DNA of 64,000 nt from Methylocystaceae bacterium (GTDB lineage Bacteria > Pseudomonadota > Alphaproteobacteria > Rhizobiales > Beijerinckiaceae): positions 1 through 64,000 of the forward strand of contig WSXZ01000018.1 of the NCBI GenBank assembly GCA_009773555.1, given 5' to 3'. The notes under the pieces were generated by a model. The model did not search any database. It was given only the letters and a program-made list of their open reading frames with translations, and was not told the origin of the DNA. This document shows, in pieces, positions 1 to 64,000 of the stretch (within the stretch, counting starts at the first letter, position 1; each line of letters opens with the position of its first letter). The position numbers and the translations under genes were made by a program.

Positions 1-1
1 C

Positions 2-217
2 GTCAGCGCTAAGTACGACGATACCATGGAGAGGGCTGAGGCCGCATTGACGACAGTGGGCGAGCAGTCGCGGGAAATCGCGGAGAAGGCCAGGTCGGCC
101 GGCGAAGGGCTCAAGACAACCGTCGAAGGCGCGGTGCGCGAACAGCCGGTGACGGCGCTGTTGCTTGCCGTCGCGGGAGGATTTCTCATCGGGGCCATGT
201 GGAAGGGCCGTAGCTAA
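2..217 (+). CDS. C-terminal part of DUF883/ElaB-YqjD-like membrane-anchored protein (frame open to window start)
   Basis: C-terminal REQPVTALLLAVAGGFLIGAMWKGRS, typical DUF883-like TM tail; listed ORF starts at 26 but the frame is open upstream. Confidence 0.55.
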   Translation, partial: VSAKYDDTMERAEAALTTVGEQSREIAEKARSAGEGLKTTVEGAVREQPVTALLLAVAGGFLIGAMWKGRS

Positions 218-235
218 TCTGGAGCGGGCAAGATC

Positions 236-733
236 ATGATGCTGGATCCGCTATTCCATCGGGTTGACGAGAGTATCGCGAACGCGACGCGAGGAGCGTC
301 GCGTCTCGCCATCGTCGCGACCCTCGCGCTGCTCGCGCTCGGCTTCGCCACGGCCGCCGCCCACGCCTACGCCATGAGGACGTGGGGAGAAATTGCCGGC
401 AACCTCGTCATCGCCGGAGCCTTTCTCTTCGCGGCGCTCGTTGTCTATCTCGCGACACATGACTCCGTCGCGAACGAAACTCAAGCTCCAGCAGCCGAAC
501 TCGAACAGAGCAGCTTTGCGCAACTCCCCTTCATTGATCAGCTGTTCAAGCCGGATGGAAATTTGGTGCGGTCGATCGGCTCCTCCATCGGTTCGATGGC
601 GCCCGTCGCGGCGAAAGCAGTGGCCGAACGCGTAGCGCCAAACCTCCATCTGATCATCGGCGCCGCCGTCGGACTGATGCTTGCGTCGAAAATTTCGGAA
701 AAGCTTGACAGTACGAAGTCTCCGGAAGCCTAA
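236..733 (+). CDS. hypothetical membrane protein
   Basis: 165 aa ORF with two hydrophobic segments, tightly spaced between 26..217 and the Ku gene. Confidence 0.6.
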   Translation: MMLDPLFHRVDESIANATRGASRLAIVATLALLALGFATAAAHAYAMRTWGEIAGNLVIAGAFLFAALVVYLATHDSVANETQAPAAELEQSSFAQLPFIDQLFKPDGNLVRSIGSSIGSMAPVAAKAVAERVAPNLHLIIGAAVGLMLASKISEKLDSTKSPEA

Positions 734-777
734 TCAGCGGGCGAGCGTCAGCCGCCCGCGAGCGTACGAGGTTTGCG

Positions 778-1638
778 TTGTCGCCGAGAGCGAACTGGAA
801 GGGCTCTCTAAAGATTGCGGAGCTCACCTGTCCGGTGGCGCTCTACTCCGCGACGTCGACGTCTGACAGGATCGCGTTCCACACGATCAACCGATCCACC
901 GGTCACCGCGTGCGGCGGACCTTTGTCGATAGCGACACCGGCGACCCTGTGGAATCCGCCGATCAAGTCAAAGGCTACGAGGTCGGCAAGAACGAATATG
1001 TCGTTGTCGAACCGGAGGAAATCGCGCAGGCGACGCCAAAAGGCGATAAAACTTTAGCGATCGAGACATTTGTGGACTGCGGCGAAATCGACGCCGTCTA
1101 TTTCGACAAGCCCTATTATCTCTCCCCCTCCCAAAGCGATGCGAACGAACTTTTCGTTCTGATACGCGAGGGCATGCGCAAGAACAAAGTCGCAGCCCTC
1201 GCGAAGACCGTGCTCTTCAGGCGCGCGCGCACCGTTCTGATCAGCGCTTATGGCGACGGGCTGCTCGCGACCACGCTGAACTTCGATTATGAGGTGCGCT
1301 CGGCGCAGCAGGCGTTCGACGAGGTGCCCGAGGTTAAAGTTCAGCCCGAAATGCTTCAGCTGGCCAAGCACATTATCGACACTAAGCAGGGCGTCTTCGA
1401 CCCGTCGACGTTCGAAGACCGCTATGAGGCCGCCCTCGCCGAGTTCGTAAAAGCGAAGCTGGAAGGCGCGCCTATCGCGCCGCCGCGTAAGGCTCGCGAA
1501 GCCAAGGTCGTCAATCTGCTCGAGGCGCTGCGCGAGAGCGCGGCTCTTTCGGAGCAGAGCGACAAAGCTGCAGCCAAGAAACGCGCGGCGCAGCCTCGCA
1601 AGACCCGGACAGCCGCGACACGCCGGAAAGCGAGCTGA
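778..1638 (+). CDS. ku: NHEJ DNA end-binding protein Ku (copy 1, TTG start)
   Basis: WKGSLKIAELTCPVALYSAT, FHTINRSTGHRV, Ku core and Lys/Arg-rich C-terminal tail. Confidence 0.93.
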   Translation: MSPRANWKGSLKIAELTCPVALYSATSTSDRIAFHTINRSTGHRVRRTFVDSDTGDPVESADQVKGYEVGKNEYVVVEPEEIAQATPKGDKTLAIETFVDCGEIDAVYFDKPYYLSPSQSDANELFVLIREGMRKNKVAALAKTVLFRRARTVLISAYGDGLLATTLNFDYEVRSAQQAFDEVPEVKVQPEMLQLAKHIIDTKQGVFDPSTFEDRYEAALAEFVKAKLEGAPIAPPRKAREAKVVNLLEALRESAALSEQSDKAAAKKRAAQPRKTRTAATRRKAS

Positions 1639-1644
1639 CCTCGC

Positions 1645-4203
1645 ATGTCGCTTGCCGACTACCGCAAGAAGCGCGATTTTGGGACGACGCGCGAGCCGAA
1701 GGGGCGAGGCGCTCGAAAGGCTGGCAGCAGCTTCGTCGTCCAGAAACATGCCGCGAGGCGGCTGCATTACGATCTTCGCCTGGAGATGGACGGCGTTCTG
1801 AAAAGCTGGGCTGTGACCAGAGGTCCAAGCCTCGTGCCGGGCGAAAAGCGGCTCGCCGTTCACGTCGAGGACCACCCTCTCGACTATCGCAATTTCGAAG
1901 GCGTCATTCCGGAAGGCCAATATGGCGCCGGCGAAGTGATCGTGTGGGACAAGGGCGTGTGGATTCCCGAAGGCGATCCGCACAAGGGCTATGCCAAGGG
2001 TCACCTCGATTTCGAATTGCGCGGCGAAAAGCTCGGGGGCCGTTGGCATCTCGTGCGCATGGCGCGAAAACCGCGCGAGAAGCACGACAACTGGCTTCTT
2101 ATCAAAAGCGAAGACGCATTTGCGCGTGCGCCTGAAGACGAGGACATACTTGAGGAGATGCCGCGTTCGGTAGACACCGGGCGCACGATCGGCGATGTCG
2201 CAGAGGGCAAGCCGGCGCGGCGCTCGAAAAAAGCCGCCGCGCCAAAACAGGCCGCAGCGCCCCGGTCAATCAAGACAAGCGCCGTCGCGCCAACGCAAGC
2301 GCCCGCGGCGGACATCGACCCGTCGCGTCTCAAGGGCGCAAAGAAAGCGCCGCTACCGAATTTCATTGCGCCGATGCAGGCCAGTTCCGGCGCCGCGCCG
2401 GCGAGTAAGGAATGGATTCACGAAATCAAATTCGACGGCTATCGCGTGCAGGCGCGCATCGAGGCGGGACGCGTACGGCTGCTCTCACGCAGCGGTCTCG
2501 ATTGGACGAAGAAATTCGGCGATGAGGTCGCGTCGGCGCTGCGCGCCCTGCCGCTCGGCGCCGCGCTCATCGACGGCGAAATCGTCGTCGAGACGAGTTC
2601 GGGCGCGTCGGATTTCTCCGGGCTGCAGGCCGATCTGAGCGCAGGGCGGACCGATCGCTTCGTCTATTGGGCCTTCGATCTTCTGCACCTCGAGGGCTAC
2701 GATCTGCGCGGCGCGACCTTGCTGGAACGCAAACGGTTGCTGGAAGCGCTCCTGGGCGCTGAGAACGGCGACACGGTTCGTCTGAGCCTTCACTTTGAGG
2801 ACAGCGGCGCGGTCGTGCTGTCGCACGCGTGTCGACTCGGCCTCGAAGGCGTAGTGTCAAAGCTGCGGGATTCGTCCTATCGCTCCGGCCGCGTGAAGAG
2901 CTGGATAAAAGCCAAATGCTTCGCGCGGCAGGAGTTCGTCGTCGCGGGCTATACGCCATCGACGGTGTCGCGCCGGGCGATCGGCGCGCTCGTGCTTGGC
3001 GTCTACCAGAATGGCGTGCTTTGCCATGTTGGCCGCGTCGGGACGGGATTTACGGCCGATATGGCGCATGAGCTTTTCACGAAACTCGATCCCATGCGCA
3101 TCGCCTCGAGCCCGTTCGGCGCGCGGCTCAGCACGGACGCGGCGCGCCACGTGCGCTATGTGCGCCCCGAACTGGTGGCTGAGGTCGAATTTCGCGGCTG
3201 GACGGGCGATCAAAATCTTCGGTACGCCTCCTTTCGCGGTCTGCGCGAAGATAAGGATGCGCGCGACGTCGTCCGTGAAAGTGCGCCGCAGGTTGAGCGC
3301 CCCGCAGCGGCGAGAGCGGAGCAAAGCGCCGTGAGGCTCACCCATCCCGATCGGCTTTATTGGCCGGATCAAGGCGTCACCAAACAGGGCCTCGCCGATT
3401 ACTACACCGAAATCTGGCGCTATATCGCGCCCTTCATCGTCAATCGCCCGCTGGCGCTGCTGCGCTGTCCCAACGGCGTCGAGGGAGAGAAGTTCTTCCA
3501 GAAGCATGCCTGGAAGGGCATCGATCCGAACATCGTCCTCATCGACGACCCGAAAGGAGAAGAACAGCCCTTGCTCAGCATCAAGGACCTCAACGGCCTG
3601 ATCGCGCTCGTTCAATCCGGGGCCCTGGAAATTCATCCCTGGGGCTCGACGGCGTCGGACTGGGAGCGTCCTGACGTCATCATCATGGATCTCGATCCCG
3701 GCGAAGAGGTGGCGTGGGAGTCCGTCATTGCGGCCGCGGAAGAAACGCGAGACCGTCTGCAAGACCTTGGGCTCGCCGCCTTCGTGAAAACATCCGGCGG
3801 CAAGGGCCTTCATGTGGTGGCGCCCGTGAAGCCGAAAGCGGAATGGCCGCAGGTGAAGGCTTTCACCAAAGGCATCGCCGATGCGATGACACAGGACAGC
3901 CCGAGCAAATATGTTGCAACGATCACGAAATCGAAGCGCCGCGGAAAGATACTCATCGACTATCTGCGCAATCAGCGCGGCGCGACGGCTGTCGCGCCCT
4001 ACTCCACGCGCGCCCGTCCGGCAGCCGCAGTATCGGTTCCGCTCTCCTGGGACGAACTCAGTCCGGCGATCGGACCTGACTATTTCACGATCGTGAAAAC
4101 CCTCGCGCGCCTCGAGTCGCTGCAGAGCGATCCGTGGGGAGATTTTCGTCAAGCGGCGGCGCCGATCGAAACGCCGAAGACGCGGGGGAAGAGAAAAGCC
4201 TAG
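1645..4203 (+). CDS. ligD: multifunctional DNA ligase D (3'-phosphoesterase, ligase, polymerase domains)
   Basis: FVVQKHAARRLHYDLRLEMDGVLKSWAVTRGPS (PE), EIKFDGYRVQARIE (ligase), SGGKGLHVVAPV (Pol/primase). Confidence 0.95.
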   Translation: MSLADYRKKRDFGTTREPKGRGARKAGSSFVVQKHAARRLHYDLRLEMDGVLKSWAVTRGPSLVPGEKRLAVHVEDHPLDYRNFEGVIPEGQYGAGEVIVWDKGVWIPEGDPHKGYAKGHLDFELRGEKLGGRWHLVRMARKPREKHDNWLLIKSEDAFARAPEDEDILEEMPRSVDTGRTIGDVAEGKPARRSKKAAAPKQAAAPRSIKTSAVAPTQAPAADIDPSRLKGAKKAPLPNFIAPMQASSGAAPASKEWIHEIKFDGYRVQARIEAGRVRLLSRSGLDWTKKFGDEVASALRALPLGAALIDGEIVVETSSGASDFSGLQADLSAGRTDRFVYWAFDLLHLEGYDLRGATLLERKRLLEALLGAENGDTVRLSLHFEDSGAVVLSHACRLGLEGVVSKLRDSSYRSGRVKSWIKAKCFARQEFVVAGYTPSTVSRRAIGALVLGVYQNGVLCHVGRVGTGFTADMAHELFTKLDPMRIASSPFGARLSTDAARHVRYVRPELVAEVEFRGWTGDQNLRYASFRGLREDKDARDVVRESAPQVERPAAARAEQSAVRLTHPDRLYWPDQGVTKQGLADYYTEIWRYIAPFIVNRPLALLRCPNGVEGEKFFQKHAWKGIDPNIVLIDDPKGEEQPLLSIKDLNGLIALVQSGALEIHPWGSTASDWERPDVIIMDLDPGEEVAWESVIAAAEETRDRLQDLGLAAFVKTSGGKGLHVVAPVKPKAEWPQVKAFTKGIADAMTQDSPSKYVATITKSKRRGKILIDYLRNQRGATAVAPYSTRARPAAAVSVPLSWDELSPAIGPDYFTIVKTLARLESLQSDPWGDFRQAAAPIETPKTRGKRKA

Positions 4204-5006
4204 CGACGTTTGGAGCCGCGCTTTTCCGCATCGATGCTCTTGCGCAGCGCATCCATGATATTGACGACATTGCTCGGAGCCGCCGAAGCCTGTTTTTTGC
4301 CGCGAGCGGGTATGTGCGCCTTCTTCTTTCCGGAAATGATGTCCAGCAACTGCGCTTGAACGGGATCATGGGTCATCGCCGGATCCCAGTGACTCTTGCG
4401 CTCATCGATCAATTTGGAAATCAGGGCGAGCGCTTGCGCGTTCGGCGCTTCCGCGCCAACCTTGTCGAGGTAGTCCTTCGGATCGCGCACCTCGTCAGCG
4501 AAGCGCAATGTCCATAAGACAAGCCCCTTGTCGCGCGGCTCGACCATCACGGCGCGCTCGCGTCGATACATCACGAGCCGCGACAGGCCGACGGTGCCCG
4601 TCGCCTTAATCGCGTCGCGAATGACGGAAAAGGCCTCAGCGCCGATTGGATCATCCGGAACGAGATAGTGCGGCTTGTCGAACCAGATCCAGTCGACGCT
4701 CGCGGCCGGAGCAAAGGTCTCGATATCGATCGTTCGCGTGCTTTCGAGACTTAAGGCGTCAAGCTCTTCATCTTCAAGAAGCACGTAATCGTCTTCGCTG
4801 CGCGGATAACCTTTCGCCGCGTCGTCTTCGCCAATCGGCGCGCCGGAGACCGCATCGACATATTGACTGACGACGCGGTTGCCAGTGTTTCGATTAAGGA
4901 TGTGGAAGCGAACTTTTTCGCCTTCAGTCGTGGCCGGCGTCATCGCGACCGGACAGGTCACAAGCGAAAGCTTCAAATAGCCTTTCCAGAATGACCGCGG
5001 CGCCAT
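4200..5006 (-). CDS. ku: NHEJ DNA end-binding protein Ku (copy 2)
   Basis: MAPRSFWKGYLKLSLVTCPVAMTPATTEGEKVRFHILNRNTGNRV; 4-nt convergent overlap with ligD stop. Confidence 0.93.
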   Translation of the reverse strand: MAPRSFWKGYLKLSLVTCPVAMTPATTEGEKVRFHILNRNTGNRVVSQYVDAVSGAPIGEDDAAKGYPRSEDDYVLLEDEELDALSLESTRTIDIETFAPAASVDWIWFDKPHYLVPDDPIGAEAFSVIRDAIKATGTVGLSRLVMYRRERAVMVEPRDKGLVLWTLRFADEVRDPKDYLDKVGAEAPNAQALALISKLIDERKSHWDPAMTHDPVQAQLLDIISGKKKAHIPARGKKQASAAPSNVVNIMDALRKSIDAEKRGSKRR

Positions 5007-5040
5007 TCTAAACCTCTCCGAGGTCCGGGAACTCTCCAAT

Positions 5041-5065
5041 AACGCTCCGTCGCACGCATCGTTCC
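5041..5065 (-). promoter_or_regulatory. EcfG-type (general stress response) promoter upstream of Ku copy 2
   Basis: minus strand GGAAC-N16-CGTT; -10 element lies about 35 nt upstream of the Ku start. Confidence 0.7.
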
Positions 5066-5111
5066 GCTTCCGCCCTAATCACCACGAAAAAAGGCAGTTA
5101 GCGCTCCTAAG

Positions 5112-5136
5112 GGAACTTTGGCCCTCGACTAGTGTT
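5112..5136 (+). promoter_or_regulatory. possible degenerate EcfG-type promoter for NepR-like gene
   Basis: GGAAC-N16-TGTT just upstream of ATG 5147. Confidence 0.4.
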
Positions 5137-5146
5137 AAATTCAATC

Positions 5147-5431
5147 ATGACCCTCCACCTGCCCGTATTCATTGGAGTCGACGGCTCCGATATCCAGAGC
5201 GCCGCCCAAGGGCTCTTCGACATGAATAAGAAAGCTGAAAAGCAAATCTCGAAGGGCCGCCGGGGCGCGCCTGGGGCGCAGCGTGAGGTGGCGCACCAGC
5301 TCTCCTTCCTTGGGATCGATGGGGAATTGACCTCCCGGCTGCGCGACGTGTACGCGACGAGCCTCTTAGAACCGATGCCGGATAAGTTTCTCGACTTGCT
5401 CGTGCGACTTTCAGCGTCGGTCGCCAAATAG
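5147..5431 (+). CDS. NepR-like anti-sigma factor
   Basis: C-terminal ELTSRLRDVYATSLLEPMPDKFLDLLVRLSASVAK matches the NepR pattern (L..vY...l.eP.PDrfldLL..L). Confidence 0.65.
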   Translation: MTLHLPVFIGVDGSDIQSAAQGLFDMNKKAEKQISKGRRGAPGAQREVAHQLSFLGIDGELTSRLRDVYATSLLEPMPDKFLDLLVRLSASVAK

Positions 5432-5575
5432 GCTGTAGCGGTTGTTGCTCACGCTCTCCTGGAAGGCGTGACTGGCTCCTTGCGCTGGACGCGCTGAGTG
5501 ACGAGAAAGAATTAAAAAAAAAAATGATTGCCTGTCCTTCAACAGGCAATCATCAAGGATCTATGGTCGAGGGAA

Positions 5576-5737
5576 TCATTTTCGGCTGCGCAACCACTGC
5601 TCGATCTCCGCTTGTCGCGGTTCGCGAACATGGATGAAACGCTTTCGCGGCGCTTCGACTTGCGGCAAAAGCAGCAACTTGCAGACAATTTCCACAGTGC
5701 GCCGCCAGTCTACACCAAGTTTCGGCTTCGAACTCAT
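5576..5737 (-). CDS. small basic protein, 53 aa, hypothetical
   Basis: MSSKPKLGVDWRRTVEIVCKLLLLPQVEAPRKRFIHVREPRQAEIEQWLRSRK; good RBS (aaggagag) upstream; below the ORF-track cutoff. Confidence 0.45.
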   Translation of the reverse strand: MSSKPKLGVDWRRTVEIVCKLLLLPQVEAPRKRFIHVREPRQAEIEQWLRSRK

Positions 5738-5773
5738 TTCGGCTCTCCTTTCAACGGAGACGGGTATGAAAAC

Positions 5774-5798
5774 AACTCTCCCTTTTTAAGAATGTTCC
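5774..5798 (-). promoter_or_regulatory. possible degenerate EcfG-type promoter upstream of the 53-aa ORF
   Basis: minus strand GGAAC-N16-AGTT. Confidence 0.3.
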
Positions 5799-5937
5799 AA
5801 GATGTCGGCAAAGCTCCGTTCTCTCCTCTCTTCGCCAGCGAAGTGGGCGCCCCGATAAAAAAGCCCGAACCTGAGGTTCGGGCCGATCGAGAAGCGCCAG
5901 GAGCGGCGTCACGCTAAGCCCGCGACGCGCTAAAAAT

Positions 5938-6141
5938 TCACGAGTTTAGAGTCTTCAGCCAGGTGTCAACCTCTTCGCGAATGCGGTCCCGCCCTTCGCC
6001 GTAGCGTTCTTGGAGAACGCCCTCAAACTGTTCGCGCTTGCCGTCCATGCGCGCGAGATCGTCGTCGGTGAGTTCCGCCCACTTCTCTCTTACCTTGCCC
6101 TTGAACTGCTTCCAGTTGCCTTCGACACGATTCCAGTCCAT
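5938..6141 (-). CDS. CsbD family stress protein
   Basis: MDWNRVEGNWKQFKGKVREKWAELTDDDLARMDGKREQFEGVLQERYG. Confidence 0.92.
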   Translation of the reverse strand: MDWNRVEGNWKQFKGKVREKWAELTDDDLARMDGKREQFEGVLQERYGEGRDRIREEVDTWLKTLNS

Positions 6142-6179
6142 CGCCGTTTCCCCAAGGTTAAGGAGTTCCACGCCGAGGC

Positions 6180-6204
6180 AACGCGGGCGGAACCGCTTTG
6201 TTCC
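6180..6204 (-). promoter_or_regulatory. EcfG-type promoter upstream of csbD-like gene
   Basis: minus strand GGAAC-N16-CGTT. Confidence 0.7.
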
Positions 6205-6250
6205 GGGATTCTGGCGGAAGGGAATCGCAATCGTAGGGCGAAATTGCCGC

Positions 6251-6766
6251 TCAGGCGGCTGCGCCGCAGCACTTCTTATACTTCTTGCCGGAGCCGCAGG
6301 GACAAGGATCGTTACGGCCCGCCTGCTTGCCCTTCACGACGGGCGCGCTCTTGCGATTGGCCTCTTCGAGGAAATACCAGCGGCCATCCTGCGCGTCATG
6401 TCGAAACAGCGAGCGCTCCCGATGCGCATAACGTTCGCCTTCGCTGGAGAAATGCGCGACGAATTCGACGAAGCCGGTTTCATCGCCCTGCAGTCCCTGT
6501 TCCGTCGACAGGATCTCAAGCCCAAGCCATTGCGAGCTGCGCGACCAGTGCGTGATGGCCTTCCGATCGAAATCGTAACGCGACTCCGGCGCCAGGGAGT
6601 CGACAAGGTAGTCGATGTCACCCAATGCAAAGGCGGTGTAACGCGAGCGCATGAGCGCTTCAGCGCTTGGCGCCGGCTGTTTCTCTTCGATGTAACGGGC
6701 GCAGCAGGCCGCATAGGAAAGCTGTTGCGCGTCCATCGCGCGGCAGGGACATGTCTGGTCGTTCAT
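6251..6766 (-). CDS. YchJ-family SEC-C zinc motif protein
   Basis: [49 protein letters not shown] and C-terminal [20 protein letters not shown]. Confidence 0.9.
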
Positions 6767-6881
6767 CGCTCAGTCGGAGTAAGAATGATCGCGCGGCTGC
6801 GCCAGGGTCTCAGACCTAGGCGACGAACGCGCCGACGTCCAATGTTTTGCGACATGGAGAGTGCGAACAATCGAGCGTTCG

Positions 6882-7154
6882 TCAGCCGTCGGAACCGCCT
6901 TCGCCGGGACGCAATTCCGAAGCAGCGGCGCCCGCTGGGTGTTTGAGGCGTTTCACCGCCTCGATTGCGATCGGATCGAGGCCGGCGCCGCCATGATCGA
7001 CATGCGCGACGATAGCGTTCCGCATACGCGGGTCCCAGAACTTCTTCAAATGATCCGTCATGCTCGCGACGCCTTCGGGATGCTTCTGAGCCACGAAGAA
7101 CGTGCCGATCTGGTTAGCCATTCTGACGAGCTTATCGACCGAATCATGCGACAT
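6882..7154 (-). CDS. fdsD: formate dehydrogenase delta subunit
   Basis: DKLVRMANQIGTFFVAQKHPEGVASMTDHLKKFWDPRMRNAI; position in fds operon. Confidence 0.88.
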   Translation of the reverse strand: MSHDSVDKLVRMANQIGTFFVAQKHPEGVASMTDHLKKFWDPRMRNAIVAHVDHGGAGLDPIAIEAVKRLKHPAGAAASELRPGEGGSDG

Positions 7155-7971
7155 GTGCGGAAACCTGTTCGAGGATGCGTCCTGGATGGGTGAAGACTTC
7201 GAAGTCCCGGCCGCGCATGACGGCGACGAGAGTCATGCCGCAGTGTTGCGCGTTACGCACCGCGAGCGCAGTCGGCGCCGAGACGGCGGCGATGATCGGC
7301 GCGCCCATGCGCGCCGCCTTCTGCACGAGTTCGACGGAAACCCGGCTCGTCATCAGCACCACGCCTTGCCCGGCGGCGATGGCTTGGCGCGTCAGCGCGC
7401 CGGCGAGTTTGTCGAGAGCGTTATGGCGGCCGACGTCCTCGCGCGCGATCAGCGCGCCGGAGACGGGATTCCAGAAGGCCGCGGCGTGGATGGCGCGGGT
7501 CTCCTGATTATACATCTGCGCGGCCGGGAGACGGCCCATCGCCTCGATCAAGGCGTCGGCGCGCACCGACAGCGCATTGTCGAGAGTCGGCAGAATGCGC
7601 GTCGCCGCCTCCAGACTCTCAATGCCGCAGAGACCGCAGCCCGTCGGGCCCGCCATCGAACGGCGCCGCTCGACATAGGATTCCTGCCGTCCGCCCTTGA
7701 GCCAGGCGCGCAGTTCAATGCCGGCGTCGGAGACGACGATCTCGACATCGCCTGCCTGCTCCGGCGAATCGATCAGCCCCTCCGTGAGCGCGAAGCCGAT
7801 CGCGAAATCCTCGAGATCCGCCGGCGTCGCCATCATCACCGCATGGGTGGAGCCGCCAAAGGTGAAGGCGACCGGCGTCTCTTCGGGGATCACGCGAGAA
7901 GAACGCGCCGTCACATCGTGACGGCGCGCCAGGCATTCCACCCGTAGTGTCGGCGGCGGCCTCTCCGTCAT
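7144..7971 (-). CDS. fdhD: formate dehydrogenase accessory sulfurtransferase FdhD
   Basis: EETPVAFTFGGSTHAVMMATPADLEDFAIGFALTEG, GPTGCGLCGIESL. Confidence 0.93.
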   Translation of the reverse strand: MTERPPPTLRVECLARRHDVTARSSRVIPEETPVAFTFGGSTHAVMMATPADLEDFAIGFALTEGLIDSPEQAGDVEIVVSDAGIELRAWLKGGRQESYVERRRSMAGPTGCGLCGIESLEAATRILPTLDNALSVRADALIEAMGRLPAAQMYNQETRAIHAAAFWNPVSGALIAREDVGRHNALDKLAGALTRQAIAAGQGVVLMTSRVSVELVQKAARMGAPIIAAVSAPTALAVRNAQHCGMTLVAVMRGRDFEVFTHPGRILEQVSAHVA

Positions 7972-10847
7972 TCCGCCGCGTCAATCGTGCTCGCGATGCG
8001 ACGGCTCTGCTCCGTCAGCTCGCGATACTGATGCTGCCAGTCGGTCGGTCCGTTGGTGGTCGAGATCTGCACCGCCGTGACCTTGTATTCAGGACAATTG
8101 GTGGCCCAGTCCGAATTGTCGGTCGTGACCACATTGGCCTGGGTGTTCGGATGATGGAACGTCGTATAGACGACGCCCGGCGCGACGCGATCCGTGATCT
8201 TGGCGCGCAGCGTCGTCTCGCCGGCGCGGCTCGCCACCTTCACCCAGTCGCCCTCGCGCACGCCGCGATCCTCGGCGTCATGCGGGTGGATCTCGAGGAT
8301 GTCCTCAGGATGCCACTGGCTGTTCTCGGTGCGTCGCGTCTGCGCGCCGACATTGTATTGCGACAGGATGCGGCCGGTGGTGAGCAGCAACGGGAACCGC
8401 GGCCCCACCTTCTCCTCGGTCGGCACATATTCGGTGATGACGAATTTGCCCTTGCCGCGCGCAAAGCCGTTGATGTGCATGATCGGCATGCCCTCAGGCG
8501 AGTCGTCATTGACCGGCCATTGCAGCGAACCGGCCTCGGCGAGATGCTTGAACGACACGCCTGCGAAGGACGGCGTCAGTCGCGCGATCTCGTCCATGAT
8601 CTCGCTGGCGTTGGCGTAGTTCCAATTGAGTCCCAGCTTGTTGGCGAGCAGCTGGGTGACTTCCCAATCCGCGTAGCCGTTCTTGGGCGACATCACCTTG
8701 GTGACGCGCTGGATGCGGCGCTCGGCGTTGGTGAAGGTGCCGTCCTTCTCGAGGAAGGTCGCGCCCGGCAGGAAGACATGCGCATAGTTCGCCGTCTCGA
8801 CCAGGAAGAGATCCTGCACGATGACGATTTCCATATTCGCCAGCGCGCGCGACACGTGGCGCGTGTCGGGGTCGGACTGCAGAATGTCCTCGCCCTGAAC
8901 GTAAAGCCCCTTGAAGGTGCCTTCGATCGCCGCGTCGAACATGTTGGGAATGCGCAGGCCCGGCTCCGGGTCGAGCGAAACGCCCCAATCCTTCTCGAAC
9001 GCCTGACGCGCCGCATCGTTGGAGATGTGGCGATAGCCCGGCAGCTCGTGCGGGAACGAGCCCATGTCGCAGGAGCCCTGCACATTGTTCTGACCGCGCA
9101 GCGGGTTCACGCCGACGCCGCGGCGGCCGAGATTGCCGGTCGCCATAGCGAGATTGGCGATGCCCATGACGGTGGTGGAGCCTTGCGAATGCTCTGTCAC
9201 GCCGAGGCCGTAGTAGATCGCACCATTGCCGCCGGTGGCGTAGAGACGCGCGGCCCCGCGAATGTCGGCGGCCGGCACGCCCAGCACGCTTTCAAGCGCC
9301 TCGGGGCTGTAGCGGTCGTCGGCGACGAAGGCGGCCCAGTCCTGATATTCGTCCCAGTCGCAGCGCGCTTTGACGAAGTCGAGATTGACGAGGTTTTCCT
9401 TCACGATCACATGCGCCAGCGCCGTGACCATCGCGACATTGGTGCCCGGCTTCAGCGGAAGGTGATAGTCGGCCTCGACATGAGGCGAGCGCACGAGGTC
9501 GATGCGGCGCGGATCGATGACGATCAGCTTGGCGCCCTCGCGCAAACGCTTCTTCATGCGCGAACCGAACACCGGATGCGCGTCGGTCGGATTGGCGCCG
9601 ATGACCAAAATGACGTCGGCGTCGTCGACCGAGTCGAAATCCTGCGTGCCGGCGGAAGTGCCGAAGGCCTGCGCCAGTCCGTAACCCGTCGGCGAATGGC
9701 AGACGCGCGCGCAGGTGTCGGTGTTGTTGTTGAGGAAACCTTGTCGCGCGAGCTTCTGAACGAGGTAGCTCTCCTCATTCGTGCAGCGCGACGAGGTGAT
9801 CACGCCGACGGCGTTCTTTCCGTATTTCTCTTGCGCCGCTTTCAGCCGGTCGGCCGCAAAGCCGACCGCTTCGTCCCACGAGACGACGCGCCAGGGCTGG
9901 TCGATCGACTCGCGGATCATCGGATCGAGAATTCGATCGCCGTGATGGGCGTAGCCGTAGGCGAAGCGGCCCTTGACGCAGCTATGGCCATGGTTGGCCT
10001 TGCCGTCCTTCCAGGGAATCATACGGACGACTTCCTCGCCGCGCATCTCCGCCTTGAAGGTGCAACCGACGCCGCAATAGGCGCAGGTGGTGACCTCGGA
10101 ATGCTCCGGCTGACCGACGGCGACCACAGACTTCTCGATCAACGTCGCGGTCGGGCAGGCCTGAACGCAGGCGCCGCAGGACACGCATTCCGACTCCATG
10201 AAAGCTTCGTCCATGCCGGCGGAAACGCGCGATTCGAAACCGCGGCCCGATATCGTCAACGCGAAGGTGCCCTGCACTTCCTCGCAGGCGCGCACGCAGC
10301 GGTTACAGACGATGCATTTAGACGAGTCGAAGGTGAAGTAGGGGTTCGATTCGTCCTTCGGCTTCCAGTCGAAATTCACTTCGCCATTGTTGCGGGCGAA
10401 GACGTGATTGGCGCCGTCATAGCCATAGCGGACGTCGCGCAGGCCCACGGCGCCCGCCATGTCCTGAAGTTCGCAGTCGCCATTGGCTGCGCAGGTCAGA
10501 CAATCGAGCGGATGGTCGGAAATATAAAGCTCCATCACGCCGCGGCGGATCGCGGCGAGGCGCGGGGTCTGCGTCTTGACGGAGATGCCCGGCGCAACCG
10601 GCGTCGTGCAGGAGGCAGGCGTGCCGTTACGGCCCTCGACCTCGATGACGCAGAGGCGGCAGGAGCCGAACGCTTTGATGCTGTCGGTGGCGCAGAGCTT
10701 CGGGATCTCGGTGCCAACCTCCATCGCCGCGCGCATGATCGACGTGCCCTCGGGCACGGTGACGCTCTTCCCGTCAATGGTCAGCGTGACCGATTTTACG
10801 GACAGGGATTCGGGCGTGCCGTAATCGATTTCTTTGATAAGCGTCAT
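7968..10847 (-). CDS. fdsA: NAD-dependent formate dehydrogenase alpha subunit
   Basis: 2Fe-2S N-terminus, CAYCGVGCTFKAEMRGEEVVRM, molybdopterin oxidoreductase motifs. Confidence 0.95.
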   Translation of the reverse strand: MTLIKEIDYGTPESLSVKSVTLTIDGKSVTVPEGTSIMRAAMEVGTEIPKLCATDSIKAFGSCRLCVIEVEGRNGTPASCTTPVAPGISVKTQTPRLAAIRRGVMELYISDHPLDCLTCAANGDCELQDMAGAVGLRDVRYGYDGANHVFARNNGEVNFDWKPKDESNPYFTFDSSKCIVCNRCVRACEEVQGTFALTISGRGFESRVSAGMDEAFMESECVSCGACVQACPTATLIEKSVVAVGQPEHSEVTTCAYCGVGCTFKAEMRGEEVVRMIPWKDGKANHGHSCVKGRFAYGYAHHGDRILDPMIRESIDQPWRVVSWDEAVGFAADRLKAAQEKYGKNAVGVITSSRCTNEESYLVQKLARQGFLNNNTDTCARVCHSPTGYGLAQAFGTSAGTQDFDSVDDADVILVIGANPTDAHPVFGSRMKKRLREGAKLIVIDPRRIDLVRSPHVEADYHLPLKPGTNVAMVTALAHVIVKENLVNLDFVKARCDWDEYQDWAAFVADDRYSPEALESVLGVPAADIRGAARLYATGGNGAIYYGLGVTEHSQGSTTVMGIANLAMATGNLGRRGVGVNPLRGQNNVQGSCDMGSFPHELPGYRHISNDAARQAFEKDWGVSLDPEPGLRIPNMFDAAIEGTFKGLYVQGEDILQSDPDTRHVSRALANMEIVIVQDLFLVETANYAHVFLPGATFLEKDGTFTNAERRIQRVTKVMSPKNGYADWEVTQLLANKLGLNWNYANASEIMDEIARLTPSFAGVSFKHLAEAGSLQWPVNDDSPEGMPIMHINGFARGKGKFVITEYVPTEEKVGPRFPLLLTTGRILSQYNVGAQTRRTENSQWHPEDILEIHPHDAEDRGVREGDWVKVASRAGETTLRAKITDRVAPGVVYTTFHHPNTQANVVTTDNSDWATNCPEYKVTAVQISTTNGPTDWQHQYRELTEQSRRIASTIDAAE

Positions 10848-10857
10848 GGCGGCTACC

Positions 10858-12408
10858 TCACTCAGCGGCTTCAAGGGCCGGCCTGCGGAAGTCCTCGGGA
10901 AAATGGCGAAGCGCGCTCTCGACCGGATACGGCGCAAAGCCGCCCAATGCACAGAGCGAGCCAAACTTCATCGTGTGGCAGAGATCCTTCAGGAGCTCGA
11001 TATTCGCATCGACGTCCATGCCGTTGCGAATTTTGTCGATCGTCTCGACGCCGCGCGTCGATCCGAGCCGGCAAGGCGTGCATTTACCGCAACTTTCGAT
11101 GGCGCAGAACTCCATGCCGAAGCGCGCCATCCAGGCCATGTCGACGGTGTCGTCGAAAACGACGAGGCCGCCATGGCCGATGAGACTGTCCTTGGCGGCA
11201 AAGGCTTCATAGTCGATCGGAAGGTCGAAAAGCGACACGGGCACATAGGCGCCGAGCGGGCCGCCGACCTGAACCGCCCGAACCGGACGACCAGAGCGGG
11301 TGCCGCCGCCGATCTCGTTGACGACCACACCGAGCGGAATCCCGAAGTCCGTCTCAAAGAGACCGCCATATTTGACGTTGCCGGCGATCTGCAGCGGCAT
11401 AGTGCCGCGTGAGCGGCCGACGCCGAGATCGGCGTAATGCTTCGCGCCCTTCTCCATGATCATCGGGATCGTGGCCATGGACAGTACATTGTTAATGACC
11501 GTCGGCTTGCCGAAGAGCCCGACATGGGCCGGCAGCGGCGGCTTGGCGCGCACGATGCCGCGCTTGCCCTCGAGAGATTCAAGCAGCGAGGTCTCCTCGC
11601 CGCAAACATAGGCCCCGGCCCCGATGCGCAGTTCGACGTCGAAGTCGAAACCCGAGCCCTTGATGTTCTTGCCGAGCCAGCCTGCCTCAAGCGCCTTCTC
11701 GATCGCCGCCTGAAAGACCTTGGCGACGATGGGATATTCGGAACGCAGATAGATATAGCCCTTGGAGGCGCCGACGGCGTATCCGCAAATGAGCATGCCT
11801 TCGATCAGCGAGAGCGGATCGCCCTCCATGATCATGCGGTCGGCGAAAGTGCCGGAATCGCCCTCGTCGGCGTTGACGACCACATATTTTTGGCCCGGCG
11901 GACAGTCCGCCACCGTCTTCCATTTGATGCCCGTCGGAAAGCCCGCGCCGCCGCGGCCGCGCAGGCCCGACTTGGTGACCTCTTCGACGACGGCCACGGG
12001 CCCGATCTCGAAGGCGCGCTTGAGGCCCTTGAAGCCGTCATGCGCCTCGTATTCGACGACCGACAGCGGATCGATGACGCCGCAACGAACGAAGGTGACG
12101 CGGTTCTGCTTCTTCATCCAGGGATGTTCGTCGACGATCCCGATGTTCAGCAGATGCGCGCCGCCGGCCAGGAACCCCGCGTCAAACAACGACGCGACGT
12201 CCTTGACCTTGGCCGGTCCATAACCGACACGGCCCGCGGGGGTCTCCACCTCGATCAGGGGCTCGAGCCAGAGCATTCCACGCGAGCCGTTTCTCACGAT
12301 CTCGATTGTTTCGCCGCGGGCTGCGGCCTCTTGCGCGACGGCGGCGGCCAGTCTGTCGGCGCCCATCGCGACGGCGGCCATGTCCAGCGGGATGTAAAGC
12401 TTCACCAT
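10858..12408 (-). CDS. fdsB: NAD-dependent formate dehydrogenase beta subunit
   Basis: GLRGRGGAGFPTGIKWKTV (NuoF-like), ESCGKCTPCRLGSTRG. Confidence 0.95.
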   Translation of the reverse strand: MVKLYIPLDMAAVAMGADRLAAAVAQEAAARGETIEIVRNGSRGMLWLEPLIEVETPAGRVGYGPAKVKDVASLFDAGFLAGGAHLLNIGIVDEHPWMKKQNRVTFVRCGVIDPLSVVEYEAHDGFKGLKRAFEIGPVAVVEEVTKSGLRGRGGAGFPTGIKWKTVADCPPGQKYVVVNADEGDSGTFADRMIMEGDPLSLIEGMLICGYAVGASKGYIYLRSEYPIVAKVFQAAIEKALEAGWLGKNIKGSGFDFDVELRIGAGAYVCGEETSLLESLEGKRGIVRAKPPLPAHVGLFGKPTVINNVLSMATIPMIMEKGAKHYADLGVGRSRGTMPLQIAGNVKYGGLFETDFGIPLGVVVNEIGGGTRSGRPVRAVQVGGPLGAYVPVSLFDLPIDYEAFAAKDSLIGHGGLVVFDDTVDMAWMARFGMEFCAIESCGKCTPCRLGSTRGVETIDKIRNGMDVDANIELLKDLCHTMKFGSLCALGGFAPYPVESALRHFPEDFRRPALEAAE

Positions 12409-12881
12409 CAGCCGCGCGCCTCCGCGGCGATTTCGTCAAGTATTTCAGCGTCGACGCGGCCGATCGGCTCGCCGTCGTAAAGCGCTGAAGGGCTGTGGGC
12501 GCACAGTCCCAAACAATACACCGCCTCGACCGAGAGGGCGCCGTCCGGCGTCGTTCCGCCCCAGTCGAGCTTCAACTTGTCGAGAAACGCCCGCGCCTGT
12601 CGCTCCGCGCCCATCGACTGGCAGGATTCGGCCCGGCAGATCTTGAGCGTGTGGCGCCCGTGCGGGGCGCGGTGAAAGTCGTGATAAAAGGTGACGACGC
12701 CATGCATTTCGGCGCGCGAAATATTGAGCGCCTCGGCCATCTCCTTGACGGCGGCGTCGGGCACATAGCCGAATTCTTTTTGAAGCGCGTGCAGAATTGG
12801 CATCGCGGGTCCCTCAAGACCCATATGGGCGGCGATGATCTCCCGCGCGCGCTCGTCGCTATACTGAGCAGCGCCAGACAT
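12408..12881 (-). CDS. fdsG: NAD-dependent formate dehydrogenase gamma subunit
   Basis: NuoE-like: VVTFYHDFHRAPHGRHTLKICRAESCQSMGA, YCLGLCAHSPSALYDGEPIGRV. Confidence 0.93.
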   Translation of the reverse strand: MSGAAQYSDERAREIIAAHMGLEGPAMPILHALQKEFGYVPDAAVKEMAEALNISRAEMHGVVTFYHDFHRAPHGRHTLKICRAESCQSMGAERQARAFLDKLKLDWGGTTPDGALSVEAVYCLGLCAHSPSALYDGEPIGRVDAEILDEIAAEARG

Positions 12882-13006
12882 TTCTTCCCTTTCAGCCTGG
12901 ACGTTGCGCATATGCGGTCGTCCTATTTAGACTAATTCCGAGAACAGTGCCGGAAATCCAAGGCGCGATCAATAGCGACCATCCGTTGTGCGATAGGGCG
13001 ATCCTA

Positions 13007-13918
13007 TCAAGCATCGAGCGTGTGGCTTTCCGCCAGCTTTTTGGCCTCCGAGACCAAGGCGGCGACCAGCGGGATCACCGGTTCGCGCTGCGGCGCCACA
13101 AGGCCGATTTCATGCACAGCCTCCGGTTCAACGATGGGAATCGAGCGCAACGGCGCCGCCACGTTTAGGGTCTTGGCGAGCTTCTCCGGCAACACCGTCG
13201 CCCAGCGGCCGGATCGCACATGGTCGAACAGCAAGATGACATCGTTCGACTCGAGGATGGGCGCGGGCTCGGACCCGCCCTTGCGAATGAGCTGCTCGAC
13301 GATGCGACGATTCTGCATGTCCGGCGTGAGCAGACAGAGATCGATGCGCCCGACGTCAGCCCATGTCACACGGTCGCGGCTCCCGAGCGGATTGCCGGCG
13401 AAGGTCAGCAGCCGGTAGCGTTCGGAGCAGAGCGGCACCGTGCGCACCCGGCCAAGCGGCTCATTGTCGAGATAAGTGATGCCGGCGTCGATCTCAAGAT
13501 TGTCGAGCATGGTCAGCACCTCGCTCGAGGACGCGGAAATCACGGAAAAGCGCACGCCCGGATGCTTCTCGCGATAGGGCGTCGTCAGCGCCGACACGAT
13601 GCCAAGCGCCGTCGGGATGACCGCGATCTTGAGCTGACCGGTAAGACCTTCCTTGAGCGCGCGAACTTCCTGGCGCATGGCGCGCGCGTCGCCGACGATG
13701 CGCTTCGCCCAGTCGAGCACCCGCTCGCCCTCGGCGGTCAGCCCGTGGAAGCGCGAAGAACGGTTGACGAGCAACACGCCGAGCGAATCTTCGAGCTGCT
13801 TGACGCCGGCCGAGAGCGTGGGCTGGGTGACGCCGCAAACCTCCGCCGCACGCGAAAAGCTCTTCTCTTTTGCGACGGCGATCAGGAATTCAAGCTTGTC
13901 GATCACGACCTGGTCCAC
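13007..13918 (-). CDS. LysR-family regulator upstream of fds operon (GTG start)
   Basis: VDQVVIDKLEFLIAVAKEKSFSRAAEVCGVTQPTLSAGVKQLEDSLGVLLVNRSSRF. Confidence 0.88.
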   Translation of the reverse strand: MDQVVIDKLEFLIAVAKEKSFSRAAEVCGVTQPTLSAGVKQLEDSLGVLLVNRSSRFHGLTAEGERVLDWAKRIVGDARAMRQEVRALKEGLTGQLKIAVIPTALGIVSALTTPYREKHPGVRFSVISASSSEVLTMLDNLEIDAGITYLDNEPLGRVRTVPLCSERYRLLTFAGNPLGSRDRVTWADVGRIDLCLLTPDMQNRRIVEQLIRKGGSEPAPILESNDVILLFDHVRSGRWATVLPEKLAKTLNVAAPLRSIPIVEPEAVHEIGLVAPQREPVIPLVAALVSEAKKLAESHTLDA

Positions 13919-14149
13919 AATCGGGCGCCAAGACACAGCGGCCAGGGCGTCACTGGCGCTTTCGTCAACCCGCACAGCCGGCACATTAGCATATCCGCCC
14001 AGGCCGCGCCGAAATTTCGAAACGAATCCAAATCGCTCGCGCGCCATTAGGCAATTTGCCCGATCCGGGCCTAAGCGCATGATGCGCGTTGGACCTCGTT
14101 TCGATTCCTGCTCTACTGAGCGACGGGTTTTTCGTCGAGGAATACGCCA

Positions 14150-15550
14150 ATGCGGTTGATCGTTCGGCTCGTCTTGCAGCTTGTCGGCATCACGCTCATC
14201 TGCCTTACGCTGACCGCGGGCTGGGTGATGGTCGACGCACACCGCGCAATCGAAACGGAAGCGGCGACGTCCGCCGAGCGCGTGGCGCACCACCTCGAAA
14301 ATCTCTACTGGCAGGCCATCCTCTGGCGGGGCAGCATGCGGCGCGACAAGATTTTGCCCGTTCCCGACTGGGAGTCGCTTTCGACCTTGAAGCTCGTTTC
14401 GCCGGGCGTCTGCATCAGCTATGCGCCGGGCGACGAAGAGCCGCGGACCCTTTGCAGCCAGCTCGAGGGCGTCGGCTCCGCCGCGCCGACATGGTTTGCG
14501 GCGGCCTATGAGCGCATATTCGGCGCACATGCGCCGATCGTTCGGCCCCTGACCGTGCGGCAACCGGAAACCGGCGCAATCCTTGTCAGGGCGGACGCCG
14601 GCGCGGCCATCCGACAGGCCTGGCGGCAGATCTCGATCATCGTCGGCGTTGCGGCCTCGATGGCGATCTGCATGTGCCTCTTGGCGGCCGTCGCCATCGT
14701 CCATGCTCTGGCGCCGACCCGGGCCATCGTCCGCGGGCTGCGCCAGCTGGAGCAAGGGAATTACGCGACCCGGCTAAACTCCATCACGAAAGGGGAGTTC
14801 GGCCTGATCGCGCGCGCGGTCAACGACCTGGCCGAGCGGCTGGCGCGGACGACGGCGGAACGCGCCGCGCTTACGAAGCGGCTGTTCGAAGTCCAGGAGG
14901 AGGAGCGCCGCGCGCTCGCCCGCGACCTTCACGATGAATTCGGCCAGTGCCTGACGGCGACCCTCGCCTTCGCCGGCTCGATCGAGACGGCGGCGGCCCG
15001 GATTGATCCCGGCGTCGCCGAGGATGCCCGTTCGATCGCGCGCGTCGCCAAGCGGATGATGACGACCCTGCGCGACGCGCTTGCCCGGCTGCGCTCGCAA
15101 GACCTCGATGAACTTGGGCTCGAAGCCTGTCTCGTTCAGCTCGCGGCGAGCTGGAACGCCAAAGCGGAACGAAAGGCGCTCATCCACCTGCGGCTCACGG
15201 GCGACCTCGCCGACCTGCCTCAGACGATTTCGACGAGCCTCTATCGGATCGCGCAAGAGTGCCTGACCAACGCCATGCGGCACGGCGACTCGAAAAATGT
15301 CTATCTGCGCGTCGAGCGCGCGGCGGGGGGCGACGGGCTCGTCGCGCTGACGGTCGAGGATGACGGCGGCGGCGACGCCTCCCGCCTCGCCGCAGCCTCC
15401 GGCCACGGCATTCTCGGAATTCGCGAGCGCATCGCGGCTTTTGGCGGAAGTCTGTCGATCAGCGACGCCACAAAAGGCGTGCGCGTCGTCGCGCGCATTC
15501 CGCTTATCGCCTTCGACAACGGTCAGATGAAAGGTCTGGCGCCCGCATGA
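14150..15550 (+). CDS. NarL-type sensor histidine kinase, MoxY/FlhS-like
   Basis: N-terminal TM, HAMP-like region, RALARDLHDEFGQCLTATLAFAG, HATPase GHGILGIRERIAAFGGSL. Confidence 0.85.
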   Translation: MRLIVRLVLQLVGITLICLTLTAGWVMVDAHRAIETEAATSAERVAHHLENLYWQAILWRGSMRRDKILPVPDWESLSTLKLVSPGVCISYAPGDEEPRTLCSQLEGVGSAAPTWFAAAYERIFGAHAPIVRPLTVRQPETGAILVRADAGAAIRQAWRQISIIVGVAASMAICMCLLAAVAIVHALAPTRAIVRGLRQLEQGNYATRLNSITKGEFGLIARAVNDLAERLARTTAERAALTKRLFEVQEEERRALARDLHDEFGQCLTATLAFAGSIETAAARIDPGVAEDARSIARVAKRMMTTLRDALARLRSQDLDELGLEACLVQLAASWNAKAERKALIHLRLTGDLADLPQTISTSLYRIAQECLTNAMRHGDSKNVYLRVERAAGGDGLVALTVEDDGGGDASRLAAASGHGILGIRERIAAFGGSLSISDATKGVRVVARIPLIAFDNGQMKGLAPA

Positions 15551-16228
15551 CCGCAATTCTTCTCGTCGACGACCACCCGATCGTTCGCGAGGGATATCGG
15601 CGGCTCCTGGAGCGCCAGCCGGATTACAGAATCGTCGCCGAAGCCGCCAACGCCGCGGAGGCCTATCAGGCCTATCGGAAGGTTTCGCCTGACATCGTCA
15701 TCATGGATCTTTCTCTTCCCGGCGCGAGCGGCGTCGAAGCGGTCCGCCACATCAAGCAGTGGGACAAGGGCGCGCGCATTCTGATCTTCACCATGCACAG
15801 CGGCGCGGCCTTTGCGCTGAAAGCCTTCGAGGCCGGCGCGTCCGGCTATGTCACCAAAAGCAGCGACGCCGCGGAGCTGCTCCGCGCCGTGGCGATCGTC
15901 GCCAAAGGCGGCCGCGCGCTCAGCGACGACGTCGCGCGAGAGATCGCCGCGGAGCGATTGGGCGAGGGCCGCGCGCTCGTCGACGAGCTTGGCCCCAGAG
16001 AGACGGAGATCTTGCGGCTCGTGGCGTCGGGCCGAACGACCGAGGACATCGCCGGCATCTTAAATCTCAGTCCGAAAACCATTCAGAACTACCATTATCA
16101 GATCAAATCCAAGATCGGCGCGCGCACCGACGCCCATCTCGTCTGGCTCGCCATCGGCGCGGGACTCGTCGGCGACGCGTCGGCGACGCCGAAGCTTCCA
16201 CCGCTTCGCTCAGCTACGCCTTCAATGA
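15547..16228 (+). CDS. LuxR-family response regulator (MoxX/FlhR-like); true 3' end uncertain because the frame stays open to 16851
   Basis: ILLVDDHPIVREGYRRLLE, DIVIMDLSLPG, HTH ELGPRETEILRLVASGRTTEDIAGILNLSPKTIQNY. Confidence 0.8.
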
Positions 16229-16246
16229 GAACAGCGGAGCCTGGCG

Positions 16247-16807
16247 ATGGTCAAGAAGACGCTCACACACATCTTGTTATCGGCGTTCGTCACCATCGCG
16301 ACCGGAGCCGTCGCGACCGGCGCGCGCGCGCAATCTTCACCGCCGCTCAAACTCGCGGTCTTCGACATCGAACTCGACGACTTCACCGCCGGGGGTCCGA
16401 TCGCCGGGGAAAGCCCGGAAGAAACCGCGCGCCTCCAACGAATGACGGCGCTGGCGCGCGAACTCCTGGCTCAATCCGGTCTGTTCGAAATCGTCGACGG
16501 AAGCGCGGCGACGGATCCGAGGGTCAAGGACCATTGGCTGCGAAAGTGCAACGGCTGCGACGCCGACGTCGCGCGCACGCTCGGCGCAGACCTGTCCTTC
16601 GTCTGCTTCTTTCGCAAAGTCAGCGTGATGGAGCAATATCTCGAACTGCGCATTCGCGACGCGCGCACGGGAGAACTGGCGCATATCTCGCAGACGGATC
16701 TTCGCGGAGAAACCGACCAGTCTTGGACCCGTGCGCTGAAGTTCCTGATGAGATATCATCTTGTCGGGCCAGAACTCGCGCGTCGAAATCACCCGCTTCA
16801 GCCGTGA
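16247..16807 (+). CDS. secreted DUF3280/DUF2380-like protein
   Basis: signal peptide, LKLAVFDIELDDFT, CNGCDADVARTLGADLSFVCFFRKVSVMEQYLELRIRDARTGEL. Confidence 0.72.
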   Translation: MVKKTLTHILLSAFVTIATGAVATGARAQSSPPLKLAVFDIELDDFTAGGPIAGESPEETARLQRMTALARELLAQSGLFEIVDGSAATDPRVKDHWLRKCNGCDADVARTLGADLSFVCFFRKVSVMEQYLELRIRDARTGELAHISQTDLRGETDQSWTRALKFLMRYHLVGPELARRNHPLQP

Positions 16808-16973
16808 CGGCGGCGCGCGTTTACTCTGAGGAGATGGTTAACAGCTTATAACCAACCGCCCCCGAATCGCCCGATTCCACGCCTATTCCGGCTAAGCGCC
16901 TCAGGCGCTATTATATAAGTGGTCGTTTTCAAGCGATCCCGCGCGTTCAGCGCCGGGTAATGGGGCTAGGCGG

Positions 16974-18389
16974 ATGATCTTCTCGAAGTCCACTTTGGTT
17001 GCGGCGGCCAGCGCATTGTTGATCGTGTTTGGCGCCGCCGCGCCCAGCCGCGCGACCCCGTCGATCGTCGTCGATGTCGCGTCGGGCGCCGTGCTCTCGC
17101 ATGAGCAGGCGACCACCTCCTGGTATCCCGCCTCAGTGACGAAGCTGATGACGGCCTATGTCGCGCTCGACGCGGTGCGCCAGGGGCGCATCTCGCTCGA
17201 AACGCCGGTGATGATGTCGCCGCGCGCATGCAGCATGGCGCCTTCCAAGATGGGCTTCAGACCCGGCTCGGAAGTCACCCTGCACAATGCGCTCGTCATG
17301 CTGATGGTGAAGTCCGCCAATGACATCGCCGTCGCCATCGCCGAAGGCGTGTCCGGCTCGGTCGAGGCCTTCGCCGACGAGATGAACCGCCACTCCGCCG
17401 CCCTCGGCATGACGCAGTCGATATGGGTCAATCCCAACGGCTTGCCCGATACGCGGCAGGTCACGTCGGCCCGCGACCTCGCCATTCTCGGCCGCGCGCT
17501 TTACCTGCAGTTTCCCGAGCACGCCAATTTGTTCAACATCGGCGCGATGCAGCTCGGCAAGCAGATCATCCCCACGCATAACCATCTTCTTGGCCGCTAC
17601 GCCGGCGCCGACGGCATGAAGACGGGGTTCACGTGTTCGGCCGGATTTAATCTTGTCGCCTCCGCCACGCGCGGTGGCCGGCGTTTGATCGCCGTCGTCC
17701 TCGGCGCGCCCAATCCGATTCTGCGCACGGCGAAGACGGCGGCGCTGCTCGACCGCGGCTTCCAGAGCGGCGCGGCCGTCGCCTCTTTGGCGTCCCTGCC
17801 CAGCTCCGGCCCAACGGCGGCGCCCGACTTGCGCGAGTCCGTGTGCCACCATCGCGGCCCGGCGGCGGCTGAATTCATGGCGGAGATCGAGGACGCCTCG
17901 GTCCCGGTCGGCTCAGGCGTTCCGCTGCTCGACACGCTCGGCGGCGCTCCGCAGCAGCAGATGAACGCCAAGGAGATCGCGCACCTGCCGCGCCCGCGTT
18001 TTGAGCCTGTATCGGTCTATGTCGGCCGCGCGCCGGGCTATGCGGGGCCGGTGGCGCGGGCGCGCGCGCCCGGAGCGCCGGTCGGCGAGCAGCCCGATCT
18101 TGCCGCCTATGCGGCGCAGCCTGACGCCGGCGACGCCAGCGCCTCGCCGATCAGCAAGCCCGCGCCCGACGCGGTATCGCTGCGTCGCGCCAAACACGCC
18201 AAGGCCGTGAAAGCGGCGCGCGCCGCCAAGGCGGCGAAGGCGGACGCCGCAAAGGTCGACGACATCGTCGCCGACGAACCAGCCGCGAAGCCCAAGGCGG
18301 CAAGAAGCGCGACGAAGCCGAAAGCGGCCGCAGCGCAAAAGCCGGCGGCCTCGAAGGCGCACTCCGCCGCCGAACCCGGCAAGAGCTGA
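16974..18389 (+). CDS. D-alanyl-D-alanine carboxypeptidase (DacA/PBP5-like) with Ala/Lys-rich tail
   Basis: WYPASVTKLMTAYVALDAV (SxxK), SAN and KTGF motifs. Confidence 0.93.
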   Translation: MIFSKSTLVAAASALLIVFGAAAPSRATPSIVVDVASGAVLSHEQATTSWYPASVTKLMTAYVALDAVRQGRISLETPVMMSPRACSMAPSKMGFRPGSEVTLHNALVMLMVKSANDIAVAIAEGVSGSVEAFADEMNRHSAALGMTQSIWVNPNGLPDTRQVTSARDLAILGRALYLQFPEHANLFNIGAMQLGKQIIPTHNHLLGRYAGADGMKTGFTCSAGFNLVASATRGGRRLIAVVLGAPNPILRTAKTAALLDRGFQSGAAVASLASLPSSGPTAAPDLRESVCHHRGPAAAEFMAEIEDASVPVGSGVPLLDTLGGAPQQQMNAKEIAHLPRPRFEPVSVYVGRAPGYAGPVARARAPGAPVGEQPDLAAYAAQPDAGDASASPISKPAPDAVSLRRAKHAKAVKAARAAKAAKADAAKVDDIVADEPAAKPKAARSATKPKAAAAQKPAASKAHSAAEPGKS

Positions 18390-18492
18390 GAACCCAAAGA
18401 TCGTTCGTTCTGGAAACGCGCGGCGTTTTCGGCGAAGATGCGCGCCTTCCGCGAGCAGGAAATTTCTCCTGCTCCGGCGCGAGTTCCGCTGA

Positions 18493-19704
18493 ATGAACGA
18501 TCTGACCAAGGCCGCCGCGAGTCGCGCGACGCGCGCGGCGCCGCCGCTAATTCCGCTGACCGTCATCACCGGCTTCCTGGGCGCCGGCAAGACCACGCTG
18601 CTCAACCGACTGCTCGCCTCGCCGGCGCTCGCCGAGACGCTCGTCCTCATCAATGAATTCGGCGAGATCGGCCTCGATCATCTCTTCATCGAGAAGATCG
18701 ACGGCGACATGGTGATGATGAGTTCGGGCTGCGTGTGCTGCTCGATCCGCGGCGATCTGGTGAACACGCTCGAAGATCTGCTGAAGCGGCTCGACAACGG
18801 CCGGATCAAGCCGTTCAAGCGCGTCGTGCTGGAAACGACGGGCCTCGCCGATCCGGCGCCGATCCTGCACACGATCATGTCTCATCCCTATCTGATGATG
18901 CGCTATCGGCTCGACGGCGTCGTCACGCTCATTGACGCGGTGAACGGCGAAGCGACGCTCGACGCGCATGAGGAAGCCGTCAAACAAGCCGCGGTCGCGG
19001 ACCGGCTCGTCATCGCCAAGACGGATCTGCCGCAAGGCGCCGAGCGTGTGGATGCGCTGAAGGCGCGGCTGGCGCGCCTCAACCCGGGGGCCCTACAGCT
19101 TGACGCCGCCAAGGGCGAAGCGACGCCCGAGGCGCTTCTCAACTGCGGCCTCTACGATCCCGAGACCAAGACGCCGCGCGTGAAGGAATGGCTCAACGCC
19201 GAAGCGGTGGAAACAGCGCAGGCGCATGATCACACGGACCATGATCACGCGGACCATGACCATGAGCATCACCATGATCATGAGCACGAAACGCATGGCC
19301 ATCGTCAGGACGTGAACCGGCATGACGCGCATATCCGCGCCTTCTGCTTTTCCTCCGAGACGCCGCTGACGCCAGCCTCCTTCGACATTTTCATCGACCT
19401 TCTGCGCCACACCCACGGGCCGCGGATGTTGCGCGTAAAGGGAATCGTCGCGCTGGCCGACGATCCGTCGCGCCCGGTGGCGATCCATGGCGTGCAGCAT
19501 GTCTTTCACCCGCCGCATCGGCTCGACGCTTGGCCGGACGCGGACAGACGCACGCGCATCGTCTTCATCGTCAAGGATCTCGACGAAGGCTTCGTCCGGG
19601 GACTCTACGGCGCGCTCGTCAATCACCCCGCGCCCGACCGTCCGGACGCGCAGGCGCTCACCGACAATCCGCTTGCGCCGAGGCCGGGCGGCCTGTTCGG
19701 CTAG
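18493..19704 (+). CDS. CobW/COG0523 family GTPase with His-rich linker
   Basis: GFLGAGKTTLLNRLLAS, SSGCVCCSIRGDL, HDHTDHDHADHDHEHHHDHEHETHGH. Confidence 0.93.
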   Translation: MNDLTKAAASRATRAAPPLIPLTVITGFLGAGKTTLLNRLLASPALAETLVLINEFGEIGLDHLFIEKIDGDMVMMSSGCVCCSIRGDLVNTLEDLLKRLDNGRIKPFKRVVLETTGLADPAPILHTIMSHPYLMMRYRLDGVVTLIDAVNGEATLDAHEEAVKQAAVADRLVIAKTDLPQGAERVDALKARLARLNPGALQLDAAKGEATPEALLNCGLYDPETKTPRVKEWLNAEAVETAQAHDHTDHDHADHDHEHHHDHEHETHGHRQDVNRHDAHIRAFCFSSETPLTPASFDIFIDLLRHTHGPRMLRVKGIVALADDPSRPVAIHGVQHVFHPPHRLDAWPDADRRTRIVFIVKDLDEGFVRGLYGALVNHPAPDRPDAQALTDNPLAPRPGGLFG

Positions 19705-19705
19705 A

Positions 19706-21028
19706 TCAGGTTCCGAAAAAGTGAAGCGCTCTAAGGGCGTTTGAACAGATCGGAGACGCGACGCTCGGCGTCCTGGAGAGTCTCGATCCATCGCGGCGGC
19801 AGTTTGGCGAATACGCCGGCCGCTTGCGAAGAGAACCAATCGGCGACGGCGTGAGCGATCGACGATATGCTGCGCTCAAGGCGCGATGGCTGACGCGTTC
19901 CACGCAGCCAGAAGGCCAGGTCACCATCGCGGCGCCCACAAGCGCGGATGCCGTCGCTGGCGCCATCTGTCCCCTCCCGACGCCGAGATAGGTCAGCGCG
20001 ACGACAAGCGGCAGGGTGGTCGACGACAACAGCCCCAACGCCGGAATGTCCCGCTCGGGCAGCGTCCCGCGAAAAAGATTCAGCGGCGCGAGACGAATGA
20101 GCAGGAAGGCGACACAGAAAAACGCGAAGAGCGCGACGGTCGCCGGGCTCCTGACGACCGCCACAAAGTCAAATGACGCGCCGCTCTCGATAAAAAACAG
20201 CGGAATCAAAAAGCCGGAGCCGATGGCGGTCAAACGATCCTTGAGGATTTCGGCCTTGGTGCCCCGCACCAGCACCGCGACGGCCATGCCCGCCATATAG
20301 GAGCCGACCACAAGCTCCATCCCCAGCCTGTCGGCGAATGAGACGAAGCCAAGCAAGACGACGAGCGCGATTCGAATAGGCAGAAGCTCGCCGTCGCCAA
20401 GCCAATACACAATGCTTTCGGCGAGCCGGTCCGAACGCGCGGTCTTGAGAAAAAAGATCGCGGCCAGTCCGAGCACGATGAAAAGCGCGCTTAACAGCGT
20501 CTGGTGGAGATGATGATTGTGCTGCGCCAGAACGATCGAGGCGAGAATGAGCGGTCCAAGTTCGCTGACAGCCGCCACGCCAAGGACGTAGCGTCCGAAG
20601 TCATTATCGAGGTTCCCCGACTGCCGCAAAACGGGGATCAATATGCCGAACGCCGTGGTCGGCAAGATCAGCGCGACGAGAAGCGGCGCCTCCACGAGTC
20701 CAACAAGATAAAGCAGTCCGGAAATAACGACCGAGAGGCTCAATGAAACGAGCCATGCGAAAAACCCCAGTCGAAGCGGCTTTCCGGTTATTTCCTTCTG
20801 ATTGAACTCGAAGCCCGCCTGAAAAAACAAATAGACGAGGCCAAACTCCATGAGAAAGGTGACCGCGCTATCCGCCGTCAGCAGTCCCACGCCGCTTGGG
20901 CCGACAAGCATGCCGAGCAACAGTTCGACGGCGACGATCGGCGCGCGCGCAAAAGCCGGAATTCTGTTGAGCAGGGGCGCGAGCACGGCGATGCAGGAGA
21001 TGACGAAGATCGTGTGGAATTCGCTCAT
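19706..21028 (-). CDS. CPA2/KefB-like cation:proton antiporter (C-terminus apparently frameshifted)
   Basis: LLGMLVGPSGVGLL, FGLVYLFFQAGFEF, TTAFGILIPVLRQSG; about 60-residue tail in alternate frame reads sensibly. Confidence 0.82.
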   Translation of the reverse strand: MSEFHTIFVISCIAVLAPLLNRIPAFARAPIVAVELLLGMLVGPSGVGLLTADSAVTFLMEFGLVYLFFQAGFEFNQKEITGKPLRLGFFAWLVSLSLSVVISGLLYLVGLVEAPLLVALILPTTAFGILIPVLRQSGNLDNDFGRYVLGVAAVSELGPLILASIVLAQHNHHLHQTLLSALFIVLGLAAIFFLKTARSDRLAESIVYWLGDGELLPIRIALVVLLGFVSFADRLGMELVVGSYMAGMAVAVLVRGTKAEILKDRLTAIGSGFLIPLFFIESGASFDFVAVVRSPATVALFAFFCVAFLLIRLAPLNLFRGTLPERDIPALGLLSSTTLPLVVALTYLGVGRGQMAPATASALVGAAMVTWPSGCVERVSHRALSAAYRRSLTPSPIGSLRKRPAYSPNCRRDGSRLSRTPSVASPICSNALRALHFFGT

Positions 21029-21200
21029 GGGGCGTCAATCTCCTAAAGGCTCCGCGTGGCCCAGTACGGCGGCGGGCCGGCGGTCCGACTCGACCGATGA
21101 TTCTTTTCCTGGGCCTTACGATGCGATAGGCTTCCGCCTGCGCTCAAGCCCTGAATTTTAGCGAAGCGCGCACACAGATTCGTTTGAGTGGATTTCGGCC

Positions 21201-21968
21201 ATGACGCGGCTCGTGAAGGAGGGTCTGCTTCGACCCCTGGCGCGGGCAGGGAACGCGCTTCTCGATCTCATCTATCCGCCCTCCTGCCTCGTCTGCCGAA
21301 GGGCGGTCGCCGCCCATGGCGCGATCTGCCCCGAGTGCTGGCGCGACATCGCCTTCATCGAGCGTCCCTATTGCGAGCGGCTCGGCACGCCGTTCGAGCG
21401 CGACCTGGCGCAGCCGGGGCTGATCTCGCTCGAGGCCGCCGCCAACCCGCCGGCCTTCGGCCGCGCCAGAGCCGTCGCCCGCTACGACAGCGACAAGGCC
21501 CGCGCTTTGGCGCACCGGCTGAAATATTACGACCGGCTGGAGCTCGCCGAGCCGATGGGCCGCTGGATGGCGCGCGCGGGCGCCGAACTCCTCGCCGACG
21601 CCGACGTGATCGTGCCCATCCCATTGCACCGGCTACGGATTTTGGCGCGGCGGTTCAACCAGTCGGCGGCCCTGGCGCAGTCGATCGCGCGCGACAGCGC
21701 CGTGCCGGTGGAGACCATGGCGCTGCAGCGCGTCAAGCCGACGGCGCCGCAGGTGGGGCTGACGCGGGCGCAGCGGGCCGCCAATCTCTCCGGCGCCTTT
21801 CGCGTCGACCCGGAGCGGGCGGACGCCATCCACGGCCGCAATGTCGTGCTCGTCGACGACGTGCTGACCACCGGGGCGACGGCCAACGCCGCGACGCGCG
21901 CTTTGCTCAAGGCGGGCGCGGCGGGCGTCGATCTCCTCGTCTTCGCGCGGGCCGTGACAAGCGCCTAG
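21201..21968 (+). CDS. comF: ComF family phosphoribosyltransferase-like protein
   Basis: LIYPPSCLVCRRAV, RRFNQSAALA, VVLVDDVLTTGATANAATRAL. Confidence 0.93.
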   Translation: MTRLVKEGLLRPLARAGNALLDLIYPPSCLVCRRAVAAHGAICPECWRDIAFIERPYCERLGTPFERDLAQPGLISLEAAANPPAFGRARAVARYDSDKARALAHRLKYYDRLELAEPMGRWMARAGAELLADADVIVPIPLHRLRILARRFNQSAALAQSIARDSAVPVETMALQRVKPTAPQVGLTRAQRAANLSGAFRVDPERADAIHGRNVVLVDDVLTTGATANAATRALLKAGAAGVDLLVFARAVTSA

Positions 21969-21989
21969 GCGCAGGCGTATAAGCGCGCC

Positions 21990-22262
21990 ATGGCCCCCCG
22001 CATCGAAATCTACACCACGCCGACCTGCCCCTATTGCCTCGCCGCGAAGCGGCTGCTGACGCAAAAGGGGGCCGCCTTTGAAGAAATCTCGGTGGCGTGG
22101 GACCCGCTCGGACGCCGCCGCATGACCCAGCGCGCCAATGGCCGCTCGACCGTTCCGCAGATCTTCATCGACGACAAGCACATCGGCGGCTGCGACGAGC
22201 TACACGCGCTCGAAGGCGAGGGCAAGCTCGACGCGCTTCTCGCCAGCGGAGCGACGCCATGA
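21990..22262 (+). CDS. grxC: glutaredoxin 3
   Basis: IEIYTTPTCPYCLAAKRLLTQKG, TVPQIFIDDKHIGGCDEL. Confidence 0.95.
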   Translation: MAPRIEIYTTPTCPYCLAAKRLLTQKGAAFEEISVAWDPLGRRRMTQRANGRSTVPQIFIDDKHIGGCDELHALEGEGKLDALLASGATP

Positions 22263-22657
22263 TCCGTTACTCCCTCATCTGCGACGCCGGGCACAGCTTC
22301 GACAGCTGGTTTCGCGACAGCGCAGGATTTGAAAAACAGGCGGCCGAAGGACAGATCGCCTGCCCCTTCTGCGACTCGACGAAGATTACGCGCGACGTCA
22401 TGGCGCCCCATATCGCCAAGCCGCGCGACGACGCGGCGCATGATCTGCGCGTGAAGCTGCGCGAGCTGCACGACACGGTGGTCGCGCATACCGAAGACGT
22501 CGGCGACCGCTTCCCTGAGGAGGCGCGCGCCATGGAGGATGGCGAGACGGAGCGTCGCGCCATTCGCGGCCGCGCCACATTCGAAGAAGCGAAGGCGCTG
22601 CTCGAAGAGGGAATCGAAATTCTGCCGATCCCGGGTCTGCCCAGCGACAGCAACTAA
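22259..22657 (+). CDS. DUF1178 family protein
   Basis: MIRYSLICDAGHSFDSWFRDSAGFEKQAAEGQIACPFCDSTKITRDVMAP. Confidence 0.9.
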   Translation: MIRYSLICDAGHSFDSWFRDSAGFEKQAAEGQIACPFCDSTKITRDVMAPHIAKPRDDAAHDLRVKLRELHDTVVAHTEDVGDRFPEEARAMEDGETERRAIRGRATFEEAKALLEEGIEILPIPGLPSDSN

Positions 22658-22659
22658 AC

Positions 22660-23748
22660 TTGCCCGCTCCGGTCGTCATTGTCGGCGCCAGTTTTTCTGG
22701 ACTGGCCTGCGCTCATGCGCTCGCGGAACGCGGCGTCGCCACAACCATCATCGAACGCAAATCCGAACCCGGCGAAAAGCCGCATACGACGGGCATTCTC
22801 GTACGCGAGGCGGTGGACGAGATCGATTGGCTCGGGCCGCTGCCCAAACACATCACGCGGCGCGTCGAGGGCGTGCGGCTCTATGCGCCCGACATGCGCT
22901 GCATCGATCTTTCCGCGCCGGGTTATTACTTTCTTGCCACCGACACGCCGGAGCTGATGCGCTTGCTCGCGCGCCGTTGCGAAGCGGCCGGCGTGCGCAT
23001 TCAATATGGCGCGCCGTTCACCAGAGCGACGGCGCACGCGAATGGCTATACGCTGCCGGACGGCGCGGAAGCCTGCTATCTCGTCGGCGCCGACGGCCCG
23101 AAGTCGCATGTCGCGAAGATGCTCTCGCTCGGCGCGAATCGCCATTTTATCTTCGGCATGGAACATGAGTATGCAGGCGTCAATTTCGACGCGAGCGACC
23201 GTCTGCACTGCTTCATCGATAAGCGCCTGGCGCCGGGCTATATCGGCTGGATCATCGCCGGCGTCGGCGTGACGCAAGTCGGTCTCGCGCGAAGGAATGG
23301 CGCAGGCGGGATCGCAGAAGCGAAGACCGCGATGACGGCATTTTTGAAAAAACTCGCGCCCGTCGCCGATTTTCGTGACTGCGCGCCGACGAATGTGCGG
23401 GCTGGGCTCATTCCTTGCGGCGGTCTGGTTTCGCCGCTGGCGGCCCCGCGCGCGCTGCTTGTCGGCGACGCCGCCGGCATGGTTTCGCCGGTCACCGCCG
23501 GCGGCATCCATACGGCGTTGCGTCACGGACGCGCCGCCGGCGTCGCCATCGCGGATTTTCTCAACGGACGCAAGGCTGATCCAGCGCAATGGCTGCCCGA
23601 TTCCTATCCACGTTTTCGGCTGAAGCGGACTCTGCGCTGGAGCTATGACAATTTTCAAAGCGACGCCGCGTTCAATCTGCTGCTGCGCTCTTCCGCCATG
23701 CGCGCAGCCGCAAGCGTCGTATTTTTCCACAGAATGCGCGCGCGGTGA
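22660..23748 (+). CDS. FAD-dependent geranylgeranyl-reductase-like oxidoreductase (TTG start)
   Basis: VVIVGASFSGLACAHALAERGVATTIIER, LLVGDAAGMVSPVTAGGIHTALRHG. Confidence 0.85.
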   Translation: MPAPVVIVGASFSGLACAHALAERGVATTIIERKSEPGEKPHTTGILVREAVDEIDWLGPLPKHITRRVEGVRLYAPDMRCIDLSAPGYYFLATDTPELMRLLARRCEAAGVRIQYGAPFTRATAHANGYTLPDGAEACYLVGADGPKSHVAKMLSLGANRHFIFGMEHEYAGVNFDASDRLHCFIDKRLAPGYIGWIIAGVGVTQVGLARRNGAGGIAEAKTAMTAFLKKLAPVADFRDCAPTNVRAGLIPCGGLVSPLAAPRALLVGDAAGMVSPVTAGGIHTALRHGRAAGVAIADFLNGRKADPAQWLPDSYPRFRLKRTLRWSYDNFQSDAAFNLLLRSSAMRAAASVVFFHRMRAR

Positions 23749-23792
23749 GGCGCATGTCCTGCGGCAGATCGAAACGCTGGCGCCCGATCGCG

Positions 23793-24383
23793 CTAGTCGG
23801 TTTCGCGAGCGCTTCTGGTCAAAATAAGAAAGTTGCCAAAGAGGTTGATAGCAACGGCGACAAGTCCGATACTTAAAAAAATCAGAATTTTTGCCAGTAG
23901 AAACCCTTTCAATTCATGCATATAGTTGATCTGCGCGTAAATTGGCAGCGCGGGCTTACTTAATGTGCTAATAACAATGCCATTAAAACCTACAAAAAAT
24001 AGGGTGAATAGCAAGCCCCAAGTTAATAGTTTTCGCGGCGTTACGCTTGTGGCGGCAACGCGGCGCCGTAACGCATCTCGCGCGAGATACATAAAAAAAA
24101 TCATACCCGATATCCACATAAAATAATAAACAAGTATAAGCCAATCTAAGGAGCACGCTTCTGTAGCGGTCACCATGTTCAAACTGATTAAATCTTGAAC
24201 ACGCTTGAGAGATGAAAGCCATCTCAGATTTGAAAAGCATACGTCTATACCAGGCGAGATATAAAGTGGGAGAACAAGGCCGAGTAATGTGACGGTCAAA
24301 ATAAAATGGCCCAAATTCCGTTCTTCGCGCGTGCGACGACCTTTTGGGGCGATCGGGGATTCATCGCAATTGTCTATCATCAT
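23793..24383 (-). CDS. hypothetical multi-pass membrane protein
   Basis: four hydrophobic segments; AT-richer than surroundings. Confidence 0.6.
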   Translation of the reverse strand: MMIDNCDESPIAPKGRRTREERNLGHFILTVTLLGLVLPLYISPGIDVCFSNLRWLSSLKRVQDLISLNMVTATEACSLDWLILVYYFMWISGMIFFMYLARDALRRRVAATSVTPRKLLTWGLLFTLFFVGFNGIVISTLSKPALPIYAQINYMHELKGFLLAKILIFLSIGLVAVAINLFGNFLILTRSARETD

Positions 24384-24554
24384 CAATCTCTTTATAGGGC
24401 GGAGCACGCTCGAGGCTCGTCGCCGGACTCCGCAAACGAGCCATCGCATGCATTCACGCAAGAACCGGCGCCCCAATGAAATGGGTTATTGCGTTTGATC
24501 GGCCCGGCTCTCAGCCGTCGAGCATAACGATGTGCACACGCTTGAGCGTCGTCA

Positions 24555-25553
24555 TCACAATTGTCCGTCATTCAGTTCGCCAATTTCGAACGTGTCCAAC
24601 AGCCGCTCCAGCTTCAGCTTGATCTGCGGCCACATCGGCATGAATATTCGCGGAAAGTCTGCTTTAATCACAGCGTCCAGGCGCGCGTAGCGGAAAAACA
24701 TCTGGCATTCTGGGCGACGATCCCATCCCGAATCTTCCGTGTGATCCTTGATTTCTTCCGCCTGACACTCGAACCATAGATCGATCGGTTTTCTGTCGAC
24801 ATAATAGAAATCGACGGCCTCACCCCCACCGACCTCGGTCTTGTAGCGGCTCATATCTCCAATGACGCCGACGCGCTTCAAATTGAACTTGTCCGGCTTC
24901 GGACCAACCGTCAGATGACTGGACTTCAAAAGCACATACTCCGGATCAAGCGAAATCCGCTTTGTGTCATAGAACATTTCTTGAATCACTCGGACTTTTT
25001 CAGCCTCCCCACCCTGCACTTTTACTTCGGAATCCAGCCTCACAATCATCTTTGTCCTGTCGAGCCCTCGACGTCGGATGTGTCGATCGGTCGGATGCAG
25101 GACCGTGAAATCCGGCAGATCGACTCCGATGCTGAACCCATGCACATAGACGTCCCGATAGTTCGGATCTGGATAGCCGGGCATTGTCGCGGACTCGCAT
25201 CCGACATCGGCCCATATCACATATTCGGCGGGCGCGCGCAGGCGGACGCGCCAGCCCGGCGGGTCCATCAGCCAGCGCAGTTCGAGAAAACGACGCCCGT
25301 CCGGATCATTGACGAAGCGTTCGTTGGGGATGCAGTCGGTCTTCTTGGTTTTCACCGCGAAGACATTGCCGCCGATCTGGTTCGCCACCCAAAAAAACGC
25401 GGCGACGATTGCGAGGGGGCCGACAAGCCACGACGCAAACCGATAAATGGAAACGCCGGAAAGTAGGGATGTGAACGCAGCGGAGCGGATGCGACTCCCC
25501 GCGAATAAACTGGTCAACATGTGAAGCCCGCCCGTCCGAACGATGTCGCTCAT
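24555..25553 (-). CDS. hypothetical membrane-anchored protein
   Basis: 332 aa, N-terminal TM WLVGPLAIVAAFFWVANQIGG. Confidence 0.65.
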   Translation of the reverse strand: MSDIVRTGGLHMLTSLFAGSRIRSAAFTSLLSGVSIYRFASWLVGPLAIVAAFFWVANQIGGNVFAVKTKKTDCIPNERFVNDPDGRRFLELRWLMDPPGWRVRLRAPAEYVIWADVGCESATMPGYPDPNYRDVYVHGFSIGVDLPDFTVLHPTDRHIRRRGLDRTKMIVRLDSEVKVQGGEAEKVRVIQEMFYDTKRISLDPEYVLLKSSHLTVGPKPDKFNLKRVGVIGDMSRYKTEVGGGEAVDFYYVDRKPIDLWFECQAEEIKDHTEDSGWDRRPECQMFFRYARLDAVIKADFPRIFMPMWPQIKLKLERLLDTFEIGELNDGQL

Positions 25554-25584
25554 CGTTTGCTCCGGCGAAATGGTTCAGCCCTTA

Positions 25585-26022
25585 TCAATGCGCTTCACAA
25601 CGTAGTATCGGCCCACACGCCAGCATGTCGCATTGAACGTAAGAAGAATTGCTGCCAACAAACTCCACGCTTATCCAATCAGCTTGAAATGGATATGTCG
25701 CAGCTTTTCTCGAAACGCCCCAGCCGTAGTCTCCAAAATCACGATCAGTCCCCACATTACGAGATATTTTATTGTAGTCAGAAGATATAGAGGAGTCTCT
25801 GTATGAATAATCATCTGAAGATTCTATTTCTATTTGTTTCTTAATATGAGATATAGCCTCAGAGTCAGTCAAAGTAAAATTCTTATCGGCGCACGCGAAG
25901 ACAGAATATCTCAAGAAATGGGCAACCTCCGCGTGAATAACAAACAGAAGCACGAACGCGACCACCGTTATCAATATTATTTTTGCCACGCCCCATACGA
26001 CGCTCAATAAGAATTTAAACAT
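25585..26022 (-). CDS. hypothetical membrane protein
   Basis: N-terminal TM IILITVVAFVLLFVIHA. Confidence 0.6.
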   Translation of the reverse strand: MFKFLLSVVWGVAKIILITVVAFVLLFVIHAEVAHFLRYSVFACADKNFTLTDSEAISHIKKQIEIESSDDYSYRDSSISSDYNKISRNVGTDRDFGDYGWGVSRKAATYPFQADWISVEFVGSNSSYVQCDMLACGPILRCEAH

Positions 26023-26046
26023 GCTTCCTCCCGAATATACGGGAAT

Positions 26047-26481
26047 TTATGGCACCAGCAACATAATGATCGTCCACATAAAAATAGCTGACCCAATGAA
26101 AGGACCAACAAGCTTTTGTTTGGTGTCCACCATATCCAAATCTCGACTATTGCGCGGGTTAACCATCACCGTGACGTGCTCGCCTTTTTTTCTTTCAGTT
26201 AACCCGCTAGTAACGCTAACTATTTCAGTCTGGCCGGCAGCCTTCACCTCTATCAAACATTTATATACAATATTATTGTCTCCCTTTAAAGAACCTTGAC
26301 AATCGACTACGATCGCATCCATTCTTTTCCAACTTTTGAGGCGCAAGTAATACGCAAATCCGCTGGACGCCATGATCACGACCGCACAGCCTGCGGGAAT
26401 AATCCATATATATTTTTCGTCGCCAAGCATTGGGCAGAAATCCTCATGGGATCGTAGCGCAATCGAAATAGACGTGTTCAC
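26047..26481 (-). CDS. DUF3592-like membrane protein
   Basis: two TMs flanking VVDCQGS...GEHVTVMVNPRNSRD. Confidence 0.6.
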   Translation of the reverse strand: MNTSISIALRSHEDFCPMLGDEKYIWIIPAGCAVVIMASSGFAYYLRLKSWKRMDAIVVDCQGSLKGDNNIVYKCLIEVKAAGQTEIVSVTSGLTERKKGEHVTVMVNPRNSRDLDMVDTKQKLVGPFIGSAIFMWTIIMLLVP

Positions 26482-27176
26482 TTACCAATGATCGACGCCG
26501 ATCTTTAGAAAATCGCCGCCCTTTATGCCTGCCTCTTTGTAAGCGTCCTTGAGAGTCTGGTCGCAAAAGATCGCTTGGCCGAGGCCGACGATGCGAAAGA
26601 GGTGAGCTGAACCGACCGCCTCGGCCTTGAGATGGATAAAGGGATAACCGCCCGTCACCGGATATGAAGGAAAGCCGTCCGGCTCGACGACGACCGTCAT
26701 CTTCTTGGATTTTTCCAAATCGATCACGTCCCATCCGAAAAGCAGCCGGGTGACCGAACACAGCCAATATTCCGGTCCCGCTTCGCCCGAGGACCAAACA
26801 GTGTCGCATTTGCGGAATTCGCATGCGCCCGGATCGACCCGCTCCAGAAAGGCTTTCATCGCGGATGTGACAAACCACAGTCCGCCGAAGTTTTCGACGT
26901 CCCGCGCCGGCCGGCCGAACTTCTTGTCAAACACAAGCAGTGGCGGCTCGCGATAGTCCGGAAGTCGCCAGGGTGACGCGGCAGCCGCGCATAGCCGTCC
27001 GGCCAGCCAGGCTCAGCAAGGAGCGAACCGCATGCCTGCAAGCGCGCTTCATTCGCAAGCTCGAAGAAAGGCGGCCGCACATTGAGCGCCGCGTTGAATT
27101 TGTAATATTGAGGCGCCTTCGGCTTTCGTCCGCGCATGCGCTGATTTTCCGCCGCTACTTCAGCCGCCTGCGTCAT
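26482..27176 (-). pseudogene. Imm11 (DUF1629)-like immunity protein, frame-broken near 26960-26975
   Basis: C-terminal part FGGLWFVTSAMKAFLERVDPGACEFRKCD...WDVIDLEKSKK...LKDAYKEAGIKGGDFLKIG; N-terminal part RKPKAPQYYKFNAALNVRPPFFELANEARLQACGSLLAEPGWPDGYARLPRHP in another frame. Confidence 0.6.
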
Positions 27177-27210
27177 GCGCCGCCCTTCCCCTGAAATCTT
27201 AGGCCGCCCG

Positions 27211-27246
27211 TTCCCGCTCAGGCCTTCGGCTTGTCGAGAATTGACA
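27211..27246. repeat. half copy of MITE/REP-like repeat (copy D)
   Basis: ttcccgctcaggccttcggcttgtcgagaattgaca. Confidence 0.5.
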
Positions 27247-27400
27247 CGATAATGTGAGTCGTCGTTGCGCGCCGCAGGCGAAGCAATCCAGACTTGCGCC
27301 GTCGCTCTGAAGTGCTTCGTCGCCGCGCCCCTCGCAATATGGCGCCCGCCATCATCGAAAAACGACCAAAGCAATTGAAAAAGCGCCGATAAAAAATCAT

Positions 27401-27457
27401 TCAACCAATTGGTTGACATTCGCGGATGAGCCGATATATTCAACCATATGGTTGAAT
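27401..27457 (+). promoter_or_regulatory. ArsR promoter and twin palindromic operator
   Basis: TCAACCAATTGGTTGA (27401-27416), TTGACA (27413-27418)-N16-TATATT (27435-27440), ATTCAACCATATGGTTGAAT (27438-27457) containing ATG 27448. Confidence 0.75.
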
Positions 27458-27813
27458 TAGAAACGCCCCAACTTGATGCCGTCTTTCACGCGCTCGGCGA
27501 CGCCACGCGCCGGCGCATGCTTCGCGAACTCGCAAAGAGCGAACGAACCGTCGGCCAGCTTGCGGAACCTTTTGCGATGTCGCTCGCAGCCGCCTCGAAG
27601 CACGTCAAGGCGCTTGAGACTGCAGGGCTGATCCGGCGCGAAGTGCGCGGCCGCGCCCATATCTGCCGCCTCGCTCCTGGTCCGCTCGCCGGCGCCCACG
27701 CGTGGCTGAATTTCTACGCGCGCTTTTGGACAGACCGTCTGGATGCGCTCGAAGGGCTCCTCCTGACGGAGGACACACGCCGTTCCGACGCCTGCAAAGG
27801 AGACGACTCATGA
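27448..27813 (+). CDS. ArsR-family transcriptional regulator
   Basis: LDAVFHALGDATRRRMLRELAKSERTVGQLAEPFAMSLAAASKHVKALETAGLIRREVRGR. Confidence 0.93.
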   Translation: MVELETPQLDAVFHALGDATRRRMLRELAKSERTVGQLAEPFAMSLAAASKHVKALETAGLIRREVRGRAHICRLAPGPLAGAHAWLNFYARFWTDRLDALEGLLLTEDTRRSDACKGDDS

Positions 27814-28343
27814 CTGATATCGCAACGCCAAATGCCTACGGCGCGCTTACCGAGCCCGCCACCTTGACGATCGAGCGCCTTCTCCCCGGCCCCATAGAGC
27901 GCGTCTGGGCCTATCTCACGGAGAGCGAACTGCGCCGCAAATGGCTGGCGGCGGGGCCGATGGAGATGAAGGTCGGCGCGCCCTTCGAATTCGTCTGGCG
28001 CAACGACGAACTGACCGATCCGCCTGGTCAGCGGCCGACCGGCTTTGGCGACGAGCATCGGATGCAAAGCCGCATCACCGAGGTCGATCCGCCCCGCAAG
28101 CTTGCCTTCGCATGGCAAGGCAGCGGCGACGTTTCTTTCGAGCTCGAGCCAAGGGGAGATCATGTGCTGCTGACCGTGATCCATCGACGTCTGCCCGACC
28201 GCGCAACCCTGTTGAAGGTCGGAGCCGGCTGGCACATGCACCTCGATATCCTGGTCGCCCGAGCGACAGGCAAGCAGCCGGCGCCATTCTGGGAAGGCTG
28301 GAGCCGCCTGCAGATGGAATACGACAAGCGGATGCCCGCCTGA
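27810..28343 (+). CDS. SRPBCC/AHSA1 family protein
   Basis: LTIERLLPGPIERVWAYLTESELRRKWLAAGPMEMKVGAPFEFVWRN; 4-nt overlap with arsR. Confidence 0.92.
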   Translation: MTDIATPNAYGALTEPATLTIERLLPGPIERVWAYLTESELRRKWLAAGPMEMKVGAPFEFVWRNDELTDPPGQRPTGFGDEHRMQSRITEVDPPRKLAFAWQGSGDVSFELEPRGDHVLLTVIHRRLPDRATLLKVGAGWHMHLDILVARATGKQPAPFWEGWSRLQMEYDKRMPA

Positions 28344-28409
28344 CGGCGCGTCTTTAGGGTTGGCGACCGAAAGCCGTTCGCCAATAAACCGCTTTGGCGG
28401 GAAACCGCG

Positions 28410-29012
28410 CTACCCTTGCGGCAGGTCGAAGCGCTGGCAGCTGATCGCGCTCAGGCGGCCACGCGCGCGCTCCTGATCGGAGGCGCGCTTCGCCAAAGAG
28501 CGGATCAGAATGAAGCCGCGCTTCGCCGGCGCCGTGAGCCGCACTTCCTGCGGCGGCGGGGCGTCGCCCTCATCGGCGCTCGTCAACGCGTCGATCTGGC
28601 GCGCGTCGCCGACGACAATGTCGATCTTGCCTTTGATCGCCGAGCGATCGGTCATCGAATGATAGATGCGGCCGGCGTTGGCGTGAAATGAAAGACCGAG
28701 AAAATCCTCGCCGTCGACGCTCGTCTTGACCCGCAGCGGCCCCTTGGCGAGATCATAGACGCAGACCGCCTCGGCGAAGGCCGGATCCTCGAATGGCAGC
28801 GTCTCGGCGCCGGGCGCCATCTGCGGCAGCATCACCAGGCCTTCCGCCGGCGCGGCGTTCTTCACATAGGACGCGAGTCGCGCGAGCGCGTCGTTCGGCG
28901 CCAAGGTCGGCATCAGCAGCACCGAAACGATATGCACGACCCCCGCGACGAGCAGCGTCGCGAACAGCCACGGCAAAAGGTCGAGATAGCGATCGGGAAT
29001 GTTCAGGCGCAT
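28410..29012 (-). CDS. DUF1254-like membrane protein
   Basis: LPWLFATLLVAGVVHIVSVLLMPTLAPNDALARL...FEDPAFAEAVCVYDLAKGPLRV. Confidence 0.7.
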   Translation of the reverse strand: MRLNIPDRYLDLLPWLFATLLVAGVVHIVSVLLMPTLAPNDALARLASYVKNAAPAEGLVMLPQMAPGAETLPFEDPAFAEAVCVYDLAKGPLRVKTSVDGEDFLGLSFHANAGRIYHSMTDRSAIKGKIDIVVGDARQIDALTSADEGDAPPPQEVRLTAPAKRGFILIRSLAKRASDQERARGRLSAISCQRFDLPQG

Positions 29013-29595
29013 CCGAGTTTCACAATTTTTGGAAAGGAATTTGGATCTGGAGCCGACTCGATGTCGAGCGGCGTATCATAGAGCCGCAGCATGACGACGA
29101 AGCCCTTCGCCTCGCCCGGCGACAGCCAATTGCCGGGCCGCGCCTCGCGCGCGACGTCGATCTCAAAGGCGCCGCCCTCCTTGCGCAGAACGTCGACCGA
29201 GGAATAGCCATAGCGCTCGGCGGGATTGGCGAGCAGCCGGCCGTCGGGGCTCGCCAGCGCGATCGTCCAGAAGCGTGCGGCCGGCAAAGGATCGATAATC
29301 CGATATTCGCATTCGGCGCTGAGCGGCGCGCCATTGGAGTCGGCGCGGGCGATGAAGGCCAGTCCTTGATCGCGGCCGAGCGGCGCTTCTCCAGAACGCG
29401 AGATAACGGCCCGCGCATAGGGGTCGATGTCGGCGCCGCCGATATGCGGCCAGGCGGTCCACGGCCCGGCGCGCAAAGAATTGAAGCCATAGCCGGCGTT
29501 GAGCGACAGAACGGTCGCAAACAGGCCGATGCCGACCCCGGCGATCATCGCGGAGCCGGCGCGCAGATAATTTGCGTAAGGCTTGAGGTCCAAGG
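29003..29595 (-). CDS. DUF1214 domain protein
   Basis: AGSAMIAGVGIGLFATVLSLN, GPWTAWPHIGGADIDPYARAV, ECEYRI, RFWTIALASPDGRLLANP, RPGNWLSP. Confidence 0.82.
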
Positions 29596-29609
29596 GTGCG
29601 CTCCCGCCG

Positions 29610-31847
29610 CTAACGGATGACGCCGACGGCGGCGTCGCTGGCGCGCTGCGCCTCGCGCCGCACAGCGTCGGATGCGGCGGGTTCAGGCGCTTCAAGCGCG
29701 CTCTGCTTGTCGCCGCCGACCGCTTTGATCTTCGTTTGAAGCGATTCCAGCGCCTGCATCGCGCCCTTGGACAGGGTCGCGGGACGCTGCGGCGCGCCAA
29801 GTTCGAGCGGCTTGACGACATTGGCGTTCACCGCGGCGGTCGCGCCCTTGGGATCCGGCTTCAAGCCGACAATGGGCTTCAGGATCGCGCCCTGATGCGC
29901 ATAGGCCATGATGTCGTGCCAGGTGCCTGCCGGCAGCGTGCCGCCGGTCATGTTGTTCATCGGGGCGTTGTCGTCATTGCCGTACCAGACGCAGCCGCCC
30001 ATCGTTCCGGAATAGCCGCAGAACCAGGCGTCCTTATAGCCATTTGTGGTGCCGGTCTTGCCGATCACGTCGATGCCCTCGCCGAGCTGCGCGCGCTTGC
30101 CGGTGCCTTCCTCGACGACCTTCTTCATCATGCCGGCGAGTTCGACGACCTTGTCGAGCGGCACCGCCTGCGCTTGCGGCGGCGCGTCGCGATCGTGGCG
30201 ATAGAGCAGATCGCCCTGGCGATTGCGGATCTCGACGGCGGCGTAAGGCGTGACCTTTTTGCCGCCGTTGACGAAGGCCCCGTAGCCCGCCGAATGTTCG
30301 AGCAGGATCACGTCGCTCTGTCCGACCGGAAGCGAAGGCGTGTCCTCGAGCGGCGTGGTGATGCCGAGCCGCCTGCACGTTTCAATGATCTTGGCGCGGC
30401 CGATGCGCGAATCGCCCTTGCCGATCGCCTGCGACAGTTGAATGGCGACCGTGTTCAAGGATTTCGCCAGCGCCATGGCGAGCGGCATGGAGCCGGCATA
30501 GCCGCCGCTGTAATTATGGACGCAGTAATTGCCGATGCAGGTCGGCCGGTCAGTGACGATGGTCGTCGGCTTGAAACGGCCGGTCATCAGCGCCGTGAGA
30601 TAGACGTAGGGCTTGAAGGAGGAGCCCGGCTGGCGCGCGGCGTCGGTCGCGCGATTGAACTGGCTTGCGCCATAATCCCGTCCGCCGACGATGGCGCGCA
30701 CGGCGCCGTCCGGCTCCATGACAACCGCGGCGCTCTGCTTGACATGGAAACTGCGGCCCTGCTCGCGCAAATTGGTTTCGATGACGTCTTCGGCGCGCTT
30801 CTGGACGTTGGAATCGAGCGTGGTGCGCACGCTGAGCACGCGATTGTCGCCGAGCTTGCCGTCCTGCGCGAATTTGCGGATTTCGCTGTAGGCGTAATCG
30901 AGATACCAGTCGGGGCTCGTCTCGCGGGCGCGGTCGATCGGCGTCGCCGGACTGCGCTGCGCCGCGATGATCTGGCTTTCGGTCATGAAGCCGGAGTCGA
31001 CAAGATTGTTCAAAACGTCATTGGCGCGCGCGCGCGCCGCCGGCAGATTGACGTGCGGCGCATATTTCGTTGGCGCCTTGAAGAGGCCGGCGAGCATCGC
31101 CGCCTCGGAGAGCGTGACGTCTTTGACCGACTTGCCGAAATAGAATTCGGCCGCCGCCTGAATGCCGAAAGCGCCGCCGCCCATATAGACGCGATCGAGA
31201 TAGAGCTTGAGGATTTCGCGCTTGGTCAGATGGTGCTCGAGCCACAACGCCAGAAAGGCCTCATTGATCTTGCGGGTGATGGTGCGCTCATTCGAAAGGA
31301 AAAGATTCTTGGCGAGCTGCTGGCTGATGGAGGAGCCGCCCTGCACCACGCCCGATGACCGGGCGTTGACGGTGAGCGCCCGCAGCGTGCCGATCACGTC
31401 GATGCCGAAATGTTCGTAGAAGCGGCGGTCTTCCGTCGCCAGCACCGCCTTGATAAGATAATCTGGAAATTGGTCGAGCGGCACGGCGTCGTCATGCTTG
31501 ATGCCGCGCTGGCCGACTTCCGCGCCGTAGCGATCGAGGAAGGTGACCGCGAGATCGGTCTGCTTGAGCCAATTCCCGTCGCTGGTCATCTGGAAGGCCG
31601 ACGACGCGAGCGCCATGGCGACGATGCCGGCGCCCAGGCCGAGCGTCAGCGCCTCGCAGGAGAGCTCCACGCCGACCCGGGCAAGGCCGGAGACATGGAA
31701 CCGCTCCATGAAGGTCGAATAATCCTCATAGATCTCGCGGGCGCGCCGCCCGCTCTGGAACATGGCGGAATCGATGCGCGCATCGATCGCGAGCAGGATG
31801 CGCCGCAAGCGCTTGGCGAAAGCAGAAGCCTGGAAACGCTCCAACAC
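29610..31847 (-). CDS. class A penicillin-binding protein (transglycosylase/transpeptidase)
   Basis: VLATEDRRFYEHFGIDVIG, GGSSISQQLAKNLFLSNERT, QPGSSFKPYVYLTAL, GKTGTTNGYKDAWF. Confidence 0.95.
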   Translation of the reverse strand: MLERFQASAFAKRLRRILLAIDARIDSAMFQSGRRAREIYEDYSTFMERFHVSGLARVGVELSCEALTLGLGAGIVAMALASSAFQMTSDGNWLKQTDLAVTFLDRYGAEVGQRGIKHDDAVPLDQFPDYLIKAVLATEDRRFYEHFGIDVIGTLRALTVNARSSGVVQGGSSISQQLAKNLFLSNERTITRKINEAFLALWLEHHLTKREILKLYLDRVYMGGGAFGIQAAAEFYFGKSVKDVTLSEAAMLAGLFKAPTKYAPHVNLPAARARANDVLNNLVDSGFMTESQIIAAQRSPATPIDRARETSPDWYLDYAYSEIRKFAQDGKLGDNRVLSVRTTLDSNVQKRAEDVIETNLREQGRSFHVKQSAAVVMEPDGAVRAIVGGRDYGASQFNRATDAARQPGSSFKPYVYLTALMTGRFKPTTIVTDRPTCIGNYCVHNYSGGYAGSMPLAMALAKSLNTVAIQLSQAIGKGDSRIGRAKIIETCRRLGITTPLEDTPSLPVGQSDVILLEHSAGYGAFVNGGKKVTPYAAVEIRNRQGDLLYRHDRDAPPQAQAVPLDKVVELAGMMKKVVEEGTGKRAQLGEGIDVIGKTGTTNGYKDAWFCGYSGTMGGCVWYGNDDNAPMNNMTGGTLPAGTWHDIMAYAHQGAILKPIVGLKPDPKGATAAVNANVVKPLELGAPQRPATLSKGAMQALESLQTKIKAVGGDKQSALEAPEPAASDAVRREAQRASDAAVGVIR

Positions 31848-31948
31848 AGCTCAAATGCTCCCCGCGCCGATAAAACTTACCCGCGCTTTGTGGACATTAA
31901 CACTTTTTAAACCATCTTGACGACAGTCCGCGCGACCCACACTGCGTT

Positions 31949-32584
31949 ATGGTTTCTGTCGCGCAAAGCGCAAGCCGAAAGAGAAGGATGGCGTTAAAAA
32001 AAGGCGAAAATGCCCCAGATCACGCTGCAAGCGGCTGGAACCGCGCGAATCCGGAGAACAGGACAGGGTCCAAAAGCGTCGAGCGCGCGCGGCGCGCCCT
32101 CCCGGTCGAGGCCGCGCCGACCGAGACTCCGTTCTGGGAAAAGCCGCTTTCGGCCTTAACCCGCGCCGAGTGGGAGCAGCTCTGCGACGGCTGCGGCCGC
32201 TGCTGTCTGGTGAAGCTCGAAGACGAGGACACGGGCGCGATTCACCACACGAGCGTCGCCTGCAAACTGCTGGACCAGCAGAGCTGCCGCTGCGGCGACT
32301 ATCCACGGCGACGGCGCTACGTGCCGGATTGTGTGCGGCTCACGCTGGAAAAGCTAGTGGGCATTCCCTGGCTGCCGCCGACCTGCGCCTATGTGCTGCG
32401 CCATCAGGGCAAGCCGCTGCCGCCCTGGCATCCGCTGATCTCCGGCGATCCTGAAAGCGTCTCTCGCGCCGGCGTGTCGGCGCGCGGCCGGATCGAGGCC
32501 GGCGAAGACGACATCGAGACCGACGATCTGCCGGATTTTATCCGGCTGTGGCCGAAGCGCTGGCCGAAGAAGGCGCGGTGGTGA
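31949..32584 (+). CDS. YcgN/UPF0260 cysteine cluster protein
   Basis: PFWEKPLSALTRAEWEQLCDGCGRCCLVKLEDEDTG; true start probably 31988. Confidence 0.9.
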   Translation: MVSVAQSASRKRRMALKKGENAPDHAASGWNRANPENRTGSKSVERARRALPVEAAPTETPFWEKPLSALTRAEWEQLCDGCGRCCLVKLEDEDTGAIHHTSVACKLLDQQSCRCGDYPRRRRYVPDCVRLTLEKLVGIPWLPPTCAYVLRHQGKPLPPWHPLISGDPESVSRAGVSARGRIEAGEDDIETDDLPDFIRLWPKRWPKKARW

Positions 32585-32826
32585 CGAGCGTCTGAGATTT
32601 TTCTGTATGTAGGTATTTATTCTTTGACAGCCGGACGATGGTCCTATAGAAAAGCGCCATGCTCCAAAATTGCGCTTGAGCGGCGCGAACGAGTTTTACC
32701 GGCGCGGCGTCCTCTCCTCCCGTTCCCCCGCGCCCCACTGGTCCCCTCGCGTTCGAGACGCTTGCGTCTTGGGCCGAGGGGATTTTTTGGAGCGTTGCTG
32801 AAAACTGATTCCTCAGACTCCCGGCT

Positions 32827-32933
32827 TGTCCCTCCCGACGCGCGCAGCGCGATGGGAAATCCAGGGGCGACATCGAACACGCTTGTTGTGACTCTCGATT
32901 CCCGATCAGGCCTGCGGCCTGTCGGGAATGACA
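32827..32933. repeat. MITE/REP-like palindromic intergenic repeat, copy A
   Basis: tccctcccgacgcgcg...gattcccgatcaggcctgcggcctgtcgggaatgaca. Confidence 0.65.
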
Positions 32934-32993
32934 CCCCAGTCTCTTGAGTTAATCAAACTCATTCAACCAATACCCCTTCCCGGAGACTCGCAG

Positions 32994-33539
32994 ATGCGAG
33001 CCAAATCCGCGCCGCCGTGCGATGAAAAGATCGCGCAGGCGAAGCTTCTCTACGACTCGGGCGTCACGCCCATCGGCGAAATTCTCGAACTGCTCGGCAT
33101 GAGCGTCGGGCGGTTCCGCCGCTTTCGCGAAATTCACGGCTGGCCGCTGCGCGCCTCCGCCTGCGCACCCCGCAGAAAAGCGACGGACGAAACGCCGCCG
33201 GCGAAGAAACCGCGCGACGCGGGGCGACTCATCGCGCGGCTCGAAGACGCCGTCGAACAGGAATTCGCCCGCGCCGAAGTGGCGCTCGCCAAACATGCGC
33301 CCAAAACCATCGAGACGAGCGCCCGCACGCTCGCAAGCCTCGTCAAAACGCTCGGCGAGTTAAAGCGCATGCGGCGCGAGAGCGAGGACAAGAAGAACGA
33401 CGCAGACGATGACAGCGACCAATCCGTCGGAGACGCGAGCGAAGGAGGCGGCGACGCGCCGCCCCGCGAATTGGCCGAACTCCGCGCGGAGCTTGCTCGA
33501 CGACTTGAGCGCCTGCGCGGCGCAGGGCCGACTGAGTGA
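32994..33539 (+). CDS. GTA/phage small terminase-like protein
   Basis: MRAKSAPPCDEKIAQAKLLYDSGVTPIGEILELLGMSVGRFRRFREIHGWPLR; immediately upstream of large terminase. Confidence 0.6.
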   Translation: MRAKSAPPCDEKIAQAKLLYDSGVTPIGEILELLGMSVGRFRRFREIHGWPLRASACAPRRKATDETPPAKKPRDAGRLIARLEDAVEQEFARAEVALAKHAPKTIETSARTLASLVKTLGELKRMRRESEDKKNDADDDSDQSVGDASEGGGDAPPRELAELRAELARRLERLRGAGPTE

Positions 33540-34786
33540 GACGCTCGACGGTCTGAGCGCGAGAGAACTGGCGCGGCTTCTCGACGAGTGGGAATTCATC
33601 GCGCGCCGCGATCAATGGCCGCCGCATTTGGCCGCGAGCGGCGCGCCGTGGCGCACATGGCTGATCCTTGGCGGACGCGGCGCGGGCAAGACTCGCGCCG
33701 GCGCCGAATGGGTCAAAGCGCTGGCGCTCGGACGCGCGCAATTTTCGCTCCGCCCGCTCGGGCGCATCGCGCTTGTCGGCGAGACGGCGGCTGATGTTCG
33801 CGAAGTGATGGTCGAGGGCGTCTCCGGTCTTCTCGCCGTGCATGGGCCGCGCGAGCGGCCGCGCTGGGAGACGACGCGAAAGCGGCTCGTCTGGGACTCG
33901 GGCGCCGTGGCGCAGGCGTTTTCGGCGGAAGATCCGGAAAGCCTGCGCGGCCCGCAGTTTCACGCCGCCTGGTGCGACGAACTCGCCAAATGGCGCTACG
34001 CCAGGGAGACATGGGACATGCTGCAATTCGGCCTGCGTCTCGGCGACTGGCCGCGTAAAAGAGCTGATCGCGCATCCGACGAGCGTCGTGACCCGCGCCT
34101 TGACGCGCGAGAACGCCGCCAATCTGGCGCCGTCGTTTCTCGAAAGCGTCGTCGCGCAATATGCCGGCACGCGATTGGGCCGCCAGGAGCTCGACGGCGA
34201 AATTCTCGACGAGCGCAAGGACGCGCTATGGACGCGCGACATGCTGGAGCGCGCCCGCGTCCATGAGGCGCCGCCGCTCAAGCGCATCGTCGTCGCCGTC
34301 GATCCGCCGGCGAGTTCGGGCAAGCGCGCCGACAATTGCGGGATCGTGGCGGCAGGGATTGAACAGGCAGGCATGCTCTACGTGCTCGCCGACGCGACTT
34401 TGTCGGCGGCGCGGCCGGCGCAATGGGCGCGCGCGGCGATCGCGCTCTATCACAGACTTTCGGCCGACACGCTTGTCGCCGAAGTCAATCAGGGCGGCGA
34501 GATGGTGCGCGCCGTGCTGAACGAAGCCGATCCGTCGGCGCCGGTGACGATGGCGCGGGCGACGCGCGGCAAATATTTGCGCGCCGCGCCGGTCGCGCAG
34601 CTTTATGAACAGGGCCGCGTCAAACATGTCGGCGCCTTTCCGGCGCTCGAAGACGAGATGTGCGATTTCGGCGCCGACGGGCTTTCGTCGGGGCGCAGTC
34701 CCGATCGACTCGACGCTCTGGTCTGGGCGATCACGGCTTTGGCGCTGACGCCGAAAGCGCCCGAGCCGCGCATGCGGCGGGTGTGA
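33409..34786 (+). pseudogene. GTA/phage large terminase, frame-broken near 34051-34056
   Basis: LILGGRGAGKTRAGAEWVKAL (Walker A), FHAAWCDELAKW (Walker B) in frame 1; nuclease half VAVDPPASSGKRADNCGIVAAG...DRLDALVWAITAL in frame 2. Confidence 0.85.
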
Positions 34787-34796
34787 AAGGGCGCAT

Positions 34797-34986
34797 CCCC
34801 ACCCTCCCCTCGACGGGGAGGGTCACGACGAAGTCGCGGGGTGGGGTGGGTTCCTTATCGTTTCCTTTGTCCACCCCACCCCGAACCGCTTCGCGGTTCG
34901 ACCCTCCCCGACGCAAACCGGGTCTTCCCGGTTTGCGCCATTAACGCTGAAGTCGGCAACAGCCGACTTCAGTTCGGGAGGGTGTG
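34797..34986. repeat. multi-hairpin intergenic element between terminase and portal
   Basis: nested inverted repeats: accctccccTCGAcggggagggt, cgaaccgcTTCgcggttcg, gcaaaccgggTCTTcccggtttgc, gaagtcggcAACAgccgacttc. Confidence 0.65.
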
Positions 34987-35019
34987 GCGCCTCTTTACGC
35001 TTCTCTCAAGGGATCATCG

Positions 35020-36144
35020 ATGCCCTCTCTCTTCTCGCGACTCATCGGCGCGGTCGCGCCGCGCGAAACCAAATATTCGCGCGCGGCGAAGCTCCTCGCC
35101 ATGCATGCGCTCGGACAGCCGCATTGGAGCGCGCGCAATTCGACGGTGCTGACGCGCGAAGGCTATGAGCGCAACGCCGTCTGCCATCGCTGCGTGCGCA
35201 TGGTGGCGGAAGCCGCCGCCTCAGTGCCCTGGCTTATCTATGAAGGTCGCGACGAGGCGGTCGACCATCCGCTGATCTCTCTCATCGAGCGGCCCAATCC
35301 GCTCGACACCAGCGCCTCCTTCATCGAGGCGATCTGCGCCAATCTGCTGCTTTACGGCAACGCCTATGTCGAATCCGTCGTCATCGACGAGGAGCTGCGC
35401 GAACTTTACGCGCTGCGGCCCGACCGCATGAGCATCGAGGCGGGACGCAACGGCTGGCCCGCCGCCTTCATCTATCGCGCGCTGGGACAGGAGGCGCGCT
35501 ACGAGATGCGCGGCGAAGGGATCGAACCGATCCTGCATATCAAATTCTTCAATCCGCTCGATGATTATTACGGCTTTCCGCCGCTCGCCGCCGCGCAAGT
35601 GGCGCTCGACACGCATAACGCCGCGAGTTTCTGGAACAAGGCGCTGCTCGACAATTCGGCGCGCCCTTCAGGCGCCCTCGTCTATGCGGGGCCGGAAGGC
35701 GCGCATCTGAGCGACGAGCAATTCTCTCGGCTGAAGGAAGAGCTGGAAGAGAATTTCTCCGGCGCGACCAACGCCGGAAGGCCGCTGCTGCTCGAAGGCG
35801 GGCTCGACTGGAAGGCGCTGTCGCTTTCGCCCAAGGACATGGATTTTGCCGAGTCGAAGGCGGGCGCCGCGCGCGAGATTGCGCTCGCCTTCGGCGTGCC
35901 GCCGCTGCTGTTGGGCCTGCCCGGCGACAACACCTTCAGCAATTACGCCGAGGCCAATCGCGCCTTCTGGCGCCAGACCGTTCTGCCGCTCGTCGCGCGC
36001 GTGCAGAAGAGTTTTCAGGCCTGGCTGCGGCCGGGCTTCCGCTTTCCTCACGCTCGACGAGCAGCGCGAGGCATTGGGCTATGGCCCGGCGCCGAAAGAG
36101 GCGCTCGTCGCCAAACGCGATGTCGGTCTGGAGCGCCGCTATAG
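35020..36144 (+). CDS. GTA-like portal protein, C-terminus lost through frameshift (portal copy 1)
   Basis: AKLLAMHALGQPHWSARNSTVLTREGYERNAVCHRCVRMVAEAAASVPWLIYEG...FGVPPLLLGLPGDNTFSNYAEANRAFWRQTVLPLV; tail after RPGF is out of frame relative to copy 4. Confidence 0.88.
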   Translation: MPSLFSRLIGAVAPRETKYSRAAKLLAMHALGQPHWSARNSTVLTREGYERNAVCHRCVRMVAEAAASVPWLIYEGRDEAVDHPLISLIERPNPLDTSASFIEAICANLLLYGNAYVESVVIDEELRELYALRPDRMSIEAGRNGWPAAFIYRALGQEARYEMRGEGIEPILHIKFFNPLDDYYGFPPLAAAQVALDTHNAASFWNKALLDNSARPSGALVYAGPEGAHLSDEQFSRLKEELEENFSGATNAGRPLLLEGGLDWKALSLSPKDMDFAESKAGAAREIALAFGVPPLLLGLPGDNTFSNYAEANRAFWRQTVLPLVARVQKSFQAWLRPGFRFPHARRAARGIGLWPGAERGARRQTRCRSGAPL

Positions 36145-36853
36145 CCCGGAACAGCCGCGCGTCCCGGCGGGAAATTCCGGCGGCGGGCAATGGACGAGCG
36201 GCGGTGGCGGCGGAGATTCGGGAGGCGGGTTTAGCGGCGCGCGAGATGTGGGGGGCCGCGTCCAGACTGCGCAGAACACGAATCCAAATGTCGCGAGCGA
36301 TGCGGACAACCCCCTCACGCGCGTGCAAAGCCGGCGCGTTGCGGGTGGAGAGAATGTCGCCTTCAATCGAGATCATGAACTCAACCGCGGAATTGAATCT
36401 CAGGTTCATCAGGTACAGAACAGACGATACGATGTCGAACTTGCTGAAGAAGAGCACGGTCCTCATGATGGCCACACGATCCGCGATCACGTAGGCAAAA
36501 GCGACGAAAATCTGAAAGAGCGCAGCGCAAGAACACGAACCCGCGTCGGCCCCTTAGGATTTTGGAAACGACGGATAGGAACATTTCCTTCCGTGATCGC
36601 GGCGAACAAATTGGTAAATTCTACGCTTTCACGGAGTCCTGCACTCGTAGAGGAAGTGGCTTCCGGACGAGTGAGCGCCGCGACACTGGAAGCTTGGTTC
36701 TTGACGCCTACCGGTAAGGAAGCATACGCGCCCAAATTCAATTCCAACGCCATCATCCGCGATACGTTTGGCGTCCGAGTCCTAATCACCCACGTAGCAG
36801 GGTCCAAAAGGGGATTTAAGGTTTTCACTGCTTTCCCGATTAACGACGACTGA
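36041..36853 (+). pseudogene. toxin module 1: portal C-terminal end + RVPAGNSGGGQWT Gly-rich linker + RNase A/CdiA-CT-like domain, out of frame with portal copy 1
   Basis: AFLTLDEQREALGYGPAPKEALVAKRD...HDGHTIRDHVGKSDENLKERSARTRT...IRDTFGVRVLITHVAGSKRGFKVFTAFPINDD. Confidence 0.7.
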
Positions 36854-36871
36854 GACTACGTGAGGCATAGC

Positions 36872-37177
36872 ATGACTCTACCAGCGCCCTTTCGAAGATT
36901 CACTTCTTTTTTCCATCAGGATATCGACATTGCTTATAAGTCCCCCGAGGCATTGGTTGACGAAGCTCTACGAGACTTCACGCCGCAAGAGCGTCAAGCT
37001 CTCAAGGATTACATGAAAGAGCTGACCGACGGCAGATATGACGAAATGCAGCTGAGAGAAATCTGGCTGAAGAGCAGGGCTGAGGTAGTGCCTCTATGGG
37101 ATGACGAGGGGAACTGCACAGAGTTTCTAAAATACTTGCGTGAATTGGTCGAGAAGGACGTTCCGCCAGAAACATAG
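36872..37177 (+). CDS. CdiI_2-like immunity protein 1
   Basis: FFHQDIDIAYKSPEALVDEALRDFTPQERQALKDYMKELTDGRYDEMQLREIWLKS; paralogous to 37804 gene. Confidence 0.65.
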   Translation: MTLPAPFRRFTSFFHQDIDIAYKSPEALVDEALRDFTPQERQALKDYMKELTDGRYDEMQLREIWLKSRAEVVPLWDDEGNCTEFLKYLRELVEKDVPPET

Positions 37178-37793
37178 CTTCGATAGGGAAGGACGGCAGG
37201 AACCGCTCGCCTTCGGCGTCCCGCCGCTGCTGCCGGGCCTGCCCGGCGACAACACGTTCAGCAATTACGCCGAGGCCAATCGCGCCTTCTGGCGCCAAAC
37301 CATTCTGCCGCTCGTCGCACGCGTGCAGAAGAGCTTTCAGGCCTGGCTGCGGCCGGGCTTCGGACCTTTTCGCCTCGACTATACTGAAGAAGAGCGCGGT
37401 CTTCATGATGGCCACACGATCCGCGATCACGTAGGGAAGAGCGACGAAAATCTTAAACAACGTAGCGCAAGAACACGAACCAGCGTCGGCCCTATAGGAT
37501 TTTGGAAACCGCGCATAGGATCGTTTCACTCGCTGAGTGCGGCAAATAGATTGGTGAACTCGGCGCTTTCTCAAAACGCGGCTCTTGTTGAAGAGGTCGT
37601 AAAAGGGGGTAGGGAAGCTGCAATTCTGGAGGCTTGGTTTGATACGCCCACGGGAAAGGAAGCTTTCGCGCCGAAGTTTAATTCCTCGACCACCATTCGT
37701 GAAACTTTTGGAGTACGCATTCTCATCAGACATGATGGAGCATCGCCGCGAGGTTTTCGGATCTTCACCGCTTTCCCCATAAATCGAGACTGA
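37140..37793 (+). CDS. portal fragment fused to RNase A/CdiA-CT-like toxin module 2
   Basis: FRLDY joined to TEEERGLHDGHTIRDHVGKSDENLKQRSARTRTSVGPIGFW...IFTAFPINRD. Confidence 0.7.
   Translation: MNWSRRTFRQKHSFDREGRQEPLAFGVPPLLPGLPGDNTFSNYAEANRAFWRQTILPLVARVQKSFQAWLRPGFGPFRLDYTEEERGLHDGHTIRDHVGKSDENLKQRSARTRTSVGPIGFWKPRIGSFHSLSAANRLVNSALSQNAALVEEVVKGGREAAILEAWFDTPTGKEAFAPKFNSSTTIRETFGVRILIRHDGASPRGFRIFTAFPINRD
37203..37383 (+). repeat. portal gene fragment, copy 2
   Basis: LAFGVPPLLPGLPGDNTFSNYAEANRAFWRQTILPLVARVQKSFQAWLRPGFGPFRLDY. Confidence 0.9.
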
Positions 37794-37803
37794 GGCCGCA
37801 CCC

Positions 37804-38247
37804 ATGAAGCTTCCCGAAGTTTTTCAAGGGCTGACACTGTTTTTTCACCAAGACATCGACACAGCGTACAAAAATCTTGAAGAACTGGTGCACTTGGCCC
37901 TCTTCTCATACTCGCCGGCAGAGCGACAGGCTCTCAAGGATTATATGAAAGAGCTGACAGACGGCAGATATGACGAAACGCAGCTGAGAGAAATCTGGCT
38001 AAAGAGCAAGGCTGAGGTGCTGCCTTTTTGGGGAGATGAGGGAAGCTGTACCGAGTGCCTGATTTATCTACTTAAACTGATCGAAGAGGATGTTCCGCCG
38101 AACAGGCCGGGACGATACTTTCGTAGCCTGCGACTCGTTGCGATAAATCGCTCAGCTTTTCCTCTCGCAGATAGGGCCCTTCGGGCGCCCTCGTCTATGC
38201 GGGGCCGGAAGGCGCGCATCTCACCGACGAGCAGTTCTCGAGGCTGA
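37804..38247 (+). CDS. CdiI_2-like immunity protein 2 (3' end reads out of frame into portal fragment copy 3)
   Basis: LTLFFHQDIDTAYKNLEELVHLALFSYSPAERQALKDYMKELTDGRYDETQLREIWLKSKAEVLPFW. Confidence 0.65.
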   Translation: MKLPEVFQGLTLFFHQDIDTAYKNLEELVHLALFSYSPAERQALKDYMKELTDGRYDETQLREIWLKSKAEVLPFWGDEGSCTECLIYLLKLIEEDVPPNRPGRYFRSLRLVAINRSAFPLADRALRAPSSMRGRKARISPTSSSRG

Positions 38248-38420
38248 AAGAAGAGCTGGAGGAAAATTTCTCCGCTTTCGCCTCGACTATAACGCCGATC
38301 GTCTGGAAGCATTGGCGAGCGAGCGCGCCGCCGAATGGGAGCGCGTCGGCAAGGCCGCCTTCCTCACGCTCGACGAACAGCGCGAAGCATTGGGCTACGG
38401 CCCGGCGCCCAAAGAAGCGC
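38177..38420 (+). repeat. portal gene fragment, copy 3 (internal deletion ENFS to FRLDY)
   Basis: SGALVYAGPEGAHLTDEQFSRLKEELEENFS then FRLDYNADRLEALASERAAEWERVGKAAFLTLDEQREALGYGPAPKEALVAKRD. Confidence 0.85.
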
Positions 38421-39106
38421 TCGTCGCCAAACGCGATGCCACGCTGGAGCGCCGCTATAGCCCGGATCAGCCGCGCGTGCCGGCGGGAAGTTCCGGCGGC
38501 GGGCAATGGACAGGCGACGGGGGCGGCGGAGATTCTGGAGTCGGATCTAGCGGCGCGCGAGATGATCGCGCGCGGCGGCGGGACGCGGAGGACCGAGTCC
38601 GGACCGCGATGAACGCGAATCCGAATGTCGCGAGTGACGCCGATTCGGCGATCTCAAGCGTTCGGCACCGTTCCTTCGAAGTCGATCTAGCCGAAGAACA
38701 AGGCGGAGATCATGAAGGTCACGGATACAGCGAGCACGTTGGAAAAACTGAAGATTATCTGCGCAATCGGGTTCGCAACAGCTTGCAAGGAAACAGATAC
38801 CTGGGCCAAGCGGATACAAGAGCCGGGTCATTTACGTCTTTGGAGGCCGCCAACAAATTGGTAAACTCAACACTCTCCCAGAATCGATCAATAGTTGAAG
38901 CGGTGATCAAAGGGCAAATCGGAAAGGCGAGGATCCAATCAATTTTCCGGTCCGAGACCGGGATTGAAGCCTATACAGACAAACCATGGGATCCGAGTGC
39001 GCCCATTACCATCAGGGATACCTTCGGAGTCGCAGTCATAATCCTGAGAAACATCAAATCCCCGAGAGGCTTTTCGATCGTAACTGCGTTTCCATTCTCG
39101 GATTAG
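38312..39106 (+). CDS. portal C-terminal fragment + linker + RNase A/CdiA-CT-like toxin module 3
   Basis: RYSPDQPRVPAGSSGGGQWTGDGGGG...HEGHGYSEHVGKTEDYLRNRVRN...SFTSLEAANKLVNSTL...FSIVTAFPFSD. Confidence 0.72.
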   Translation: MASERAAEWERVGKAAFLTLDEQREALGYGPAPKEALVAKRDATLERRYSPDQPRVPAGSSGGGQWTGDGGGGDSGVGSSGARDDRARRRDAEDRVRTAMNANPNVASDADSAISSVRHRSFEVDLAEEQGGDHEGHGYSEHVGKTEDYLRNRVRNSLQGNRYLGQADTRAGSFTSLEAANKLVNSTLSQNRSIVEAVIKGQIGKARIQSIFRSETGIEAYTDKPWDPSAPITIRDTFGVAVIILRNIKSPRGFSIVTAFPFSD

Positions 39107-39116
39107 GGAGCGGCTC

Positions 39117-39473
39117 GTGGCCAAAAATTTTCCGCAAATATTCGAATCCATATGTCTCTCGATTGACCTTGGATTCTATTACAAGCACGCCTCTAAGAAG
39201 CCTTGGAGCGATATTGACGGGTTGCTGCAAAATGTCATCGCCGACGCCTTAGCTCCATACGATCGATCGGAGCTAATCACTTTACGCGACTATCTTGACG
39301 AACTTCTCGGTTCCAACGATCCGGCGGAGGTTCTGACAGAAACCTGGAACAGGATGAAGCCATTGACAGCGTTTTTCGGAGACGCGGAGGACGCCTCTGC
39401 AGATACCGGGATCGTTCACGTGTTCAAACAGGTTCGTCGCGCTATCGAGGAGAAGCTAACGAGCACGGAATAA
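39117..39473 (+). CDS. putative immunity protein 3
   Basis: 118 aa acidic protein directly after toxin module 3; size and layout similar to immunity 1/2. Confidence 0.5.
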   Translation: MAKNFPQIFESICLSIDLGFYYKHASKKPWSDIDGLLQNVIADALAPYDRSELITLRDYLDELLGSNDPAEVLTETWNRMKPLTAFFGDAEDASADTGIVHVFKQVRRAIEEKLTSTE

Positions 39474-39489
39474 CCATCCTTCTTAAAAG

Positions 39490-40110
39490 CGCCGCTCGCC
39501 GCCGCGCAAGTGGCGCTCGACACGCATAACGCCGCGAGTTTCTGGAACAAGGCGCTGCTCGACAATTCGGCGCGCCCTTCGGGCGCCCTCGTCTATGCGG
39601 GGCCGGAAGGCGCGCATCTCACCGACGAGCAGTTCTCGAGGCTGAAAGAAGAGCTGGAGGAAAATTTCTCCGTCGAAGGCGGGCTCGACTGGAAGGCGCT
39701 GTCGCTTTCGCCAAAAGATATGGATTTTACTGAGTCGAAAGCAGGCGCGGCGCGCGAGATCGCGCTCGCCTTCGGCGTGCCGCCGCTCCTGCTGGGCCTG
39801 CCCGGCGACAACACGTTCAGCAATTACGCCGAGGCCAATCGCGCCTTCTGGCGCCAGACCGTTCTGCCGCTCGTCGCGCGCGTGCAGAAGAGCTTTCAGG
39901 CCTGGCTGCAGCCGGGCTTCGGTTCCTTTCGCCTCGACTATAACGCCGATCGGCTCGAAGCCTTGGCGAGCGAGCGCGCAAGCGAATGGGAGCGCGTCGG
40001 CAAGGCCGCTTTCCTGACGCTCGACGAACAGCGCGAGGCGCTGGGCTATGGCCCGGCGCCGAAGGAGGCGCTCTTCGCCAAACGCGATCTTGCGTTGGAG
40101 CGCCGCTATA
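39490..40110 (+). repeat. portal gene fragment, copy 4 (longest downstream copy; 30-nt in-frame internal deletion)
   Basis: AAQVALDTHNAASFWNKALLDNSARPSGALVYAGPEGAHL through AFLTLDEQREALGYGPAPKEALFAKRD. Confidence 0.9.
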
Positions 40111-41009
40111 GCCCGGATCAGCCGCGCGTCCCGGCGGGAAGTTCCGGCGGCGGGCAATGGACGAGCGGCGGGGGCGGCGGAGATTCGGGAGGCGGCTCTA
40201 GCGGCGGGCGAGATGATCGCACGCGGCGGCGGGATGTGGAGGACCGAGTCCGGACGGCGCTGAACGCCAATCCGAATGTCGCGAGCGACGCGGACAACCC
40301 CATCACGCGCGTGCAAAGTCGGCGCGTCGGGGGCGGTGCCGGCGCCACGCCGGCGCAGTTCGCAAGAGAGACAATCACGGCGGAGCGCGCCGCACGAGCG
40401 ATGACGCGCGTGCAAGAACTCGATCCCGACTGGCGACCGCCGCAAACTCTCATCGATCCGGAGAACATCGAACATCGCATCGAACGCAATGAAAGCGATT
40501 TCAGCGAGGCGGACGCGCGCTACGCCGAGCTTCTGCGCGCAAAGTTCGGCGACAACATGCCGCCGCGCGATTCATTTCGTCGGCTGCGGACACGAGAATC
40601 GGTGATCGAAGAATTTTATCCATCTGGCGTTACAGGCCCGGAACAGGATCGGATCGATAGTCTGGCGCGAGATCCCGCATCGCCCCGTCAGCCCCGCTGG
40701 CCAGAGGTCGCGACAATATTGCGGTTGGAGAAAGAGACTGGCAGGCCCTTTAAGAGGTCAAGCGCCTCTGGCGCAGATTTCCAGAACGAGTTTGGTCAAA
40801 CATGGGATGCGGTAGGAAGCGATGCATCAGATCAGTTTTTCAATTACGAAGAGTTTACGAACCGCCTCAATAGGAAGCTGAGCAATCGTGCGGTTGACCG
40901 ATACGTCGTTGATCTTTCAGGCCTGGGCGGCAAGAATGCTGCAAGAGTATTGAGCTACATTTGGGGACTGCCCGTTGAAACACAGGCGCGCATTAGAGTT
41001 CTGAGGTGA
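39510..41009 (+). CDS. portal fragment + linker + nuclease-like polymorphic toxin domain (module 4, different family)
   Basis: RVPAGSSGGGQWTSGGGGGDSGGGSSGG linker; C-terminal FGQTWDAVGSDASDQFFNYEEFTNRLNRKLSNRAVDRYVVDLSGLGGKNAARVLSYIWGLPVETQARIRVL. Confidence 0.7.
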   Translation: MALDTHNAASFWNKALLDNSARPSGALVYAGPEGAHLTDEQFSRLKEELEENFSVEGGLDWKALSLSPKDMDFTESKAGAAREIALAFGVPPLLLGLPGDNTFSNYAEANRAFWRQTVLPLVARVQKSFQAWLQPGFGSFRLDYNADRLEALASERASEWERVGKAAFLTLDEQREALGYGPAPKEALFAKRDLALERRYSPDQPRVPAGSSGGGQWTSGGGGGDSGGGSSGGRDDRTRRRDVEDRVRTALNANPNVASDADNPITRVQSRRVGGGAGATPAQFARETITAERAARAMTRVQELDPDWRPPQTLIDPENIEHRIERNESDFSEADARYAELLRAKFGDNMPPRDSFRRLRTRESVIEEFYPSGVTGPEQDRIDSLARDPASPRQPRWPEVATILRLEKETGRPFKRSSASGADFQNEFGQTWDAVGSDASDQFFNYEEFTNRLNRKLSNRAVDRYVVDLSGLGGKNAARVLSYIWGLPVETQARIRVLR

Positions 41010-41013
41010 AAAT

Positions 41014-41421
41014 ATGTCGTCTCTCGTTACTTTCGACGCTATCGACAAGGAATGGCTGCCAATTTCCCGAGGGCAGTTCGAAGCCATATTGGGAGGAGCC
41101 TACGAACTCTATCTCGATCGCAACAAGGCGCCGCGCTTCGCCAAAGTCTTGTGGCCAAAAGTGCTTGGCTTCCTTCACGACGGCTGGCCCGACAAACACG
41201 AGTTTCCCGACGGAAAAGGTCTGGACTTTCTTGAATTCAGCGACTACCCGCGCGAGGAACGGATTGAATTGTTGCGTGCGATGGAGGCCTATTACGCCGA
41301 CTTCCAGCGCGATCAACTCGATCCTGGGCTGACCTGGATGCGCGAGCGCAAGGAGATTTTCACCCCTGCTTTCGAGGAAGTGATCGGACTGATGCGTGAG
41401 GAGCTCGCGGCGACATCGTAA
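41014..41421 (+). CDS. putative immunity protein 4
   Basis: 135 aa, 4 nt after toxin module 4 stop. Confidence 0.5.
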   Translation: MSSLVTFDAIDKEWLPISRGQFEAILGGAYELYLDRNKAPRFAKVLWPKVLGFLHDGWPDKHEFPDGKGLDFLEFSDYPREERIELLRAMEAYYADFQRDQLDPGLTWMRERKEIFTPAFEEVIGLMREELAATS

Positions 41422-41490
41422 ACGGTGTGCGCAGACCTCTTGGGTCATCGACCAAAAGGGTAAACTCCACTACCTCTTTGGAGGCCGGTA

Positions 41491-41799
41491 ATGTCCACCT
41501 GCTTTTTTTTCGATAGCGCCTTGCCGCTCGACCAGACCAAGGAGCTGCTCTCCCAAGCTCGTGAAAAATATCGAGACATTCTCCGCTACTTCTGGCTTTC
41601 GGAAGTCGAAGAAGCGAGGCCTCCTAATATTGAAGACGACGCCGAATACGGTTTCGATCCAAAATGTACCTTCCTGATCGAATGGAACAAAGAACGCTCG
41701 GAACTGCTCGAACTCATCCCCGCGATCTTTTATGAGGCGTTCGGCAAGGAGAATATCCTTGTACGCGACAACAACTACGACGTGGTCCCACCTCTCTAG
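41491..41799 (+). CDS. putative orphan immunity protein 5
   Basis: 102 aa acidic ORF with no toxin-like ORF immediately upstream, inside the cassette array. Confidence 0.4.
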   Translation: MSTCFFFDSALPLDQTKELLSQAREKYRDILRYFWLSEVEEARPPNIEDDAEYGFDPKCTFLIEWNKERSELLELIPAIFYEAFGKENILVRDNNYDVVPPL

Positions 41800-41811
41800 A
41801 TAGGTGATTGC

Positions 41812-41998
41812 CGGCGCGGCGCGCGAGATCGCGCTCGCCTTCGGCGTGCCGCCGCTGCTGTTGGGCCTGCCCGGCGACAACACCTTCAGCAATTACGCCG
41901 AGGCCAATCGCGCCTCTGGCGCCAGACCGTGCTGCCGCTCGTCGCGCGCGTGCAGAAGAGCTTTCAGGCCTGGCTGTGGTCGGGCTTCGCGTCGGGAA
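41812..41998 (+). repeat. portal gene fragment, copy 5 (frameshifted remnant)
   Basis: AGAAREIALAFGVPPLLLGLPGDNTFSNYAEANRA then 1-nt deletion relative to other copies. Confidence 0.88.
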
Positions 41999-42006
41999 TG
42001 ACTGAC
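41991..42006. repeat. remnant end of MITE/REP-like repeat (copy E)
   Basis: gtcgggaatgactgaca abutting portal copy 5. Confidence 0.4.
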
Positions 42007-42040
42007 AAACGCGCCGCCGGCCGGAAATACGAAACCGCCC

Positions 42041-42229
42041 ATGTCCGACATTCTGAACGCCATCTTGGAACGCGGCGATCTCGCGCATCTTGCGCTGTTT
42101 CTGTGGGCCTGCGCCGCCACCGCGCAAGCTCATTTCGCTTTGCGGGAACTCGGCGAGGCGACGCGCCGCCTCGACGCCTTTGTGCGCGAACTCGCGCGCT
42201 TCAACCGACGCTGCAGGAGCGATCCATGA
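42041..42229 (+). CDS. small GTA-cluster hypothetical protein
   Basis: 62 aa, hydrophobic N-terminal half, ATGA overlap with next ORF. Confidence 0.55.
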   Translation: MSDILNAILERGDLAHLALFLWACAATAQAHFALRELGEATRRLDAFVRELARFNRRCRSDP

Positions 42230-42402
42230 GTCAGAACAATTGGCTGCCGCATTTCTTCAAGCGTCCGCGCGCGCGCCATGCGCGCATGCGGGACGATCCT
42301 TCCGCCGTCTTCAAGACCTTCGTCGAATTGCTGGCGCAATTGCGCGCCGACGCCCGCGCGGCGAACCATACGCCAATTAATGCTCAGGCGGAGAAAAGCT
42401 GA
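42226..42402 (+). CDS. small GTA-cluster hypothetical protein
   Basis: MSQNNWLPHFFKRPRARHARMRDDPSAVFKTFVELLAQLRADARAANHTPINAQAEKS; start overlaps previous stop. Confidence 0.5.
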   Translation: MSQNNWLPHFFKRPRARHARMRDDPSAVFKTFVELLAQLRADARAANHTPINAQAEKS

Positions 42403-43013
42403 TGACGGCGCTACAAAAAACGACGCCGAGTGCGGGCGCGCCGGAAATCAAGCGCGCCGAACTGCCGCTGTTGCGGTCGAATGAGGCCGGCGCCTTCTCG
42501 GGTTACGCCAGTCTCTTCGGCGTGGTTGATTCAGGCGGCGACATGGTGATGACCGGCGCCTTCGCGCGCTCGCTCATCAAGCGCGGCGCGCCGGGCGTGA
42601 AAATGCTGTGGCAGCATAACGCGGCCGAGCCGATCGGGCTTTGGACCTCGATCGTCGAAGATGCGCGCGGCCTCAAAGTCGAAGGCCGCCTCGATCTTTC
42701 GGTTGCGCGGGCGCGCGAGGCGCTGTCGCTGATGCGCAAAGGCGCGATCGACGGCCTCTCCATCGGCTTTCGCACGCGGCGCGCCACGACCGAAAAATCG
42801 AGCGGCGTGCGCCGCCTGCATGAAATCGATCTGTGGGAGATTTCCATCGTCACCTTTCCGATGCTGCCGCAGGCGCGCATTGGCGCGGTGAAGCAAAGTC
42901 GCAGTGACGCGTCACGCATGGAGGCGCTTGGCGCGAAGCTCTCGCGCCTGAGGGCGCAGCGCGCCGCGCTTGACTTCGCGCATGCGCTGCGGCGCGCCGC
43001 CGCGCGCTGCTGA
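42402..43013 (+). CDS. HK97-family prohead protease
   Basis: AGAFSGYASLFGVVDSGGDMVMTGAFARSL, MLWQHNAAEPIG, GLSIGFRT, EIDLWEISIVTFPM. Confidence 0.92.
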   Translation: MTALQKTTPSAGAPEIKRAELPLLRSNEAGAFSGYASLFGVVDSGGDMVMTGAFARSLIKRGAPGVKMLWQHNAAEPIGLWTSIVEDARGLKVEGRLDLSVARAREALSLMRKGAIDGLSIGFRTRRATTEKSSGVRRLHEIDLWEISIVTFPMLPQARIGAVKQSRSDASRMEALGAKLSRLRAQRAALDFAHALRRAAARC

Positions 43014-43166
43014 CCGACGCAGAAGAGAACAATCGTATCGATTCCCGCCTTGCCGTCGGGCGCAAATCAGCTCTCCAGACGGTCTTTCCCAAGCGCGCGG
43101 ACTTCCCGGCGACACCAGCCGCGGGGCGCTTTTCCGCGCGCCGCGCTCAAACACGAGGCTCTATAC

Positions 43167-44393
43167 ATGTCAGCAGTTGAAACGAAATCCGCCGGCGACG
43201 ATATTCTCGCCGATCTCAATCGCGCCTTCAGCGCCTTTAAAGAGACGAACGACGAGCGTTTGACGCAGCTCGAAAACCGCTTCGGCGCCGACGTCGTGAC
43301 CGAAGAGAAGCTCACGCGCATCGACCACGCGCTTGACGACACGAAGAGCCGGCTCGATCGCCTGGCGCTGGAAATGTCGCGGCCGCGCATTGGCGGCAAG
43401 ATCGTCGACGACCACAGCGGGCGCGAGCACAAAAGCGCCTTCAATCACTACATGCGCTCCGGCGAAGCCAGCGGCCTCAAAGCTCTCGAAGCCAAGGCGC
43501 TGTCGCGCGGCTCGGGCGCTGACGGCGGCTATCTCGTGCCGCTTCCAACCGAGCGGGACGTTCTGCGCAGACTCGCGAAGTTCTCGCCGATCCGCGCGAT
43601 CTCCAGCGTGCGCGAAATCTCCGGCGCGTCGCTGCGCCGCGCCTTTTCAACGACAGGTCCCGCCGCCGGATGGGTGGCGGAAGCCGATCCGCGCCCGCAG
43701 ACCAACAATCAGCAGCTCGCCGACATGACCTTCCCGGCGATGGAGCTTTACGCCATGCCGGCGGCGACACAGGCGCTGCTCGACGACGCCGTCGTCGACA
43801 TCGAGCAATGGATCGCCGAAGAGGTGCAAACCGCCTTCGCCGAACAGGAAGGCGCGGCCTTTGTCACTGGCGACGGGGTCAATAAGCCGAAGGGCTTTCT
43901 CTCCTATACGAGCGTCGCCGATTCAAGCTGGACCTGGGGCAATGTCGGCTATGTGGCGACGGGCGCCGCCGGCGCTTTCGCGGCGAGCGATCCTTCCGAC
44001 GCGCTCGTCAATCTCGTCTATGCGCTGCGCGCCGGCTTTCGCCAGAACGGCAAATTCGTCATGGGGCGGCGCGCGCAGTCGCTGGTGCGACAGTTCAAGA
44101 CGACGACGGGCGACTACATCTGGGCGCCGCCGGCGACCGCCGACGCCGGCGCTTCGCTGATGAATTTCCCCGTCGTTGAAGCGGAAGACATGCCGGACCC
44201 CGCCGCGAATTCTCTCTCCATCGCCTTCGGCGATTTCGAGCGCGGCTATGTGGTGGTGGACCGCGTCGGCATTCGCGTGCTGCGCGATCCCTACTCCGCC
44301 AAGCCCTACGTCCTTTTCTACACGACGAAGCGGGTCGGCGGCGGCGTGCAGAACTTCGAGGCGATCAAGCTGTTGAAATTCGCCGCGTCGTAA
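43167..44393 (+). CDS. HK97-family major capsid protein
   Basis: HMR-like prodomain then GSGADGGYLVPLPTERDVLRRLAKFSPIRAIS...DGVNKPKGFLSY...RDPYSAKPYVLFYTTKRVGGGV. Confidence 0.93.
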   Translation: MSAVETKSAGDDILADLNRAFSAFKETNDERLTQLENRFGADVVTEEKLTRIDHALDDTKSRLDRLALEMSRPRIGGKIVDDHSGREHKSAFNHYMRSGEASGLKALEAKALSRGSGADGGYLVPLPTERDVLRRLAKFSPIRAISSVREISGASLRRAFSTTGPAAGWVAEADPRPQTNNQQLADMTFPAMELYAMPAATQALLDDAVVDIEQWIAEEVQTAFAEQEGAAFVTGDGVNKPKGFLSYTSVADSSWTWGNVGYVATGAAGAFAASDPSDALVNLVYALRAGFRQNGKFVMGRRAQSLVRQFKTTTGDYIWAPPATADAGASLMNFPVVEAEDMPDPAANSLSIAFGDFERGYVVVDRVGIRVLRDPYSAKPYVLFYTTKRVGGGVQNFEAIKLLKFAAS

Positions 44394-44461
44394 CTCGCGG
44401 CGTCGAATCAACGGCCGCGATACACATCGCGGCCTACTCTCTCAACATCACAGGAACTGCG

Positions 44462-45037
44462 ATGCGACCGATGCTCATCGGCGCGCCGGCGATCGAGCCC
44501 GTCTCGCTCGCCGACGCAAAATCATGGTTGCGCGAAGACGGCTCGCAAGAAGATGAATTGATCCAGGCGCTGATCGTCGCCGCGCGCATGACGCTCGAGG
44601 CCTACACCCGGCGCTTCTTCCTCACGCAAAGCTGGCGCATGGTTTTCGACTGCTGGCCCACTTCGGTTGGCTCGAGCGCAACGCTCCGCATTCCCTTCGC
44701 GCCATTTCACTCGGTGACGGCGATCCGCGTGTTCGACGCCAACGACGCGCTGCAGACGCTCAACGCTGCGACCTATCGCGCGCCAAACTCTACCGAGGGC
44801 GGGCGCATCAACTTTACATCGACGCCGCCGGCGCCCGGTCGCGCGATCGACGGAATTGAGATCGACCTCATCGTCGGCTATGGCTCCCTCGCGAGTGACC
44901 TGCCGCAGCCCCTGCGCCAGGCAATTTTGACGCTCGTCGCGCATTGGCGCGAACATCGCGGCGATGGCGGCGACGAAGCTTTGCCGAAGACGGTCGCGCA
45001 ACTTGCGGCCCCATTTCGCCGGGAGCGGCTGCTGTGA
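44462..45037 (+). CDS. head-tail connector protein (GTA g6-like)
   Basis: VSLADAKSWLREDGSQEDELIQALIVAARMTLEAYTRRFFLTQSW. Confidence 0.85.
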   Translation: MRPMLIGAPAIEPVSLADAKSWLREDGSQEDELIQALIVAARMTLEAYTRRFFLTQSWRMVFDCWPTSVGSSATLRIPFAPFHSVTAIRVFDANDALQTLNAATYRAPNSTEGGRINFTSTPPAPGRAIDGIEIDLIVGYGSLASDLPQPLRQAILTLVAHWREHRGDGGDEALPKTVAQLAAPFRRERLL

Positions 45038-45363
45038 GCGTCTTTCCTCGGATCGGCGCCTTGCGCCACCGGGTGACGCTCGAGGCGTCGGTCGATGCGC
45101 CCGATGGCGTCGGCGGTTTTTCGCGCAGCTTTACGCCCGTCGCGACCCTTTGGGCGCGCATCGCGCCTTCCGGCGTGCACGAGGATTTTGTCGAGCAACG
45201 CGCCGAGCAGGCCGCAACTCTCGTCGTGACGATCCGCTGGCGTGACGATGTCTCAAAGGACATGCGCTTCGTCTATCGCGGTCGCAAGCTTCGCATCCAA
45301 TCTGTTATAGATCCCGATGAGCGTCGGCGATTTTTAATCTGCGCGTGCGAAGAGATCACTTAG
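45034..45363 (+). CDS. head closure protein (GTA g7-like)
   Basis: IGALRHRVTLEASVDAPDGVGGFSRSFTPVATLWARI. Confidence 0.82.
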   Translation: MSVFPRIGALRHRVTLEASVDAPDGVGGFSRSFTPVATLWARIAPSGVHEDFVEQRAEQAATLVVTIRWRDDVSKDMRFVYRGRKLRIQSVIDPDERRRFLICACEEIT

Positions 45364-45373
45364 AGGACTCGCT

Positions 45374-45781
45374 ATGAGCGCTTCACCCGTCATCGCGCTG
45401 CGCAAGGCGATCCGCGCCTATCTTCTCGCGGATGCAGGCTTCGCCGCCGCGTTCGGCCAAAAGCTTTACGACGAGGCCCCGCACGGAACCGAACCGCCCT
45501 ATGCGCTTTTTGGCGAAGCGCAGCTGCGCGACTGGTCCGCCGATCTCTCGCCGGGCGCGGAGCAGCTGTTCACGATTGGCGTTACGTCGACGACGCGCGG
45601 ACTGAGCGAGGCGCTCGAACTTGCCCAGCGCATCGCCGATCTCATCGATGAGTCTCCGCTCAATCTGCAGGACCATCGGCTGATCGACTTGCGCTTCCTC
45701 TCCATGGAGACGCGTCGCGATCAGAACGGCCGCTTCGCGCGGGTCAATCTGCGCTTTCGCGCCACGACCGAATATCTTTAA
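45374..45781 (+). CDS. DUF3168/tail terminator-like protein (GTA g8-like)
   Basis: IALRKAIRAYLLADAGFAAAFGQKLYDEAPHGTEPPYALFGEAQLRDW. Confidence 0.82.
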   Translation: MSASPVIALRKAIRAYLLADAGFAAAFGQKLYDEAPHGTEPPYALFGEAQLRDWSADLSPGAEQLFTIGVTSTTRGLSEALELAQRIADLIDESPLNLQDHRLIDLRFLSMETRRDQNGRFARVNLRFRATTEYL

Positions 45782-45790
45782 CGGAGCTCA

Positions 45791-46201
45791 ATGATGGCCG
45801 CCCAGAAAGGCAAGGATCTGCTCTTGAAAATTCATGACGGCGCGAGCTTCGTCACGGTGGCTGGCTTGCGCACGCGACGCCTCGCGCTGAACGCCGACAC
45901 GGTCGACGTGACCGACGCCGAGTCGGGCGGCCGCTGGCGCGAATTGCTCGACGGCGGAGGACTGAGGCGCGCAAGCGTCTCCGGGACAGGCGTGTTCAAG
46001 GACCAGTCGTCGGATGCGCTCCTGCGGCAGACCTTCTTCGACGGGCTGCTGCGCGAATGGCAGATCGTCATTCCGGATTTTGGCGTACTCTCGGGCCTGT
46101 TCCAGATCGCCAATCTCGATTACCGCGGCGAACATGCCGCCGAAGTGACCTTCGACATTTCGCTCGAGTCGGCGGGCGCGCTCGCCTTCGCGGCGTTGTG
46201 A
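45791..46201 (+). CDS. major tail protein (GTA g9-like)
   Basis: GKDLLLKIHDGASFVTVAGLRTRRLALNADTVDVTDAESGGRWRELLDGGG. Confidence 0.88.
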   Translation: MMAAQKGKDLLLKIHDGASFVTVAGLRTRRLALNADTVDVTDAESGGRWRELLDGGGLRRASVSGTGVFKDQSSDALLRQTFFDGLLREWQIVIPDFGVLSGLFQIANLDYRGEHAAEVTFDISLESAGALAFAAL

Positions 46202-46218
46202 GGTTTGAACGGCTCAAC

Positions 46219-46325
46219 TGTCATTCCCGGCGTGCGAAGCGCAATTCAGACCCCAGGGGCTAAATCCAACATGCGTGTTGCGACTCTGGATTCTCGGTCA
46301 GACCTTCCGCCCGCCGAGAATGACA
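46219..46325. repeat. MITE/REP-like palindromic repeat, copy B
   Basis: tgtcattcccggcgtgcgaagcg...ccgccgagaatgaca. Confidence 0.65.
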
Positions 46326-46362
46326 ATTCCAGATGGACCAGCGCATTTCATGTGAGGACACG

Positions 46363-46719
46363 ATGGCGAACAGCAAGCGCGGCGAAATTGACGCGACGAT
46401 CGACGGCAAGAACTACACGCTCTGCCTGACGCTCGGCGCGCTCGCCGAACTGGAAGGCGGCTTTGGCGCCAGCGACCTTGTCGCGCTCGCGAGCCGCTTT
46501 GAGGAACGACGGCTTTCCGCACGCGACATACTGCGCATCATCGGCTGCGGTCTGCGCGGAGCGGGCAACGACATAGCCGACGAAGACGTCGCCAAAATGA
46601 AAGTTTCGGAGGGTCTTGCGGGCTATGTGCGCATCGCGGCCGAACTCCTCGCCGCGACCTTCGGCGAAGCGCCGGAGCACGGCACGAACGCAAACCCTCC
46701 GACGCCGCAGGACGCTTGA
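46363..46719 (+). CDS. GTA TAC/gene transfer agent family (g10-like) tail assembly protein
   Basis: MANSKRGEIDATIDGKNYTLCLTLGALAELEGGFGASDLVALASRFEERRLSARDILRIIGCGLRGAG. Confidence 0.82.
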   Translation: MANSKRGEIDATIDGKNYTLCLTLGALAELEGGFGASDLVALASRFEERRLSARDILRIIGCGLRGAGNDIADEDVAKMKVSEGLAGYVRIAAELLAATFGEAPEHGTNANPPTPQDA

Positions 46720-46955
46720 GGCAAACGGCGGAAGCGGCGCGCGACGCCTCCCATCGCACGCCCTTTCCATTTGCGCGCGCCATGGCCTTCGGGCTCGGCG
46801 TCCTGCGGCTCCCGTCGCGCGATTTCTGGTCGATGACGCCGCGCGAACTTTTTCGCGCGGTCGAGGGCGTCTATGGCGTCGCGCCGGGCGCGCCCTCGCG
46901 CGCCGTGATTGAAGAATTAATGCGCCGCTTTCCCGATTTTCAAGGATCGACATGA
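46716..46955 (+). CDS. tail assembly chaperone (GTA g10.1-like)
   Basis: FPFARAMAFGLGVLRLPSRDFWSMTPRELFRAVEG. Confidence 0.82.
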   Translation: MRQTAEAARDASHRTPFPFARAMAFGLGVLRLPSRDFWSMTPRELFRAVEGVYGVAPGAPSRAVIEELMRRFPDFQGST

Positions 46956-47545
46956 CGACAGATTTTGATTCCTTCCCCGACCCGTTCAACGCGCCGGGCG
47001 CGAATGAGCGTTTCGCGACAGCCAACCTGCAAGCGACGAAACTTCTGCTCGATCAGATCAATGTTTCAGCGGGAAATGTCACGAAGACGCTTCAATTGGG
47101 TTTCGGCTCGGCGGCGGCAAGCGGCCGCAACTTCAACGACGTGCTCTCGACGATTGCGCAATCGCTGACGCGCATGGCCTTGCGCACGGGAACCAAAGCG
47201 CTCGCCGAAGGACTGGTGAGCGGATTGAGCGGCATGTTCTCTGGCGCCTTCGGCGGCGCCGGGACCATTGCGCCTTTCGCGCAGGGCGGAGTCGTCGCAA
47301 GTCCAACCTATTTTGCGAGCGGCGGCGCGATGGGGCTGATGGGCGAGCGCGGCGCCGAGGCGATCATGCCGCTGGCGCGCGGCGCGGATGGCCGGCTCGG
47401 CGTCGTCGCGCAAGCCGCCGGTGCGCGTCCGGTGTCGGTCACCGTCAACATCGCTGCGCAGGATATCGAGAGCTTCCGCCGTTCGGAGGCGCAAATCACG
47501 GGCGCCCTGGCGCGGGCTGTCGCGCGCGGCCAGCGCAACCTCTAA
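46952..47545 (+). CDS. short tape measure-like protein (GTA g11-like)
   Basis: NDVLSTIAQSLTRMALRTGTKALAEGL...FAQGGVVASPTYFASGGAMGLMGERGAEAIMPLARGADGRLGV. Confidence 0.88.
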   Translation: MTTDFDSFPDPFNAPGANERFATANLQATKLLLDQINVSAGNVTKTLQLGFGSAAASGRNFNDVLSTIAQSLTRMALRTGTKALAEGLVSGLSGMFSGAFGGAGTIAPFAQGGVVASPTYFASGGAMGLMGERGAEAIMPLARGADGRLGVVAQAAGARPVSVTVNIAAQDIESFRRSEAQITGALARAVARGQRNL

Positions 47546-47560
47546 ACGGGCGCCGCCGGC

Positions 47561-48199
47561 ATGAGTGATTTTCACGAGATCCGTTTTCCGCTCGATGTCT
47601 CGCTGGGCGGGCGCGGCGGACCGGAGCGGCGCACAGAGATCGTGACGCTCGGCTCCAATCGCGAGGCGCGCAACGCCCGCTGGGCGCATTCGCGCCGCCG
47701 CTATGAGGCTGGCTACGGCGTCAAGAGTCTCACGCAACTTTCGCAGATCATCGAATTCTTCGAAGAGCGACGCGGCCGGCTTTATGGCTTTCGATGGCGT
47801 GATCGCGCCGATTGCGCCTCCTGCGCGCCTGGCGCGACTCCGAGCCCAACGGATCAAACAATAGGAATGGGAGATGGCGCGCGCGCCGCATTTCAGCTTG
47901 TGAAGATTTACGGTGGCGCCTTTTCCGCTTATGCGCGCGACATCGTAAAGCCCGTCGCTGGAACAGTGCGCGTCGCGGCGGATGGGGTCGAGAAGTTGAC
48001 TCCGGATGTGAGCGTCGACGTCACGACAGGAATCGTGACCTTCGCGCCGGGCGCCATTCCCTCGGGGGGAGCGGTCGTCACGGCTGGCTTTCTCTTCGAC
48101 GTGCCTGTGCGCTTCGATACGGATTTCCTCGAAATCGACATGCACGCCTTCGAGGCCGGGGCGATTCCGCATATTCCGATCGTCGAAATCGTTCCGTAG
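47561..48199 (+). CDS. DUF2460 family baseplate-like protein (GTA g12-like)
   Basis: FHEIRFPLDVSLGGRGGPERRTEIVTLGSNREARNARWAHSRRRYEAGYG. Confidence 0.9.
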   Translation: MSDFHEIRFPLDVSLGGRGGPERRTEIVTLGSNREARNARWAHSRRRYEAGYGVKSLTQLSQIIEFFEERRGRLYGFRWRDRADCASCAPGATPSPTDQTIGMGDGARAAFQLVKIYGGAFSAYARDIVKPVAGTVRVAADGVEKLTPDVSVDVTTGIVTFAPGAIPSGGAVVTAGFLFDVPVRFDTDFLEIDMHAFEAGAIPHIPIVEIVP

Positions 48200-48202
48200 C
48201 TC

Positions 48203-48290
48203 CGTCATTGCGAGGAGGCGAAGCCGACGAAGCAATCCACAGATCGCGGACCGTGCTCTGGATTGCTTCGCCTTCGGCTCACAATGACGC
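48203..48290. repeat. CGTCATTGCGAG-type palindromic intergenic repeat
   Basis: ccgtcattgcgaggaggcgaagccgacgaagcaatcca...tggattgcttcgccttcggctcacaatgacg. Confidence 0.7.
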
Positions 48291-48320
48291 TGAAAGATCA
48301 TACAAAAGTGGAATCCATTC

Positions 48321-49211
48321 ATGCTTTCGCTTTCTCCTTCGATGCAGGCGAAGCTCGATCAGCGCGCCACGACCTTCTGCCATTGCTGGCGCGTGTCGCG
48401 CCGCGACGCGACCGTGATGGGCTTCACCGATCATGATCGCGATCTGACTTTCAACGACGTCGTCTTCCGCGCCAACACCGGTCTCTCCGCATCGCAACTC
48501 GAATCGAGCGTCGGCTTTGCGCCCGGAACGGGCGAAGCCGCCGGCGCGTTAAGCGACGAGAGCCTTACAGAGGCGGATCTGCTGAACGGCCTCTATGACG
48601 GCGCCTCGGTTGAGACATGGCTCGTCGATTGGACGAACGTTAGTGATCGCGCTTTGCTGGATATCGCGACGATCGGCGAAATACGCCGCGGCGACATTGC
48701 TTTCGCCGCGGAGCTGCGCTCAAGCGCGCACTTTTTCGATTCGCAGCAGGGCCGCGCCTTTCAACGCAGTTGCTCGGCGGATCTCGGCGACGCGCGCTGC
48801 GGCTTTAATCTCATGACGCCTGGCTTTCACGCCACTGGCGTCGTCGCCGCCTTCGTCGGGGGCGCAATCGACATCGATCTTTCGGACACTTTTGACGGCG
48901 GCTTCTTTGCTGGCGGCGCGCTGACCTTTACGAGCGGCGCGAATGAGAACGCTCGTTTCACGATCAAATCGCATCGGCAGGAAAATCTGTGCGCGAGCGT
49001 CACGCTATGGACGCCGCTGGGCGGCGCGATCCTCGCCGGAGACGCCATTCTCATGACAGCCGGCTGCGATAAGTCGCCCACATCCTGTCGCGTGAAGTTC
49101 GACAATATCGTCAACTTCCGCGGCTTCCCGCATATGCCAGGCAATGATCGAGTCATCGCTTATCCGAGCACGCTGGCGCCGGCGATGGACGGCGGGAGTT
49201 TCTTTCGATGA
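48321..49211 (+). CDS. DUF2163 family baseplate-like protein (GTA g13-like)
   Basis: TFCHCWRVSRRDATVMGFTDHDRDLTFNDVVF...CDKSPTSCRVKFDNIVNFRGFPHMPGND. Confidence 0.92.
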   Translation: MLSLSPSMQAKLDQRATTFCHCWRVSRRDATVMGFTDHDRDLTFNDVVFRANTGLSASQLESSVGFAPGTGEAAGALSDESLTEADLLNGLYDGASVETWLVDWTNVSDRALLDIATIGEIRRGDIAFAAELRSSAHFFDSQQGRAFQRSCSADLGDARCGFNLMTPGFHATGVVAAFVGGAIDIDLSDTFDGGFFAGGALTFTSGANENARFTIKSHRQENLCASVTLWTPLGGAILAGDAILMTAGCDKSPTSCRVKFDNIVNFRGFPHMPGNDRVIAYPSTLAPAMDGGSFFR

Positions 49212-49639
49212 CCCGCGCCGACATTGTCGCGGCGGCGCGGCGCTGGCGTGGCACGCCTTACGTGCATCAGGCTTCGCTCATCCATGTCGGCTGCGACTGT
49301 CTGGGGCTCGTGCGCGGCGTCTGGCGTGACGTCGTCGGTAAAGAGCCGGAGACGACGCCCGCATATACGCCGGATTGGACCGAAGCCTTGAGGGCCGAGA
49401 CATTGCTTGACGCCGCCCATCGGCATTTCAGAGTGGCGACGTTAAGCGATTTTCGTGAAGGCGACGTTCTGCTGTTTCGCTTTCGCGAACATCTCCCGGC
49501 GAAACATCTCGGCATCGCAATATCGACGACGCATATGATTCACGCCCATGCCGGCGCCTGCGTCGCGGAGGTCCCGATCGGCCCGCACTGGCGCAAGACG
49601 CTTGTCGCCGCCTTCGCCTTTCCGGGCGTTGCGGATTGA
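49208..49639 (+). CDS. NlpC/P60-like peptidase (GTA g14-like)
   Basis: AARRWRGTPYVHQASLIHVGCDCLGLVRGVWRDVVG. Confidence 0.92.
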   Translation: MTRADIVAAARRWRGTPYVHQASLIHVGCDCLGLVRGVWRDVVGKEPETTPAYTPDWTEALRAETLLDAAHRHFRVATLSDFREGDVLLFRFREHLPAKHLGIAISTTHMIHAHAGACVAEVPIGPHWRKTLVAAFAFPGVAD

Positions 49640-49653
49640 AGACGCTGCGCGTC

Positions 49654-49763
49654 TGTCATTCCCGACGCGCGCTTAGCGCGCGATCGGGGATCCAGCACAA
49701 AACCCGACATTCCTGAAGCTGCTCTGGATTCCCGATCAGGCCTTCGGCCTGTCTGGATTGACA
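49654..49763. repeat. MITE/REP-like palindromic repeat, copy C
   Basis: tgtcattcccgacgcgcgcttagcgcgcgatcggg...ttcccgatcaggccttcggcctgtctggattgaca. Confidence 0.7.
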
Positions 49764-49786
49764 TTGCGAGGCTCTTCGAGACGCTC

Positions 49787-52700
49787 ATGGCCACTCTTGT
49801 TCTGCAGACAATCGGCTCTGTCGCCGGCGGCGCGATCGGCGGACCTGTCGGTTCCTCTATCGGCCGCGTGCTCGGCGGCTTTGGCGGCTCCTTCGTCGAC
49901 GCGGCGCTGCAACCGCATGCATCGCCGCGCTATTCGATCGGCCCGCGGCTGAAATCGATGGACGGGATCACCTCAACGGAAGGCGCCGGCGTGCCGCGAA
50001 TCTATGGCCGAGCGCGGATCGGCGGACAGATGATCTGGGCGACGCGCTTTCTCGAATGCGTCAACGTCTCTTTCGAACAGACGCAGCATCAGGGCAAAGG
50101 CGGCGGCGGTAGTTCTCAGAGCATCCATTTTACCTATTCCTATTCGGCGAATTTTGCGATTGCGCTGTGCGAAGGGCCTGTCGCTTTCGTGCGACGCATC
50201 TGGGCTGACGGGTCAGAGCTCGACATGACGACGCTGCCGATCCGCGTTTATTCCGGGAACGAGGAGCAGGAGCCCGATCCGCTGATCGTCGCCAAGGAAG
50301 GGGCGGAGAACGCGCCAGCCTATCGCAGCCTCGCCTATATTGTTTTCGAGGATCTGGCGCTCGCGGCCTTCGGCAATCGCATTCCGCAATTCACCTTCGA
50401 AGTGGTGAAGCCGGTTGAAGGACTCGGCGCGATGATCCGGGCTGTCGACCTCATTCCCGGCGCGACGGAGGCCGGCTATCACCCTGCCCTCAAGCTCAAT
50501 TTCCATTCGCCCGGCGCCACGGCGGCGGAAATTCGCCATCAGCTCACCGCAGCGACGGATTGGACCGCGTCGCTCGACGCTTTGCAGGCGCTTTGCCCCA
50601 ATCTCGAAAGCGTCGCGCTTGTCGTCGCCTGGTTCGGCGACGACCTTCGCGCCCAGCACTGCACGATCGCGCCGCGCGTCGACGCCACATTCAAGACCAT
50701 CGGTCAGTTCAACTTCATTGTCGGTGGCTTCTGGCCGCCGGACTGGTCGGTCGCCGGGCTCACGCGCTCCACCGCGCGGCTCGTATCGCAAATCGAGGGA
50801 CGCGCGGCCTATGGCGGAACGCCGAGCGACGCTTCGGTCGTCGCCGCTATCGCCGACCTCAAGGCGCGCGGCCTCGCGGTGACTTTCTATCCCTTCGTGA
50901 TGATGGACGTGCCGCCGGGCAATGCGCTGCCCAATCCTTACACAGGCGCCGTCGAACAGCCGGCGTTCCCCTGGCGTGGACGCATCACCTGCGATCCTGC
51001 GCCTGGTCGGCCCGGTTCGCCAGACGCGACCGCGACGGCGGCGGCGCAAGTCGACGCCTTCTTTACGCGCTATCGCCCGTTCATTCTGCATTACGCCAAT
51101 CTTTGCGTCGCGGCCGGCGGCGTCGAGGCCTTCCTCATCGGCTCCGAGCTGATCGGCCTGACGCGCGTGCGCTCGGCGCCGGGCGCATATCCCGCCGTCG
51201 CGGCGCTGATGACGCTCGCCGCGGAAGCGAAAGCGATCCTCGGCGCGCCAACAAAAATCTCTTACGCCGCCGACTGGACCGAATATGGCGCGCATGTTCC
51301 TGCAAGCGGCGAAGCGCGCTTTCCGCTCGATCCGCTGTGGGCGTCAAGCGCCGTCGATTTCGTCGGCGTCGACGTCTATTGGCCGCTCTCCGACTGGCGC
51401 GACGGCGACGCCCATCTCGACGCGCAGGAAGCGGCGAGCATTTATGATCTCGACTATCTCAGGTCTCGCGTCGCCTCGGGCGAGGCCTATGATTGGCATT
51501 ACGCCGACGCAAACGCGCGCCTCGCGCAAGAACGCACGCCGATCAGCGACGGACTCGGCAAGCCTTGGATCTTCCGCCAGAAAGATTTTCTGTCGTGGTG
51601 GTCGCAGCCGCATTACGAGCGCGTCGGCGGCGCTGAGCTGGGGGCGCCGACGGAATGGGTCCCGCAGTCGAAGCCGATCTGGATCGTCGAGACGGGATGT
51701 CCCGCGGTCGACCGCGGCGCCAATGCGCCGAATGTTTTTCCGGACCCGCGCTCGAGCGATGGCGGTCTGCCCTATTTTTCGCGCAACGGCCGCGACGATC
51801 TCATGCAGGCGCGATTCATCGAGGCGATGATCGCGCATTTCGATCCGGATGCTCCGGGAGGCGCCGCGCGCAACCCGACGTCCAGCGTCTACGCCGGGCC
51901 GATGGTCGATCCGGCGCGCCTGCACCTATGGTGTTGGGATGCGCGTCCCTTTCCGGCCTTTCCGACGCAGGTCGACGCGTGGAGCGACGCCGCCAATTGG
52001 GAGACGGGCCATTGGTTGAACGGACGACTCGAAGGCGCGCCGCTCGACCGCCTCCTGCCGGCGCTCGCCGGCGCCGTCTCCGCGCCTGAAATTGTCACAC
52101 AGCGGCCAAACGTCGCCGGCTTTCTTGACGGCTATGTGCTGGAGCGGCCGATGTCGCCGCGCGAGGCGATCGATCCTCTTGCCGCGCTCTTCGGCTTCGA
52201 CGCCGTGGCAAGCGGCGGCGCCTTGCGCTTCGTCGATCGGCGCGGAAAGCCGGTGTGCGAAATTGACGAAGACGATCTCGTCGCCGGAAAAACCGCCTCG
52301 CTCGTGACGCTGGCGCGGGCGCAGGAAAGCGAACTGCCGCAGGAGATCGCGCTCTCCTTCTCCGATTCCGAGAACGACTTTCAGATGGCGCGAGTCTTAT
52401 CCCGCAGACTCGAGGGCCGCTCGGCGCGCCAGAGTGAAGCGCAAGCCGCGGTGATGACGCATCGCGCCAATGCGCAGTCGCTTGCGGAGAGCTGGCTTCA
52501 GGACTTGTGGATCGGACGCGAAACCGCCGAATTTTCGCTACGGCCTGGCCTTCTCGCCTTGCAGCCCGGCGATCTGGTGCGGCTCGGCGCAGCCGGCGGC
52601 GGCCGGCTGTTTCAAATCCAACGCATCACGGACGGCGCCGCGCGACAGGTAAGCGCGCGCGCGGCGGACGCTTCCGTCTATGACACGGCCGCGCCGCTGC

Positions 52701-53665
52701 TCGGACGCACGAATGTCGTCTCGCCAAAGATGGTCGGACCGCCGAGAGTCGAAATTCTCGACCTTGCGCTCTGGCGTGACGGAGAAGCGCTCTCCTATGT
52801 CGCCGCCTTCGCCGATCCCTGGCCCGGTCCGCTCGCGATTTGGAAGATGACGTTTCAGGGCGGCTATGAACAGATCGCCATCATCGACAAGCGCGCGACG
52901 ATCGGCGAGACGCTCGACGTCCTCCCCGCCGGTCCCGTCGGACGTTTCGACAATGGAAGCAGCCTCGCTGTCAGAATCGGCGCCGGGCAGCTTTCATCGG
53001 TCGGCGACCTCGCCGCGCTCGCCGGACGTTCGGCGATGGCGATTTGCGTCGACGGCGACTGGGAGATCTTCGCTTTCGCGCATGCCGAACTGATTGGCGA
53101 AAAGACATATCGACTGTCGCGGCTCATTCGCGGCCTCGGCGGCGAAGAACATCTCGCCAAGCGCGATGCGCCGGCCGGCGCAACCGTCGTGCTGCTCAAT
53201 GACGCGATCGCGCCGCTTGCGCGCAAGGTCGCCGAGATTGGCGCGCCGACGACCTATCGCATCGGACCGGCGGATCGCGACTATGCGGAGCCTATCTTTG
53301 TTCAACCGACGGTCGCCGCGACAAACAAGGCGCTGCGCCCCTACGCGCCGACCAAGGCGCGCGCGCGGCGCACGCCGGCCGGCGTGGTCATCGATTTCCT
53401 GCGGCGCGGGCGCATCGACTCCGACGCCTGGGAAGCGCTCGACATTCCGCTCGGCGAGGCGAGCGAATCCTACGAAGCCGATATCTCGCTGCCGGCGAGC
53501 GGAACGCGAACGCTCACCGCCGCCGCAGCGTCGATGCTTTATCCCGCCGCCGACGAACTCGCCGATTTCGGCGCGCCGCAAAGCGAACTGACGCTGTCGC
53601 TTTATCAGATGAGCGCGACGGTCGGACGCGGTTTCCCGCTGACGACGATGCTTTCCATCCAATAG
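49787..53665 (+). CDS. GTA TIM-barrel-like hub/host specificity protein (g15-like)
   Basis: 1292 aa: MATLVLQTIGSVAGGAIGGPVGSSIGRVLGG, TSTEGAGVPRIYGRARIGGQMIWATRF, FVGVDVYWPLSDWRD, KPIWIVETGCPAVDRGAN. Confidence 0.95.
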   Translation: MATLVLQTIGSVAGGAIGGPVGSSIGRVLGGFGGSFVDAALQPHASPRYSIGPRLKSMDGITSTEGAGVPRIYGRARIGGQMIWATRFLECVNVSFEQTQHQGKGGGGSSQSIHFTYSYSANFAIALCEGPVAFVRRIWADGSELDMTTLPIRVYSGNEEQEPDPLIVAKEGAENAPAYRSLAYIVFEDLALAAFGNRIPQFTFEVVKPVEGLGAMIRAVDLIPGATEAGYHPALKLNFHSPGATAAEIRHQLTAATDWTASLDALQALCPNLESVALVVAWFGDDLRAQHCTIAPRVDATFKTIGQFNFIVGGFWPPDWSVAGLTRSTARLVSQIEGRAAYGGTPSDASVVAAIADLKARGLAVTFYPFVMMDVPPGNALPNPYTGAVEQPAFPWRGRITCDPAPGRPGSPDATATAAAQVDAFFTRYRPFILHYANLCVAAGGVEAFLIGSELIGLTRVRSAPGAYPAVAALMTLAAEAKAILGAPTKISYAADWTEYGAHVPASGEARFPLDPLWASSAVDFVGVDVYWPLSDWRDGDAHLDAQEAASIYDLDYLRSRVASGEAYDWHYADANARLAQERTPISDGLGKPWIFRQKDFLSWWSQPHYERVGGAELGAPTEWVPQSKPIWIVETGCPAVDRGANAPNVFPDPRSSDGGLPYFSRNGRDDLMQARFIEAMIAHFDPDAPGGAARNPTSSVYAGPMVDPARLHLWCWDARPFPAFPTQVDAWSDAANWETGHWLNGRLEGAPLDRLLPALAGAVSAPEIVTQRPNVAGFLDGYVLERPMSPREAIDPLAALFGFDAVASGGALRFVDRRGKPVCEIDEDDLVAGKTASLVTLARAQESELPQEIALSFSDSENDFQMARVLSRRLEGRSARQSEAQAAVMTHRANAQSLAESWLQDLWIGRETAEFSLRPGLLALQPGDLVRLGAAGGGRLFQIQRITDGAARQVSARAADASVYDTAAPLLGRTNVVSPKMVGPPRVEILDLALWRDGEALSYVAAFADPWPGPLAIWKMTFQGGYEQIAIIDKRATIGETLDVLPAGPVGRFDNGSSLAVRIGAGQLSSVGDLAALAGRSAMAICVDGDWEIFAFAHAELIGEKTYRLSRLIRGLGGEEHLAKRDAPAGATVVLLNDAIAPLARKVAEIGAPTTYRIGPADRDYAEPIFVQPTVAATNKALRPYAPTKARARRTPAGVVIDFLRRGRIDSDAWEALDIPLGEASESYEADISLPASGTRTLTAAAASMLYPAADELADFGAPQSELTLSLYQMSATVGRGFPLTTMLSIQ

Positions 53666-53673
53666 GAAAAACG

Positions 53674-55269
53674 ATGACGCAAACCACGCATCTTGCGTTG
53701 CCTTTCATCGAGGCGGCGCAAGCGCAAAAGCACGTCACGCATAATGAAGCTCTGGCGCTGATCGACGCGGTGACGCAGCTTGCGGTCTCTGCGCGAGACG
53801 TGACGTCGCCGCCCGCGACGCCGGCCGAAGGCGACCGTGTGCTCATCGGCGCCGGCGCGACAGGCGCCTTCGCCGGCAAGAGTGATCAGATCGCGACATT
53901 CCTCGCGGGCGGCTGGACCTTCCTTTCGCCGCAAGCCGGCTGGCGCGCCTATGTCGAAGCCGAATCGCTTCTGCTGCTCTATGACGGCGCGGGATGGATC
54001 GACTGCGGCCTGTCTCTGCGCCAGCTGCAAAATCTTGCGCTGCTCGGGATCGGCGCGACCGCCGACGGCGCCAATCCGCTGCTCGCCAAACTCAATGCGA
54101 CGCTCTTCACCGCGAAAAGCGTCGGCGAAGGCGGCTCCGGCGATCTACGCTTCGCGCTCAACAAGGAGAGCGCGGCGAACACCGTCTCGCAGCTTTATCA
54201 ATCCAACTATTCCGCGCGCGCCGAAACAGGATTGACCGGCGACGACAATTTCCACGTCAAAGTCTCGCCCGACGGTTCGGCATGGAATGAGTCGATCGTC
54301 GTCGACCGCACGACGGGCGCCGTCGCCTTTCCAAGCGGCGGGCCGACGAAGGTCCGCGTCTTCGCGTCGAGCGGCTCCTATACGCCGACGCCCGGGCTGC
54401 GTTTTGCCGAAGTGCTGCTCTTTGGCGCCGGCGGCGGCGGCGGCTCCGGGGCGCGAACGGCCTCTGGCGCCGCGGCTTCCGGCGGCGCTGGCGGCGGCGG
54501 CGGCGGGCTGGCGCGCGCACGATTCACCGCGGCCCAGATCGGCGCCTCGAAAGCGGTCGCGATCGGCGCGGGCGGAACCGGCGGCGCGGCGCAGACGACG
54601 AACTCCACGAACGGAAACGCCGGCGCCGCCGGCGGCGTCACCACGTTTGGAACGCTGCTCCACGCAGGCGCCGGCGGCGGCGGCGCGGGCGGACAGATCG
54701 GCGGCGCCTCGGGTGGCGGCGGCGCGGGCAGTCAAGCCTCGTCAGGCCTCTCAGGTTCCGGCGGAACTGGCGGCGTTGGCTCTTTTGGCGTGGGCTCGGG
54801 CGGCTCGGGCGCGGTCGGCGCCGCCGGGTCGCACTTTTTCGGCGGCGGCGGCGGCGGCGGATGCAACGCCGCCGGCTCGACGGCGGCCACCGGAGGCTCA
54901 TGCCTTTACAACGGCCCCTCCGGCGGCGGAGCCGGCGGCGGGATCACCGCAGCCAACGCCGTCGCGAACGGCGGGGCGGGCGGCGCCGTTTATGTCGCCG
55001 GATTGCCCGTCATCGGCGCGGCGGGGATAGCCGCGGGCGCCGTGAATGGCGGCGTAGGCGGCTCCTGGGTCGCAAGCGCCGGCCCGTTTGAACAAGCCGG
55101 CGGCGGCGGGGGCGGCGGCGCGTCCAGCCTCACCGGACCTGGCGCAGGCGGCGCCGGCGGTCTTGCTGGCGGAGGCGGCGGAGGCGGCGGCTCGGTTCAG
55201 AACGGCGCAAATTCCGGCGCTGGCGGCAGTGGCGGAGACGGCTACGCCTTCATCTTTGAATTTTTCTGA
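53674..55269 (+). CDS. DUF2793 protein with long Gly-rich (tail-fibre-like) C-terminal half
   Basis: TTHLALPFIEAAQAQKHVTHNEALALIDAVTQL, GDRVLIGAGATGAFAGKSDQIATFLAGGWTF; GGGGGG-rich C-terminus. Confidence 0.88.
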   Translation: MTQTTHLALPFIEAAQAQKHVTHNEALALIDAVTQLAVSARDVTSPPATPAEGDRVLIGAGATGAFAGKSDQIATFLAGGWTFLSPQAGWRAYVEAESLLLLYDGAGWIDCGLSLRQLQNLALLGIGATADGANPLLAKLNATLFTAKSVGEGGSGDLRFALNKESAANTVSQLYQSNYSARAETGLTGDDNFHVKVSPDGSAWNESIVVDRTTGAVAFPSGGPTKVRVFASSGSYTPTPGLRFAEVLLFGAGGGGGSGARTASGAAASGGAGGGGGGLARARFTAAQIGASKAVAIGAGGTGGAAQTTNSTNGNAGAAGGVTTFGTLLHAGAGGGGAGGQIGGASGGGGAGSQASSGLSGSGGTGGVGSFGVGSGGSGAVGAAGSHFFGGGGGGGCNAAGSTAATGGSCLYNGPSGGGAGGGITAANAVANGGAGGAVYVAGLPVIGAAGIAAGAVNGGVGGSWVASAGPFEQAGGGGGGGASSLTGPGAGGAGGLAGGGGGGGGSVQNGANSGAGGSGGDGYAFIFEFF

Positions 55270-55440
55270 TCGAAGCGAACAGCCCGCGCCGCGCTGGCGC
55301 GTCTGAACGCTGACGAAGGGAGCCGCATTGGTTCTTCCCGCTCATCTTGAGCGACGAAGCGCTGCACATCGGCCCAAACCTCGCGCGCTTTCTAAAAGCG
55401 CTTTTCACAATCCATTCGACCAAAATGAAGGAGTCGGCTC

Positions 55441-56052
55441 ATGGCCTTCGCCGTGAAGAATCACGTCCTGCATTGCGACGGCAAGCCCGTCGCTCAAAAA
55501 CCGACGCCCAATGTCGGCGGCGTTTTGAAGCCCTCGCTGCTGATCATGCATTACACCGCCGCCCAGTCGGCGAAAGGCGCGATTTCCTGGCTGTGCAATC
55601 CAAATGCGAAAGCCTCCGCGCATCTCGTCATCGATCTCGACGGCACGGTGACGCAGCTCGCGCCGTTCAATCGCGTCGCATGGCACGCAGGCAAAAGCCT
55701 CTGGAAGCGGCGCGCCAACTGCAACGGCTTTTCGATCGGCATTGAGCTCACGAACGCCGGGCCGTTGACGAAGCTCGCCAATGGCAGATTCGCCGACGCC
55801 TACGGAAAAAATGTGCCGGCGAGCCAGGTGGCGATGCTCGCGCACAAGCTCGACAAGGGCGGCGAAAAGCCCTGGATGATCTATCCCGCCCTTCAGATCT
55901 CGGTCGCCGCCGACATCGCCAAGGCGCTCTGTGAAACCTACGGCATCAACGACATCGCCGGCCATGACGACATTGCGCCGACGCGCAAGCGCGATCCGGG
56001 TCCTGCCTTCGCCATGGAATCATTCGTCTCGCGAGTCCTCGGCCGCAAGTGA
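55441..56052 (+). CDS. N-acetylmuramoyl-L-alanine amidase (endolysin-like)
   Basis: LLIMHYTAAQSAKGAISWLCNPNAKASAHLVIDLDGTVTQLAPFNRVAWHAGKS...GHDDIAPTRKRDPGPAF. Confidence 0.93.
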   Translation: MAFAVKNHVLHCDGKPVAQKPTPNVGGVLKPSLLIMHYTAAQSAKGAISWLCNPNAKASAHLVIDLDGTVTQLAPFNRVAWHAGKSLWKRRANCNGFSIGIELTNAGPLTKLANGRFADAYGKNVPASQVAMLAHKLDKGGEKPWMIYPALQISVAADIAKALCETYGINDIAGHDDIAPTRKRDPGPAFAMESFVSRVLGRK

Positions 56053-56097
56053 AACCGCGCCGGCGGCTTCCGGCACTAAAAAAAAGGAGTTCCCAAT

Positions 56098-56272
56098 GCA
56101 AGGCTATCGCACCTATGTCGCCGCTGGTCTCGTCGCGCTGTTTGGCGCGCTCGCCTCGACCGACTGGATCGCCTTCCTCAACGATCCGAAGGCCGGCGCC
56201 ATCGCCATTGGTTCGGCGGCGTTGATGGCGATCATGCGCAGCATCACCTCGACGCCGCCGGGAACAGCCTGA
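56098..56272 (+). CDS. small holin-like/membrane protein
   Basis: MQGYRTYVAAGLVALFGALASTDWIAFLNDPKAGAIAIGSAALMAIMRSITSTPPGTA; between amidase and Rz-like ORF. Confidence 0.6.
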
Positions 56273-56273
56273 C

Positions 56274-56495
56274 ATGCCCAAGCTCATCGCGCTGGGTCTC
56301 GTCGCGGTCGCCGGCGTCGTCGCCTATGCGCTTGGGCGCGCAGCGTTGGCGCGACTTGTCGCCGGCGGCGCCGCCAACGAGAAAGCGCGGCGCGCCGAAT
56401 CCGATATGCGCGCCGCCAAGCGCCAGGCCGAAATCATGGTTGAGCGCAGGAGCGTTGAAGATGTCTCGCAAGATCTCGATCATGGTCGCTTTTAG
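56274..56495 (+). CDS. small membrane protein, possible spanin component
   Basis: N-terminal TM plus charged coil; overlaps downstream lipoprotein ORF. Confidence 0.45.
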   Translation: MPKLIALGLVAVAGVVAYALGRAALARLVAGGAANEKARRAESDMRAAKRQAEIMVERRSVEDVSQDLDHGRF

Positions 56496-56676
56496 CCTCG
56501 CTCTTGCGGCATGCCAGTCGACGGGCGGCGGCTGTCCGCCGCTCGTCGCCTATTCGCTCGAAGAGCAGAAGATTGCGGCGAAGCAGTTGCGCGCCTTGCC
56601 CCAAAACGCGCCTCTCGCCGCCATGATCGTCGACTACAAGAAAATGCGGGACGCCTGCCGCGCCTCGGGGAGCTGA
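56461..56676 (+). CDS. small lipoprotein, possible spanin component
   Basis: MSRKISIMVAFSLALAACQSTGGGCPP lipobox; nested overlap with 56274 ORF. Confidence 0.5.
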   Translation: MSRKISIMVAFSLALAACQSTGGGCPPLVAYSLEEQKIAAKQLRALPQNAPLAAMIVDYKKMRDACRASGS

Positions 56677-56751
56677 GGCGCGCGGCCGCATGTTTTGACT
56701 ATTCATTGCGCATTCAGGGCATTCGGCCGACTATGCGCCGGGGAGAGGCGC

Positions 56752-57120
56752 ATGCGGGCCGCCGGAGCTTGTTGGAGACGGGCGCTCACCGTCGCCGCTC
56801 TCGCGGCGACGGCGGCTTTCGCGCGCGCCAACTCCAGCCGCGCCGAAGACGCTCCCGCGCGGCTGCAATGTTTCACCATGGCGCAGGCGCGCAGCAAAAT
56901 GGAAGCGCAGAAGCTCGCCGATCCTTTCCGGTGCATGCGGGATATCGCCCTGCGGCTGCAGGCCGAACCGCTTGGCGCGCGGCTGTGCCAATTGGGCGAA
57001 GGACTTATCTATGAGATCAGCCTGCTGCGCCGGGACGGCCACATCGTCAAGATTCTTGTCGATGCGTTCAGCGGTCGGCCTCATTCTAGCTCTATAGGCG
57101 TTGACGCTACAGACAATTGA
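56752..57120 (+). CDS. secreted hypothetical (PepSY-like) protein
   Basis: signal peptide; AREDAPARLQCF-like mature part; precedes two-component genes. Confidence 0.55.
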   Translation: MRAAGACWRRALTVAALAATAAFARANSSRAEDAPARLQCFTMAQARSKMEAQKLADPFRCMRDIALRLQAEPLGARLCQLGEGLIYEISLLRRDGHIVKILVDAFSGRPHSSSIGVDATDN

Positions 57121-57142
57121 ATCTCGCACGCAGGAGGACGCA

Positions 57143-57826
57143 TTGCGGCTGCTGGTCGTTGAAGACGACAAGGATTTGAACCGCCAGATCGTTCGTGCGC
57201 TCGAGCAGTCGGGCTATGCGGTGGACCGCGCCTACGATGGCGAGGAAGGTTGCCATCTCGGCGAAACGGAACCCTACGACGCCGTCGTCCTCGACATCGG
57301 TCTGCCGAAGAAGGACGGCGTGACCATTCTCGAAGAATGGCGCGCGGCGGGACGCGACATGCCGGTGCTGATCCTCACCGCGCGCGACCGCTGGAGCGAC
57401 AAGGTGCAAGGCTTCGACGCCGGCGCCGATGATTATGTTGCAAAACCATTCCACATGGAGGAGGTGCTGGCGCGCATCCGCGCGCTGCTGCGCCGCGCGA
57501 CGGGCCACGCGACGAATGAAATCGTCTGCGGCGCGGTGCGACTCGACACCAAGGCCGGCCGCGTCGTCGTGGACGGCGCGCCCGTGAAGCTCACGTCGCA
57601 CGAATACCGGCTGCTCGCCTATCTGATGCATCACAGCGGACGCGTCGTAGCCCGCAGCGAAATCATCGAGCATTTATACGATCAGGATTTCGATCGCGAC
57701 TCGAACACGATCGAAGTCTTCGTCGGCAGGTTGCGCAAAAAGCTTGGCGTCGATCTGATCCAGACCGTGCGCGGGCTGGGCTACATGGCGGCCGCGCCGG
57801 CAAAGGACGCCGGCTATAAGCGCTAG
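57143..57826 (+). CDS. OmpR-family response regulator
   Basis: LRLLVVEDDKDLNRQIVRALEQSGYAVDRAYDGEEG, LDIGLPKKDGV, GADDYVAKPFHMEEVLARIRALLRR. Confidence 0.95.
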   Translation: MRLLVVEDDKDLNRQIVRALEQSGYAVDRAYDGEEGCHLGETEPYDAVVLDIGLPKKDGVTILEEWRAAGRDMPVLILTARDRWSDKVQGFDAGADDYVAKPFHMEEVLARIRALLRRATGHATNEIVCGAVRLDTKAGRVVVDGAPVKLTSHEYRLLAYLMHHSGRVVARSEIIEHLYDQDFDRDSNTIEVFVGRLRKKLGVDLIQTVRGLGYMAAAPAKDAGYKR

Positions 57827-57830
57827 GCGC

Positions 57831-59207
57831 ATGCCCCTTTCCTTCGTCTCCATTCGCTCCATCGCCGCGCGTCTGTTCCTGACTGCGGCGGCGATGAGTT
57901 CGGTCGTGCTGATCGTCGCCAGCATTCTTCTTACCGCCTACTACCGAAGCGAAGCGGAAGAGGTTTTCGAACGTCGCCTCGACGTTTACCTGCGCGCCAT
58001 CGTCGCGGACGTGTCCGAGTCGGGACAGGAGGGACGCACCGGCCCTGGCCAGCTCGGCGACCCGCAGTTCGAATTGCCGGGCTCGGGGTGGTACTGGCAG
58101 ATCACGCGTCTCGACGACAAGTCTCATGACATCAAGGCGTCGCGCTCGCTCTTCGCCAACACGCTGCCCAAGCTCTCAGAGCTTGGCGTCGCAGCGGAGG
58201 TCGGCGGCTTTCGTCGCGGCTACGGGCCTGGCCCGGACGGGCGCAGGCTGCGCATCGTCGAGCGCGTCATAGACGTCGGTGACGTCGGCATCTATCTCGT
58301 GCAGGTCGCAGGCAGCGGCGAAGAGATGGAAGAGCAAATCGCCCGCTTTCGATTCGCGCTGATCGTCGCTTTCGCGGCGCTCGCGATTGCGCTCGCCATC
58401 GGCGCCGCCTTCCAGGTCCGCTTCGGCTTGCGGCCTTTGAGGCAATTGCAGCGCGAACTCGCATCAATCCGCGGCGGCGAACGGGAGCGCATCATCGACG
58501 CCTACCCGAGCGAAGTCGCGCCGCTCGCCGAAGAGCTCAATCTGCTGATCAGCGCCAATCGCGACATTCTCGAACGCGCGCGCACGCAGGTCGGCAATCT
58601 CGCCCATGCGCTGAAAACGCCGCTCTCCGTCATCGTCAATGAAGCCGATTCCGCGCCAGGGCAACTCGCCGGGAAAGTTCAAGAACAGGCGCAGATCATG
58701 CGCGATCAGATCTCCTTCTATCTCGACCGGGCGCGCGCGGCGGCGCGCGGCGGCGCGCTCGGCGCCGCGACGCAGATTGCGCCGTCGATCGAGGCCTTGC
58801 TGCGCGCCTTTAGTAAAATCTATGGCGACAAGGGCGTGATCTTTTCCGGCGGCGCCGATCCGCGTCTGCGCTTTCTTGGCGAGCGCCAGGACCTCGAAGA
58901 AATGATCGGCAATCTCCTCGACAACGCCGGCAAATGGGCGAAGAGCCGGGTGACAATCGATGTCTGCGTCGAAGGCGCGTCGCGGCCGACGCTGCGCGTC
59001 ACTATCGACGACGACGGGCCGGGACTTGCTTCGCATTTGCGCGCGGCGGCGACGCAGCGTGGGCGGCGTCTCGACGAAACCAAGCCCGGATCAGGTCTCG
59101 GCCTGTCGATTGTCGTCGATCTCGCCGCCGCCTATGGCGGCTCGCTGCAGCTCAACGACAGCCCCAGCGGCGGTTTGCACGCAGAGCTTCGATTGCCGGG
59201 GTTTTGA
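57831..59207 (+). CDS. PhoQ-like sensor histidine kinase
   Basis: two TMs, HAMP, NLAHALKTPLSVIVNEAD, NLLDNAGKWAKSRV, KPGSGLGLSIVVDLAAAYGG. Confidence 0.95.
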   Translation: MPLSFVSIRSIAARLFLTAAAMSSVVLIVASILLTAYYRSEAEEVFERRLDVYLRAIVADVSESGQEGRTGPGQLGDPQFELPGSGWYWQITRLDDKSHDIKASRSLFANTLPKLSELGVAAEVGGFRRGYGPGPDGRRLRIVERVIDVGDVGIYLVQVAGSGEEMEEQIARFRFALIVAFAALAIALAIGAAFQVRFGLRPLRQLQRELASIRGGERERIIDAYPSEVAPLAEELNLLISANRDILERARTQVGNLAHALKTPLSVIVNEADSAPGQLAGKVQEQAQIMRDQISFYLDRARAAARGGALGAATQIAPSIEALLRAFSKIYGDKGVIFSGGADPRLRFLGERQDLEEMIGNLLDNAGKWAKSRVTIDVCVEGASRPTLRVTIDDDGPGLASHLRAAATQRGRRLDETKPGSGLGLSIVVDLAAAYGGSLQLNDSPSGGLHAELRLPGF

Positions 59208-59283
59208 ACTGCGTGGGTCCGGCCCTAAGCAAGGCCCCGGACCGATCAGCGATCGAACGGGCCGCCGCGATTCGGGCGGCGCG

Positions 59284-59679
59284 TCACTCTTCTTCGAGAT
59301 CGAAATCGAGAATGGCGACTTGCAGCGTGAAGCTCGACAGCTTCGGATCGTCAGCGGAGATGACGCCAAGAAATTCGCCGTCGGCGTTGAGTTCGACGGA
59401 ATCCATTTTCCGCCCGCGCGCCACAATCGACAAGCGATCGTTTTCGAAGAGCTTGCGCAAATAGGACTGCAGCACTTCGCGTCCGACGGGAATTTTCATC
59501 TCGAAGGCGAAAGAACGATCGCCGTCTTCGTCGTCGACCGAGATCGAAGCGATCCTTCGCTCGCCAAGATGCACGGCGGCGTCGTCCGGATTCTTCGGAT
59601 CCGCTGTGACGCGAACGCCCTCATTGCCGAGCGAACGGCGCAGGAACGCCTGCAGTTTTCGCAACTCGGTTTTATCCAA
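59284..59679 (-). CDS. DUF3126 family protein
   Basis: LQAFLRRSLGNEGVRVTADPKNPDDAAVHLGERRIASISVDDEDGDRSFAFEMKIP. Confidence 0.85.
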   Translation of the reverse strand: MDKTELRKLQAFLRRSLGNEGVRVTADPKNPDDAAVHLGERRIASISVDDEDGDRSFAFEMKIPVGREVLQSYLRKLFENDRLSIVARGRKMDSVELNADGEFLGVISADDPKLSSFTLQVAILDFDLEEE

Positions 59680-59801
59680 ACGCCCGCCCTCGTTCAGCGA
59701 TCAGCTTCATTCCCTCTGCCACGACGCCTTTCGCCGAGCAAGAGCGCAAGAAAAACGCCCGGCGGAGAGCCGCCGGGCGACGACAAAAAGCGCGAAGAGC
59801 G

Positions 59802-60314
59802 TTATTCGCCTGCGGCCTTCAGCCTCTTGTTGCATTCGCTCCAATATTTTGGCCAGGTCATTTTTGAACCGGCCTTTTTGAGCTCAGCTTTTTTCGCCTT
59901 CCATTCCTCGCTGCATTTCTTCTGGCGCTCGCGCGTCGCGGTTTTCGGGTCCGTCGCGGGTTTGGGGCTCGGGGTCGCTTCGGTCGCGGCGGGCGGAGGA
60001 GTCGGCTCGACGGGCTTGGTTTCGGTCACCGGCGGCGGCGTAGGCTTCGACTCTGCGGCGGCCGGCGGCGGCGTCTCGGGCTTCGCCTCGGCAGGCTTGG
60101 TCTGCTCGGCGAGCCGCCCGCGACAGGCTTTCAAAAATTCCTGCCAGCTCTGACCGCCGAGTTCGTTGGCGGCCTTAGCCGCCTGGTATTGCGATCCGCA
60201 TTCCTTCAATACATTGGCCTGCGCATACGCGTCCCCCGAGCTCGCGGCGAGGGCGACGGCGACGGCCAGAGCGCCGCCGGCCGCAGCGTAAGAAACAGCG
60301 ATACGGATCCCCAT
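59802..60314 (-). CDS. secreted PsiF/hypothetical Pro-rich protein
   Basis: signal peptide, CGSQYQAAKAANELGGQSWQEFLKACRGRL repeated in C-terminus as CSEEWKAKKAE...WPKYWSECNKRL. Confidence 0.6.
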   Translation of the reverse strand: MGIRIAVSYAAAGGALAVAVALAASSGDAYAQANVLKECGSQYQAAKAANELGGQSWQEFLKACRGRLAEQTKPAEAKPETPPPAAAESKPTPPPVTETKPVEPTPPPAATEATPSPKPATDPKTATRERQKKCSEEWKAKKAELKKAGSKMTWPKYWSECNKRLKAAGE

Positions 60315-60501
60315 ATAAATCTCCATTGATGGACGGCGCGAACTGAGCCGCAACAACTGCGACGGCGCAATAGAAGCAGGACGCGCGCCATCTGCGCCCG
60401 CCGGGGCCGACGATAGTCCCAACTTGGTTGTGAACGCAATCCGAACGCGCGATAAAGCCCGAGCACGCGGCGTTTTTTCGTCGGCTTTTTAAAGGTGAGT
60501 C

Positions 60502-61131
60502 TTGGCAAGCGTTCGGGAACAGCCGGCAAGTTGGCGCGAACTCGCGGTCGTGTCCCATCTCGACGGGCTGAAACGCTGTCCGTGGCCCGGCGTCGATCCG
60601 CTTTACCTCGACTATCACGACAACGAGTGGGGGAGGCCCGAGCGGGACGGCCGGGCGCTCTTTGAAAAGCTGACGCTCGACGGCTTTCAGGCTGGCCTCT
60701 CGTGGATCACCATTCTGCGCAAGCGTGAGGCGTTTCGCGCCGCCTTCGACGGATTCGATCCGGCAAAGATCGCGAGATTTGATCAGAAGCGCGTCGCGGC
60801 GCTGATGGGCAATGATGCAATCGTGCGCAACCGCGCAAAAATCGAAGGCGCCGTGCTCTCGGCGCAGGCGTGGCTGGAGATTGAGGCGACGACCGGCTTT
60901 TCGGCTTATCTGTGGGATTTCGTGGACGGGCGGCCGATCGTCAATCAGTGGACGCGCATGAGCGACGTGCCGACGCAAACCCCGCTTTCCGAACGCCTCT
61001 CTAAAGGTCTCAAGGCGCGCGGCTTCAAATTCTGCGGACCGACGATCGTCTACGCCTTCATGCAGGCGGTCGGCATGGTGGACGATCATCTGACGGGCTG
61101 CCATCGCCACGCAGGGGGCGAGGGCGGCTAA
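60502..61131 (+). CDS. tag: DNA-3-methyladenine glycosylase I
   Basis: RCPWPGVDPLYLDYHDNEWGRPERDGRALFEKLTLDGFQAGLSWITILRKREAF. Confidence 0.94.
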   Translation: MASVREQPASWRELAVVSHLDGLKRCPWPGVDPLYLDYHDNEWGRPERDGRALFEKLTLDGFQAGLSWITILRKREAFRAAFDGFDPAKIARFDQKRVAALMGNDAIVRNRAKIEGAVLSAQAWLEIEATTGFSAYLWDFVDGRPIVNQWTRMSDVPTQTPLSERLSKGLKARGFKFCGPTIVYAFMQAVGMVDDHLTGCHRHAGGEGG

Positions 61132-61135
61132 CGCG

Positions 61136-61768
61136 ATGCGCTCCCCCCCAGCGAAAAATCGCGGGCGGCCGACGCCCGGCGAAGCGCCCCGCGCCTGGCA
61201 ACGTATGTTATCCGGACGCCGGCTCGATCTGCTCGACCCTTCGCCGCTCGACGTGGAGATCGAAGATATCGCGCATGGGCTCGCGCGCGTCGCGCGCTGG
61301 AACGGTCAGACAATCGGCGCGCATATTTTCTCGGTCGCGCAACACAGCATGCTTGTGGAAAAGATCGCGAGCGCGCTCGACCCCGCGATGGGCCGAACGG
61401 AGCGGCTTTACATGTTGCTGCATGACGCGCCGGAATATGTGATCGGCGATATGATCTCCCCGTTCAAGGCGGCGATCGGCGACGCATACAAAAGCGTCGA
61501 GGACCGCATATTGGGCGCAATTCTCCTGCGCTTCTCTTTGCCGCCGACGCCCACCTCCGCACTGCGGCGCCTGTGCAAAGAGGCCGATCGCGCCGCCGCT
61601 TTTTTTGAGGCCGTGCAGCTTGCGGGCTTTACACGGGGCGAAGCCGAGCGCATCTTCGGCCGCCCGGCGATCCCGCCGCAGCCCTTCATAGACGAACTCG
61701 CCCCGGCTCCCATTGAGGAGACGCAGGCGCGTTTTCTCGCTCGGTTTCGGGCGGTCGACGAAAGTTGA
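61136..61768 (+). CDS. HD-domain (YfbR-like) hydrolase
   Basis: IEDIAHGLARVARWNGQTIGAHIFSVAQHSMLVEKIA, LLHDAPEYVIGDMISPFK. Confidence 0.88.
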   Translation: MRSPPAKNRGRPTPGEAPRAWQRMLSGRRLDLLDPSPLDVEIEDIAHGLARVARWNGQTIGAHIFSVAQHSMLVEKIASALDPAMGRTERLYMLLHDAPEYVIGDMISPFKAAIGDAYKSVEDRILGAILLRFSLPPTPTSALRRLCKEADRAAAFFEAVQLAGFTRGEAERIFGRPAIPPQPFIDELAPAPIEETQARFLARFRAVDES

Positions 61769-61789
61769 AGAAGAACGTCGGGGAGAGAA

Positions 61790-62314
61790 ATGCCGAATGG
61801 GCGCCTGTACGTCTGTTCCCTGACTAAGGTGGTCGACACGGTGCGCGAAAGCGGCGCACGCTCGCTTGTCACCATTCTTACCGCCGGGGCGTCGCTTGTT
61901 CGGCCTTGCGAAATCTCCCGCGAGCGCCATTTGCGCATCGCTGTCTCCGATATCGATGCGCCGCGGGGAGGGCACGTCCTCCCGGGCGAGGAACATATCA
62001 ATCGGCTGCTTGCTTTCCTTGAGGAATGGGACCGCTCCGCGCCGCTCGTCATACACTGCTACGCTGGGGTGAGCCGATCGCCCGCGGCGGCTTTTGTCGC
62101 GGCCTGTGCTTTAGCGCCGCATCGCAGCGAAATGGAGATCGCGCGCGAACTGCGCCGCGTCTCGCCGACCGCGACCCCGAACAGACGGATGGTCGCGCTC
62201 GCCGACGAAAGGCTCGAGCGGAACGGGCGAATGTCCGCCGCGATCGCCGCGATCGGACGCGGGACGGACTGCTATGAGGGAGCGCCCTTCGCCCTGGAAT
62301 TCGCCGACGCCTAG
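61790..62314 (+). CDS. dual-specificity/tyrosine phosphatase-like protein
   Basis: PLVIHCYAGVSRSPAAAFVAACAL (CX5R). Confidence 0.88.
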   Translation: MPNGRLYVCSLTKVVDTVRESGARSLVTILTAGASLVRPCEISRERHLRIAVSDIDAPRGGHVLPGEEHINRLLAFLEEWDRSAPLVIHCYAGVSRSPAAAFVAACALAPHRSEMEIARELRRVSPTATPNRRMVALADERLERNGRMSAAIAAIGRGTDCYEGAPFALEFADA

Positions 62315-63302
62315 CCGAGCCGCGGAAGAGCTCGCGCCGCTTTCCCCGCCCGTCGAAATCGGCCTGACCGCCGCAATCGTCGCCGTTCGAGACGACGAGC
62401 CCTTGATCCTGACGACGCGCGCGGACGGGCCGGCCAGCATCGCCGCCCTTCCCTCCGGACCTTTCGACCCGATCCGCCATCGCACCTTTGAGATCGGCCT
62501 GCGTGAATGGGTCGCCGAGCAGACCGGCGCGCCGCTGGGCTATGTCGAGCAACTCTATACCTTCGGCGATCGCGGACGCCACGCCCGCGCCGGCGACCGC
62601 GATCCGCACGTCGTCTCGGTCGGCTATTTGGCGTTGACGCGCATCCGCGACGACGCCGATCGGCGCGCAAGCGCCTGGCGGAGCTGGCATGATTTCTTTC
62701 CCTGGGAGGATTGGCGCAAAGGTCCGCCGGTGGTGCTCGAGGAAACGATCGCGCCGGGATTGACGGACTGGGTGGCCGAGGCGCCGGACGCGGTCTCCTC
62801 CTCGGGCGTCTCGCGCCGGGTGCGGGTCAATCTTCTCTTCGGCGGCAAGGGACGCGCGTTTAATGAGGAGAACGTCCTTGAGCGCTACGAGCTTCTGTAC
62901 GAGGCCGGGCTTCTCGAGGAGGCGCTCCGCGATGGCCGCGAATCGGCGGAGAAACGGGCGCCGCTGACGCCGCTCGGGACCCCGATGCGCCATGACCATC
63001 GCCGCATTCTCGCCACAGCCATGGGCAGGCTGCGCGCCAAGATGAAATATCGGCCGGTGATCTTCGAGTTGATGGCGTCCGAGTTCACGCTGACTGAGCT
63101 GCAGCGGACAGTAGAAGCCATCGCTGGCCGACATCTGCACAAGCAGAACTTCCGCCGTCTTGTGGAATCAACGGCCATTGTCGAGCCGACGGGGGAAATG
63201 TCCTTAAAGACAGGCGGACGCCCGGCGGCTCTATTCCATTTTCGCCGCAATGTTCTGCAAGAAAGGCCCGCGCCAGGGCTTCGCGTCGGCATCCGAGGCT
63301 GA
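62274..63302 (+). CDS. NrtR-like NUDIX domain + winged helix regulator
   Basis: LTAAIVAVRDDEPLILTTRADGPASIAALPSGPFDPIRHRTFEIGLREWVAEQTG and MKYRPVIFELMASEFTLTELQRTVEAIAGRHLHKQNFRRLVE. Confidence 0.85.
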   Translation: MRERPSPWNSPTPSRAAEELAPLSPPVEIGLTAAIVAVRDDEPLILTTRADGPASIAALPSGPFDPIRHRTFEIGLREWVAEQTGAPLGYVEQLYTFGDRGRHARAGDRDPHVVSVGYLALTRIRDDADRRASAWRSWHDFFPWEDWRKGPPVVLEETIAPGLTDWVAEAPDAVSSSGVSRRVRVNLLFGGKGRAFNEENVLERYELLYEAGLLEEALRDGRESAEKRAPLTPLGTPMRHDHRRILATAMGRLRAKMKYRPVIFELMASEFTLTELQRTVEAIAGRHLHKQNFRRLVESTAIVEPTGEMSLKTGGRPAALFHFRRNVLQERPAPGLRVGIRG

Positions 63303-63410
63303 TGTCCCGCCTTTAAGGCGATGTTCACCGCGACATGGTGAATGTTCGCTGAAGCGAAGCCGCAATGCGTAGAGTAGAGGTGCGTCTTGGGCTATTTGTC
63401 GCCGCCCCCC

Positions 63411-64000
63411 ATGCCGGCGCCGGTTGTCGTCTACAAGGACGTCGGCGGTCTGGTCAGCGATTATGAAGCGCTCACCGAGCGATATCGCCGCGAGAATCGC
63501 GAGGTCAGGCTGCATGAATGCCGCTCGGCGTGCACGCTGGCGCTGAGCCTGCCCAACGTCTGCGTCTATCCGGACGCAAAGGTCAAATTTCATCAAGCCT
63601 ATAACGCCATCAACCGGGAGGTCGACGTCGGCGTCTCATCCCGACTGTTCGCCTCCTACCCGGCCACCGTGCAGGCGCGGCTTGGCTATCTGACCCGAGA
63701 ATATCGCGTGTTGTCCGGGACGGAGCTGATCGCCCTTGGCATGCGCAATTGCGAGGGCGGCCCGACCATGATCGCCAGCCGCAAGCAGCGCGCGCCTTCG
63801 ACCAGCGTCGCCAGCGCACGGCCCGATGGGCAGTCCGGCGCGAGCCTCGCCGCCTTCGGCGACATCGCGCAGAAAGTGCAGTCCGCGGTCGCCACCGCCC
63901 TTGCGAGCACAGGCGGCCGGACCGATCCGATCCATGTCGCCGTCGCCGACCGGCAACAGCTGACGGGGTTGGCGCGCGGCGGCGAAGAGGCGAATGCGCT
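63411..64000 (+). CDS. COG3904-like hypothetical protein (runs off window end)
   Basis: MPAPVVVYKDVGGLVSDYEALTERYRRENREVRLHECRSACTLALSLPNVCVYPDAKVKFHQAYN. Confidence 0.65.
   Translation, partial: MPAPVVVYKDVGGLVSDYEALTERYRRENREVRLHECRSACTLALSLPNVCVYPDAKVKFHQAYNAINREVDVGVSSRLFASYPATVQARLGYLTREYRVLSGTELIALGMRNCEGGPTMIASRKQRAPSTSVASARPDGQSGASLAAFGDIAQKVQSAVATALASTGGRTDPIHVAVADRQQLTGLARGGEEANA

Follow-up and report, generated by a model that had tools for sequence, protein, structure and literature searches.

RESULTS

A gene transfer agent (GTA) cluster of Methylocystis, of the RcGTA type, is present in the 64,000-nt stretch of DNA analysed here (the window). The interval between its portal and prohead protease genes is filled by an array that comprises five 3' fragments of the portal gene together with four toxin tips and five genes of immunity type. 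We consider it probable that this is a polymorphic toxin system with the RcGTA-type portal as its constant carrier, the tips of which reach or meet recipient cells via particles or lysis. The fusion itself was found in eight other Methylocystis genomes, several of them near-closed, as an uninterrupted portal-linker-toxin ORF followed by spare cassettes. Methylocystis is a methane-eating bacterium, and a GTA is a domesticated phage-like gene-delivery particle.

The GTA Cluster and Its Breaks in the Window Strain

The cluster was recognized by gene order, domains, and homologue mapping, and shows the terminase-portal-protease-capsid-tail order together with GTA-specific domains. All features described here lie on the forward (+) strand. 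The GTA large terminase gene (33409..34786) is followed by the RcGTA-type portal gene g3 (35020..36039), the prohead protease gene g4 (42402..43013, placed by tblastn anchors), which forms the downstream border of the array, and the major capsid protein gene g5 (43050..44393, placed by homologue mapping). Tail genes extend 3' of g5 up to about 56050 and contain GTA_TIM (E 5.2e-135), Phage_TAC_11 (GTA-gp10), Rcc01698_C, and NLPC_P60. The window portal matches PF04860 (E 3.3e-83) and the RcGTA structure 6tba (E 2e-54).

The head genes are not intact in the window strain. The terminase, just upstream of the portal, is read in two frames (residues 1-217 and 229-471), and alignment to L036, L031, and L035 revealed a frameshifting 38-bp deletion within it. 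Portal residues are numbered here on the intact 401-aa Methylocystis portal of L036. Alignment to relatives showed that an 86-bp deletion has removed approximately residues 342-369 and shifted the frame, so that the portal, described in the initial annotation as near-complete (35020-36144), is truncated after residue 341 and is not joined to toxin 1. In the relative L036 the module 1 counterpart is intact and fused in frame to the full portal. Since both the primary portal-toxin gene and the terminase are broken, the GTA of the window strain is, judging from the sequence, probably dead, and the strain probably keeps just the spare cassettes and immunity.

Layout of the Array

Repeat comparison, a domain scan, and a tblastn map all showed one long portal copy followed by partial copies, with toxin-tip ORFs and small ORFs in between, in agreement with the initial annotation. 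The repeats share 70-100% identity over 75-300 nt, far beyond chance, and a Pfam scan of the array ORFs detected portal and toxin/immunity domains only. Behind the longest copy (residues 1-341, 35020-36039), residues 370-401 (36038-36133) are frame-shifted and form the start of module 1, and residues 286-351 (37194-37391) lie within module 2. The portal copy at module 3 covers residues 341-401 (38267-38449), the frame of which differs from that of a preceding fragment with residues 207-267 (38142..38321, tblastn map), while module 4 starts with residues 189-401 (39492-40100). A terminal scrap of about residues 282-350 (41810..42015, homologue mapping), of which residues 282-342 map to 41810-41980, closes the array, as a similar scrap does in relatives. 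The linker described after copies 1, 3, and 4 is present, and module 2 is indeed joined straight after FRLDY. Homologous arrays occur in other genomes, several of them assembled in 1-4 contigs; an artefact of assembly was ruled out by the similar arrays in several near-closed genomes.

Toxin Tips and Immunity Genes

Module 1 (36038..36853) consists of portal residues 370-401, a QPRVPAG..GGQWT linker, and an RNase A-type CdiA-CT tip at 36422-36850 (PF18431, E 5.9e-11). In module 2 (37140..37793), portal residues 286-351 are fused directly, with no linker, to an RNase A-type tip (PF18431, E 8.7e-17), and the module also matches PF04860 (E 7.2e-11), 5e3e, and 6tba. Module 3 (38312..39106) combines the portal up to residue 401, the linker, and a further RNase A-type tip (PF18431, E 8.2e-14; 5e3e, E 0.005). 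The four different toxins initially proposed are thus reduced: modules 1, 2, and 3 belong to one family, RNAse_A_bac (PF18431, E 6e-11 to 9e-17), and only module 4 differs, which gives two predicted toxin types in the window. Module 4 (39492..41009; PF04860, E 2.4e-42) carries portal residues 189-401, the linker, a helical pre-toxin domain, and a CdiA-CT E479-like tip. This tip has no toxin match in Pfam, NCBIfam, or PDB sequences; the model of 40347-41006 (pLDDT 82) has a predicted fold resembling that of the B. pseudomallei E479 CdiA-CT, its single significant fold match (Foldseek 5j4a_A, E 3.3e-4, prob 1.00). The domain search suggested for the tips, together with the fold search, led to known CdiA-CT families, and the tips are predicted RNases or nucleases of antibacterial toxin families.

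Five small ORFs are present, four of them behind their own tip. The immunity gene of module 1 (36860..37177) encodes CdiI_2 (PF18593, E 3.5e-7, above gathering). That of module 2 (37804..38247) matches the same family below gathering (E 2.4e-4), is 70% identical to the module 1 gene over 37804-38100, and overruns at its 3' end into the next portal fragment. The immunity-type gene of module 3 (39117..39473) falls in no curated family and is preceded by the same tip type in relatives; the immunity-type gene of module 4 (41014..41421) is the first gene behind the same tip in relatives. Neither has an independent family match. The latter has no match in Pfam or PDB sequences and its weak model (pLDDT 77) gave no fold match, so its putative immunity role is assigned from position and pairing only. 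The fifth ORF (41491..41799) departs from the proposed tip-then-immunity order: it is homologous to the B. pseudomallei 1026b CdiI (profile against 4g6v_B, E 4.7e-8) and belongs to the CdiA_C/4g6v tip family, which is absent from the window, and is thus a spare immunity gene.

Intact Fusions and Cassette Exchange in Other Methylocystis

In relatives with an intact fusion, the GTA cluster has a single full-length portal gene, which encodes the portal (401 aa), the conserved Gly-rich linker, and a CdiA-CT-type nuclease tip and is followed by an immunity gene. Behind this primary gene lie orphan cassettes, each with a portal 3' piece, a tip, and an immunity gene. Named Methylocystis relatives include M. 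suflitae, M. silviterrae, M. rosea, and strain H62. The N-terminal carrier is constant and the C-terminal tip is variable: the same portal and linker bear RNase A, CdiA_C, or E479-like tips, differing by species. The immunity gene directly downstream of each tip is cognate as judged by pairing, which is invariant across five tip families, and the same tip can be primary in one species and orphan in another. The CdiA_C tip matches CdiA_C (E 1.5e-19) and 4g6v_A (E 4.9e-32), and its adjoining gene matches 4g6v_B (E 4.7e-8 by profile, 1e-5 by single sequence); one tip/immunity pair thereby matches both chains of 4g6v, a solved CdiA-CT/CdiI complex. The tips and immunity genes are mostly under purifying selection, with median dN/dS of 0.14-0.27 for tips and 0.08-0.30 for immunity genes next to 0.07 for the portal (kinship among genomes ignored). 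Known CdiA-CT tips, invariant pairing, primary/orphan swaps, and mostly purifying selection bear out the CDI/Rhs-like layout on an RcGTA-type portal that had been proposed.

For 31 of 35 portal copies, compared over a short 141-nt segment, the best copy elsewhere is at least as close as any copy in the same genome, and local tandem duplication as the origin of the array is not favoured for this reason. The pattern suggests that the cassettes were mostly imported from relatives and that recombination within the shared portal/linker sequence may move an orphan tip to the primary position.

The primary fusion is disrupted or missing in the Methylocystis genomes L037 and L040-L044, and the portal and terminase of the window are frame-broken; the portal-toxin system is thus often lost in Methylocystis. 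Immunity-only genes accumulate in L034, and three Methylocystis GTAs (L045-L047) are without any toxin.

Distribution Beyond Methylocystis

A survey for C-terminal portal extensions, as the initial annotation had advised, found portal-linker-toxin fusions not only in the eight Methylocystis genomes but also in other Alphaproteobacteria and in viral contigs, with RNase A, colicin E5, and Ntox37 tips; an ART domain fused to a Mu-type portal is a further instance. The linker clusters at GTA loci: among its strong matches, 29 of 71 lie within 5 kb of GTA head genes, and a GTA portal is present in 41 of 45 linker genomes (Fisher p 1e-4, kinship among genomes ignored). Linker toxins were found outside GTA loci too. 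When named phages were searched by tblastn, the portal-linker junction gave weak portal matches only and the module 4 tip gave no match; the portal-toxin system is not in the named-phage record collection at the tblastn sensitivity used. "Long portals" of other families (open frames of 587-1006 aa) were rejected as fusions, those inspected being stop-to-stop frames extended upstream, with no toxins.

DISCUSSION

The array shares with CDI and its orphan cdiA-CT/cdiI modules the tip families (PF18431, PF18451, and the E479 fold), the CdiI partners (PF18593, 4g6v_B), and the scrap of carrier sequence ahead of each orphan cassette. The carrier in CDI is the CdiA filament with CdiB, whereas here it is the GTA portal (PF04860); no FHA domain, TPS domain, or CdiB was found among the array ORFs. 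Temperate phages likewise have polymorphic toxins of the MuF type (PMC3482391, PMC5576092), in which a head-associated N-terminal carrier is joined to a variable C-terminal toxin, with a small downstream immunity ORF, in the same packaging gene module. Unlike in MuF toxins, the portal itself is the carrier here, the element is a GTA, and the orphan arrays share carrier sequence; the RcGTA-type fusions scanned gave no match to the MuF domain (PF04233/PF06152), and all of them carry PF04860. Phage portals with fused effectors (PBECR, 2H, ART, and Nudix) are known, for which packaging and injection have been proposed (PMC5512222, PMC9503650). They have in common with our system an effector on a portal, which is in frame in the relatives and broken by a frameshift in the window-strain copy. 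The phage fusions, however, are discussed as effectors of phage against host, whereas the toxins here are of CDI type, sit in a GTA, and have their own immunity genes and orphan cassettes. The initial view that this is not a standard described system therefore needs qualification, given these phage fusions, and is otherwise supported: a search of the open-access literature turned up no paper on toxins of GTA portals or on polymorphic toxins fused to a GTA. The RcGTA of Rhodobacter capsulatus shares the gene order, the portal, GTA_TIM, and other GTA-specific tail domains; its portal chain in 6tba has 396 aa and no tip, whereas the portal of the intact Methylocystis relatives carries one. To our knowledge no toxin is known for RcGTA.

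The cassettes might be selfish hitch-hikers that land by recombination in a conserved head gene, at its 3' end, and persist by addiction, the loss of immunity being lethal, with the fusion as a by-product and no particle delivery. Their mobility and portal scraps, the immunity-only genes accumulating in L034, the several strains that still hold cassettes despite broken fusions, and the linker toxins beyond GTA loci are consistent with this. We nevertheless regard it as unlikely, because eight species retain a 401-aa portal fused in frame via a conserved linker and portal fusions recur in other lineages and portal families, which is unexpected for a random landing site. Degeneration is far harder to accept: the tips and immunity genes are still open and under purifying selection, and related species hold intact versions. 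An array without present function, in which pieces of the portal were duplicated and the toxin fragments are dead, is therefore very improbable, even if the terminase and portal deletions of the window strain, the absence of linker and portal end from module 2, and the different frames of the module 3 portal pieces would agree with it.

It is established that a small fraction of cells makes GTAs and lyses. A portal-toxin could hence act within the producers, halting translation or killing on lysis, or could remove cells that lose the cluster. The predicted RNase or nuclease nature of the tips, the co-located immunity genes, and the confinement of GTA production and lysis to a small fraction of cells fit such a role. 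The directly downstream immunity genes should, however, shield the producer, and tip diversity and swapping are a signature of strain competition, not of a fixed producer-side step; we consider this explanation improbable.

If the portal is the carrier of a polymorphic toxin, its known position at a single vertex of the head would hold the C-terminal tip in or at the GTA head, and the producer would be shielded by its own immunity genes. The tips may leave via the tail along with the DNA, possibly once the prohead protease has cut the linker, or may be freed at producer lysis. Recipients without cognate immunity would be intoxicated, coupling gene exchange to kin recognition. CdiA-CTs cross the inner membrane. 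RcGTA releases its DNA into the periplasm (PMC7296036), so that RNase tips would still have to do so. Counted against particle delivery are that ejection of the RcGTA type gets no further than the periplasm and that the bulk of twelve tips on the portal ring could impede DNA packaging. We infer toxin delivery by the GTA particle, and the sequence evidence suggests that the particle may deliver toxin or police kin besides moving DNA. More tentatively, and with some doubt on our part, certain alphaproteobacterial GTAs could be two-in-one particles that carry DNA and portal-anchored CDI-type toxins, such that only recipients with matching immunity survive.

GTAs kill the cells that produce them and are unable to spread the genes that encode them, and why bacteria keep them is a long-standing open question. 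The GTA portal joins the carriers of CDI-type toxins, and orphan-cassette swapping is now shown on a phage-derived head gene. A toxin in the GTA head would bring an immediate selective benefit, with non-kin killed and kin protected, and would make GTA transfer selective. If the two-in-one reading is true, the toxin tip would mark kin in horizontal gene transfer, which would go some way towards explaining the retention of a GTA that is costly and does not replicate.

A portal-toxin array and two damaged head genes in the GTA cluster of the window

The window is part of contig 9 in a draft assembly of 4.0 Mb whose closest named relatives in our scan are Methylocystis, and it carries a cluster of the Rhodobacter capsulatus gene transfer agent (RcGTA) type at 33-56 kb. 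The order is terminase, portal, array, protease, capsid and then head-tail and tail genes, the last including Rcc01698_C, a GTA_TIM domain (E 5.2e-135) and a tail protein of GTA-gp10 type. The array combines portal copies with linkers, toxin tips and small ORFs; the portal segment of its module 4 matches the solved RcGTA structure 6tba (E 2e-54). The tips of modules 1-3 are PF18431 (RNAse_A_bac) domains; the GH and HVG motif histidines are invariant in the window tips, in relatives and in the toxin segment from Y. kristensenii. CdiI_2-family genes (PF18593) directly follow the first two tips, the second gene scoring below the gathering score. The module 4 tip has no toxin match at the sequence level; its model (pLDDT 82) gave one significant PDB match, 5j4a_A (E 3.3e-4, probability 1.00; runner-up E 0.28), which is the B. 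pseudomallei E479 CdiA-CT. The final small ORF, at 41491-41799, is a family member of 4g6v_B (profile E 4.7e-8), the CdiI of B. pseudomallei 1026b, and the toxin partner of this CdiI is absent from the window.

Alignment with intact relatives revealed frameshifting deletions in the window terminase (38 bp) and portal (86 bp). Portal sequence is indeed present at 35020-36144, where the initial annotation placed a near-complete gene, but owing to the 86-bp deletion the frame stops at about residue 341 and resumes out of frame, cut off from toxin 1. Locus L036 has a near-identical module 1 that follows a complete portal without a break in the frame.

Intact fusions and tip exchange in Methylocystis

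Among 17 other Methylocystis loci (L031-L047), a single uninterrupted portal-linker-toxin ORF is found in eight (L031-L036, L038, L039), three have a plain portal with no array (L045-L047), and the remainder have disrupted fusions or portal scraps. Each of five tip families is always paired with the same immunity family, and tips exchange between the primary role (fused to full-length portal) and the orphan role (spare cassette): E479-like, with primary copies in L031-L033 and orphan ones in L034 and in the window; CdiA_C, L035 and L038, respectively; RNase A type B, L036 and L032/L034; RNase A type C, L034/L038/L039 and L035/L037. The CdiA_C tip matches 4g6v_A (E 4.9e-32) and the adjoining gene matches 4g6v_B; judged by sequence, they are adjacent homologues of both chains of an experimentally solved toxin-immunity complex.

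L034:4704-6576 is a polyimmunity stretch of five immunity-type genes in a row behind one tip, three of the same family and two others. At L040:4140-4240 (on the reverse complement of the retrieved sequence) one Methylocystis has a complete portal cut off from a linker-tip (tip G) by an in-frame stop, which may mean decay or read-through. A small conserved tip of ~70 aa (VQDFVSNxCxGSIN...KCKKLL..DRFRK), with no Pfam match, follows the linker of portals from distantly related taxa (L038:6376-6642, reverse complement; also L040, L058, L092, L194).

Linker and fusions beyond Methylocystis

Of 298 genomes surveyed across the order, 200 encode the RcGTA portal (E <= 1e-60) and 45 give a match to the linker profile (E <= 1e-6); the portal is also present in 41 of the latter (Fisher p 1e-4, genomes counted as if unrelated). 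By our own count, 29 of 71 strong linker matches lie <=5 kb from GTA head genes, and most of them are ORFs of their own in which a short N-terminal segment precedes the linker, often a shared helical pre-toxin domain, and varied tips. Two tips of standalone linker ORFs weakly resemble AHH and deaminase families. A family of short standalone toxin-like proteins, in which ~45 N-terminal residues lead into the QPRVPAG..GGQWT linker and varied tips (order-level loci L053-L055, L074-L132), occupy GTA gaps (terminase-portal, portal-protease, protease-capsid) and other genome sites in the order; they are possibly off-locus GTA cargo.

In-frame fusions to RcGTA-type portals also occur in Methylosinus sp. 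Sm6 (L025, RNase A tip), elsewhere in the class (L143, with a colicin E5 tip, E 5.9e-9; L133, to which viral contig L220 is related) and among IMG/VR contigs (L072, Ntox37 tip; L160, RNase A tip). Fusions extend to more distant portals: L189 is a divergent PF04860 portal with a tip of RNase A type, and at L165:2389-4560 (minus strand) a comparable linker connects a Mu-type portal (PF06074) with an exoenzyme domain of the ADP-ribosyltransferase kind. At L151:2994-5120 (minus strand) an RcGTA-like portal continues in frame through a degenerate linker into a TPR domain, in the place of a known toxin.

Selection, cassette movement and possible delivery

Tips A, B and C had median dN/dS values (pairwise Nei-Gojobori, no tree) of 0.27, 0.14 and 0.17, against 0.07 in the portal. 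The immunity genes that go with these tips had medians of 0.16, 0.08 and 0.30, and one immunity-C pair was >1. For 31 of 35 portal copies (141-nt segment only) no same-genome copy was closer than the best copy from another genome, which suggests that cassettes are imported from relatives.

Polymorphic toxins linked to MuF (PMC3482391, PMC5576092) and phage effectors fused to portals (PMC5512222, PMC9503650) are known, so head proteins that bear a toxin have precedents; the literature searched yielded no GTA portal that carries CDI-type tips with immunity genes and an orphan array of portal fragments. The tip sits at the C-terminus of the portal protein, which forms a dodecamer at one vertex of the head (PMC7296036), so it could plausibly be loaded into the head or held at it. 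Its release, possibly through cleavage of the linker, is conjecture, and the whole sequence of steps is inferred. RcGTA delivers its DNA to the periplasm, and uptake relies on the competence system (PMC7296036). RNase tips would therefore have to cross the inner membrane by a route of their own. Routes of this kind exist for CdiA-CTs. The helical pre-toxin domain (~70 aa; window 40347-40560) is common to E479-like, CdiA_C and DUF6883 tips and standalone linker toxins; 18 of 23 matches to its profile fall on linker ORFs, and no specific Pfam family was found for it. This domain is a candidate for the route by which the tips may cross the inner membrane.
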